From positions 1-39,813 of the forward strand of contig CANNGA010000024.1 in NCBI GenBank assembly GCA_947504035.1: a stretch of DNA of 39,813 bases. The letters run 5' to 3'. A program made the translations under genes and the position numbers. Below the pieces are notes generated by a model, which saw nothing but the letters and a program-made list of their open reading frames with translations, was not told the origin of the DNA and ran no database searches. The DNA comes from an uncultured Flavobacteriaceae bacterium (lineage in GTDB: Bacteria > Bacteroidota > Bacteroidia > Flavobacteriales > Flavobacteriaceae). Numbering within the stretch: the first letter of the stretch is position 1; each line of letters starts with the position of its first letter. Positions 1 to 39,813 of this stretch are shown here, one piece after another.

Positions 1-4
1 TTTG

Positions 5-77
5 TCTAACAAAAAACACACAAAGTATTGTAAACATTAGGGGTGTAAAAATATAAGTAGAAAATCAGCAAGCCCTA
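5..77. repeat. Left arm of 73-bp terminal inverted repeat
   Basis: This segment is the exact reverse complement of 39741-39813, with no mismatch over 73 bp. The inner edge reads AGCAAGCCCTA, after which the two sides diverge (CATACA here, ATTATA on the other side). Four more bases (1-4) lie outside the arm and cannot be compared, because the right copy runs to the last base of the window, so the true repeat may be longer. IS terminal repeats are usually shorter and imperfect. I therefore infer that both window ends enter the same end of two inverted copies of one mobile element, with the element lying outside the window. No transposase is visible and I cannot name the family. Confidence 0.9.
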
Positions 78-79
78 CA

Positions 80-1324
80 TACACAAAAACAGATCGCAAT
101 GGCCAATTTACAATTAGGGGTTCTATTGGTAACGTAATGCGTATTGCTGCCTTACATTATGAAACCATTCCTAATTTTACGATTGAAACATCTCATGATT
201 TGACCGTGATTTTACAAAATGATCCGCTTTTAAACACCGATGTGTTCCACCTTAGTTTCGATCATATTCGAGCTGGTGAAAGCTATACTAAAAATGAACT
301 AAAAACCGATTTTAACCTTGCTTATAGTAAAGGGTTTAATGATGGCAGTCTTGGCTCTGATCGCGCTGCTATAGATTATACTGAAAGTAGAGACCCTAAC
401 GGCGTTTCTATAAAAGTTAGATTCCCTAAAGGTAAATTAAAAACAGCCGATTCTGGGATAGACACAAGAATAGATTTAGAGGGTGTTTTTAATAACAATA
501 CGTTTACATCTGATGATTTATACCTTTCGTATTGGGTAAAATTTAGTTCTAATTTTGAGTTTGATAAATGTGGTGGTAAGTTACCAAGTCTTGGAGGGTC
601 TACCTTTAATTCGTCTGAAGACCGTTGGAAGGGACGTATCATGTGGCGCAAAGGGGGTAGCATTCAATTTTATATGGAATTACCTGATAGTCGTTTTACC
701 GCTAGCGATGAGGATCGGTTTTGGGGTGAAAAAACGCAAGAAGGTTCTGGAATTTGCGCTTTTGAATATACGCCTTTTTTAAGCGAGCCTGGGTGGCACA
801 ATATTGAATTGCATTATAAATTTGAAACTCCTGGGCAAAACGATGGCTTATTTGAAGGCTGGATAGACGGTAAAAATTTTAATAGCATTAATGCATCTGT
901 TTTTAAAAACTACCGTCCTAAAGGCAGTTCTAGAGCAGGTATTACAATTAATACAATTCTACTAAGTGCATTTTTAGGTGGATCTGATATTGAAGACTAT
1001 GCGCCCACTGAAGATATTTTTGCTTGGTTTGACGAATTTAGAGTCGCTACACAGCGGGTTAATGAATGGTCGCGATATACCGAACAAGAAACGTTATCGC
1101 TTACCGAGAGAAGTCCTAATACAACACCAACCATAGTTGCATATCCTAATCCTAATCCAACAGGCGTCTTTAAATTAACACAGGCATGTTCATGGCGCGT
1201 ATACACGCTTCTGGGCGTTGAGATTGCCAAAGGCTATAGCGACGTGATAGACCTTAATAATGCTGCTAAGGGCACTTACCTCTTAAGACTTAAAGAGCAC
1301 ATGTCTAAATTAGTTATTGCCTAA
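80..1324 (+). CDS. PL14-like polysaccharide lyase, T9SS-secreted, 5' truncated
   Basis: The frame is open from codon 41 and the first ATG is at 137, but no proper start or signal peptide is present. The residues before that ATG (YTKTDRNGQFTIRGSIGNV) resemble the end of a carboxypeptidase-regulatory-like beta domain. The 5' end therefore appears to be cut off by the repeat that ends at 77. The middle (about residues 70-310 of the ATG-137 product) resembles polysaccharide lyase family 14 folds: VRFPKGK, GGKLPSLGG, GRIMWRKGG, GWHNIELHYK, FEGWIDGK. The last 70 residues look like a T9SS type A sorting domain (AYPNPNPTG ... GTYLLRL), which implies export through the type IX system to the surface or medium. 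The substrate is unknown; alginate or another uronate polymer is plausible. Without its 5' end the gene is probably inactive unless the break is only an assembly boundary. Confidence 0.75.
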   Translation, partial: YTKTDRNGQFTIRGSIGNVMRIAALHYETIPNFTIETSHDLTVILQNDPLLNTDVFHLSFDHIRAGESYTKNELKTDFNLAYSKGFNDGSLGSDRAAIDYTESRDPNGVSIKVRFPKGKLKTADSGIDTRIDLEGVFNNNTFTSDDLYLSYWVKFSSNFEFDKCGGKLPSLGGSTFNSSEDRWKGRIMWRKGGSIQFYMELPDSRFTASDEDRFWGEKTQEGSGICAFEYTPFLSEPGWHNIELHYKFETPGQNDGLFEGWIDGKNFNSINASVFKNYRPKGSSRAGITINTILLSAFLGGSDIEDYAPTEDIFAWFDEFRVATQRVNEWSRYTEQETLSLTERSPNTTPTIVAYPNPNPTGVFKLTQACSWRVYTLLGVEIAKGYSDVIDLNNAAKGTYLLRLKEHMSKLVIA

Positions 1325-1350
1325 TCACACAATCCTTAGAGTCCTCCTCT

Positions 1351-1370
1351 AGCCCTAACATAGGCTAGCT
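1351..1370. other. Short hairpin after the lyase gene
   Basis: CTAGCC and GGCTAG form a 6-bp stem with an 8-nt loop, 27 nt after the lyase stop. No T-tract follows, so it is at most a weak 3'-end stabiliser. The rest of 1325-1586 shows no gene or strong signal. Confidence 0.25.
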
Positions 1371-1586
1371 AAACACTAACATTTAAGTGGTATAAACATT
1401 ATTTCAAATGGTAATTTTATAACTATGAAACAGAAAACATCTACTACGCTCCCAATTAACAATTATTAAAAGGCAGTGTTATTGCGTAAAAATTAAAACG
1501 TCAAGGTACGAACTAGCTATCCAAGCTCTTATTAAGATAAAGGGTTTGCATCAATCTTAGGCATCACCTGCTACCGTCTCATAGGC

Positions 1587-2069
1587 TTATAGAAAGCGAC
1601 TATGCCAACTCTCACTTGCGGGTACTTCCCAGTTATTTTTAAATTCTAAAACATTTGTTACTAAATTATTAAACACTATTGTGTTTTTTGAAACTGCTTT
1701 TTGCTTAGCCATCTTCTTAAAATCGATTAATGGCTTATAAGCAATAAACTCCCCTTGTTTGTAAGATACATTCATTTTATCCATGAGATCTACCTTATAG
1801 GTTTGCTCTAATTGCTGAATAAAATGTACGGAGGCATCTATAGAGCATCCTGTGGCCGCATTTAAATTTTGATTGAGGCCTATAATTATAAAACGCTTAT
1901 ATTTTAAAAGATATCCTGCTTGTAGATCACTGCCGTGGGCTGTCCAATTTGTAATAAAAACATCTAATTCTTTTTGAATCGCCTCTAACTCTTCTGGAGT
2001 AAACGAACGACTGGCTTGGTATATCCAAACACGAGATTCTTCTGGTAATATATTAAAGTCTACTAACAT
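1587..2069 (-). CDS. Conserved hypothetical protein (often mislabelled ABC transporter ATPase)
   Basis: This 160-residue soluble protein has no signal peptide and no Walker A or B motif. From memory, Flavobacteriaceae homologues sit beside the CCG-domain Fe-S protein and are often labelled 'ABC transporter ATPase', which this sequence does not support. Visible blocks are ESRVWIYQASRSF, TNWTAHGSDLQAGYLLKYKRF and GCSIDASVHFIQQLE. The ATG at 2069 lies 18 nt downstream of the CCG gene's stop, so it is very probably the last gene of that operon. The conserved Trp, His and Cys residues could form a small ligand or metal site, but that is a guess. Function is unknown. Confidence 0.75.
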   Translation of the reverse strand: MLVDFNILPEESRVWIYQASRSFTPEELEAIQKELDVFITNWTAHGSDLQAGYLLKYKRFIIIGLNQNLNAATGCSIDASVHFIQQLEQTYKVDLMDKMNVSYKQGEFIAYKPLIDFKKMAKQKAVSKNTIVFNNLVTNVLEFKNNWEVPASESWHSRFL

Positions 2070-2087
2070 GATTTTTTTTAATTGTAT

Positions 2088-2876
2088 TTACAAATCTTGG
2101 GCATTGGCAATCAACTCTGCTATGTCCATAATTTGCACATTTTCTTTTTCTTTAGCTTTCATACCATCTGTTAACATCGTGTTACAAAATGGGCAACCTG
2201 CTGCCACGATTTCTGGCTGTACCTCTAAGGCTTGTTCTGTACGTTCTATATTAACTTCTTTGTCTCCTGGCTCTGCATCTTTAAACATTTGCGCGCCGCC
2301 TGCACCACAACACAAACCGTTGCGCTTACAGTTTTTCATTTCAACCAACTCGGCTTCCAACTTATGAATCAAATCCCTAGGAGCTTCATAAATACCGTTA
2401 GCACGCCCTAAATAACAAGGGTCATGAAATGTGATGCGCTTGCCTTTATACTGGCCGCCTTCTATCGTTAAACGACCTTCACTAAGTAAGGTTTTTAAAA
2501 ACTGCGTATGGTGCATCACCTCGTAAGTCCCTCCTAGTTCGGGATACTCGTTAGCAATAGTATTAAAACAATGCGGACATGCCGTTACTATTTTTTTAAC
2601 ATCGTATGCATTAAGTACTTCTATATTTGTTACCGCTTGCATTTGAAATAGGAATTCATTCCCAGCACGTTTAGCAGGATCTCCTGTACAACTCTCTTCG
2701 GTGCCTAATACCGCAAAATCAACATTAGCTTTATGCAATAATTTCACAAAGGCTTTGGTTATTTTTTTGGCTCTATCATCAAAACTTCCAGCACAACCTA
2801 CCCAAAATAAAACTTCTGGCTGTTTGCCTTCTGCCATATATTCTGCCATTGTAGGTACTTTAAGTGATTCGCTCAT
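2088..2876 (-). CDS. CCG-domain Fe-S protein (HdrB/GlpC-like)
   Basis: This 262-residue protein has the paired cysteine-rich (CCG) modules of heterodisulfide reductase subunit B and related Fe-S oxidoreductase subunits. Cysteines fall in GCAGSFDDR (C28), ACPHCF (C100, C103), DPCYLGR (C154), CCGAGG (C189, C190) and GCPFC (C228, C231). In HdrB such modules bind noncubane [4Fe-4S] clusters. The gene follows the membrane ferredoxin at 3028-4341, so the pair probably works as an HdrC/HdrB-like unit in which quinone or ferredoxin electrons pass to a thiol or disulfide substrate. The partner and substrate are not known. There is no signal peptide, so it is cytoplasmic. The start is the ATG at 2876. 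Confidence 0.85.
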   Translation of the reverse strand: MSESLKVPTMAEYMAEGKQPEVLFWVGCAGSFDDRAKKITKAFVKLLHKANVDFAVLGTEESCTGDPAKRAGNEFLFQMQAVTNIEVLNAYDVKKIVTACPHCFNTIANEYPELGGTYEVMHHTQFLKTLLSEGRLTIEGGQYKGKRITFHDPCYLGRANGIYEAPRDLIHKLEAELVEMKNCKRNGLCCGAGGAQMFKDAEPGDKEVNIERTEQALEVQPEIVAAGCPFCNTMLTDGMKAKEKENVQIMDIAELIANAQDL

Positions 2877-2947
2877 GATTTGTGTATTTAAAAGCTATAA
2901 AATTTAACCCTTTTACAGCTGTTGATTTATATATTCTTTTGGACTTT

Positions 2948-3027
2948 GCGTTAGGGATTGAACGGTGTGTTTAAGCGCCTCGCAGAGCGCGAGTAGTGAA
3001 AGCCCGACCCTTGTGGTAACGCCCAAA
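2948..3027 (-). repeat. Flavobacterial dispersed intergenic repeat (GGGCGTTACC...GGGTCGGGC)
   Basis: Read on the minus strand, this stretch starts with GGGCGTTACC, continues AAGGGTCGGGCTTTC, holds a GC-rich imperfect hairpin (CTCGC ... GCGAG) and ends ATCCCTAACGC. I recognise this from memory as a short dispersed repeat found between genes in many Bacteroidota genomes. It fills almost the whole gap between the membrane ferredoxin and the CCG gene and is clearly more GC-rich than its surroundings. Whether it is an RNA stability element, a processing site or a non-autonomous mobile element is not evident. Only one copy was seen in this window. Confidence 0.6.
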
Positions 3028-4341
3028 TTACTCATCTTTCCAGTTTAATCGATCCATTTGATTGTAAGGCCAAGGGGCACCATTATTTTCAATATTAGTC
3101 ATCATGGTGTTTAGTTCTACTGGTGCTGCCGATTGCTCCATTACCAAATAGCGTCTCATATCTAAAATAATAGATAAGGGATTTATACTTACTGGGCAGG
3201 CTTCTACACAGGCATTACATGAGGTACATGCCCATAATTCTTCTTTTGTAATGTAGTCGTCCAAGAGCTGTTTGCCATCGTCTTTAAACGTGCCATTATT
3301 GGCATCTATATTTTTACCTACCGCTTCTAAACGGTCTCTGGTATCCATCATAATTTTACGAGGCGATAATTTTTTCCCTGTTTGATTGGCAGGGCACTCG
3401 CTTGTACAGCGCCCGCACTCGGTACAGGTATACGCATTTAATAACTGTATTCTATTAAGATCTATAACATCACTAACACCAAATTTAGCAGGAACAGCAT
3501 CGTCTTCGCCTTCTGGCGCTGCCGCAAATGGATCTGCATCTGGATCCATCATTAACTTTACCTCATTGGTAACGGCTTCTATATTATTAAAAGCGCCTTG
3601 AGGTTTTAAACCGCCATAATACACATTTGGAAATGCTAATAAAATATGTAAGTGTTTGGAGAAATAGAGGTAATTTAAAAACACCAAAATCCCTAGTATA
3701 TGTAGCCACCATGCGCCACGCTCTATACCATGACGCGTCGCTTCTGATACACCAGAAAATAGCGGACTAATGTATTGGCTTACTATATTCCCCGAGTTAA
3801 GGTCTTGAAATGCGGTATCGGTAGCATTCATCACTATAAAGAGTGTCATTAATACCATCTCAAAATAGAGAATATAGTTACCATCGTTTTTAGGCCAACT
3901 GGTCATTTCACTTTTCCAAAAGCGGGCCAACTTTAAAACATTTCTACGGCACCAAAATACAACAACGGTTATAAATACCAAACAGGCTAAAATTTCGAAA
4001 GCGCCTATTAAAAATCCATAAACAGAAGTTGGTAACACCTGTAGTCCTATACGATGCGTCCCAAAAAGACCATCTATAATAATCTCTACAACTTCTATGT
4101 TTATGATAATAAACCCTACATATACAATGATATGCAATAGCCCTGAGATAGGGCGTCTTACCATCTTGCTTTGTCCTAAAGCAATATTTATAACGTTTTT
4201 CCAGCGTTGCGAGCTATTATCGCTTGCATCTACGGCATGTCCTAACTTTATGTTTCTAATAAGTTTTTTAACATTTTTAGAGAAATAGCCTATGCCTAAT
4301 ATAAGGGCTATAGCAAAAAGTATATTTGGTATATAGTTCAT
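3028..4341 (-). CDS. Membrane-bound 4Fe-4S ferredoxin / HdrC-like Fe-S oxidoreductase
   Basis: This 437-residue protein has an N-terminal membrane part (hydrophobic segments near residues 5-20, 67-90, 108-130, 155-172 and 212-228), similar in outline to the b-type subunit of nitrate-reductase-gamma or DsrM families. A C-terminal 2x[4Fe-4S] ferredoxin domain follows, with CTECGRCTSEC (C306, C309, C312, C316) and CTSCNACVEAC (C372, C375, C378, C382). Several histidines in the membrane part could ligate heme, which I infer only from family resemblance. It probably takes electrons from the quinone pool and passes them to the CCG protein encoded downstream. It follows the MCE gene by 17 nt in the same operon. 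Confidence 0.85.
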   Translation of the reverse strand: MNYIPNILFAIALILGIGYFSKNVKKLIRNIKLGHAVDASDNSSQRWKNVINIALGQSKMVRRPISGLLHIIVYVGFIIINIEVVEIIIDGLFGTHRIGLQVLPTSVYGFLIGAFEILACLVFITVVVFWCRRNVLKLARFWKSEMTSWPKNDGNYILYFEMVLMTLFIVMNATDTAFQDLNSGNIVSQYISPLFSGVSEATRHGIERGAWWLHILGILVFLNYLYFSKHLHILLAFPNVYYGGLKPQGAFNNIEAVTNEVKLMMDPDADPFAAAPEGEDDAVPAKFGVSDVIDLNRIQLLNAYTCTECGRCTSECPANQTGKKLSPRKIMMDTRDRLEAVGKNIDANNGTFKDDGKQLLDDYITKEELWACTSCNACVEACPVSINPLSIILDMRRYLVMEQSAAPVELNTMMTNIENNGAPWPYNQMDRLNWKDE

Positions 4342-4358
4342 AAATCTAAAGATACTAA

Positions 4359-5321
4359 TTAATTTTGATCTTTAATTTCGTTGCCTTCTGCATCGTATTG
4401 TTTGGCGCGCTTACCAAACAATGAGAAGTGTACGTAACGTTTAGGGTTAAGCTTCATATCTTCTAAAAGTTGCTCCAGTTGTAAACTAGCGCCTTCTAAA
4501 TTATTATAGAGGCCTTCGTCTTTTAATAATTTCCCTATGGAACCTTCGCCTTTTTCTATCCTTGTGGTTAGGGTATTTAAATTTGCCATGGTTGTTTCTA
4601 TACTAGACATGGTTTCTTTTAAATTAGACGTTGCAATCTGCGCGGTAGTTGTAGAAAGATTGGACGAAATTGCATCTACGTTAGTTAATGTGCTATTTAA
4701 ACGTTCTTGATTTTTAAGCATTATGTTATTAAGGGTTGCCGAGCTATTTTTAAAATTTTCGATCACTGCATTTAATCCAGAAATACTCTCTCTTAAATGT
4801 TGTTTGGTTTTAGTATCGAAAACATCATTTAAGTTTACCAATAAAGAATCTGCACCTACCATCATAATCTCTACTTTTTCTTGTAAAGGCGTAAGACGTT
4901 GGTTTACCAAGTCTGTTAATCCAGCTTTTATAGTCCCCTTTAGTTTAGAATTATTTTCTGCGTTAGCTGCGCCATCAAAAGCAGGTACTATAGCAATTGC
5001 CTTACCTCCTATTAATCCTGCTTCGTATAACTCTGCGGTACTGTTTTTAGAAAATTGAAACTCATTATCTACCAACATCTCTACGGCTACTTTTCCAGAT
5101 CCATCACCTTTAAACCCTACGGTAATAACTTTACCAACATTAAGACCATTAATGGTAACTGGCGTAGAGGGTACCAATCCTTCTACGTTATCGTACTCTG
5201 TATAGAATGTTCTGGAGGCATCTAGTAGGTTTTGCCCTTTTAAATAGTTAAATCCAAAAATAAAAAGTATAATCCCAGCTAATACTAGAATTCCTGTCTT
5301 TGCCTCTCTTGATAGTTTCAA
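4359..5321 (-). CDS. MlaD-family MCE-domain protein
   Basis: This 320-residue protein has one N-terminal membrane anchor (about residues 9-26) followed by an MCE domain (about 38-115, with NVEGLVPSTPVTINGLNVGKV), then a long helical tail rich in Leu, Asn and Thr. MCE proteins form hexameric rings or tubes that carry lipids between membranes. This one would be the periplasmic substrate-binding part of an Mla-type phospholipid transporter, but no MlaE or MlaF gene is in the window. The start is a TTG at 5321; the protein begins MKLSREAKTG, a usual start for the family, and no ATG gives a better one. It sits 50 nt downstream of the amidase gene, probably cotranscribed. Confidence 0.85.
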   Translation of the reverse strand: MKLSREAKTGILVLAGIILFIFGFNYLKGQNLLDASRTFYTEYDNVEGLVPSTPVTINGLNVGKVITVGFKGDGSGKVAVEMLVDNEFQFSKNSTAELYEAGLIGGKAIAIVPAFDGAANAENNSKLKGTIKAGLTDLVNQRLTPLQEKVEIMMVGADSLLVNLNDVFDTKTKQHLRESISGLNAVIENFKNSSATLNNIMLKNQERLNSTLTNVDAISSNLSTTTAQIATSNLKETMSSIETTMANLNTLTTRIEKGEGSIGKLLKDEGLYNNLEGASLQLEQLLEDMKLNPKRYVHFSLFGKRAKQYDAEGNEIKDQN

Positions 5322-5371
5322 AATATGTTGCTTTTTAAAACAAATTTAAAATAAATTTGAATAGAATGTGA

Positions 5372-6466
5372 TTAATTAGAGTCTGATTTTAAAACTTCAT
5401 CTAAAGCTTGTTTTTTACCGTTTTTAAATGCCACAATAAAACAGGAGCTATAACCTTTAGCTTTTGCATCTTCTTCTAATAACTTTGCGGTATTGTAATT
5501 GGACGTACTGCCATAAAAGTATTTGTATAGGTTACCTTCACTGTGTCGCGTAATAGTTTCTAAACCTTTAAAATTATAAGGTTTTGGCATTAATTTTCTT
5601 GAACTTGCTGCTATTTGCACTTTAAATTCAACCCCCTCATATACTGCTTCTGGCATAGTTGTCGTTGGGGTTTCTACAGCACGCGCATCTTCTACGCTAT
5701 TTACTGTTACCGAAGCTTTATATTTTACAATGGCTGCAGTTATAGAATTTGCCATATCCTGCTGTCCTTTTTTAGAATTAAGATATTTCCCCTCTTTATT
5801 ATTTGTCAAAAATCCTAATTCGACAAGAACACTTGGCATTACCGTTTGATGTAAAACAATAAATCCTGCTTGTTTTACATTTCTATCCTTGCGCTTTATT
5901 TTGATAAAGTTATTTTGAATAAGACTTGCTAGGTATATACTTTGGTCAAGATATTCTTCAAGTCCTAATATGATACTAATAGCATCTTCTGGGGCATTAG
6001 GGTCGAAACCTTCGTAATTGGTCTTGTAATCATCTTCAAGAAAAATTACAGAATTCTCTTTTTTTGCCAATTCAAAATTTGTCTTATTTCTATGCAACCC
6101 TAATACAAAGGTACCTGCGCCATAAGCTTGAGACGTGTGCGAATCGCAATGTACAGATACAAAAAGGTCTGCTTTTGCTTTGTTAGCAATTTTACCTCTC
6201 ACAAATAAATCTATAAAAACATCTTTTTTTCGAGTATAGACCACTTTTACATTAGGGATTTGCTCTAGTTGTTTACCTACTTCTAACACAACTTTTAAAG
6301 CGATGTCTTTTTCGCGATACCCATTCCCTAAATTACCGGGGTCTTTCCCGCCATGTCCTGCATCTAATACAACGATAAAGGGATCGTTGGTTTGCGCTGT
6401 TGCAGACGTAGAAAAAACGAGCAAGGTTGCGAGGCTGATGACCGTTAGTATGAGTTTCGTTTTCAT
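5372..6466 (-). CDS. N-acetylmuramoyl-L-alanine amidase (AmiC type, Amidase_3)
   Basis: This 364-residue exported zinc amidase would cut the bond between MurNAc and the stem peptide during cell separation. A signal peptide ends near residue 24 (TSATAQ). The Amidase_3 domain spans about 29-250 with the expected zinc ligands and catalytic Glu: DAGHGGKDPG (H38), REKDIAL (E52), VSVHCDSH (H106) and LVELGFLTN (E215). The C-terminal 85 residues (from FKVQIAAS) look like a SPOR domain, which would target the enzyme to denuded glycan at the septum. It is divergent from lptD and leads the operon that runs to 1587. The start is the ATG at 6466. Confidence 0.92.
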   Translation of the reverse strand: MKTKLILTVISLATLLVFSTSATAQTNDPFIVVLDAGHGGKDPGNLGNGYREKDIALKVVLEVGKQLEQIPNVKVVYTRKKDVFIDLFVRGKIANKAKADLFVSVHCDSHTSQAYGAGTFVLGLHRNKTNFELAKKENSVIFLEDDYKTNYEGFDPNAPEDAISIILGLEEYLDQSIYLASLIQNNFIKIKRKDRNVKQAGFIVLHQTVMPSVLVELGFLTNNKEGKYLNSKKGQQDMANSITAAIVKYKASVTVNSVEDARAVETPTTTMPEAVYEGVEFKVQIAASSRKLMPKPYNFKGLETITRHSEGNLYKYFYGSTSNYNTAKLLEEDAKAKGYSSCFIVAFKNGKKQALDEVLKSDSN

Positions 6467-6619
6467 GTGTAATGTGTTAATTGTGAAAATAAATTAAATT
6501 TTCATCAAAAAAGGCTTGATTCTTGATGCAGGTTAAAACTTAAAATAAAGTCATATTCTCTTTTTATTTTTTAAGAAAATATTTCTAAGATTTTTAAATT
6601 AAACCCAGAAAAATATATG

Positions 6620-6627
6620 TAATTTTG
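6620..6627 (+). promoter_or_regulatory. Bacteroidota -7 box for lptD
   Basis: TAATTTTG is a perfect match to the Bacteroidota -7 consensus TAnnTTTG. A clear -33 TTG is not obvious in the AT-rich upstream DNA. Transcription would start near 6634. The box overlaps the TTG at 6625, so that TTG cannot be the start codon if the promoter is real. Confidence 0.5.
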
Positions 6628-6675
6628 GCAATTCAAAAACCGAGCCATACTTTTACAAAAATACATTTAAAAGCG

Positions 6676-9387
6676 TTGCATACAAACAACTTTAAAATAC
6701 TTTTTGCATTGAGTTTTACAGTGTTTATCAACACTTTTAGCTTCGCTCAAGACATCCCAAATTCGGGCACACCTATCAAGGTAAAAGACTCTATTGGTAT
6801 TCAAAGTGATTCTACATTAGTGCGCGAGGTTGCTGAAATTGCATTAGATACTGTTGTCGTAGATTCTATAAAACCAAAGAAGAAAGATTTTTTAGATCAT
6901 ATTGTCGATTACACTGCTTCTGATTACACTGCACTCAATCAAAATAAACAAAAAATATACTTGTACAATGAGGCTGAAGTAACCTATGGAGACATCAATA
7001 TCAAAGCTGGAGATATTACCATAGATTATAAAAAGAATCAGGTTAAAGCTAAAGGGATTGTAGACTCTACAGGCGCGTACACACAAGCCCCTATTTTTAA
7101 ACAAGGTGGAAACGAGGTGAAACCAGATTCTATACTTTTTAATACCAAGTCGCAAAAAGCGTTAATTTATAATAGTATTACGGAGCAAGGTGAGGGTACT
7201 GTTATTGCCAGTATTACTAAAAAGGAAAATGACTCTGTGTATTATATTAAAAATGCAAAGTATACGACTGCTAAGGATTTAGATGACCCTGAATATTATA
7301 TTAAACTTAGAAAAGCGAAAGTCGTTCCTGGGAAAAAAATTGTTACTGGCTTTGCTAATTTATTCATATACGACGTGCCAACACCACTTGGAGTCCCTTT
7401 TGGCTTTTTCCCACAGTCTGATAAACAAACGTCGGGTCTTATTATACCAACGTTTGGTGAACAACGCGAAAGAGGCTACTTTTTACAAAATGGGGGGTAT
7501 TACTTTGCGATTAACGATCACGTCGATCTTGCGCTTTTAGGCGATTATTACAGTAATGGTAGTTTTGGTATTAGAGCAGAAAGTGATTATGCCTTTCGCT
7601 ACCGTTTTAGAGGAAATTTTGGATTTCGATTTGAAAACCTATTAACGAGTGAACGTGGCTTTGATGATTTTTCTAAATCTACAGTATATAACTTAAGATG
7701 GACGCACAGTCAAGACGCCAAAGCCAGCCCTAGTTCAAGGTTTTCGGCTTCTGTTAACTTAGGAAGTAGCACCTTTTTTCAGCAGTCTTTAAATCAAGCC
7801 ACTACAGGGTCTTTTTTAAATAATACATTATCATCTTCGGTATCTTATTCTAAAACATTTCAAGGGGAACCTCAAGTAGATTTTAGCGTCACAGCAACAC
7901 ATCAACAAAACACACAAACCGAACAAATAAACCTTACGTTACCAACGTTTCAGGGTAACGTAGGTAGAATATTCCCTTTTGCGCCAAAGTCGGGAACTAA
8001 AAAAGGCATTATACAAAATATTAACTTTCAATATAGTGCTAGGGCAGAAAATAGAATACAAACTGTAGATTCCTTATTTTTTACTAAAGATATGTTTAAT
8101 GATGCTAGAATAGGCGTGCAACACTCTATTCCTTTAAGCACTAACTTTAAGGCCTTTAAACATTTTAGTATTAGCGCTGGTACAAGCTATAACGAAGTAT
8201 GGACATTTAAAACCATAGACCGCAGTTTTGATATAGAAACGAGACAACCTGTCATTGACACTATTAATGGTTTTGACGCCTTTAGAACCTATAATTTTAC
8301 AACAAATATTGGAACCACCATATACGGTCTTTTCAATTTTGAAAGGAAGGGTAAGGATCCTAAAATTAAATCTATAAGACACGTTATACGTCCATCAATT
8401 AGTTATAATATCAACCCCGCATTCGATCAGTTTTACGATACTTTTGAAGGAGATGTCATTGTAGATGCAGATGGTACAACCAGAAGAGAAATAGAAGAAT
8501 TTACACGTTTTGAACAAAGTATATTTGGCACTCCAAATCAAACCTTTTCTAGTTCTTTAGGCTTGTCGCTTTCTAATAACTTCGAAGCTAAAGTTAGAGA
8601 TAAAGACAGTACAGCTACCGAACCCAAAAAAATAACATTGCTAAACAGTCTTAATTTATCGACGTCTTATAATTTTGCTGGAGATTCCTTACAGTGGAGT
8701 CCTGTGAGAGTAAACGGTGGCACGCAATTTTTTGATAACAAATTAAGCGTAAATTTTGGAGCTACTTTAGATCCTTATGCTCTGGACAATAACAATAATC
8801 GAGTAGATCGTTTTAATATTGATAATAATGGAAGTTTATTTCGTTTAACTTCGGCTAACATGAACATGAGTTACTCTTTAGCTGGCGGCGGAGGAAAAAA
8901 TCGAGATCAAAGCGATCCATCCATTCAAGAAAATCTAAGGAATGGAGGTAGGGCTGATGATCTTTTTGGACGCTCTGAAGATTTTGGAAATCAACTTTTT
9001 GCCGATGACGACACAGAGGAAGAGGATAAGAAAAATACTAAATTTTATAATTTTAAAGTCCCATGGAGCTTGCGTTTAGCTTATGCCATAAATTATTCGA
9101 ATATTAGAAGAAATAATGAAATTTCATCACATTCATTAATGTTTTCTGGAGATATAGAACTTTCTCCAAAATGGTCTGTTGGTGGCTCTTCTGGGTATGA
9201 TTTTAGAAATAATGGCTTCACATTTACACAATTGCGCTTTGCTCGTGATTTGCTAAGCTGGCGTATGAACTTTAGTTGGGTGCCATTCAGCTCTAGAAGT
9301 TCTTGGAATTTCTTTATTGGTATTAAGTCTAGCATATTACAAGACTTGAAATACGAACAACGCCGACAGCCTGACCAAACGTTATAG
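6676..9387 (+). CDS. lptD: LPS-assembly outer membrane protein LptD (OstA-like)
   Basis: The outer membrane beta-barrel that inserts LPS into the outer leaflet, about 903 residues from the TTG at 6676. The N-terminus (HTNNFKILFALSFTVF...FAQ) is a signal peptide. A periplasmic OstA/LptA-like beta-jellyroll follows (about residues 85-200, EAEVTYGDINIKAGDI ... DYKKNQVKAKG). The rest is the LptD barrel with many alternating beta strands, ending in a C-terminal strand region (SWNFFIGIKSSILQDLKYEQ). The frame is open to a TTG at 6625, but that codon lies inside a -7 box, so I prefer the TTG at 6676; there is no ATG in this region. It is divergent from the amidase and 32 nt upstream of ridA. Confidence 0.85.
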   Translation: MHTNNFKILFALSFTVFINTFSFAQDIPNSGTPIKVKDSIGIQSDSTLVREVAEIALDTVVVDSIKPKKKDFLDHIVDYTASDYTALNQNKQKIYLYNEAEVTYGDINIKAGDITIDYKKNQVKAKGIVDSTGAYTQAPIFKQGGNEVKPDSILFNTKSQKALIYNSITEQGEGTVIASITKKENDSVYYIKNAKYTTAKDLDDPEYYIKLRKAKVVPGKKIVTGFANLFIYDVPTPLGVPFGFFPQSDKQTSGLIIPTFGEQRERGYFLQNGGYYFAINDHVDLALLGDYYSNGSFGIRAESDYAFRYRFRGNFGFRFENLLTSERGFDDFSKSTVYNLRWTHSQDAKASPSSRFSASVNLGSSTFFQQSLNQATTGSFLNNTLSSSVSYSKTFQGEPQVDFSVTATHQQNTQTEQINLTLPTFQGNVGRIFPFAPKSGTKKGIIQNINFQYSARAENRIQTVDSLFFTKDMFNDARIGVQHSIPLSTNFKAFKHFSISAGTSYNEVWTFKTIDRSFDIETRQPVIDTINGFDAFRTYNFTTNIGTTIYGLFNFERKGKDPKIKSIRHVIRPSISYNINPAFDQFYDTFEGDVIVDADGTTRREIEEFTRFEQSIFGTPNQTFSSSLGLSLSNNFEAKVRDKDSTATEPKKITLLNSLNLSTSYNFAGDSLQWSPVRVNGGTQFFDNKLSVNFGATLDPYALDNNNNRVDRFNIDNNGSLFRLTSANMNMSYSLAGGGGKNRDQSDPSIQENLRNGGRADDLFGRSEDFGNQLFADDDTEEEDKKNTKFYNFKVPWSLRLAYAINYSNIRRNNEISSHSLMFSGDIELSPKWSVGGSSGYDFRNNGFTFTQLRFARDLLSWRMNFSWVPFSSRSSWNFFIGIKSSILQDLKYEQRRQPDQTL

Positions 9388-9419
9388 TTAAATTAGTAAT
9401 CTCTAAGCATAATAAACTC

Positions 9420-9800
9420 ATGAAAAGCATAATACATACACCTAACGCTCCTGAACCTCTTGGGCCTTACAATCAAGCTGTATTAAGTGGTAATACGCTT
9501 TATATTTCGGGACAAATCGCTTTAGACCCCAGTTCTGGAATTCTGGTTACAGATACTATTGAAAAAGAAACGCTTCAAGTTATGAAAAACTTAGAAGCCG
9601 TACTTAGTGCTGCTCAACTCACTTTCGAACATGTTGTGAAATCATCTATTTTTATTAGTAATATGGATGATTTTAGTACTATTAATGATGTTTACGGTCG
9701 TTTCTTTAATACCGCTACAGCTCCAGCTCGAGAAACCGTACAGGTGGCCCGATTGCCCAAAAATGTAAATATTGAAATTAGTATGATTGCTCAGGCATAG
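9420..9800 (+). CDS. ridA: RidA family enamine/imine deaminase
   Basis: This 126-residue protein spans the full length of the YjgF/YER057c/UK114 (Rid) family. RidA hydrolyses reactive 2-aminoacrylate and related enamines made by PLP enzymes and so protects those enzymes. Family blocks visible are PNAPEPLGPYNQAV, LYISGQIALDP, VMKNLEAVL and PARETVQVARLP, with the conserved Arg that binds the substrate carboxylate, then IEISMIA near the end. It is a trimeric cytoplasmic enzyme in known members. The ATG at 9420 is 32 nt after the lptD stop, so it may be cotranscribed with lptD. Confidence 0.93.
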   Translation: MKSIIHTPNAPEPLGPYNQAVLSGNTLYISGQIALDPSSGILVTDTIEKETLQVMKNLEAVLSAAQLTFEHVVKSSIFISNMDDFSTINDVYGRFFNTATAPARETVQVARLPKNVNIEISMIAQA

Positions 9801-9911
9801 TGTCTTAAAAAAAAGTAACCACAATACCGTTCTTAACTTAGAATCTTATTGACAGCTTTCTTTGTCTGGAAGAATTATAAAGTAGTGTTGATCTGACAAC
9901 TTATTATTTGC

Positions 9912-11345
9912 TTAAAACTTTAAGCGTTTTGGCGTTAATGCATATTTCTCTAATAAAACCTTTAATTTTTTGTTATCTATAGGTTTTGCTAAAAACTCAT
10001 CGACACCTGCTTTTTTAGCATTCTCGATATCCTCTTGAAATGCACTGGCAGAAACTGCAATAATAGGAATTGCTTTTTCGGCAAACTTATCTGATTTTTT
10101 TATGATTTTAGTAGCATCATACCCATTCATTTCAGGCATATAGATGTCCATAAAAATCATATCGTAATCTATCACTTTATACAAATTAACAGCTTCCAGT
10201 CCGTTGGTGGCAAACGTACACTCTGCACCGTATTGCTCTAACAAAAATTTAATCACCTTTTGGTTCATTTTGTTATCTTCTGCGACTAAAATTTTAAACT
10301 TATAATCTAAATGATGTAATAAAACAGGGCTGTCTTTTTCAGGTTCTGCTTTTAAATTTAATGTTTTTTGTAGTTGTAGACTGAAATAGAATGTAGAACC
10401 TTCATTTTCTTTACTTTCAATTTTAAGTTCTCCTCCTAAAAGCTCTACAATTTTTTTAGTCACCGACAAACCAATTCCAGAACCTCTATAATGTTTAACA
10501 GCCGATGCTTCTCGCTCCTCTAGAGGACTAATAGCGTGCTCTAATTCATAATTACTCATACCCACACCAGTATCTTTAATATAGAACGTTACAACTTGAT
10601 AATCGTCGTAGGTTACTGTATTATCAATACTTACTTCTACTTTTCCGTTGTTCGTAAATTTAATGGCATTATTTATAAGGTTAACCAAAATTTGCTGAAT
10701 CTTGCCAAGATCACCTAATACCAGAAAATTGTGTTTTTTATCAACTATAAAACGGCTTTCAAATTGTAAGCCTTTTTCCCATGCTTGGTACTCAAAAATT
10801 TTGAACAGTTTAGATAAATCCGATTCTAAATTTATAGTTACCAAGTCTAGTTTTAAATCGTCACTAATACCTTTTGAGTTATTTAAAATCATATTTATGA
10901 GCAACAATAAATGCTCTGAAGAGTACTCTGCGATTTCAAGTTGTGCACACTGGTCCATATCCAATTCTGTATTTTTAAGCATGCGAATCATTCCTAAAAT
11001 GGTACTTAATGGAATACGTATCTCATGACTCATATTGGCAATATAGATCGACTTATGCTCTGATAGTTCTTTTGCTTGTTGCAGTTCTTTTTCTAGACTC
11101 TCTAGTCTATTGTTTAAATACGACTCGATAACATCACTTTCTAATTGAATCCAAACGGTGTACAACAATACTAATATTACAAAAACTAATATTGCAAAAG
11201 TTAATAAGGAAAATGTTAAATAATAATCTGTATCACCAGACACATCTTTACCTATAAAGAATAAAACACCTAACACTGTAAGACCTATTGTAGCAACAAT
11301 AGCCCATATCAAAAATCCTTTTTTTGTTTTTGGAGGAAAAATCAT
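9912..11345 (-). CDS. Hybrid sensor histidine kinase / response regulator
   Basis: This 477-residue membrane protein has two membrane helices (about 12-31 and 44-66) separated by a very short external loop, a coiled coil (about 70-98), a HisKA domain with H107 in NMSHEIRIP, a HATPase_c domain (N box VNLINNAIKFT at 221-231, G1 DTGVGM at 258, G2 GSGIGL at 288) and a C-terminal receiver with acidic E356/D357, phospho-acceptor D400 in FMDIYMPEMNG and K454. There is no PAS or periplasmic sensor domain, so the signal is probably sensed in the membrane or by a partner. A phosphotransfer protein and output regulator must lie elsewhere. The usual Asn or Thr after the H box is replaced by Ile (HEIRIP instead of HEIRTP). 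It is monocistronic. Confidence 0.92.
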   Translation of the reverse strand: MIFPPKTKKGFLIWAIVATIGLTVLGVLFFIGKDVSGDTDYYLTFSLLTFAILVFVILVLLYTVWIQLESDVIESYLNNRLESLEKELQQAKELSEHKSIYIANMSHEIRIPLSTILGMIRMLKNTELDMDQCAQLEIAEYSSEHLLLLINMILNNSKGISDDLKLDLVTINLESDLSKLFKIFEYQAWEKGLQFESRFIVDKKHNFLVLGDLGKIQQILVNLINNAIKFTNNGKVEVSIDNTVTYDDYQVVTFYIKDTGVGMSNYELEHAISPLEEREASAVKHYRGSGIGLSVTKKIVELLGGELKIESKENEGSTFYFSLQLQKTLNLKAEPEKDSPVLLHHLDYKFKILVAEDNKMNQKVIKFLLEQYGAECTFATNGLEAVNLYKVIDYDMIFMDIYMPEMNGYDATKIIKKSDKFAEKAIPIIAVSASAFQEDIENAKKAGVDEFLAKPIDNKKLKVLLEKYALTPKRLKF

Positions 11346-11653
11346 TAGTAAAATTTAGTAGAACCTAAATATACGAAAGTATACAAAGCTATAAACATTA
11401 AATTATAATTACATGTTAACACTTCACTTTGTGTGTCACATGTTACATTTGTAGCATTAACACTACGATATGTTTCGTTAAATGATTTTTAATAATGCCA
11501 TGCCTATAACAAACATTCACAATAAAATGCGCACTCAACTAGCAGTTCAAAGATACACTAAAGCCTTAAACCTTACCGCTTAAATTAACGAGGTTTAAAG
11601 CCATTTAATCGAGAAACAGAAGATATATTACAAGTATTGTAATACAAAAGCCG
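11346..11653. other. Gene-free stretch between the kinase gene and aroQ
   Basis: The left part holds the kinase promoter. The rest is AT-rich. A 28-codon frame on the plus strand (11500-11583, MPITNIHNKMRTQLAVQRYT...) is the only sizeable reading frame that might have been a gene; I do not recognise it and consider it probably non-coding. No terminator with a T-tract was seen behind aroQ. Confidence 0.4.
11384..11391 (-). promoter_or_regulatory. -7 box of the hybrid kinase promoter
   Basis: On the minus strand this reads TAGCTTTG, a perfect TAnnTTTG match, 38 nt upstream of the kinase ATG. No convincing TTG sits at the -33 distance. Confidence 0.4.
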
Positions 11654-12073
11654 CTATTGCAAAAAACTTTGGATAGCAAGTTCATAGCTCTGTAAGCCAA
11701 ATCCTAAAATAACCCCCCTCGCATTAGGAGAAATAAACGATTGATGTCTAAATTCCTCTCTAGCAAATGTATTCGAAATATGAACTTCTACAACAGGAGT
11801 TTCGATGGCTTTTATAGCGTCTCCCAAACCAATAGATGTATGTGTATATGCTGCGGCATTTAGTATAATACCATCATAACTAAAGCCGACTTCGTGTAAT
11901 TTATCAATAAGAGCGCCTTCTATATTAGATTGAAAATAGTCCAGTGTAACCTGCGGATACTTTTCTATGACTTCTTCCAAAAACTCAGTAAAGGTTAAAC
12001 TTCCATAAATATTAGGTTCACGCTTCCCTAATAAATTAAGATTAGGGCCATTGATTATCATTAGTTTTTTCAT
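11654..12073 (-). CDS. aroQ: 3-dehydroquinate dehydratase, type II
   Basis: This 139-residue protein has the usual length and pattern of type II dehydroquinases, which convert 3-dehydroquinate to 3-dehydroshikimate in the shikimate pathway. Family blocks are INGPNLNLLGKREPNIYG (R18 and catalytic Y23), DGIILNAAAYTHTSIGL (substrate-binding Asn and His), VEVHISN and REEFRHQSF. It is a cytoplasmic dodecamer in known members. It lies 42 nt downstream of the secreted-protein gene at 12116-12988 on the same strand and may be read from that promoter. In relatives I recall aroQ facing away from xerD directly, whereas here two extra genes lie between them. Confidence 0.95.
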   Translation of the reverse strand: MKKLMIINGPNLNLLGKREPNIYGSLTFTEFLEEVIEKYPQVTLDYFQSNIEGALIDKLHEVGFSYDGIILNAAAYTHTSIGLGDAIKAIETPVVEVHISNTFAREEFRHQSFISPNARGVILGFGLQSYELAIQSFLQ

Positions 12074-12115
12074 AGTTAACTTTAAGTAATTCGTTTATAG
12101 TACGTCTCTTTGTTT

Positions 12116-12988
12116 CTATTTTAAAATATCTATTTCTGTGGACTCACCCGCTTTCAAATTAGATAGTGCTTTTATTGTATTTTCTTCATCTTGTACTTCT
12201 ACAACAACCGTATTTGGAGCTATACTGCCTTCATTATTTGCTTTAATTCGTATTACTGTTTTTGATGTATCTAAAGTTAGATGAATTATTTTTTTTGTTT
12301 TAGTTACTTCATAGGTATTTAGAACAGGTTTCCCATTAGCTGTTATCGAAATAACGTCGCCATCTAGTTTACCACCATCAAAAACTATTAATTTAATTGT
12401 TTTAAATTTTGTAAAGACACTTAAAGTTGTTTCTTTTTTTAAAATATTCATCTCTAATCCATTCGCAAGATGAACCGCATTCATGCTTTGTTTTATACTA
12501 TCTGCAACCTTATTAGATTTATTAATTTTAGCTACAACTTTTTCTAATCGCTTTTCAGCTTTTTCAAAGCTATTCAATAAAATTTTTCCATCAATACACT
12601 TAGTATTATCTGAAAAAAGTCCTACAAAATTTGCAGTGATTTTTTTTGTTTTTCCTAAAGTAAAACGCCTTAAGGTTGTATTTAAAAAACAAAAATCATT
12701 CTGGGAAACTTGAGATTTAGTATAAATAATACCAACCTCTCTAAAACTTAAAATTTTAGCATTAGCATTATATTCTCCAAATATGTTAGATCTGGTTTCG
12801 TGTGCGCCTCCTAAATCAGTAATAGAATACCCTTTTACCTGTCCATCATGTTCTTCAATATTTATTTTATAGGACAATACTAGCGAGTCATTTAACTTTA
12901 AACCTCCCACATAGTCATAGGTATTTTGAGAACTGCTTTTTAAAGCCACTAAAAACAATACTGAAAATAGCAACTTAATTTTAAACAT
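12116..12988 (-). CDS. Secreted protein of unknown function
   Basis: This 290-residue protein has a typical signal peptide (MFKIKLLFSVLFLVALKSSSQ, cut near residue 20). The first half contains beta-rich sequence with GGLKLNDSLVLSYKINIEEHDG and GYSITDLGGAHETRSNIFGEY, suggesting a small beta-barrel or lipocalin-like domain. A lysine-rich helical linker follows (about 135-170), then a second beta domain with VFDGGKLDGDVISITANGKPVL, which resembles domains that bind a cell-surface partner. I recognise no named family with confidence. It is divergent from the TM2 gene and 42 nt upstream of aroQ on the same strand. The start is the ATG at 12988. Confidence 0.7.
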   Translation of the reverse strand: MFKIKLLFSVLFLVALKSSSQNTYDYVGGLKLNDSLVLSYKINIEEHDGQVKGYSITDLGGAHETRSNIFGEYNANAKILSFREVGIIYTKSQVSQNDFCFLNTTLRRFTLGKTKKITANFVGLFSDNTKCIDGKILLNSFEKAEKRLEKVVAKINKSNKVADSIKQSMNAVHLANGLEMNILKKETTLSVFTKFKTIKLIVFDGGKLDGDVISITANGKPVLNTYEVTKTKKIIHLTLDTSKTVIRIKANNEGSIAPNTVVVEVQDEENTIKALSNLKAGESTEIDILK

Positions 12989-13018
12989 ATTTATTTTTTA
13001 TTTTATAAATTGTAACAA

Positions 13019-13026
13019 CAAACATA
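13019..13026 (-). promoter_or_regulatory. -7 box upstream of the secreted-protein/aroQ pair
   Basis: The minus strand reads TATGTTTG, a perfect TAnnTTTG match, 30 nt upstream of the ATG at 12988. It lies in the short divergent gap shared with the TM2 gene. The -33 part is not clear. Confidence 0.4.
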
Positions 13027-13038
13027 AATGAATTAATT

Positions 13039-13374
13039 ATGAAAATTAAATTATTACTAGCTTTCTTAACTTTAATGTTAAGCTATTCTTCGTGCTATGC
13101 TTCTTTTCCTGTTAAAAGAACACCCGTAGCTACCGAGAATACAGACACAAGAAATACAACTACAGAAGAAACTTATTCTCCTATTGCTGCTAGTGCTCCA
13201 AAAAATAAATGGGTAGGTGTTGCGCTTTTAGTTTTTTTAGGCTTGCCTTTCGCAGCTCACAGATGGTACTACAAAAGAGATGTATTGGCAAATATTCTCT
13301 TTATAGTTACTTTTGCTGGTTTAGGAGTTTGGGCTATAATTGATTTAATTAATATTTTATCTGATAATTGGTAA
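13039..13374 (+). CDS. TM2-domain membrane protein
   Basis: This 111-residue protein has an N-terminal signal sequence (about residues 1-21, ending SSCYA), a Thr/Glu-rich linker (about 25-50) and a TM2 domain (about 55-108). The latter consists of two membrane segments, ALLVFLGLPFAAHRWYY and IVTFAGLGVWAIIDLINIL, with the typical short turn between them and the terminal IWxxIDLI-like motif. TM2 domains are widespread and their biochemical role is unclear. It is divergent from the secreted protein at 12116-12988 and ends before a strong terminator. Confidence 0.8.
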   Translation: MKIKLLLAFLTLMLSYSSCYASFPVKRTPVATENTDTRNTTTEETYSPIAASAPKNKWVGVALLVFLGLPFAAHRWYYKRDVLANILFIVTFAGLGVWAIIDLINILSDNW

Positions 13375-13459
13375 AAAGCAATCAGAAATATGGTTTTATA
13401 ATTAAATACATGTAAACCGTTTTAGAATAAACATGTAATTTTTTATTTAAAATAAAAAA

Positions 13460-13492
13460 GCCAAGATTTGGATATATCAAATCTTGGCTTTT
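13460..13492. terminator. Rho-independent terminator (bidirectional)
   Basis: An 11-bp perfect stem (GCCAAGATTTG at 13460-13470, CAAATCTTGGC at 13478-13488) has a 7-nt loop, with TTTT after it and AAAAAA before it. It ends the TM2 gene and would insulate xerD; the flanking A-tract makes it usable from the other strand too. Confidence 0.88.
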
Positions 13493-13541
13493 GTTGTTTT
13501 ATTTAAAGCGTCTGTGATAATTATTCTATTTTTACACTATT

Positions 13542-14438
13542 ATGAAATGGACGCAGGCTTTAAAAGATTATAGGCTATACTTGAATATTGAACGGGGTTT
13601 ATCTGAAAATTCTATTGAAAGTTATAGTCATGATATTTCTAAACTGATTGTATTTTTGGAGCAGCACAACTTGGCTGTATCTCCTATTCAAATTTCTAGT
13701 GCTACGATTAAAGAATTTATATATGAAGCTTCGAAACTACGAAATGCAAGGTCGCAATCACGTTTAATATCTGGTCTAAGAAGTTTTTTTTCGTATTTGG
13801 TATTTGAAGATTACCGCAGTGATAACCCTGTCGAACTTATAGAATCTCCAAAAATAGGCAGAAAACTTCCTGACACTCTATCTGAAGACGAAATAGACGC
13901 TATTATTCAAGCTATTGATTTGAGTAAACCTGAAGGCGAAAGAAACAGAGCTATATTAGAAACCCTTTATGGCTGTGGCTTACGCGTGAGTGAACTTATA
14001 CATTTAAAACTTTCAGATTTATTTTTTGATGAAGGCTTTATTAAAGTAACAGGTAAAGGCGATAAACAACGCTTTGTACCCATTGTTGCTTCTACTATAA
14101 AATACATCTCAATTTATAAAAAGCAGATACGCCAACATATGTCCATACAACCTGGTTTTGAAGACACGTTGTTTCTAAACCGAAGAGGCAAACAACTTAC
14201 AAGGGCTATGATTTTTACAATAATTAAACAATTAGTTCATAAAATAGGACTTAAAAAAAATGTATCGCCTCACACGTTTAGACATTCCTTTGCCACGCAC
14301 CTTCTAAAAAACAACGCCGATTTAAGAGCTATTCAACTCATGCTAGGCCACGAAAGTATTACAACTACAGAAATATACGTGCATTTAGATAAAAGTCATT
14401 TAAGCGAAGTGGTGGAGAAATACCATCCCAGAAAATAA
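13542..14438 (+). CDS. xerD: Site-specific tyrosine recombinase XerD
   Basis: This 298-residue protein has the length of XerC/XerD, which resolve chromosome dimers at dif near the terminus. It has an N-terminal SAM-like core-binding domain (about 5-90) and a catalytic domain with the complete set: R148 in YGCGLRVSEL, K172 in TGKGDKQR, H244 and R247 in HTFRHSF, H270 in MLGHESI, and nucleophile Y279 in TEIYVHLD. It lies on its own between two terminators. No integrase-type N-terminal arm-binding domain or nearby att repeats were seen, so a housekeeping role is likelier than a mobile element. XerD versus XerC is decided mainly by recalled synteny with aroQ. Confidence 0.9.
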   Translation: MKWTQALKDYRLYLNIERGLSENSIESYSHDISKLIVFLEQHNLAVSPIQISSATIKEFIYEASKLRNARSQSRLISGLRSFFSYLVFEDYRSDNPVELIESPKIGRKLPDTLSEDEIDAIIQAIDLSKPEGERNRAILETLYGCGLRVSELIHLKLSDLFFDEGFIKVTGKGDKQRFVPIVASTIKYISIYKKQIRQHMSIQPGFEDTLFLNRRGKQLTRAMIFTIIKQLVHKIGLKKNVSPHTFRHSFATHLLKNNADLRAIQLMLGHESITTTEIYVHLDKSHLSEVVEKYHPRK

Positions 14439-14537
14439 TTGCAACACTACCTTAATAAACCAATATACTCTTAACATACCCAAGACCTCATATTTACCTC
14501 CATTACCTATAATGGTCCCAAATGTTATAGAACAGAA

Positions 14538-14570
14538 AACCCTGTAAAATTAACTTTTACAGGGTTTTTT
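14538..14570 (+). terminator. Rho-independent terminator after xerD
   Basis: A 12-bp perfect stem (AACCCTGTAAAA, TTTTACAGGGTT) with a 5-nt loop runs straight into a T-tract. It lies 100 nt after the xerD stop. The preceding AAAA would also let it serve on the minus strand after rny. Confidence 0.88.
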
Positions 14571-14634
14571 CATGTTACTCTAATAGCTATCAACCTATTT
14601 TTGGACGATTCACAGCTTGTTTTTCACTTAAATT

Positions 14635-16212
14635 CTACTTCGCGATGTTAACTGCTCTTGTTTCTCTAATTACAGTTATTTTAACCTGTCCTGGGTACGT
14701 CATGTCTGTTTGAATTTTTTGGGATATATTAAATGATAAATCAGCCGCTTTATCATCTGTTACTTTTTCACTTTCTACGATAACACGCAATTCTCTTCCG
14801 GCTTGAATCGCATAGGCTTTTTTAACACCATTAAATCCAAAAGCAATGTCTTCTAAATCTTTTAAACGTTGAATATAACTGTCTAAAACTTGTCTACGCG
14901 CTCCAGGTCTTGCTCCAGAAATGGCATCACATACTTGAATGATGGGTGCTAATAAAGATTTCATTTCAATTTCATCATGGTGTGCTCCAATAGCATTACA
15001 GACGTCTGGTTTTTCACCATATTTTTCAGCCCATTGCATTCCTAAGATTGCGTGCGGCGTTTCCATATCAGTTTCGGCATCTGGCACTTTACCAATATCG
15101 TGTAATAGTCCAGCACGTTTGGCAAACTTAGGACTTAACCCTAATTCGGCTGCCATAACACCACATAATTTAGCAACTTCGCGAGAATGCTGTAAAAGAT
15201 TTTGTCCATAAGACGAACGGTATTTCATGCGCCCTACCATTTTTATCAATTCAGGATGCAGATTATGAATGCCTAAATCGATAACAGTACGTTTACCTAC
15301 TTCAATAATTTCCTGCTCAATTTGCTTTTTAGTCTTCTTTACAATTTCTTCTATACGCGCTGGGTGGATTCGTCCATCGGTAACCAATTTATGTAAAGAC
15401 AGTCTTGCGATTTCACGTCTAACAGAATCAAAACAAGATAAAATAATCGCTTCAGGAGTGTCATCGACAATAATTTCAACACCTGTAGCAGCCTCTATTG
15501 CTCTAATATTTCTACCTTCTCGACCAATGATACGGCCTTTAACATCATCAGACTCTATATTAAATACAGATACACAATTGTCTACAGCTTCTTCTGTTCC
15601 TATGCGTTGTATGGTATTTATAATAACTTTCTTAGCCTCTTGTTCTGCCGTTAATTTAGCTTCTTCTAATGCACCTTGAATATAGGCCATAGCATCATTT
15701 TTAGCTTCACCTTTTAAAGATTGAACGAGCTGTTCTTTAGCTTCCTCTGCAGATAAACTAGAAATCACCTCTAGTTGTTGTACTTGGCTTTTGTGTAATC
15801 GGTCAATTTCAGACTGTTTTTTATCAAGGACATCTAATCTATGGTTGTAATCCTTAATTTTATTTTCAATCTCTGTATTTAATTTTCTATTTTTTGATAA
15901 TTCTTGAGAGACTTGTGATTCTTTATCTCGTGTACGCTTCTCAGATTCAGCCATTTTTTTATCTCGCGATAATATGACCTTTTCATGCTCTGATTTTAAT
16001 TCAATAAATTTCTCTTTGGCTTGTAATATCTTGTCTTTTTTTAGTGCTTCTCCCTCACTCTTAGCTTCTTTTAATACTGAAGCGGCTGCTTTTTTAGCAT
16101 CTTTTATAATTTTAGATGCATTATTTTTCTCTTTTGTTTTAGCTATTATTAGACCTACAACGAGACCTAGTATCACGCCCCCTACTCCAATTAATATAAT
16201 TGAGTTTTCCAT
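14635..16212 (-). CDS. rny: Ribonuclease Y
   Basis: This 525-residue membrane-anchored endoribonuclease initiates mRNA decay. It has one N-terminal membrane helix (about 4-24), a long charged coiled coil (about 28-200), a KH RNA-binding domain (about 210-275, [21 protein letters not shown]) and an HD phosphohydrolase domain with [10 protein letters not shown] and AHHDEIE. Length and order are exactly those of the family. The ATG at 16212 lies 27 nt after the predicted 3' end of the 6S RNA, which is encoded just upstream on the same strand. Confidence 0.96.
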
Positions 16213-16238
16213 TTTTAATTTAGTTAATTTATATATAT

Positions 16239-16430
16239 AAAAAAAACCTACACCAGTATACTATTTTGTATAAACTCCTTAAAAACAAGTTTAGGGCTAA
16301 CAAGCTGATCAAGGGTCTGCTCGAGATACTAAACATATGTTTAGCACTAGCAGCATGCTTTTACAACTTAAACTCACCCTCTTTAAAGAATTAACGTTGA
16401 GTTTATCAAAAAAATAACCAATGTAGGCAG
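16239..16430 (-). ncRNA. ssrS: 6S RNA (SsrS-like) between zapA and rny
   Basis: On the minus strand the 5' part contains GCCTACATTGGT and the 3' part CTGGTGTAGG, which pair as a closing stem of 11 bp (including three G-U pairs) directly followed by eight T residues. Inside is an outer CTGCT/AGCAG stem around a perfect palindrome (CTAAACATATGTTTAG), plus flanking AAACTC/GAGTTT pairings that could frame an open bubble. About 190 nt, a long terminal stem, a central bubble and a T-tract are the plan of 6S RNA, which imitates an open promoter and binds RNA polymerase. Its place behind zapA matches the zapA-ssrS linkage in other bacteria. No exact covariance test was possible. The 5' end is uncertain by about 10 nt. 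Confidence 0.7.
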
Positions 16431-16460
16431 TAACTTTTTACTTATTTTAAAGAACGTATA

Positions 16461-16751
16461 TTAACGTAAATGCGTATCTAACATAGCGTTTAAAGCTTTT
16501 AACTTTTTTTCAACGACTTCGTTTTTAACGTCTTTATCTATTGTTTTTTGTTCTACTTGAGATGCAAATTGTAATGCGCACATGGCCAATACATCTTGTT
16601 TATCTCTAACAGAGTAACTTTGCTCAAACTGCATAATCATCGCTTCTATATTTTTAGCAGCTTTACGCAGTCCTTCTTCTTGTTTTGCATCTATTGTTAA
16701 AGGGTACACCCTATTTGCTATAGATAACTTTATTTTAAGCTTTTCAGACAT
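16461..16751 (-). CDS. zapA: Cell division protein ZapA
   Basis: This 96-residue protein fits the ZapA family, which bundles FtsZ filaments at midcell. The beta part (KIKLSIANRVYPLTIDAKQEE) is followed by EGLRKAAKNIEAMI and a long C-terminal coiled coil with MCALQFASQVEQK. It is cytoplasmic and tetrameric in known members. It starts at the ATG at 16751, 16 nt downstream of the coiled-coil gene, so the two are cotranscribed, and the transcript probably continues toward the 6S RNA. Confidence 0.92.
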   Translation of the reverse strand: MSEKLKIKLSIANRVYPLTIDAKQEEGLRKAAKNIEAMIMQFEQSYSVRDKQDVLAMCALQFASQVEQKTIDKDVKNEVVEKKLKALNAMLDTHLR

Positions 16752-16767
16752 ATCACATTGTGTAAAA

Positions 16768-17058
16768 TTAATCCGCTAGCTGGGCTATACAATAATCTAT
16801 ATCTCTAATAAGCGCGTTTATTTTGAGCTTAGTCTCTTTTTTATTATCGTCACTACCAAGTATTGAATTTGCAAGTTGAAGCGCTTCATACTTATCCTTC
16901 CATTCCAGATTTAACTGTTTTTGGCGTTTTAGCTCTTCTTGTGCCGTTGCAATTTGTTGTTGTAAATCTAAATTAGAAGCCTTTAAATCTGCAATTAAGC
17001 CTAAAGCTTTACTGATTTTAAATTCTAAAGCATCAACAACGTCTTCAATATTATTCAT
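16768..17058 (-). CDS. Small coiled-coil protein, ZapB-like candidate
   Basis: This 96-residue protein is almost entirely helical coiled coil (about 5-75: VDALEFKISKALGLIADLKA ... QQQIATAQEELKRQKQ ... EWKDKYEALQLAN), with a short tail ending IDYCIAQLAD. The ATG at 17058 is preferred over a TTG at 17064. It is cotranscribed with zapA. By architecture and position it could be a ZapB-type partner that links ZapA to other division components, but sequence alone does not prove that. From memory, this gene pair is constant in Flavobacteriaceae. Confidence 0.8.
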   Translation of the reverse strand: MNNIEDVVDALEFKISKALGLIADLKASNLDLQQQIATAQEELKRQKQLNLEWKDKYEALQLANSILGSDDNKKETKLKINALIRDIDYCIAQLAD

Positions 17059-17082
17059 TTGCAAATAACAATACCTATCTCA

Positions 17083-17113
17083 CAAAGTTAACATACCTCA
17101 ATTTAAATTACAA
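17083..17113 (-). promoter_or_regulatory. Promoter of the zapB-like/zapA/6S RNA unit
   Basis: The minus strand reads TTG, a 20-nt spacer, then TAACTTTG, an exact match to the Bacteroidota -33/-7 pattern with correct spacing. The transcript would start near 17076, about 18 nt upstream of the ATG. Confidence 0.65.
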
Positions 17114-17190
17114 TTGTTTTCTTAAAAAATTTAAAATTATTTTGTAGAGACCTCAATATCAGAATTGGTTTAATTTTTGGGGCTGTCTTT

Positions 17191-17221
17191 TTTGACTTTT
17201 ACATTCAAATTAATACTTTAG
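17191..17221 (+). promoter_or_regulatory. Promoter of the M23 peptidase gene
   Basis: TTTG (17191-17194), a 19-nt spacer and TACTTTAG (17214-17221, one mismatch to TAnnTTTG). Transcription would start near 17228, giving a very short leader before the ATG at 17236. Confidence 0.45.
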
Positions 17222-17235
17222 CCTAATACATTTTT

Positions 17236-18921
17236 ATGCGATTTATACCTGTCCTCTTAGTTTTTGCATCGTTTTTTAGTTTTGCACAACCTAAATACCC
17301 TCAAGATTATTTTTCTAGCCCTTTAGACATTCCACTCATACTATCTGGCACTTTTGCAGAACTTAGAAGCAATCATTTTCATTCTGGTATGGATATAAAA
17401 ACGCAACAGCGTACAGGCTTAAAGGTAAAAGCTAGTGCAAAAGGTTACGTAAGTAGAATTAAAGTATCGCATTACGGTTATGGAAAAGCCTTGTATATCA
17501 CACATCCTAACGGGTATACCACTGTATATGCTCATCTCAACAAGTTTAGCGGTGCTATAGAGGCTTACATCAAACAAAAACAATACGAAAAAGAAACCTA
17601 TGAAATAGAACTTTTTCCAAAACCAGAAGCATTACCTGTAGAAAAGAAGGCCCTAATTGCTTACAGTGGTAATACTGGAGGCTCTGGTGGTCCTCATTTA
17701 CATTATGAGATTCGCGATAATGAAGAACGCCCCATTAACCCTATGCTCTTTGGTTTAGACATAAAAGACACCACACTTCCAAGAATATCTGCTGTCTATG
17801 CCTATCCTTTAAATGACAGTTCGCATGTAAACGGTTCTAATACAAAACAAAAACTACAGCTTATCCCCCTAAAAAATGGCGATTATACCATAAAAAATTT
17901 CAAAGCTTTTGGTGCTATAGGCTTTGGTGTTGCCACTTGGGATCGCCAAGATTTGGCTGCTAATAAAAACGGGGTTACTAACATACAAACGTTCGTAAAC
18001 GGACGTAAAAACTTCGAACTGGATTTTAGACGTTTTTCTTTCGATGAAACAAAACATATCAATCAGCTTATTGATTATGAGCATTTCAAAACCACAAGAC
18101 AACGCGTGCAAAAACTATTTAGAGACCATAATACTTTAAGTCTTTATAAGGAGGTTTACAATGAAGGTATTGTAAATGTAGAAGACAGTATTAATGTGCT
18201 TTATAAAATTAAAGTGAACGATTATAAAAACAATGCGTCATGGATCACAATTTCGTTAAGCGGAAAAAAACAAAAAAGTATAACTACGAGTCCTCATCTT
18301 AAAACGTCCTATTTCACAACACCTGAAACACCTCTTACGTTCAAAGAAGGCCCTGTTAGTTTTACCATACCTGCACATACGTTTTATAAAGAGGTATACC
18401 TAAACATTAACACCTCTGGAGATACATTAACATTGCATAAAGATATTGTGCCTTTAAAAAAGAGCATCCCTATTTCTTACGACATTAGCAAATACAACAC
18501 AACAGATAAAGCCAAACTCTACATCGCAAAACTATCTAAGTATAACAAAAAGGCCTATTATGCGTTTACAAAAAGAAAAGGAGATACTTTGACTACTTAT
18601 ACCAAACGGCTTGGTCGCTTCGCTTTAGCTTTAGACTTTGATAAACCTACCATAACAGCGCTCAATTTCAAAAAAGGCCAATGGCTAAGTAAGTATCGCT
18701 ATTTAAAACTAAAGATTAACGATAAAACATCTGGTATTTCTAAATATAGAGCGACTATTAATGGAAAGTGGATACTTATGGAGTATGATTATAAAACTAA
18801 AACACTTACGCACGATTTTAATGATGGTGTTGTTCTTGACACCAAAAACAATTTAAAAGTAATTGTTACCGATAATGTTGGAAATAATTCTACTTTTGAA
18901 GCGTTATTTTACAGAAAATAA
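17236..18921 (+). CDS. M23 family metallopeptidase (LytM domain)
   Basis: This 561-residue exported protein has a signal peptide (1-17, FFSFAQ) and an N-terminal M23 endopeptidase domain (about 33-175) with zinc ligands in HFHSGMD (H49, D53) and HLHYE (H154, H156), plus H100 in VYAHLNK. It would cut peptidoglycan cross-links. Residues 180-561 are a long beta-rich C-terminal region of unknown function, with a Big/Ig-like or sandwich look and no T9SS tail. An insertion of about 35 residues (IEAYIKQKQYEKETYEIELF) splits the peptidase domain, which I think is usual for this flavobacterial group. The TonB receptor begins 12 nt after its stop. Confidence 0.9.
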   Translation: MRFIPVLLVFASFFSFAQPKYPQDYFSSPLDIPLILSGTFAELRSNHFHSGMDIKTQQRTGLKVKASAKGYVSRIKVSHYGYGKALYITHPNGYTTVYAHLNKFSGAIEAYIKQKQYEKETYEIELFPKPEALPVEKKALIAYSGNTGGSGGPHLHYEIRDNEERPINPMLFGLDIKDTTLPRISAVYAYPLNDSSHVNGSNTKQKLQLIPLKNGDYTIKNFKAFGAIGFGVATWDRQDLAANKNGVTNIQTFVNGRKNFELDFRRFSFDETKHINQLIDYEHFKTTRQRVQKLFRDHNTLSLYKEVYNEGIVNVEDSINVLYKIKVNDYKNNASWITISLSGKKQKSITTSPHLKTSYFTTPETPLTFKEGPVSFTIPAHTFYKEVYLNINTSGDTLTLHKDIVPLKKSIPISYDISKYNTTDKAKLYIAKLSKYNKKAYYAFTKRKGDTLTTYTKRLGRFALALDFDKPTITALNFKKGQWLSKYRYLKLKINDKTSGISKYRATINGKWILMEYDYKTKTLTHDFNDGVVLDTKNNLKVIVTDNVGNNSTFEALFYRK

Positions 18922-18933
18922 ATTCTATAGCTT

Positions 18934-21399
18934 TTGAAAACGAAACACTACGCCTCTTTTTTACTGTTTTTATCTTTATATACTCTCAGTTTTGCTCAAA
19001 GTGCATCAATAAAAGGCGTTATTCTTAACGCCTCTAATATTCCAATTCCTAAAGTTTCTATTAAAGCTGGCGATTTAGGAACTGTGACTAATGAAAATGG
19101 GTTTTATTCTATAGATATTCCTTCAAATACAAATGTAATTTTAGAATTCTCTCATATTACCTATAAGAAGGTAATAGCGACTTTCAATTTAAAAAATGGA
19201 GTCATCGAAGAGTTTAATCCCGTTTTAAAAGAAACTGTAGAACAAATTGCAACTGTGGTAATCTCTGGAAGCAGACGAAAAGATGTGGAAGGTGTGCTTA
19301 CCATAGAACCAGAAACCATAAGAAAAATACCTGGTGCCAATGCAGGGGTAGAAAATATATTATTATCGTTACCTGGTGTTAGTAACAACAACGAATTGAG
19401 TACTCAATATTCTGTAAGAGGTGGAAATTACGATGAAAACCTTGTTTATATTAATGGTATTGAAGTTTACCGTCCTTTTTTAGTGAGGTCTGGCCAACAA
19501 GAAGGTTTAAGTTTTGTTAATAGTGATTTGGTACAAAATGTGGATTTTTCTGCTGGTGGTTTTCAAGCTAAATACGGCGATAAATTATCGTCTGTACTCG
19601 ACATTACCTATAAAACGCCTTATAAATTTGGGGCCAGCGCAGATGTGAGCCTTCTAGGTGCTACTGTTGCAGTAGAAGGGATTAGTAAAGATTCTAAACT
19701 TACAGGAATTGTAGGCGCACGGTATCGCAATAACAGCTTATTCGTGAATGCAAGACAAACAGAAACTAACTTAACGCCTATATTTGCCGATGTACAAGGC
19801 TTTTTCTCTTATAAATTTACGGATAAATTTCAATTGAGTTTCCTAGGGAATGCGTCCTTAAATTTATACGATTTTCAACCTATAACAAGACAAACCAACT
19901 TTGGAACGCTTTCTGAACCTATAGCTTTGGTTGTTTTCTTTGATGGTAAAGAAGAGACCGAATACCAAACCTATTTTGGAGCATTTCAAGGGACTTATTT
20001 CGCCAATGATAATCTTACTTTAAATGTATCTGCATCTACTTACCATACCACAGAAGAAGAGTTTTTCGATATTTTAGCCCAATATAATCTCGGTGAAGTA
20101 AATACCAATATTGGTGATGAAAACCTTGGTGATGTAGAATTTTCAGAAGGTGTAGGAAGCCAACTTACCCATGGTAGAAACAGCCTAGACGCTTTAATTA
20201 CTACCGTACAAACTAAAGGTGATCTTAAAACAGATAACGGTGGTAGGTTTGAATGGTCATTAAGATACACACACGAAAACATAAGAGACCGTTTGGTAGA
20301 ATGGGAAATTATAGATTCTGCTGGTTTTTCTATCCGTCCGCCTAGAAGCTTACCAAGAAACGAACAACCTTTTATCCCTTTTGAAGGCGATATCGTGCCC
20401 TTTACAAGTATTAGAGCTCGAAATAATACGCAAATTAACCGTTTCCAAACCTATGCACAGTGGAGTAAACGCAGTAAAATTGGTGCTCATAAAGTATGGT
20501 ATAATGCTGGCGCACGTTTGCATAATTGGACGGTTAAAGGCGATGGTACCTCTACTGTAAATAACACCATATTTACGCCAAGAGCACAGTTTGCCATTAA
20601 ACCCAACTGGAAAAAAGATATGCTTTTTAGAGTCTCTGGTGGTTTTTATTACCAGCCCCCATTTTATAGAGAACTTAGAGATTCTACAGGTACTGTAGTT
20701 CCCAATGTAAAATCACAAAAGTCTATTCATGCGGTTTTAGGCAACGACTACAGCTTTAAAATGTGGGACAGGCCCTTTAAGCTAACAACAGAAGCTTATT
20801 ACAAAGGGATTACAGATGTAAACCCTTATACCTTAGAAAACGTTCGTATCCGTTACCGTGCTAGAAATAATGCCAGAGCTTTTGCTTATGGTTTAGACCT
20901 GCGTCTAAATGGAGAATTTGTACCAGGAACGGAATCGTGGTTTAGCTTTAGTTATTTAAAAACAGAAGAAAACATTAATAATAGAGGGTACATTCCAAGA
21001 CCAACAGACCAACGTCTTAAATTTGCCGCTTTATTTCAAGACTATGTGCCCAACATACCTAGTATGAAAATGTATTTAAATTTAGTATACAATACAGGAT
21101 TACCTGGAGGTTCTCCTAGCTTTGCAGACCCTTTTGAATTTCAATCGCGCTTAAAAGATTATACACGTACCGATATTGGTTTTCAATTTGTTTTAGCCGA
21201 TGCCAAAAAGCAATTTGACCGTGGATGGAAAAAGCACTTTAAAGAACTCACCATGGGATTAGAGATTTTCAATATTTTCGATGTTAGAAACTCTATTACC
21301 AATACCTTTGTTAGAGATGTATCTACTCAAGGACAGTTTGCCATCCCTAACTTCTTAACACCTAGAGTTTTTAACGTACGAACCACTATGCGCTTTTAA
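18934..21399 (+). CDS. TonB-dependent receptor with carboxypeptidase-like N-terminal domain
   Basis: This 821-residue outer membrane receptor starts at a TTG (18934), with a signal peptide MKTKHYASFLLFLSLYTLSFA. It continues with a CarboxypepD_reg-like beta domain (about 24-100, SIKGVILNASNIPIPKVSI ... TNENGFYSIDIP), a plug domain (about 105-225, VVISGSRRK ... PGVSNNNELSTQYSVRGG) and a C-terminal beta barrel that ends in VRTTMRF with a terminal Phe, as for outer membrane proteins. No SusD gene is adjacent, so it is not a classic glycan-utilisation pair. The substrate is unknown. It is cotranscribed with the M23 peptidase (12-nt gap). Confidence 0.9.
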   Translation: MKTKHYASFLLFLSLYTLSFAQSASIKGVILNASNIPIPKVSIKAGDLGTVTNENGFYSIDIPSNTNVILEFSHITYKKVIATFNLKNGVIEEFNPVLKETVEQIATVVISGSRRKDVEGVLTIEPETIRKIPGANAGVENILLSLPGVSNNNELSTQYSVRGGNYDENLVYINGIEVYRPFLVRSGQQEGLSFVNSDLVQNVDFSAGGFQAKYGDKLSSVLDITYKTPYKFGASADVSLLGATVAVEGISKDSKLTGIVGARYRNNSLFVNARQTETNLTPIFADVQGFFSYKFTDKFQLSFLGNASLNLYDFQPITRQTNFGTLSEPIALVVFFDGKEETEYQTYFGAFQGTYFANDNLTLNVSASTYHTTEEEFFDILAQYNLGEVNTNIGDENLGDVEFSEGVGSQLTHGRNSLDALITTVQTKGDLKTDNGGRFEWSLRYTHENIRDRLVEWEIIDSAGFSIRPPRSLPRNEQPFIPFEGDIVPFTSIRARNNTQINRFQTYAQWSKRSKIGAHKVWYNAGARLHNWTVKGDGTSTVNNTIFTPRAQFAIKPNWKKDMLFRVSGGFYYQPPFYRELRDSTGTVVPNVKSQKSIHAVLGNDYSFKMWDRPFKLTTEAYYKGITDVNPYTLENVRIRYRARNNARAFAYGLDLRLNGEFVPGTESWFSFSYLKTEENINNRGYIPRPTDQRLKFAALFQDYVPNIPSMKMYLNLVYNTGLPGGSPSFADPFEFQSRLKDYTRTDIGFQFVLADAKKQFDRGWKKHFKELTMGLEIFNIFDVRNSITNTFVRDVSTQGQFAIPNFLTPRVFNVRTTMRF

Positions 21400-21419
21400 T
21401 ATTATATATAATGCTTACG

Positions 21420-22559
21420 CTACAACAAAGCTTTTAATACCGCTATAGTATAATCTACATCTGCTTTTGTATTGAAGATACTAAAAGAAAAACGGATGGA
21501 TAGCAATTCGTTTGCTTCTGCATCTAAAATTTCGGAAAGCACATGCGACTTTTTGCTACTCCCACTTTGGCAAGCACTTCCTCTAGAACAAGCAATGCCT
21601 TTTAAATCTAATTGGAATAAAAACATAGCGGTCTTAGTTACAGCTACGGGAAAACGTACATTTACTATTGTTGCAGCACTGCGCTCCATATCTTTAGAAA
21701 GCCCATTAAACATGACACCTTCTATTTTAGTTTCAAGTTGCGTTATAAAATACAGTTTTAAGGCTTTTAACGTCTTCAATTCCTCTGTTAACCCAACATA
21801 AGCCATTTCTATAGCTTTCTCTAATCCCGCTATATTGTGTGTCGCCTCTGTTCCTGCTCTTATCCCTTTTTCCTGTTCACCACCATACAACAGCGGTTTT
21901 AAATGTATCGGTTTTCTAATAAAGGCAAAGCCAATACCTTTTGGCCCATGAAATTTATGCGCACTAGCCGTTAAAAAATCAACTGGTAATTCCTGTAAAT
22001 CTATGGCTGTATGCCCTACAGACTGTACAGCATCCGTATGAAATAAAGCCTTGTAATTACTACACAGCGCTCCAATATTTTTAAGATCTAATATATTACC
22101 AATCTCATTATTAACATGCATTAAACTCACCAGCACATGAGATTGGTTGGCCAGTAAAGCTTCTAATTCTGAAACAGCAATTTGCCCATAGGCATCTAAC
22201 TCTAAATAGGTTACAGTAATAGCATACTCCTTTTCTAATTCTTGGAGGGTATGCAATACCGCATGATGCTCTATTCGAGTTGTTATAACATGAGTAATCC
22301 CCAAATCTCTAACCGCACTTCTTAATACCAAATTATTGGCCTCGGTACCGCCAGAAGTAAACACGATTTCTCCCGAAGACACATTTAATAGTTTGGCCAC
22401 TGTTTTTCTAGACGTCTCTATCAAAGCTTTAGCCGTTCTCCCTAAATGGTATGACGATGATGCGTTACCATAATAGGTACTCATTGCTTTAGTAACCACA
22501 GTTACAACGTCGTCTCTCATCTGTGTTGTTGCGGCATTATCTAGGTAAACCTGTTGCAT
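21420..22559 (-). CDS. Cysteine desulfurase, NifS/IscS-like
   Basis: This 379-residue PLP enzyme (from the ATG at 22559) moves sulfur from cysteine to a persulfide for Fe-S clusters or tRNA thiolation. Motifs: YLDNAATTQM, TSGGTEANNLVL, HTDAVQSVGH, SAHKFHGPKG (PLP-binding K202) and SRGSACQSGS (catalytic C330), with the long C-terminal active-site loop of the NifS/IscS type. A TTG at 22580 would add seven residues, but it lies inside a promoter box, so I chose the ATG. No IscU or other ISC genes are nearby, and the SUF system usually serves Bacteroidota, so tRNA or molybdopterin sulfur transfer is possible. Confidence 0.92.
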   Translation of the reverse strand: MQQVYLDNAATTQMRDDVVTVVTKAMSTYYGNASSSYHLGRTAKALIETSRKTVAKLLNVSSGEIVFTSGGTEANNLVLRSAVRDLGITHVITTRIEHHAVLHTLQELEKEYAITVTYLELDAYGQIAVSELEALLANQSHVLVSLMHVNNEIGNILDLKNIGALCSNYKALFHTDAVQSVGHTAIDLQELPVDFLTASAHKFHGPKGIGFAFIRKPIHLKPLLYGGEQEKGIRAGTEATHNIAGLEKAIEMAYVGLTEELKTLKALKLYFITQLETKIEGVMFNGLSKDMERSAATIVNVRFPVAVTKTAMFLFQLDLKGIACSRGSACQSGSSKKSHVLSEILDAEANELLSIRFSFSIFNTKADVDYTIAVLKALL

Positions 22560-22577
22560 TTTCACTTTAATTTCCAA

Positions 22578-22585
22578 CAAAAATA
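22578..22585 (-). promoter_or_regulatory. -7 box of the cysteine desulfurase promoter
   Basis: The minus strand reads TATTTTTG, a perfect TAnnTTTG match, 18 nt upstream of the ATG at 22559. It covers the alternative TTG start. Confidence 0.45.
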
Positions 22586-22634
22586 CTCCAAATAAAATTA
22601 TTTATAATAAGTATCGTTATATATACAATTCTAT

Positions 22635-22642
22635 TATTTTTG
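22635..22642 (+). promoter_or_regulatory. -7 box of the lipoprotein promoter
   Basis: TATTTTTG is a perfect TAnnTTTG match, 18 nt upstream of the ATG at 22661. It overlaps a TTG at 22640, which therefore should not be used as the start. Confidence 0.45.
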
Positions 22643-22660
22643 TTCTCAAATAAATCTGCT

Positions 22661-23584
22661 ATGTATCGTTTTTTCTTTGTTTTAGTTTTAAGTGTTAGTC
22701 TTTGGTCTTGTAATGATGGAGATGTTGTAGACTTTGAATTTGAGTTTGGAGATGACTTTAGCAGTTGTGGATCAGACGACATATTATTTTTTAAAACAAA
22801 ACAAAACCCTACCGAAACAGTTACAGTTGCTATTTCTGATTTTACCTTAGAAGATATTTTTACTACAGAACCTGATAGTACTGCACTTACCATAAACGAA
22901 AACGCAACATTCACTTATAGAACTTATAACAGAGAAAACCTTCCTTCCGATCTATTTTGTAGCAATATTCCCCCTTCTAATTTAAACATAGAAGTAGATC
23001 AAAGTAGTGCTGTTACCGCGATTTTAACGCGCATTCTAATGCAAGATGATGAAGATGGTATTCCTGCTAATTTAGAAGGACAGGACCCTAATAGAGATGG
23101 TGATTTCTCCGATGCCTTAGATACGGATAAAGATGGTATCCCTGACTATCTAGATGAAGATGATGATGGCGATAATATCCCCACGCGTTTGGAAAATCCT
23201 AATCCTAACGATGATGAAAACTTAGATGACGCCCAAAATAGCGATGAAGATGACATTCCAGACTATTTAGATCCTGACGATGATAACGATGGCGTACTAA
23301 CACGTGATGAAGAAAGTGTTTCGCAAGATCAAAATCCTACAAATGACCAATCGCAAGACAATACTCCTGATTATTTAAATAAAAATATAACTAATGCTGT
23401 TCCAGCTACAGCGTTTAGAGTCCATACTGTGCAAACAACGTTTAGGGTAGACTTACGTGTTACCGATATTAGTATTGATTTTATTTCGCAAGACAATTTC
23501 GATTTTGGGTCTCTCGTTGGTGCTTCAGAATTAAGACGAGCAACAAGAGATACGTTAATGCCGCTATTTCCTCCTAATGAATAA
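22661..23584 (+). CDS. Asp-rich lipoprotein with thrombospondin-3-like calcium repeats
   Basis: This 307-residue lipoprotein begins MYRFFFVLVLSVSLWSC, where the Cys at residue 17 closes a lipobox; the Asp-rich residues after it suggest surface or outer membrane location. Residues about 130-240 hold several repeats of the type DTDKDGIPDYLDEDDDGD and NSDEDDIPDYLDPDDDND, as in thrombospondin type 3 or OmpA-linked calcium-binding repeats. Flanking domains are beta-rich and I do not recognise them. The ATG at 22661 is favoured over the TTG at 22640 because of the promoter box and the signal peptide. Its end overlaps the Smr gene by 11 nt in convergent orientation. Confidence 0.8.
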   Translation: MYRFFFVLVLSVSLWSCNDGDVVDFEFEFGDDFSSCGSDDILFFKTKQNPTETVTVAISDFTLEDIFTTEPDSTALTINENATFTYRTYNRENLPSDLFCSNIPPSNLNIEVDQSSAVTAILTRILMQDDEDGIPANLEGQDPNRDGDFSDALDTDKDGIPDYLDEDDDGDNIPTRLENPNPNDDENLDDAQNSDEDDIPDYLDPDDDNDGVLTRDEESVSQDQNPTNDQSQDNTPDYLNKNITNAVPATAFRVHTVQTTFRVDLRVTDISIDFISQDNFDFGSLVGASELRRATRDTLMPLFPPNE

Positions 23585-24122
23585 TATAAACTTCAGTGGC
23601 TCCTACGCCGTATTTTCTATAATCGGCTTCGTAAAATTTAATAGAATCGTAGCGTCTTAGAAGTGTTTCTAATTCCGATTTTAAAACACCTTCACCTACG
23701 CCATGAATAAGCACGACACGTTTTATGCGTTTGCGTATGGCAAATTCAATTTTATGTTTCGCTGTGTCTAATTGAAGGTTTAACATGTCAAAATTCGTCA
23801 TCCCTTTTGTCGTTTTAACCAATTTGTCCACATGTAAGTCTACCTCTAATGCAAGTTGAGCACGTTCTTTAGGCTTTACGCGTTTTGCTGTTTTGCGCTT
23901 AGCGATTTCTTTTTCAGCAACCACTTGCGCCAAACTAGCAGTATCGAAAGCAGTCTCTGCAATCAAATTGTTATTCCCACTTGCCACCAACTCTTTAACA
24001 TCAAATTGTAAAATAAAACCATCTTCGGTTTCAATACTTACCATGTTGCCTTTAACACCAGTTACAACACCTGTGATATCTTCATCTAAAACAGACACAC
24101 AATCTCCAATATTATATTGCAT
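23574..24122 (-). CDS. Smr-domain protein (MutS2-like C-terminal)
   Basis: This 182-residue protein consists of an N-terminal small beta domain (MQYNIGDCVSVLDEDITGVV ... GFILQFDVKEL), a Lys/Arg-rich linker and a C-terminal Smr domain (about 98-182: EVDLHVDKL, RVVLIHGVGEGVLKSEL, YGVGATEVYI). Smr domains cut nucleic acids, including ribosome-bound mRNA in SmrA/SmrB-type proteins. Relatives are often labelled 'DNA mismatch repair protein MutS', but the MutS ATPase is absent. The ATG at 24122 is chosen; the longer frame runs into the upstream gene. Its start overlaps the end of the membrane protein gene by 11 nt, so translation is probably coupled. Confidence 0.85.
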   Translation of the reverse strand: MQYNIGDCVSVLDEDITGVVTGVKGNMVSIETEDGFILQFDVKELVASGNNNLIAETAFDTASLAQVVAEKEIAKRKTAKRVKPKERAQLALEVDLHVDKLVKTTKGMTNFDMLNLQLDTAKHKIEFAIRKRIKRVVLIHGVGEGVLKSELETLLRRYDSIKFYEADYRKYGVGATEVYIIH

Positions 24123-24312
24123 CTTCTTCTTCTTTAACGCTATAATCCTCTTTAGTGGTCTTACTTGGTATCGTTTTAGAAATACGATATACACCTAGCA
24201 TTAAAACCACAATACCGCCTATAAGCACGAGTTGATTTTGGGCTGAATTTGCTTTTGCATAGATGGCTATAACAGCACCTACTAGAATCAATATATAATT
24301 TAAATATTTCAT
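24112..24312 (-). CDS. Small two-helix membrane protein
   Basis: This 66-residue protein has two hydrophobic segments (about 4-20 and 28-44) and a charged tail (KTTKEDYSVKEEEDA). It is of unknown function. Its stop overlaps the Smr start. A strong promoter (24332-24361) precedes it. From memory, homologues are found beside the Smr gene in Flavobacteriaceae. Confidence 0.7.
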   Translation of the reverse strand: MKYLNYILILVGAVIAIYAKANSAQNQLVLIGGIVVLMLGVYRISKTIPSKTTKEDYSVKEEEDAI

Positions 24313-24613
24313 AATTGCATTGTATGGAATGCAAAGTTACACCAAATAGACGAGGTGACAAGAATAGAGAGAGATCTATTGATAACACTTGCGAAGGCTT
24401 CATATGCCCTCTACTTCAATATACTGAACGCAGTACAGATGTATCACATGCACTCCTTTTTCGTTTCATTTATAATTTTCATGTACTATATATTTGTACT
24501 CCACTTTTTATTATATTTAAACATTGTAACAACTATTAATTTATACGTCTAACCTGTAAAGGTACACGATGTATCAAATGACGTTAAGTCCAGATACATA
24601 GATTTTAAATGCC
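24313..24613. other. Gene-free stretch between the Smr operon and DUF2752
   Basis: It carries the minus-strand promoter at 24332-24361. Two overlapping plus-strand frames (24315-24539 and 24355-24552) start within or next to this promoter and have random composition, so they are not genes. The rest is AT-rich with no clear plus-strand promoter for the DUF2752 gene. Confidence 0.5.
24332..24361 (-). promoter_or_regulatory. Promoter of the membrane protein/Smr operon
   Basis: The minus strand shows TTG, a 19-nt spacer, then TAACTTTG, a full match to the Bacteroidota promoter pattern. The start would fall about 13 nt before the ATG at 24312. Confidence 0.65.
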
Positions 24614-24913
24614 ATGTTTTTAATAAGTGATTTAGACCAATATATGCTCCCCTGTTTGAATAAAAAACTATTCGGACTAGAGTGTGCTGGCTGTGGTTTA
24701 CAACGCAGTCTTTCTTTAATTTTTCAAGGTGAATTCATGGCGGCTTTAAAAATGTATCCTGCCATTTACACCTTAATCCTTCTCGCTATTGTAGTAGGTA
24801 TTAATACTTTTAAACCTTTTAAGTTAGGCTATACCTTCGTCGTTGTATTAGCAATCTTAAATGGTATTATTATGATTTCTAACTTTATATTTAAAACTTT
24901 TCTAATCAATTAA
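24614..24913 (+). CDS. DUF2752 membrane protein
   Basis: This 99-residue protein begins with a Cys-rich motif LECAGCGLQRSL at about 22-33, typical of DUF2752 proteins (CxxCG..R), then GEFMAALKMYPAIY and two membrane segments (about 52-66 and 73-95). Function is unknown; the paired cysteines are conserved in the family. It is followed at 7 nt by the CCC-motif membrane protein and both probably form one operon, a pair I recall from other Bacteroidota. Confidence 0.85.
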   Translation: MFLISDLDQYMLPCLNKKLFGLECAGCGLQRSLSLIFQGEFMAALKMYPAIYTLILLAIVVGINTFKPFKLGYTFVVVLAILNGIIMISNFIFKTFLIN

Positions 24914-24920
24914 CAGCATT

Positions 24921-25253
24921 ATGGAACAAAAACAATTACCAAACGCTACATTAATTCTTGTCTTCGGCATTCTATCTATCGTAACTTGCTGCTGTTACGG
25001 TATTGTGGGTTTAATTTTAGGTAGTGTCACCCTAATTCTAGCTAAAAAAGCAACTCTAATTTATCATGAAAACCCTGATGTTTTTACTGGATTTCAAAAC
25101 GTAAAAACAGGTAAAGTACTAGCCATTGTAGGTATAGTATTAAGTATTGCGTATTTGGTACTAAGCCTTTGGATGATTGCCACATTTGGTTGGGACAATT
25201 TACAAGATCAAGAGTTAATGCAAGAAAAAATACGAGAATTATTAGGACAATAG
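24921..25253 (+). CDS. CCC-motif membrane protein
   Basis: This 110-residue protein is named after the triple Cys in SIVTCCCYGIVGLILG (about 20-35). It has two membrane regions (about 10-40 and 69-90) flanking a cytosolic loop (YHENPDVFTGFQNVKTGKV). It is conserved next to DUF2752 proteins from memory; the function is unknown. Cysteines in both partners suggest lipidation, metal binding or redox function, but that is speculative. It ends in a strong hairpin at 25263-25302. Confidence 0.8.
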   Translation: MEQKQLPNATLILVFGILSIVTCCCYGIVGLILGSVTLILAKKATLIYHENPDVFTGFQNVKTGKVLAIVGIVLSIAYLVLSLWMIATFGWDNLQDQELMQEKIRELLGQ

Positions 25254-25262
25254 TCCTCTAAA

Positions 25263-25302
25263 AAGAGAAGCTTTGAAACAGGTATGTTTCAAAGCTTCTC
25301 TT
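25263..25302 (+). terminator. 17-bp perfect hairpin after the CCC-motif gene
   Basis: Arms 25263-25279 and 25286-25302 pair perfectly with a 6-nt loop; the T-tract is poor (TTAGACTTATTT). It starts 10 nt after the stop codon. A second hairpin follows at 25316, so this one may stabilise the mRNA end or act as a tandem terminator. Confidence 0.65.
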
Positions 25303-25315
25303 AGACTTATTTATA

Positions 25316-25365
25316 AAACATATTTAAATGGTACTAATGGTATTCATTTTTAAATATGTTTTTTT
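25316..25365 (+). terminator. Second hairpin with T-tract
   Basis: AAACATATTTAAA and TTTAAATATGTTT form a 13-bp stem with a 20-nt loop, followed by TTTT. AT-rich arms make it weak, but with the preceding hairpin it marks the convergent boundary with the GlcG gene. Confidence 0.5.
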
Positions 25366-25394
25366 ATGCTATTTTATCACGATTTAATTATGTT

Positions 25395-25793
25395 TTAAAT
25401 TGCTTGTGCTCCTGCCTCTGCAACAGCATGGTCGTTTTCAACCGAGCTACCACTTACACCAATAGCACCGATAATCTCACCCGCTTTGTTTTTAATTGGC
25501 ACACCGCCTGGAAACGTAATCAATCCATTGTTGGAATGTTCTATATTAAATAATGGTTGTCCTGGTTGCGATAATTCCCCTATAACTCCTGTGTTCATTT
25601 CAAAATAGCTTGCCGTTTTTGCTTTCTTAATTGAAATATCTAACGATCCTAACCAAGCACCATCCATTCTCCCAAATGCTACTAAATTTGCTCCTGTATC
25701 TACAATAGCAATATTCATTTTAGTCTCTAATGCTTTAGATTTTTGCTTTGCTGCACTAATTGCTTTTTCTGCGTCTTCTAATGTAATATTCAT
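25395..25793 (-). CDS. GlcG/HbpS family heme-binding-like protein
   Basis: This 132-residue protein (from the ATG at 25793) has the usual GlcG/HbpS fold pattern: [56 protein letters not shown], and a Gly-rich second half [24 protein letters not shown]. HbpS binds heme in Streptomyces, but most members have unknown ligands; GlcG lies in glycolate operons. A longer frame to 25820 is excluded by a promoter box at 25820-25827. No signal peptide is present. Next to it is an AraC-type regulator on the same strand, perhaps controlling it. Confidence 0.88.
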
Positions 25794-25819
25794 AGTTTTA
25801 TATTTTTTTTTAATCATCA

Positions 25820-25827
25820 CAAATATA
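25820..25827 (-). promoter_or_regulatory. -7 box of the GlcG-like gene
   Basis: The minus strand reads TATATTTG, a perfect TAnnTTTG match, 26 nt upstream of the ATG at 25793. It settles the start of this gene. Confidence 0.45.
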
Positions 25828-25905
25828 CCCCACTAATTAAAGGCTTAGGTTATCAAAACAGTCCATCAACTTATGAAAAAAGGTCAACTTATACTAAGCG
25901 CGATA

Positions 25906-26823
25906 TCAATGTGAAATACGCACCTCGCTAGGGTTACATCCAAACTTGTTTTTAAAAGCAATACTAAAATTTGAAAGATTCGTGTAACCAAAGTCTAAAT
26001 AAATGTCTGAAGCTGTTAAAAGGCCTTTTTCTAAAGTTGCCTTTGCTTTTAGAAGTCGCTTATCTTGAAACCATTTTCCTGGTGAAACTTGATACTCTTT
26101 TATAAAACGGCGCTTAAACGTCGATAAACTCATATGACATAAAAATGCAATTTCTTCTAGTTTTAGCTGAGAGTGTATTTTACTTTCTACAATTTTTTTA
26201 AAAGAGGAGGTTTCGTTAACAATTAACGACCGTAAATAGATTTCAAATTCCAGTCCATATTTTTGAAGAAGGTAAAGCATTAATTCTTCAAATTTCAAAG
26301 CAAGCAGGTGTTTTGCGAAAACAGTTGCTGTTTCACTAATTGTCGTTAAAGACGCTAGGTACGATACGATGTACGCGTCGTTTTCAATAATAAAATAAGG
26401 TCTTTTTTCACTTACAGACGCCTTGTTTTCTGTATGTTTTTCTAAAAATTCTATCAACTTTCTATCAGAAAAAAATAAGAGTTTACAAAAATAAATTGCT
26501 TCTGTATCCAATAACTCTGTCCAAAGCCAATTGCCTTTCTTTAATACTAAAGATTGTTCTTTGTTTACAGCAACAGACGTCCCTGCAAAATGCACATGTT
26601 TTTTACCTACCTGTAAAAAACTAAACATATGCATCCCTAAATTAACTTTGCTTTTAACAACAGCACTGGTCATTTTAAAGTCGTACACAAATACATCAAC
26701 ATCTTGTTCTTTCGAACTAAAGTAGATTTCTGGTATGTTTTCTATTGCCATTTCGTTTTTCAGTTTGCTAGTTATCACCTTTAAAAGTAGTGCTCTAACC
26801 ATACGATTTAAATGGTAAAACAT
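25906..26823 (-). CDS. AraC-family transcriptional regulator
   Basis: This regulator is up to 305 residues. The C-terminal 100 residues hold two helix-turn-helix motifs of the AraC/XylS type (KLEEIAFLCHMSLSTFKRRFIKEY and ASDIYLDFGYTNLSNFSIAFKNKF, ending GCNPSEVR). The N-terminal part is a cupin-like sensor with FVYDFKMTS and HVHFAGTSVAV. An internal ATG at 26751 (MAIENIPEIYF) is an equally good start, since the extra 24 residues look unlike the family. It lies 113 nt upstream of the GlcG-like gene, which has its own promoter and may be its target. Confidence 0.88.
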   Translation of the reverse strand: MFYHLNRMVRALLLKVITSKLKNEMAIENIPEIYFSSKEQDVDVFVYDFKMTSAVVKSKVNLGMHMFSFLQVGKKHVHFAGTSVAVNKEQSLVLKKGNWLWTELLDTEAIYFCKLLFFSDRKLIEFLEKHTENKASVSEKRPYFIIENDAYIVSYLASLTTISETATVFAKHLLALKFEELMLYLLQKYGLEFEIYLRSLIVNETSSFKKIVESKIHSQLKLEEIAFLCHMSLSTFKRRFIKEYQVSPGKWFQDKRLLKAKATLEKGLLTASDIYLDFGYTNLSNFSIAFKNKFGCNPSEVRISH

Positions 26824-27414
26824 TGCTAGCAGTATAAGTAATCACCCAAAAACACAAAATGGTTATTTATATCTTATTAAAAATAAATACGCTCTTAATT
26901 TTACGCCTCTAATTTTAGTTGATGTATACGCTCTACAAGTACGTACTAGTATTCCATTACATCAAAAAATAGACACTCATATCTTCAAATTAAAGCTACA
27001 ATGCCCGCTCTCCTATTACTATAGATTACCCTAAGGTAATGTGTTTGTTGTTATCAATTTTATGTTTTTCCAGTTGGACGTTAATTACATCCTAACCTTA
27101 CTTGATATGACCTGATTATTGGCTAAGCGCTGGATGTTATAGTTTTAATGAATTATTAAAAACATAACTCTTTTAATCTCATTATTTTCTAACAATTATA
27201 CTTTAAGCATTTGGTCTTTAGTTTTGTAGACACACATTAAAGCTTAATTTAGTATTGTAATACTGAAAAAAAATAACCATAGCGATTTATCCTCATCTTG
27301 AAATAGAACAGAAAAGAACGATGTATGAGGAATGATTTCAAGTCATAAGAGCTCTCTCCCTTACATCCCGATTTTTAATTGCAATTTCTTTCTAAGAAAC
27401 AGTAATAATCTGTC
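26824..27414. other. Large gene-free stretch
   Basis: About 590 bp of AT-rich DNA without a supported gene. A small perfect hairpin (ATTACC CTAA GGTAAT) lies near 27025-27042. No tRNA, no T9SS tail remnant and no clear Bacteroidota promoter for the AraC gene were found. It may hold upstream control sites of the AraC gene or be decayed DNA. Confidence 0.4.
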
Positions 27415-27897
27415 CTATTCCTGCAGACTTACTATTTCATATTCCCATTTTCTATAACTCTTATAGTTTCTATAGAAATTAGGTGGTTTTATACCGCCAT
27501 ATACTAATGGAGCAAATACTGGTACTAAAATAACTGAAAAGGCTACGTTACCTGTTACTACAGATGTGATAATACCTGAAAAAGCGACAATCCCAGCAGC
27601 AGTGTAAAATACCGTTTTGGTAAGGCTTGATGTAAGCAATGGGTTTCTTTTTAGTTTTACAATTTCTGCTAGCTTTACCGTTTTATGATTCAACATAATC
27701 GTTTCAGCATCTATTATTCTAAGTCGCCCTGAAATTCTAGAACCATCAGCCATCTTAATTTTAAGCCTTTTATTTTCCTTAATTAGGACTTCTTTCCCTT
27801 TGTCTATATTAAAAATTTTGAGTCCTTTTTCTTGAGCGATCGCTACATTAAAGGCTAGTAGTAGATTCAGAATGAAGAATGTTATTAGTTTTACCAT
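27415..27897 (-). CDS. Small secreted/membrane protein of unknown function
   Basis: A 160-residue protein from the ATG at 27897 (a TTG at 27909 would add four residues). A signal peptide (about 1-21, MVKLITFFILNLLLAFNVAIA) is followed by a beta-rich domain with KEVLIKENKRLKIKMADGSRISGRLRIIDAETIML, which resembles small SH3/LSM-like barrels. Two hydrophobic segments follow (about 95-107 and 112-132), then KPPNFYRNYKSYRKWEYEIV. I have seen similar flavobacterial proteins but know no function. It stands alone between the gene-free stretch and the tRNA genes. Confidence 0.7.
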   Translation of the reverse strand: MVKLITFFILNLLLAFNVAIAQEKGLKIFNIDKGKEVLIKENKRLKIKMADGSRISGRLRIIDAETIMLNHKTVKLAEIVKLKRNPLLTSSLTKTVFYTAAGIVAFSGIITSVVTGNVAFSVILVPVFAPLVYGGIKPPNFYRNYKSYRKWEYEIVSLQE

Positions 27898-27950
27898 AAG
27901 ACGGATCAAATTAAATATTAGAAAACACTAATTTATCTTTGTTTTTAAAC

Positions 27951-27986
27951 AAAAAAGCCTTGTAAATTTAGTGTTTACAAGGCTTT
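27951..27986 (-). terminator. Terminator of the tRNA transcript
   Basis: On the minus strand AAAGCCTTGTAAA and TTTACAAGGCTTT form a 13-bp perfect stem with a 7-nt loop, followed by a T-tract. It lies just after tRNA-Pro. Confidence 0.88.
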
Positions 27987-27992
27987 ATAATG

Positions 27993-28067
27993 TCGGGGTG
28001 GCAGGATTCGAACCTGCGACCTCCGCGTCCCAAACGCGGCGCGATAACCGGGCTACGCTACACCCCG
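27993..28067 (-). tRNA. tRNA-Pro (TGG)
   Basis: The minus strand begins CGGGGTGTAGCG and ends with GGTTCGAATCC and CACCCCGA. The anticodon loop CGCGTTTGGGACGCG shows TGG. Acceptor (CGGGGTG/CACCCCG), D, anticodon and T arms can all be paired. CCA is not encoded. It is the second gene after tRNA-Ser in one transcript. Confidence 0.95.
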
Positions 28068-28087
28068 ATTGGTTATCTGTATACTTG

Positions 28088-28171
28088 CGGAGAGACAGGG
28101 ATTCGAACCCTGGCGACACTTGCGCGTCGACAGATTAGCAATCTGCTCCATTACCACTCTGGCACCTCTCC
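28088..28171 (-). tRNA. tRNA-Ser (GCT)
   Basis: The minus strand starts GGAGAGGTGCCAG and ends GGGTTCGAATCCCTGTCTCTCCG. The anticodon stem-loop CAGATTGCTAATCTG gives GCT, and a long variable arm (CGACGCGCAAGTGTCG) is typical for serine. 84 nt; CCA is not encoded. Confidence 0.95.
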
Positions 28172-28214
28172 TTTTCTTTTTTAAAAGAACTAAAAGCAAA
28201 TAAATTTGCGGTTG

Positions 28215-28246
28215 CAAATGTAAGTCAAACATTAGATATATCACAA
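28215..28246 (-). promoter_or_regulatory. Promoter of the tRNA-Ser/tRNA-Pro pair
   Basis: The minus strand shows TTG, a 21-nt spacer, then TACATTTG, a full -33/-7 match. The transcript would start near 28208, some 37 nt before tRNA-Ser. Confidence 0.6.
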
Positions 28247-28271
28247 CAATTTTTCACTTTTTTTACAAAAA

Positions 28272-30320
28272 TTATTCTGGATATTCTATCCGTAAATGGT
28301 AAATGTTTGCTAGCTTGTGTTTTAGAACTTTTTTAATGGATTGAATTTCTTTAAACGTAATATTCGCATTTAGAAATTGCCCCTCCTCAATTTGCTTGTC
28401 TATTATAGTTTCTACAAAATCGTCTATTTTGGTCGACGTTGGATTTTTCAAACTTTTTGAAGCTGCTTCCACACTATCACACATCATTAAAATAGCCGTT
28501 TCTTTACTAAAAGGTGTTGGCCCTGGATATCTAAAATTAGTGACATCTACCTCCAAATCTACTGCTTTGGCTTTTTTATAAAAATAATAGACCAGACTTG
28601 TCCCATGGTGGGTTCTAATAAAATCAATAACGCGATCTGGCAAATTATATTTCTTCGCAATTTCTATCCCATCGATAGCATGATCTATAATGATTTTAGC
28701 ACTCTCTCTAGGTGATAATTCATCATGAGGATTAATACCTGTTGTTTGATTTTCAGTAAAATAATTAGAATTCTGCATTTTACCAATGTCATGATATAAC
28801 GCCCCAACCCGAACTAACATAGCATTAGCGCCAATTTCATTAGCAGATGCTTCTGCAAGATTTGCCACGTTTAATGAATGGTGAAATGTTCCTGGAGCGG
28901 TATTAGACAATTCTTTTAACAACTTTGTATTTGTATCTGATAATTCTAAAAGCGACACATCCGATACCAATCCAAATAACTTTTCATAGGCATAAATTAA
29001 AGGCTGTACAAATAAGGTGGCAAGTCCACAAAGTATAAAAAGTAAAAATGTTTTAAAATCCAAACTATCAACACTCCCCTCTTGAATTACAAAAAACGCA
29101 AAATATGCAATAATGTAAATAAGTGTAATTTGTCCTACCGAAATAAATAAATTGGCACGTTTGTATAATTCTGAAACCGTAAGTATCGTTACAATTCCTG
29201 CAATAATCTGCAAGAACATATACTCATAGCTATTAGGCACTATAGACCCTAATAATAAAACGGTAATAACATGCGTAAACATGCCTAAACGCGCATCGAA
29301 AAAGGCTTTTAATACCAGTGGTAGTATACAAAGTGGCACCACATAGAGGTACTTAGAATTGTAATTTACAACCATAGTTGTAATGAATACCATAAGCAAC
29401 ACATTAAAAAACAAAAAGGTCACTTTTGTATTATTTTCAAAAACACCAAGTCTGTATTTCCTTAAAAATAACAACAGCATCAATAGTGCTAATGCGACTA
29501 ATAAGGTGTAAGCAAATAACACCCAATTATAATTGGATTCACTCCATACTTGAGACTCATATTCTGATTGTAACGATTTTAATGTCTGAAACTTATTGCC
29601 TTCAACAACTTCGCCTTTAGAGATAATAAGTGTCCCCTTCTCTACACTGCCTCTTGCATACGAAATTTTGTTAAACTCGTTTTCTAAGGCTTTATCTGTA
29701 AAGGATTTATTATACGTTAAATTGGGTTCTACGACATCAAAAAACAAGGACATAAAATTAGGGATATACACGTCTAATCCTTGCTGTCTTAGTTCCTTTT
29801 CTAAAAGGCTTTTAACGGCTTCTTGCGCAATGAGCTTGCTATAAACCGTACTCTTTGTCTTTACGTTCCCGTTGAGGATTGCTACAACTTTATGAGGCTT
29901 AAAATCATGACGCTCACCTAAAATACCAAATTTATAAAGTGTTTCTAAAATAACAATACCATTGGCCTCTAATGCCTTTAGAGTCCTAGACGTTAATGTA
30001 TCTGAAAATGTACGTTGAAAATTAGCCTTATAAGCCTTTAAGACTTTGGGTTGTATTGAAGCATCTTCATCGAAGTAGAGCTGTCCTTCAGATTTTATAA
30101 CTGCTTTCTCTGCATCTATTTCTTTATCAGATTTCTTGATCGCAAAATTAAACGGTGCTAATAAATTCTCAGATTGCCATGGCTTTCCTTTTTCAAAACT
30201 GTATTTAAATTTTCCACTTTTAGGAAATAAATACACAATTAAAAACGTAGTAGATACAAACAATAACGCTTTATAAATCAAAGAATGATTGCGATACAGC
30301 TTATTTATAAAGTCTTTCAT
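28272..30320 (-). CDS. 7TM-HD cyclic-di-AMP phosphodiesterase (PgpH-like)
   Basis: This 682-residue protein matches PgpH (YqfF), which degrades c-di-AMP to pApA. It has an N-terminal helix (about 13-30), a large external 7TMR-HDED-like domain (about 45-270), seven membrane helices (about 273-465) and a cytoplasmic HD domain with H510/D511 in YHDIGKMQN, then THHGTSLVYYFY and MMCDSVEAASKSL. The HD signature and order agree throughout. c-di-AMP controls osmotic and cell wall balance. A -7 box (TACATTTG at 30340-30347, minus strand) precedes the ATG at 30320. It diverges from the thiolase gene. Confidence 0.93.
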   Translation of the reverse strand: MKDFINKLYRNHSLIYKALLFVSTTFLIVYLFPKSGKFKYSFEKGKPWQSENLLAPFNFAIKKSDKEIDAEKAVIKSEGQLYFDEDASIQPKVLKAYKANFQRTFSDTLTSRTLKALEANGIVILETLYKFGILGERHDFKPHKVVAILNGNVKTKSTVYSKLIAQEAVKSLLEKELRQQGLDVYIPNFMSLFFDVVEPNLTYNKSFTDKALENEFNKISYARGSVEKGTLIISKGEVVEGNKFQTLKSLQSEYESQVWSESNYNWVLFAYTLLVALALLMLLLFLRKYRLGVFENNTKVTFLFFNVLLMVFITTMVVNYNSKYLYVVPLCILPLVLKAFFDARLGMFTHVITVLLLGSIVPNSYEYMFLQIIAGIVTILTVSELYKRANLFISVGQITLIYIIAYFAFFVIQEGSVDSLDFKTFLLFILCGLATLFVQPLIYAYEKLFGLVSDVSLLELSDTNTKLLKELSNTAPGTFHHSLNVANLAEASANEIGANAMLVRVGALYHDIGKMQNSNYFTENQTTGINPHDELSPRESAKIIIDHAIDGIEIAKKYNLPDRVIDFIRTHHGTSLVYYFYKKAKAVDLEVDVTNFRYPGPTPFSKETAILMMCDSVEAASKSLKNPTSTKIDDFVETIIDKQIEEGQFLNANITFKEIQSIKKVLKHKLANIYHLRIEYPE

Positions 30321-30339
30321 GAAGCGTAAATAATATTTT

Positions 30340-30347
30340 CAAATGTA
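30340..30347 (-). promoter_or_regulatory. -7 box of the PgpH-like gene
   Basis: The minus strand reads TACATTTG, a perfect TAnnTTTG match, 19 nt upstream of the ATG at 30320. The -33 part is not clear. Confidence 0.45.
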
Positions 30348-30442
30348 ATGAATTCTATGGGTTCTGTTCCATTTTATAATCAGGATCAATCCTGTATTTT
30401 CTCTAAAAAATGATTATTTTCGCTTGACTAATCGTAAAGTCT

Positions 30443-31624
30443 ATGAATTCAGAAGTTGTTATTGTTTCTGCTGTAAGAACTCCAATAGGTAGTTTTTTGG
30501 GTGCACTATCAACTGTACCTGCTACACAGTTAGGCACTATTGCTATTAAAGGCGCTTTAGAGCGTATCCATTTAGACCCTAAATTGGTCGATGAAGTGTT
30601 TATGGGGAATGTCATTCAAGCTGGAAACGGTCAAGCTCCCGCTAGACAAGCTAGCATTCATGCTGGCATCCCTAATACGGTACCTTGCACCACTGTAAAT
30701 AAAGTGTGTGCTTCTGGACTAAAAGCTGTCATGTTAGGCGCTCAAGCCATTGCGCTTGGCGATGCTTCTGTTGTAATTGCTGGAGGTATGGAAAATATGA
30801 GCCTAGCACCTCATTATATGTATGCGAGAACCGCCACTAAATTTGGTTCTAGTACATTAGTAGACGGACTTCAAAAAGATGGATTAGTAGATGCTTACGA
30901 TGGCAATGCAATGGGCGTTTGCGCAGATGCCTGTGCCACCCAATACGATGTCTCTAGAGCAGATCAAGATGCCTATGCAATAAGCTCGTATAAACGTTCT
31001 GCAGAAGCTTGGGCTTCTGGAAAGTTTAAAGAGGAAGTTATTCCTGTTTCGGTGCCTCAACGAAAAGGTGCACCTATAATTGTAGATACAGATGAAGAAT
31101 TTAGCAAAGTAGATGTTACTAAAATTCCTAAGTTAAGACCTGCCTTTTCTAATGATGGTACAGTAACCGCAGCTAATGCTTCTACTTTAAATGACGGTGC
31201 TGGTGCTGTTATTTTAATGTCTAGAACGAAAGCCGAATCTTTAGGCTTACAAATTCTTGCTTCAATTACAAGCTTTGCAGATGCCGCGCATGAGCCTGAA
31301 TGGTTTACCACTGCGCCTGCAAAAGCACTACCCAAAGCGCTTGCCAAAGCCAACATGTCATTAAATGAGGTTGACTACTTTGAATGTAACGAAGCCTTTT
31401 CTGTAGTAGCTTTAGCGAATCTTAAAATTTTAGATCTACCACTAGATAAAGTAAACGTTAATGGAGGAGCCGTCTCTTTAGGGCATCCATTAGGCTGTTC
31501 TGGTGTGAGGATTTTAATCACACTTCTAAATGTTTTAAAACAAAACGATGCCAAGGTTGGTGCAGCTGCTATTTGTAATGGCGGTGGTGGTGCTTCTGCC
31601 ATGGTCATAAAACGTAATTCATAA
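30443..31624 (+). CDS. Acetyl-CoA C-acyltransferase (thiolase)
   Basis: This 393-residue enzyme of the thiolase II/AtoB type condenses or cleaves acyl-CoA with acetyl-CoA. Active residues are C89 (TVNKVCASGLKAV), H348 (SLGHPLGCSG) and C378 (ICNGGGGASAM). The family's loop residues and the second CoA-binding Ser are present. It may serve acetoacetyl-CoA formation, fatty acid oxidation or ketone use; no HMG-CoA or beta-oxidation genes are near. It is 7 nt upstream of the NlpC/P60 gene, which suggests one transcript though the functions differ. Confidence 0.93.
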   Translation: MNSEVVIVSAVRTPIGSFLGALSTVPATQLGTIAIKGALERIHLDPKLVDEVFMGNVIQAGNGQAPARQASIHAGIPNTVPCTTVNKVCASGLKAVMLGAQAIALGDASVVIAGGMENMSLAPHYMYARTATKFGSSTLVDGLQKDGLVDAYDGNAMGVCADACATQYDVSRADQDAYAISSYKRSAEAWASGKFKEEVIPVSVPQRKGAPIIVDTDEEFSKVDVTKIPKLRPAFSNDGTVTAANASTLNDGAGAVILMSRTKAESLGLQILASITSFADAAHEPEWFTTAPAKALPKALAKANMSLNEVDYFECNEAFSVVALANLKILDLPLDKVNVNGGAVSLGHPLGCSGVRILITLLNVLKQNDAKVGAAAICNGGGGASAMVIKRNS

Positions 31625-31631
31625 TCTCCCA

Positions 31632-32381
31632 ATGCAATACGGAATTTGTAATTTAAGTATCGTACCCTTAAGGTTTGAAGCTTCTGATAAAAGCGAATTG
31701 GTCTCTCAGGTATTGTATGGTGACTTTTTTAAGATCTTAGAACAACGTAAAAATTGGAGTAAGATACGATTGGCTTTCGATAACTACGAAGGTTGGATTG
31801 ATACGAAACAGTATGTAGAAATAGAAGCACCTACTTATGCCGCTTTAAATAAAGAAGAACCACAATTGTCTATAGATTTGGTTGAATTTGTACAAGACGC
31901 TAATGCCCAACTCTATCCTGTACCTCTAGGTGCTACTCTTAATGGTTTAGAACTTTTACAACACAGCTTCGACGGTGCACGTACCCAAGGCACCATCTCT
32001 AAAACACGTATTATTGATACTGCCTTTCTTTACCTAAACAGTCCTTATCTATGGGGAGGTAAAACCCCATTTGGTATAGATTGTTCTGGATTTACGCAAA
32101 TGGTATATAAACTCAATGGTTACAAATTATTAAGAGATGCTTCCCAACAGGCAACTCAAGGAGAAGCCCTTAGTTTTATAGAGGAAAGTGAACCTGGTGA
32201 TCTTGCGTTTTTTGATAATAATGAAGGGCACATCACTCATGTTGGCATTATCATGAAAGACAATTATATTATACATGCGCATGGAAAGGTGAGAATAGAC
32301 CGTTTGGACCATTCTGGTATTTATAATGCAGATAGACGCATGCATACTCATAAATTAAGGGTTATAAAAAAAATCATCTAA
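31632..32381 (+). CDS. C40 family NlpC/P60 peptidase
   Basis: This 249-residue cell wall peptidase consists of an N-terminal SH3b-like domain (about 5-65), a connecting segment, and an NlpC/P60 domain (about 125-249). The latter has catalytic Cys in GIDCSGFTQ (C151), His in THVGIIM (H203) and a second His in IIHAHGKV (H215). It would cut D-Glu-meso-DAP type links in peptidoglycan peptides or recycle muropeptides. There is no clear signal peptide, so it may act in the cytoplasm like YkfC. It begins 7 nt after the thiolase stop. Confidence 0.92.
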   Translation: MQYGICNLSIVPLRFEASDKSELVSQVLYGDFFKILEQRKNWSKIRLAFDNYEGWIDTKQYVEIEAPTYAALNKEEPQLSIDLVEFVQDANAQLYPVPLGATLNGLELLQHSFDGARTQGTISKTRIIDTAFLYLNSPYLWGGKTPFGIDCSGFTQMVYKLNGYKLLRDASQQATQGEALSFIEESEPGDLAFFDNNEGHITHVGIIMKDNYIIHAHGKVRIDRLDHSGIYNADRRMHTHKLRVIKKII

Positions 32382-32697
32382 CATGTACCGCTTTTGTACT
32401 TCTAGTTTCTTGTGAGTTAAAAACCACTCCTTAAACCCGGTTGTGACGACGCTAACTAAACGTCTACAACACGCGCACTTATTTGCATTGTAATAAGGCT
32501 TTAAGTCATCTAAATCGACTTTTTTTAAGAGACTAAATCTTAAACTAAAAGCCTTTAATTATTATTATTCGTATATTGCATAGCACTAAATTCAAGACTA
32601 TTTATTTTTTAAGCCTTTTTTTTAAGAGAAAATAAATTAAAATTATACGAAACACCTAATTGTTTCTATATTACAACATCCAACTAAACCACTACTC
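32382..32697. other. Gene-free stretch before the GH5 gene
   Basis: AT-rich DNA with no supported gene. A loose AAGGCTT ... AAGCCTT pairing spans 32499-32563 with a large loop and is probably chance. No full Bacteroidota promoter was seen for the GH5 gene. Confidence 0.4.
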
Positions 32698-33936
32698 ATG
32701 AAACATGTATTCCTTGTTATTATAACATTTATAACATTTAAAAGCTCATCACAAACACCAGTTTTAGATAATGGCGCTTTATCGGTTAATGGCAATCAAA
32801 TTGTTAATGCAGAAGGCGACCCCGTGTCTTTTGCTGGCACTAGCCTCTTCTGGAGTAATACAGGTTGGGGTGGTGAATATTTCTATAATGCATCTGTTAT
32901 TAGTGCATTACGATCAGACTGGAATGTAAGTATCGTTCGTGCCGCTATGGGTGTAGAAGATAATGGCGGTTATCTCTCAGATAGTAGCAATAAACAGAAA
33001 GTACTAAACGTAGTCGATGCGGCTATCGCTGAAGGGTTATACGTCATCATAGACTGGCATTCGCATCATGCAGAAGACCATCCTACGGAAGCTATTGCTT
33101 TTTTTGAAGATATGGCAACACGTTATAAAAACACAAATAATGTGATTTACGAAATTTATAACGAACCACTTAACAATGTATCCTGGGGAAATACAATAAA
33201 ACCTTATGCTGAATCTGTAATAGAAGCTATAAGAGCTATAGATAGTGATAATTTAATTGTAGTGGGTACACCTAGGTGGTCTCAAAATGTAGATGTTGCG
33301 TCTAGAAACCCTATTACAGGTTATGCGAACATAGCGTATACCTTACATTTTTATGCAGGCTCTCATGGTCAAGCTATTAGAGATAGAGCCCAAACAGCCC
33401 TAAACAATGGTATTGCCTTAATGGTAACAGAGTGGGGTACAGTAAATGCAAATGGAGACGGTGCAGTAAATCAAGCACAAACAGAATTATGGATGGACTT
33501 TCTTTGTGAAAATAATATTAGTCATTGCAACTGGGCTATGAATGACAAAGTTGAAGGCGCCTCTGCCTTGGTATCTGGTGCTAGTAGAACTGGTGATTGG
33601 ACTAATAATGATTACACGAGTTCTGGTGCTTTTGTTAAAGCTATTATTGAAGGTTGGGACGCCAGTTGTAATGCAGATGTTTTAAATATTGAAGACTCTG
33701 AAGACGATTCACTTTTCCAACTCTATCCAAACCCTGCACATGCGTTTATAAACCTTAAAACCTCTAGAGATACACAAGTATTATCTGTAAATTTAGTGAA
33801 CACCATTGGTTCGAAGATATTAGAGATAGAAAATCCAAAAGAACGATTAGATTTAAGAGCTATTCATACGGGCGTGTATTTCATGCAAATTGAATCTACA
33901 AAAGGAATTACGACGAAAAAAGTAATCAAAAATTAA
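32698..33936 (+). CDS. Glycoside hydrolase family 5 (GH5_2-like) endoglucanase, T9SS-secreted
   Basis: This 412-residue secreted enzyme has a signal peptide (1-19, KSSSQ), a GH5 (beta/alpha)8 barrel (about 24-315) and a T9SS type A C-terminal domain (about 333-412, LYPNPAHAFINL ... GVYFMQIE ... KKVIKN). The catalytic acid/base is E156 in YEIYNEPLN and the nucleophile E245 in MVTEWGTVN. FWSNTGWGGEYF and DWHSHHAEDH are typical for the cellulase-type subfamily 2. It would cut beta-1,4-glucan or similar glycans outside the cell. It stands alone, without SusCD genes. Confidence 0.93.
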   Translation: MKHVFLVIITFITFKSSSQTPVLDNGALSVNGNQIVNAEGDPVSFAGTSLFWSNTGWGGEYFYNASVISALRSDWNVSIVRAAMGVEDNGGYLSDSSNKQKVLNVVDAAIAEGLYVIIDWHSHHAEDHPTEAIAFFEDMATRYKNTNNVIYEIYNEPLNNVSWGNTIKPYAESVIEAIRAIDSDNLIVVGTPRWSQNVDVASRNPITGYANIAYTLHFYAGSHGQAIRDRAQTALNNGIALMVTEWGTVNANGDGAVNQAQTELWMDFLCENNISHCNWAMNDKVEGASALVSGASRTGDWTNNDYTSSGAFVKAIIEGWDASCNADVLNIEDSEDDSLFQLYPNPAHAFINLKTSRDTQVLSVNLVNTIGSKILEIENPKERLDLRAIHTGVYFMQIESTKGITTKKVIKN

Positions 33937-34334
33937 ACCGAAACAGTTCCGTTTTTTAAAGGTGTTATTTAAAAACGTATAGATTAGAATTTCCAATTAA
34001 AGCAATATTACTTAAGAAGGTTTTGTTGCTTTTTTATGTTGTTTGCTTTAAATCAAAGCAGTTTTCATATGCATTACGCGTATTTTAACTAAAAACACAA
34101 ATCTCTGATTTTTAAATACTAAAGTTTTACAGAAACGCTTTTCATCGAAAAAATCGTCTAAATGCATCTAAAACATTTTAGAATACGTACATTTAATTGT
34201 TTATTATTATGTTAATAAAAATCCCTCTACCCCTCACCTTAATTAATGTCGAATTAATAATTTCACATATCGTTCGTGTTAGCCCTACTAGAATGATAAA
34301 ATTTAATTTTAAATAAAAAAACCTACTTTTATTC
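33937..34334. other. Gene-free stretch between the GH5 gene and deoC
   Basis: It is AT-rich. A weak hairpin with AAGCAA/TTGCTT arms near 34000-34035 followed by T residues could end the GH5 transcript. TACTTTTA close to 34323 is one base off the -7 consensus and may be the deoC promoter. No gene was seen. Confidence 0.4.
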
Positions 34335-35078
34335 ATGAATCTATCCAACTATACAGACTACACTTTTTTAAAACCTACAGCGACAGAGCGTGACGTTATT
34401 AACGTTTGTAAAATCGCTAAAGCCAACGACTATTCGTCGGTTTGCATTAACAGTTGTTATGTGGCCTTAGCAAAAGAGATACTGAAAAAATCCTCCGTAA
34501 AAGTTTGTACCGTTGCTGGGTTTCCTTTAGGCGCTGCTTCCACAAAAAGTAAAATTTCTGAAGCTTTAAACGCCGTTAATTCTGGTGCTGACGAAGTGGA
34601 TATGACTATGAATTTGGGCTATTTAAAAAGTAGAAATTATGTATCTGTATTAAGAGATATCACCGACGTAAAAAGAGCGATTGGAGATACTGTACTCATG
34701 GTAACGATAGAAATTTCAGAATTAAGCAAAAACGAAATTGTTAAGGCCTGCGAAATTGTTGTTGACTCTGGAGCCGATTATGTAAAAACATCTACAGGAT
34801 TTTCTGATGGTGGCGCGACCTTTACTGCAGTTAAAATCATGAAGAAAATCGTAAAAAATACCATTAAGATAAAAGCTTCAGGAGGTATTGAAGATTTCGA
34901 AACTGCTGTAAAATACTTGGAAGCTGGAGCGGATAGAATAGGCACTTCAACAGTACTTAAACCAGAAAGTGACACGCTTCAAAAACGGAATTCTAAAATA
35001 TACAGACGTTACATAGAGACCTCTAAGAAAAGTGAAATATCTTTAGCTGAACTTAAAGATATTGAAGTCGATCTTTAA
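34335..35078 (+). CDS. deoC: Deoxyribose-phosphate aldolase
   Basis: This 247-residue class I aldolase splits 2-deoxyribose-5-phosphate to acetaldehyde and glyceraldehyde-3-phosphate in deoxynucleoside breakdown. The barrel shows VCINSCYV, CTVAGFPLGA, DEVDMTMNLGYLKS (D89), the Schiff base lysine in YVKTSTGFS (K151) and KASGGIED (K180). The length fits the family. It is cytoplasmic and stands alone, convergent with pxpC. Confidence 0.95.
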   Translation: MNLSNYTDYTFLKPTATERDVINVCKIAKANDYSSVCINSCYVALAKEILKKSSVKVCTVAGFPLGAASTKSKISEALNAVNSGADEVDMTMNLGYLKSRNYVSVLRDITDVKRAIGDTVLMVTIEISELSKNEIVKACEIVVDSGADYVKTSTGFSDGGATFTAVKIMKKIVKNTIKIKASGGIEDFETAVKYLEAGADRIGTSTVLKPESDTLQKRNSKIYRRYIETSKKSEISLAELKDIEVDL

Positions 35079-35104
35079 ACTATTATGCTATTATGTCCTT
35101 TTCC

Positions 35105-35950
35105 TTAAATTAATTTAAACACAAATTGCCCCCCTGTAGGCTTTTGAGATAAAATAGCAATAGCGGTTTCCGAAAGTAGCAATAATCTTGGATACCCTCC
35201 CGTGGTTTGGCAATCTCTCATTAAAATGATAAGCTGTCCTGATGCTGTAAGTTGGACTGTGCCTGGTAAAACAGGACTTGTAATGATACTCTCTAAACCA
35301 TTTGGTAATACGTCTTCTACCTGATACGCCATTCTATTATTGTATTTGGAAATAGTATACGTTTTCTCTAATAATAAAGCCTGTTCTGTAACAGATAACC
35401 TATCAAACTCCGGTCCCTTGTAAACCTCTAATACTTGCGAAGAGATATAACTTTCATCTACTCGTAATCGTGCAAAAGCATTTTGATCTTGTGCCATAGC
35501 CTTAAACACCTCCAAAACAGCTCCTTTTTCTATACGGTTTTTAGGAGATACGCCTTGATACATGCTATAACTTCCTAAAACCTGAGCTGTTTTAAAACCA
35601 CCTTTTATGGACAAATAAGCACGATACCCTGTTATAAAATGTCCAAAACTTAAAATAGAACCTTTAGGCACACGCGTGTATTTGTTATTCTGTATTGATT
35701 TCCCATTAAGTTTTGGTTGCAAATTTCCACCTGTAATTACTAGTACCACATCAACATCAAATTGCAATTTAGGGCCTAACATCGTTACCTCTAAAACCGC
35801 TGCATGCTCGGTATTACCCACTAAGCGATTTGCTAAAATGGCTGCTCTGCGATCCATAACTCCAGACATGGGAACTCCGAAATTCTGTCCCTCATAGCGT
35901 CCTAAGTCTTGAATGGTACTGTAAAATCCGGGGTGTAGTACTTTAATCAT
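35105..35950 (-). CDS. pxpC: 5-oxoprolinase subunit C
   Basis: This 281-residue protein belongs to the biotin-dependent carboxyltransferase-like/urea amidolyase-related family (KipA type). With PxpA and PxpB it forms the ATP-dependent bacterial 5-oxoprolinase, which opens pyroglutamate to glutamate. Blocks: HPGFYSTIQDLGRYEGQNFGVPMSGVMD, TGGNLQPKLNG and MRDCQTTGGYPRLL. The start overlaps the end of pxpB by 8 nt, so they are coupled. The order pxpA-pxpB-pxpC is complete. Confidence 0.93.
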   Translation of the reverse strand: MIKVLHPGFYSTIQDLGRYEGQNFGVPMSGVMDRRAAILANRLVGNTEHAAVLEVTMLGPKLQFDVDVVLVITGGNLQPKLNGKSIQNNKYTRVPKGSILSFGHFITGYRAYLSIKGGFKTAQVLGSYSMYQGVSPKNRIEKGAVLEVFKAMAQDQNAFARLRVDESYISSQVLEVYKGPEFDRLSVTEQALLLEKTYTISKYNNRMAYQVEDVLPNGLESIITSPVLPGTVQLTASGQLIILMRDCQTTGGYPRLLLLSETAIAILSQKPTGGQFVFKLI

Positions 35951-36674
35951 CGCTTATTTCATTTTCTATTTGATATACGCCTGCATCTGCCAATACTTTT
36001 ACCTGTGCATGTGCTTTTAATGAAATGCTATAAAACTGAATTTGATCTCCTGACGCGGCAAAGCAAGGCGGTGTTTTAGAGGCATCGAAATAACATAAGG
36101 GGCTATTTCCTATAATATGCCAACCGCCTGGACTTTCAGAAGGATATACCCCTGTTTGATTCCCGCCTATAGCCACAGCACCTGGTTTTACTTTTAGTCG
36201 TGGTATTCCTCGTCTTGGCAGTGCTAAACGTTCGTCTAAACCTCCTAAATATAAAAACCCAGGGAGAAAACCGATAAAATAAACAGTATACTTTGGAGCG
36301 GTATGCTTCGCTATCAATTCGGCGATAGACATGCCCTTTTCTTCAGATACGGTTTCTAAATCCACACCAAAAGAGCTATCATAACACACAGGAATACGCC
36401 ATAGCCGTTTTACGGTCTCTTGAAGTATTACTGTAGCTTCATATAAATGTTGCAACCATTTTAACGCTACATCTGCATTAAAGTGTATTGGATTAAAAAC
36501 AACTAATAAAGTATGATATGCATGTGTTAGCTGGATGATATCTGGATGTTTAGCCTGTGTGATCTTAAGTTTAAAATGCAATACGTCTTGTAAAATAGCC
36601 TCTTGTAATTTTGAAGGCCACTCTATTAATAAGGCCGATGCGCCGTATGTTTTATATTGAAGTTGATATTTCAT
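35943..36674 (-). CDS. pxpB: 5-oxoprolinase subunit B
   Basis: This 243-residue protein has the KipI/allophanate hydrolase subunit 1 fold. Typical blocks are IPVCYDSSFGVDLE, YTVYFIGFLPGFLYLGGLDERLALPRR and AIGGNQTGVYPSESPGGWHIIG. The ATG at 36674 is chosen over a GTG at 36680. It lies between pxpA (47-nt gap) and pxpC (8-nt overlap). In Bacillus, KipI inhibits a sporulation kinase, but here the complete set argues for the 5-oxoprolinase role. Confidence 0.93.
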   Translation of the reverse strand: MKYQLQYKTYGASALLIEWPSKLQEAILQDVLHFKLKITQAKHPDIIQLTHAYHTLLVVFNPIHFNADVALKWLQHLYEATVILQETVKRLWRIPVCYDSSFGVDLETVSEEKGMSIAELIAKHTAPKYTVYFIGFLPGFLYLGGLDERLALPRRGIPRLKVKPGAVAIGGNQTGVYPSESPGGWHIIGNSPLCYFDASKTPPCFAASGDQIQFYSISLKAHAQVKVLADAGVYQIENEISDD

Positions 36675-36721
36675 AGTCACTATATTGTTTTAAAACATAC
36701 GAAACCCAAACCTACTCTCAA

Positions 36722-37444
36722 TTAACTAATATTAAGAGCTGTTAAACGGGTTTTTAAACCTTTAAGTAATTTTACGGCTTCTGGTTGATCACCATGTATG
36801 CAATAGGTATCCGCTTTAATGGACACCTTTTCCCCCTTTAAAGTTTTTACCCGCCCTTCAGAAATCATTTGGTAAACATGCTGAAATACCGTTTCCTCAT
36901 CTGTAATTACAGCATCTGGCTCTAATCTGGATACTAAACTTAAATCAGAATTGTAATTTCTATCTGCAAAGGCTTCGTAACGTATGGGAACGCCATGAGC
37001 ACGTGCTACATCTGCAATAACAGATTTATAAGGCACATAAATATAAACAGAGGTTGGGATACACTTGCAAGCTTCAATAATAACAGAAGCGGTATCATGA
37101 TCTTTTGCCGCTTTATTATAAAGAGCTCCATGTGGTTTTACATGATGCAACGTTGCGCCACAAGTCTTTAAAACAGTAAGCAATGCTTGTAGTTGTCGCT
37201 CTATAGAACCTCGTAAAGCCTCATGTGACATTATCATTTCGCGTCTTCCAAAATTTTCAATATCTGGAAATGAAGGATGCGCTCCTATTTTAACACCATA
37301 CCGCATCGCCAAATTTACAGCAGTTTCCATAGTAGTAGCAGTACCTGCATGCCCACCACAGGCAATATTACATGAGGATAGCAATGGCATTAACGCCGCT
37401 TCATTGCCTACGCCTTCCCCTAAATCAGCATTAATATCAATCAT
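36722..37444 (-). CDS. pxpA: 5-oxoprolinase subunit A (LamB/YcsF family)
   Basis: This 240-residue protein has the conserved start MIDINADLGEGVGNE, then NIACGGHAGTATTM, IGAHPSFPD, HVKPHGALYNKA and YCIHGDQP, all typical for PxpA (YbgL/YcsF). It leads the three-gene operon; together the subunits salvage 5-oxoproline that forms spontaneously from glutamine or glutamate. A -7 box (37479-37486) precedes it on the minus strand. Confidence 0.94.
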   Translation of the reverse strand: MIDINADLGEGVGNEAALMPLLSSCNIACGGHAGTATTMETAVNLAMRYGVKIGAHPSFPDIENFGRREMIMSHEALRGSIERQLQALLTVLKTCGATLHHVKPHGALYNKAAKDHDTASVIIEACKCIPTSVYIYVPYKSVIADVARAHGVPIRYEAFADRNYNSDLSLVSRLEPDAVITDEETVFQHVYQMISEGRVKTLKGEKVSIKADTYCIHGDQPEAVKLLKGLKTRLTALNIS

Positions 37445-37478
37445 GGTCTTTTTATACGTTTATCAAGCATCTAACGTT

Positions 37479-37486
37479 CAAAAATA
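37479..37486 (-). promoter_or_regulatory. -7 box of the pxp operon
   Basis: The minus strand reads TATTTTTG, a perfect TAnnTTTG match, 34 nt upstream of pxpA. It lies just past the 3' end of the preceding hypothetical gene. The correctly spaced -33 TTG was not found. Confidence 0.4.
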
Positions 37487-37489
37487 AAA

Positions 37490-38008
37490 TTATTTACGCA
37501 ATTCGTTAACCTCATCTAATGTTAAAGGCTCCCCTTTTAAATAAAATTCGCAACGTGCCTTTGGAAAAAAAAGTACTATAATTCGAATAAGAACACTTAA
37601 AACTAGCGCTACAGGTATCGTGATTAGTGCTAATATAAATTTAAAAAGGAAACCGCCCTCCTTAAAATACTCGTTGGGGTCATTCTCGAATGCAGCTATA
37701 GAATGATTTTTACAATCAATAGGTAAAAAAGCAAAATCTACGATGGTTTCTAAAAACATCCAATAGCGTGGTGTCGAAGATTCCCCTTTAGAGACAAAGA
37801 ACCCTATTCTTGCAGAAATCGTACTGTCTGGATTCCCTCCTGCTATGGCATTGCCTAACTGGTCTAAGGCTATTAGTAAATTCATAACCCAACTTGTCTG
37901 TCGCTCTAAATCACCTTGTGCTCTTAATTCTGAATACTTTAAATCGGTTTTATTCCTATTGTGATTCATAAGTTTACTAATGTCTAAAGTACCGCCAAGC
38001 ACCAACAT
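37490..38008 (-). CDS. Hypothetical membrane protein with 'GGNPDSTISAR' motif
   Basis: A protein of 172 residues from the ATG at 38008, or 158 from an ATG at 37966 (MNHNRNKTDLKYSELR). The centre has LLIALDQLGNAIAGGNPDSTISARIGFF, then YWMFLETIVDFAFLPIDCKNHSIAAFE; near the C-terminus is one strong hydrophobic segment (KFILALITIPVALVLSVLIRIIVLFF). The pattern (LNAxxGGxPxxTxSxRxG ... D ... HC) resembles small proteins I recall from phage and prophage lysis or late regions, but no other phage gene is present here. The role is unknown. It may be a domesticated phage remnant or a coincidence of short motifs. Confidence 0.6.
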   Translation of the reverse strand: MLVLGGTLDISKLMNHNRNKTDLKYSELRAQGDLERQTSWVMNLLIALDQLGNAIAGGNPDSTISARIGFFVSKGESSTPRYWMFLETIVDFAFLPIDCKNHSIAAFENDPNEYFKEGGFLFKFILALITIPVALVLSVLIRIIVLFFPKARCEFYLKGEPLTLDEVNELRK

Positions 38009-38389
38009 AATATTTAATTAAACGGGGGATCGTTCTCTTTTTGGTACTTGATTTTTTTCAAACGAAAACACAGGTAAATCTAGTCTTAAACTATAAAAAG
38101 TAAATACCTGTATTTTTATAAAGTTAAATAAATATGCGTAGAGATTCAAACCCTATGTTTACAAAAAATAAAATCGTCTGGTAGATTAACATAATTTATA
38201 CTATCATGACCAGTTTCTATAAAAGCTGTAAATTTTTCACTTATAAAACGATAAAACAGCATACCTCATACGACGTGTTTAAAGTTTCAATTATCAACAC
38301 CACGTACAGTGTTGGCTATTTTTAAATTTGATTTTGTAATTCGGCTCTTTGGTTGTTGCTTGTCTTTTATTTTTAATCTTTTTTAATAC
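38009..38389. other. Gene-free stretch between the hypothetical gene and fic
   Basis: 381 bp of AT-rich DNA. ACAGGTA (38070-38076) and TACCTGT (38105-38111) form a 7-bp stem with a 28-nt loop. No gene and no strong terminator for fic were found. Confidence 0.4.
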
Positions 38390-39475
38390 TTATGCTTGTT
38401 CTAAAACAGCCATTAATCTATGATTAAGGTATAATTTTTCTTTCCCTACTTTTTCAGAAATTAGAAAACCTGCTTTTTCTAGGGCTATTAAATAATTACC
38501 TACTGTTTTAGATGTTCCTAGTTTTTCATCAATTAAAAATTGTTTTTTGGTGTATGGTAATCTGAATAAAATTTCAATTAATTCCTTGCTATATACTTTA
38601 GGTAAAGCTTCTTTTATTTCTGCTCCAATTTTATCCATTAGCGTTGTTACATCCTTTAGTCTTTGCAACCCTTTATTAGCAGTATATTCTACCATTTCAA
38701 GCATATATAATATCCAAGATTCCCAATTATTGCTTTCAGTAACTTCTCGCAACTTTTTGTAATAATCTGCTTTGTTTTTTATGATATACTCACTTAAATA
38801 AATTGCAGGAATATCTAATAGTTTTTCTATTTTTAAATAGAGTAATAATAAAATACGCCCAGTTCTACCATTACCATCACTAAATGGGTGTATGGCTTCA
38901 AATTGATAATGCATTAGCGCCATCTTTATTAAAGGGTCTATGGTGTTGTTTTCATTAATAAAAGTTTCTAAATTAGATAACTTTTCACGTATTATAGTTT
39001 CTCCTGTTGGTGGTGTATATATTATTTCTCCTTTGGTGTTTTTTAAAGTAGTTCCTGGAGTTGTTCTAATACCTGCGGTGTTTTTTTTAATGCTTTGCAC
39101 AATATCTATACATAAATTTGTACTTATAAAAGGGCGTTTTTCTATATCGCGCAAGCCATTCCAAAGTGCTTCTTTATAGCTTAGTACTTCTTTTGTAGCT
39201 GGGTTATCAAACTTTTTATCAGCAACTAAAGATTTATATAAATCATCGTTAGTTGTAATAATGTTTTCTATTTCGGAGCTTGTTTTTGCTTCTTTTAGAT
39301 GGATTGTATCTAAAAATAACGTTGGATTTGGTAAATTAGTTAGCATACCATTAAGCTGCGCTAATGCTCTACTGGCGTCAATAGTTTTACGTAAAACTTT
39401 TGTCGTTTCTAACGTTATACGTGGAGGCAATAGCGGTAAGCTATTGTAAGGCGTATCTCTATTAAAATCTGTCAT
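38390..39475 (-). CDS. Fic family protein with C-terminal winged-helix domain
   Basis: A 361-residue protein from the ATG at 39475 (a TTG at 39484 would add three residues). Fic enzymes transfer AMP or other phospho-groups to proteins. The canonical motif HPFSDGNGRTGR (catalytic H196) is intact. The inhibitory helix motif (S/T)xxxE(G/N) is present as SSEIEN (S66-N71), N-terminal as in class II Fic proteins, which stay inactive until the helix moves. The C-terminal 75 residues (YTKKQFLIDEKLGTSKTVGNYLIALEKAGFLISEKVGKEKLYLN) look like a winged helix, so the protein may bind DNA. No toxin-antitoxin partner gene is adjacent. A symmetric array of operator-like sites lies right upstream. Confidence 0.92.
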   Translation of the reverse strand: MTDFNRDTPYNSLPLLPPRITLETTKVLRKTIDASRALAQLNGMLTNLPNPTLFLDTIHLKEAKTSSEIENIITTNDDLYKSLVADKKFDNPATKEVLSYKEALWNGLRDIEKRPFISTNLCIDIVQSIKKNTAGIRTTPGTTLKNTKGEIIYTPPTGETIIREKLSNLETFINENNTIDPLIKMALMHYQFEAIHPFSDGNGRTGRILLLLYLKIEKLLDIPAIYLSEYIIKNKADYYKKLREVTESNNWESWILYMLEMVEYTANKGLQRLKDVTTLMDKIGAEIKEALPKVYSKELIEILFRLPYTKKQFLIDEKLGTSKTVGNYLIALEKAGFLISEKVGKEKLYLNHRLMAVLEQA

Positions 39476-39480
39476 TTTAA

Positions 39481-39573
39481 ACAAGGGTAATAATTACTCA
39501 CGTTTTATTAACGAGGGTAAATATAATGAAAATTTACCTTTGTAGTAAATACAAGAGTAAATTTTACTCTTGT
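39481..39573. promoter_or_regulatory. Six-half-site symmetric operator array upstream of fic
   Basis: Six 11-bp half-sites fit the consensus ACAAGGGTAAA: plus orientation at 39481-39491, 39511-39521 and 39551-39561; minus orientation at 39493-39503, 39533-39543 and 39563-39573. They form two close pairs (1-nt spacer) and one wide pair (11-nt spacer). Each half-site has an exact mirror position about 39527 (sums of mirrored ends all equal 79054). The best pair, ACAAGAGTAAA/TTTACTCTTGT, is perfect. The unit at 39533 contains TACCTTTG, a perfect -7 box, on the plus strand; the others on the minus strand contain near matches. The array starts 5 nt upstream of the fic ATG, so it probably controls fic. 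The binding protein is not identified; the Fic winged helix is one candidate. Confidence 0.8.
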
Positions 39574-39740
39574 ATTTTCCGTTTTTAAAATAATTTGATT
39601 TTTTCTTCATAGCAATGCTAAAAAAATCAGATTATTTTTAAAATGAGCCCTAGCGGCAGGCGCAATGTATAGTTTGTCTTTTTATACAAAAGTATAAATG
39701 TGCATTTGTATAAATATACAAAGTTATAAGTGTCTATAAT
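39485..39740. other. Non-coding stretch between fic and the right terminal repeat
   Basis: It carries the operator array, the AT-rich hairpin, a GC-rich island (AGCCCTAGCGGCAGGCGC, about 39646-39663) and a set of TTATACAAA/TTTGTATAA inverted words near 39681-39715 that may be another operator or promoter. No coding frame was supported. Confidence 0.5.
39587..39638. other. Long AT-rich hairpin
   Basis: AAAATAATTTGATTTTTT (39587-39604) pairs with 39621-39638 over 18 bp with one G-T pair. The 16-nt loop contains a second small stem (TAGC/GCTA). It lies between the operator array and the right terminal repeat. No gene reads into it inside the window; it may block transcription from the element outside. 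Confidence 0.55.
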
Positions 39741-39813
39741 TAGGGCTTGCTGATTTTCTACTTATATTTTTACACCCCTAATGTTTACAATACTTTGTGT
39801 GTTTTTTGTTAGA
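39741..39813. repeat. Right arm of 73-bp terminal inverted repeat
   Basis: Exact reverse complement of 5-77. It begins TAGGGCTTGCTGATTTTC at the inner edge and runs to the last base, so the true repeat may extend beyond the window. On this side the flanking DNA is non-coding. Confidence 0.9.

Follow-up and report, generated by a model that had tools for sequence, protein, structure and literature searches.

The fic gene that lies near the right end of the window (the whole stretch of DNA analysed here, 39,813 nucleotides, which is one entire contig of a 4.23-Mb genome) and reads leftward is preceded by a 95-bp array of six alternating half-sites. We consider it very likely that this array is the fic operator and that it is read by Fic itself, in such a way that SoFic dimers would bind to it and repress their own promoter. 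That the enzyme switches off its own gene at the array is very probable because the array has been kept in the relatives and changes in step with the DNA-reading helix of the protein. The coordinates of the features are collected in Table 1.

Table 1. The fic gene and its upstream array in the window
Feature	Position	Strand	Basis or remark
fic gene, SoFic-type protein adenylyltransferase, 361 aa, ATG start	38390..39475	-	Pfam, PADLOC, NCBIfam, structure model
C-terminal winged helix PF21248	38414..38641	-	Pfam and AlphaFold2 model
Predicted recognition helix (residues 322-334); operator class goes with residue 323, which is K in this protein	38474..38512	-	Model and column scan
Entire predicted operator array, 95 bp, overall dyad centre 39527	39480..39574	-	
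Half-site h1, distal dyad A	39564..39574	-	
Half-site h2, distal dyad A	39550..39560	+	
Half-site h3, central dyad B	39534..39544	-	
Half-site h4, central dyad B	39510..39520	+	At most 2 mismatches in 7 at 86/86 KTVG loci (anchored on dyad B)
Half-site h5, proximal dyad C	39494..39504	-	
Half-site h6, proximal dyad C	39480..39490	+	4 nt from ATG
-7-box-like element TATATTTA, overlapping h4	39518..39525	-	Flavobacterial consensus except in the last base

Each of the six 11-mers shows 0-3 mismatches from the consensus AACAAGGGTAA (fic strand). Their starts on the fic strand are located at offsets 0, 14, 30, 54, 70 and 84 of 39574..39480, with orientations + - + - + - and a start-to-start spacing of 14/16/24/16/14. 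The positions mirror exactly around 39527, the words being similar and not identical, and these offsets bear out the six alternating half-sites with mirror positions that had been described in the initial annotation. The limits proposed there (39481-39573) were correct to one base (39480-39574 here), and the proximal edge at 39480 is found 4 nt from the ATG (39475). For alignment with other SoFic groups we chose as 7-nt core the end of the half-site, AGGGTAA; the centres of this core fall at 39567, 39557, 39537, 39517, 39497 and 39487, and their spacing of 10/20/20/20/10 bp is close to integral helical turns, drifting somewhat if a turn is taken as 10.5 bp. Independently of the choice of core, the centres of the three dyads A, B and C are 35 bp apart and dyad B exceeds the other two in width by 10 bp. 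On a rigid template (a profile from 37 relatives, one of them 98% identical) the window scored +87.8, against -45.0 for the best of 200 dinucleotide shuffles, in agreement with the earlier claim that chance would not give such an array. Next to the array, an AT-rich 23-nt inverted repeat was observed at 39582-39643 (arms 91% complementary, 16 nt apart), and a second inverted repeat at 39673-39722; both may be terminator-like or of another nature.

Conservation was analysed in the best 80 of 153 relatives (genome contigs), all 80 of which were examined, using 37 loci for training of the template and 43 more distant loci (71-77% protein identity) for testing. The initial annotation had proposed a comparison of close fic homologues, and the array was present upstream of fic in 80/80 relatives: the rigid template exceeded the best of 200 shuffles in every one, including 43/43 test loci, a result that stands for conservation and not for independent origin, since the training and test sets are of common ancestry. 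Within the locus as a whole, the best site was located 0-10 nt before the ATG in 41 of the 43 test loci, the exceptions being L071, with the site 27 nt away, and L076, with an overlap by one base. Site position and spacing were constant across 71-98% protein identity. At least one half-site fell below zero on the template in 21 of the 80 loci (below -5 in 10 of these); the losses affected h1, h2, h5 and h6, and the central dyad was always kept. In 39 loci, pairwise identity was 64.7% for the arrays versus 27.9% for the next 95 nt upstream. The flank contained an ORF of 100 aa or more at 65 loci (mechanical ORFs, some of which are perhaps not genes), and in these 53 upstream-neighbour families were counted, which indicates that there is no constant neighbour on the upstream side. 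A template-free de novo recurrence test exceeded the best of 20 shuffles in 55/80 near loci and in 42/79 other loci.

A profile built from 40 arrays was used for genome searches. A search of the genome had been suggested at the outset; in the window's own genome the profile matched only the fic array (E 1.1e-21; next best E 0.127), with no second strong site. Matches with E <= 0.01 amounted to 30 in 296 genomes of the phylum and 55 in 299 genomes of the family, the window's own genome being included in each set. Inspection was centred on the strong matches (E <= 1e-9), which in the phylum and family searches corresponded to 26 distinct places, the window's included. Eighteen lie before a full-length fic frame (8 of them being loci already among the 80, some in the profile itself), one before a fic split in two and six next to remnants of fic, and no fic was seen at L210; hence, 25 of the 26 strong places are at fic or its remains. 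These locations indicate that the array belongs to fic, without sign of a regulon. A regulon under one factor was considered and rejected, the own genome lacking a second strong site and the strong arrays elsewhere being nearly all at fic or its remains. The remains are clear at L205 and L206, were recognized by eye only at L207 and are faint at L209, L244 and L248 (tblastn E 0.03-3.6). A weaker array (E 3.2e-5) accompanies a C-terminal fic scrap at L253; at this locus and at the six just named, the arrays have seemingly outlived a decayed fic. In a separate case, one contig (G158:C18) carries two SoFic genes 6.5 kb apart (L124 and L128, 66.0% and 65.5% identical to the fic of the window), each with a GGGTAA-type array, and the same genome has two further SoFic genes with other helices (L098, L131).

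The closest relatives of the Fic protein of the window were found in Flavobacteriaceae. It contains Fic_N, Fic and SoFic-like_C, each above the Pfam cut-off, and matches the PADLOC SoFic profile with E 8e-114. The NCBIfam SoFic equivalog model gave 420 bits, below its 550-bit cut-off, and by these scores the protein is of the same family as the NCBIfam SoFic and not of the same equivalog. An AlphaFold2 model of the protein superimposed on SoFic 3zcn with a TM score of 0.93 (40% identity), residues 67-79 and 81-89 being the parts of low confidence. The winged helix behind the catalytic domain, noticed in the initial annotation, was confirmed by Pfam (SoFic-like_C) and by this model, in which it comprises helices 297-303, 311-316 and 322-334 and a wing formed by strands 339-343 and 346-350. 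From its position within the winged helix, we take helix 322-334 to be the recognition helix. The catalytic motif HPFSDGNGR (pattern HPFxDGNGR) occupies residues 196-204 of the ORF and TSSEIEN residues 65-71 (ATG numbering in both cases); H196-F198, D200-R204, S66-E68, E70 and N71 were invariant in 28 relatives. By analogy, TSSEIEN is presumably the motif of the N-terminal inhibitory helix. Domains, motifs and fold place the protein among the class II Fic proteins of SoFic type. The fic product is probably an AMP-adding enzyme, and its likeness to the PADLOC SoFic model points to a probable anti-phage role. The ATG was chosen as the start of fic on the basis of the comparison with the relatives. 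An in-frame TTG is present at window position 39484, 9 nt upstream of the ATG, and falls within half-site h6.

In order to extend the comparison beyond the near relatives, 296 Bacteroidota genomes were searched for the SoFic C-terminal domain, which was found above the cut-off in 75 genomes. The upstream regions of 30 loci, 55 further regions (four of them repeats), 21 plasmid loci and 4 loci from a viral collection were compared; seven matches above the cut-off were left out (G128, G171:C29, G173 twice, G094, G035:C12 and G195). Many other SoFic genes are preceded by inverted arrays with different words according to the recognition-helix group, the groups having been initially assigned by eye. 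The word is AGGGTAA with the KTVG helix (the group of the window), TGTCGAA with KRQTA, TGTAAAG/TGTATAG with [ST]R[PIL]TA, TGTTAAG/TGTTCG with the alphaproteobacterial [ST]RQTA and ACATTAAA with xENTA. When spans were left free (17-36 nt, later 13-36 nt), the wide dyad measured mostly 27-28 nt. Sites 0 and +20 are preset in the word-anchored counts, and the KRQTA analysis was hence repeated with free spans (13-36 nt); in the 17 rows of this group, dyads of 17 and 27 nt were obtained, the others being mostly of 29 nt and bridging neighbouring dyads. At the KRQTA loci with both the 17-nt and the 27-nt dyad, the centres were exactly 35 bp apart in 7/7 cases, including the alphaproteobacterial plasmid locus L195. 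This plan is that of the window, with its difference of 10 and its distance of 35. With the wide dyad as anchor (86/86 KTVG loci), flanking sites occurred at -30, -20, +40 and +50 in 70, 64, 57 and 78 of 86 cases, respectively. The anchored KRQTA loci had the -30, -20 and +40 sites in 6, 9 and 7 of 14 loci, and no +50 peak was seen in this count. In a word-agnostic count of spans, long palindromes obscured the signal, and the plan did not emerge from this count by itself. The [ST]R[PIL]TA and [ST]RQTA groups have the 27-28-nt dyad in common, and in the former it recurs about every 41-42 bp in several loci, e.g. L116, L120, L134 and L149. At many other SoFic genes no array was detected by eye or by script, among them L090, L091, L108, L110, L113, L114, L127, L143, L144, L153, L158 and L162. 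L090 and L091 have a KRQTA helix and, by eye, apparently begin inside or just after another reading frame in an operon-like manner. The helix ERKAASRYL is shared by L098, L099 and L102, and a TGTACC-like word was observed in L098 and L099.

The correspondence between helix and word was analysed by a column scan of 44 loci with a TGTx dyad (span 27-28, equal x in both arms), from which the KTVG group was excluded and to which no helix filter was applied. Residue 323, the second residue of the predicted recognition helix, was the best predictor of A versus C/T after TGT among 361 columns (43/44 in leave-one-out; next columns 41/44), a split that was chosen post hoc, after the helix-filtered counts. 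In those counts, the 31 loci with Q gave C in 13, T in 9, A in 0 and no call in 9, and the 31 loci with P, I or L gave A in 20, T in 1, A/C in 1 and no call in 9; shuffled sequence yields a word call in 2.2%. The lone T among the P/I/L rows (L119) looks by eye like a wrong dyad. For three-way A/C/T calls residue 323 ranked only 29th of 361, and shared ancestry is therefore not removed from the match of word and helix. Every one of the 13 C calls belongs to a KRQ-type row, and the 9 T calls among the Q rows are confined to a single alphaproteobacterial clade. A quick tree of the catalytic part alone joined four SRPTA and 13 [STAV]RQTA rows in a 17-row clade with support 100, leaving the order of the P and Q rows inside it unsettled. 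The two SRPTA rows with a call in this clade are TGTA and all nine called Q rows are TGTT; helix and word differ here together on one background. Different words were also found before paralogues of one genome: G187 has TGTCGAA (L096) and TGTAAAG (L136), by script, and an array similar to ACATTAAA at a third paralogue (L154), by eye, and G266 and G158 provide further cases, also by eye. The operator word thus appears to follow the recognition helix, a relation that is partly confounded by ancestry.

Regarding the promoter, an overlap of the array with promoter-like words TAnnTTTG had been pointed out. The overlap holds for a -7-like element, TATATTTA, which sits in the central dyad B; its form is TAnnTTTA, which differs in the last base from TAnnTTTG, the flavobacterial -7 consensus according to excerpts of PMC9723704. 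In the array alignment the main conservation outside the half-sites consists of TATAT and a T tract, and no conserved -33 element was seen by eye. A promoter within the array is predicted from the -7-like box.

A Fic protein that represses itself has been described in Yersinia pseudotuberculosis. According to excerpts of the published work, this toxin, CccR, has a C-terminal HTH, binds an inverted repeat and requires dimerization for operator binding, its recognition helices being 70.2 A apart; the operator is one inverted repeat, AGATAATCAT-N26-ATGATAATCT, of 46 nt (10 bp-N26-10 bp), and CccR is a secreted T6SS effector (PMC9755527). Both proteins join Fic to a C-terminal DNA-binding domain and have inverted repeats in their own promoter (predicted in our case). 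In contrast to the single repeat of CccR, taken here by its published description, the array of the window has three dyads and six half-sites with other words and spacing, and nothing at this fic indicates secretion. SoFic (3eqx, 3zcn) and EcSofic have the same three domains and fold as the Fic of the window. EcSofic is a toxic dimer that needs its CTD for toxicity, as stated in excerpts of PMC12249575; no description of an operator was found for SoFic or EcSofic, and the EcSofic paper contains no mention of DNA binding, transcription or helix-turn-helix, the word promoter appearing there twice, for cloning vectors in both cases. DNA binding by SoFic itself was still undemonstrated in 2023, according to excerpts of PMC10628234. 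The same excerpts describe CbFic2 (8cil), a class II Fic with a DNA-binding winged helix, which differs from our case in that it binds random DNA, without a specific operator, and AMPylates host histone. In the comparison with the model of the window's Fic, the CbFic2 structures ranked 10 and 12, with 15-16% identity, far weaker than SoFic. Toxin-antitoxin operators are palindromes under the promoter of their own module, bound by the antitoxin or by the complex; in the window, unlike in those modules, toxin and repressor would be one polypeptide.

From these data we infer binding by Fic, its action as dimers and repression upon binding, as follows. In a SoFic-type dimer, the two C-terminal winged helices would sit on the inverted half-sites of a wide dyad, whose cores are about two helical turns apart (20 bp, about 68 A). 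With one more dyad on each side, narrower by 10 bp and centred 35 bp away, the sites would number six and the dimers up to three. Considering the precedents of CccR and EcSofic, we take the array to accommodate as many as three SoFic dimers, which would lie over the -7-like box and the leader. The binding of an oligomer contemplated in the initial annotation is compatible with the array to this extent, i.e. up to three dimers. Bound Fic would cover the transcript start as well as the -7-like box within dyad B, and free Fic would therefore repress its own gene. Such self-repression would keep a toxic AMPylator scarce. Autoregulation through the C-terminal winged helix, as initially proposed, is well supported at the sequence level: the array tracks the gene and not its neighbours, and the words change with the helix while the plan stays.

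Other explanations of the array were weighed. Any strong repressor could make use of six half-sites in front of a toxin gene, and the array might be the operator of another, dedicated regulator whose gene lies elsewhere in the genome, a reading for which nothing direct speaks; the 53 neighbour families among 65 loci, the lack of a second strong site in the own genome and the variation of the words with the recognition helix of Fic itself, also within one genome, make it quite improbable. The inverted repeats might instead work at the RNA level, as hairpins of the fic leader (an attenuator, or control of translation), given that the dyads are foldable and that dyad C lies between the presumed transcription start and the ATG. 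However, paired cells amounted to 74.0%, versus 75.0% when the arms were shuffled independently (40 sequences), and double changes were 12, 5 and 5 in dyads A, B and C, versus 9.9, 4.7 and 10.4 expected (51 arrays), i.e. without excess. The arms vary independently, which indicates that the half-sites are DNA sites; furthermore, a transcript started from the -7-like box should not include dyad A, which is located upstream of this box. On the pairing and double-change counts the hairpin reading was rejected as very improbable. Insertion of a mobile palindromic repeat in front of fic would agree with the persistence of arrays beside broken fic genes, but there is a single copy in the genome, 25 of the 26 strong places are at fic or its remains, and place and spacing are constant at 71-98% protein identity; the searches of the genome, the phylum and the family led us to discard this origin, to which we give hardly any credence.

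Two further readings share with self-repression the premise that Fic is the binder. Fic might bind the array chiefly as an antidote, keeping the toxin harmless or positioned, or might act as an activator. Excerpts of the CbFic2 work report that DNA stimulates this enzyme and suggest a shift towards a deAMPylating dimer (PMC10628234), and the need of EcSofic for its CTD in toxicity (PMC12249575, in part) points in the same direction. Against this, reporter activity rose 3.3-fold without CccR (PMC9755527, in part), and the central dyad covers the -7-like box; we regard this role as unlikely. Unlikely too, although somewhat easier to conceive, is that the operator itself is the antidote: while bound to the array, the SoFic toxin would be kept in inactive or deAMPylating dimers, and destruction, unwinding or titration of the host DNA by an infection would both derepress the gene and free the enzyme, the array serving as sensor of an anti-phage toxin system made of one gene. 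Were this so, the SoFic family would be a toxin, antitoxin and repressor in one polypeptide, and its specificity would be rewritten by changes in the recognition helix, residue 323 foremost, with no cross-talk between paralogues in one cell.

Coming back to self-repression by Fic, the initial annotation knew of no such array for a Fic gene. A single inverted-repeat operator has been published (that of CccR), and in a literature search that covered mainly open papers, without preprints, the CccR paper and reviews citing it were found, but no multi-site SoFic array, conservation study or residue-base rule. What is new is the array, its age and reach, the plan shared among groups and a residue-base rule that is partly confounded by ancestry. 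The SoFic winged helix has been visible since the release of a crystal structure in 2008 (3eqx), with no DNA target found for it in the searchable literature. The present data supply predicted operators for this family, which is associated with defence, in Bacteroidota, some Alphaproteobacteria and others, together with a simple rule from residue to base that can be tested. The finding suggests a way in which a toxin gene lacking an evident antitoxin may stay quiet, and where the trigger for its release might be sought.
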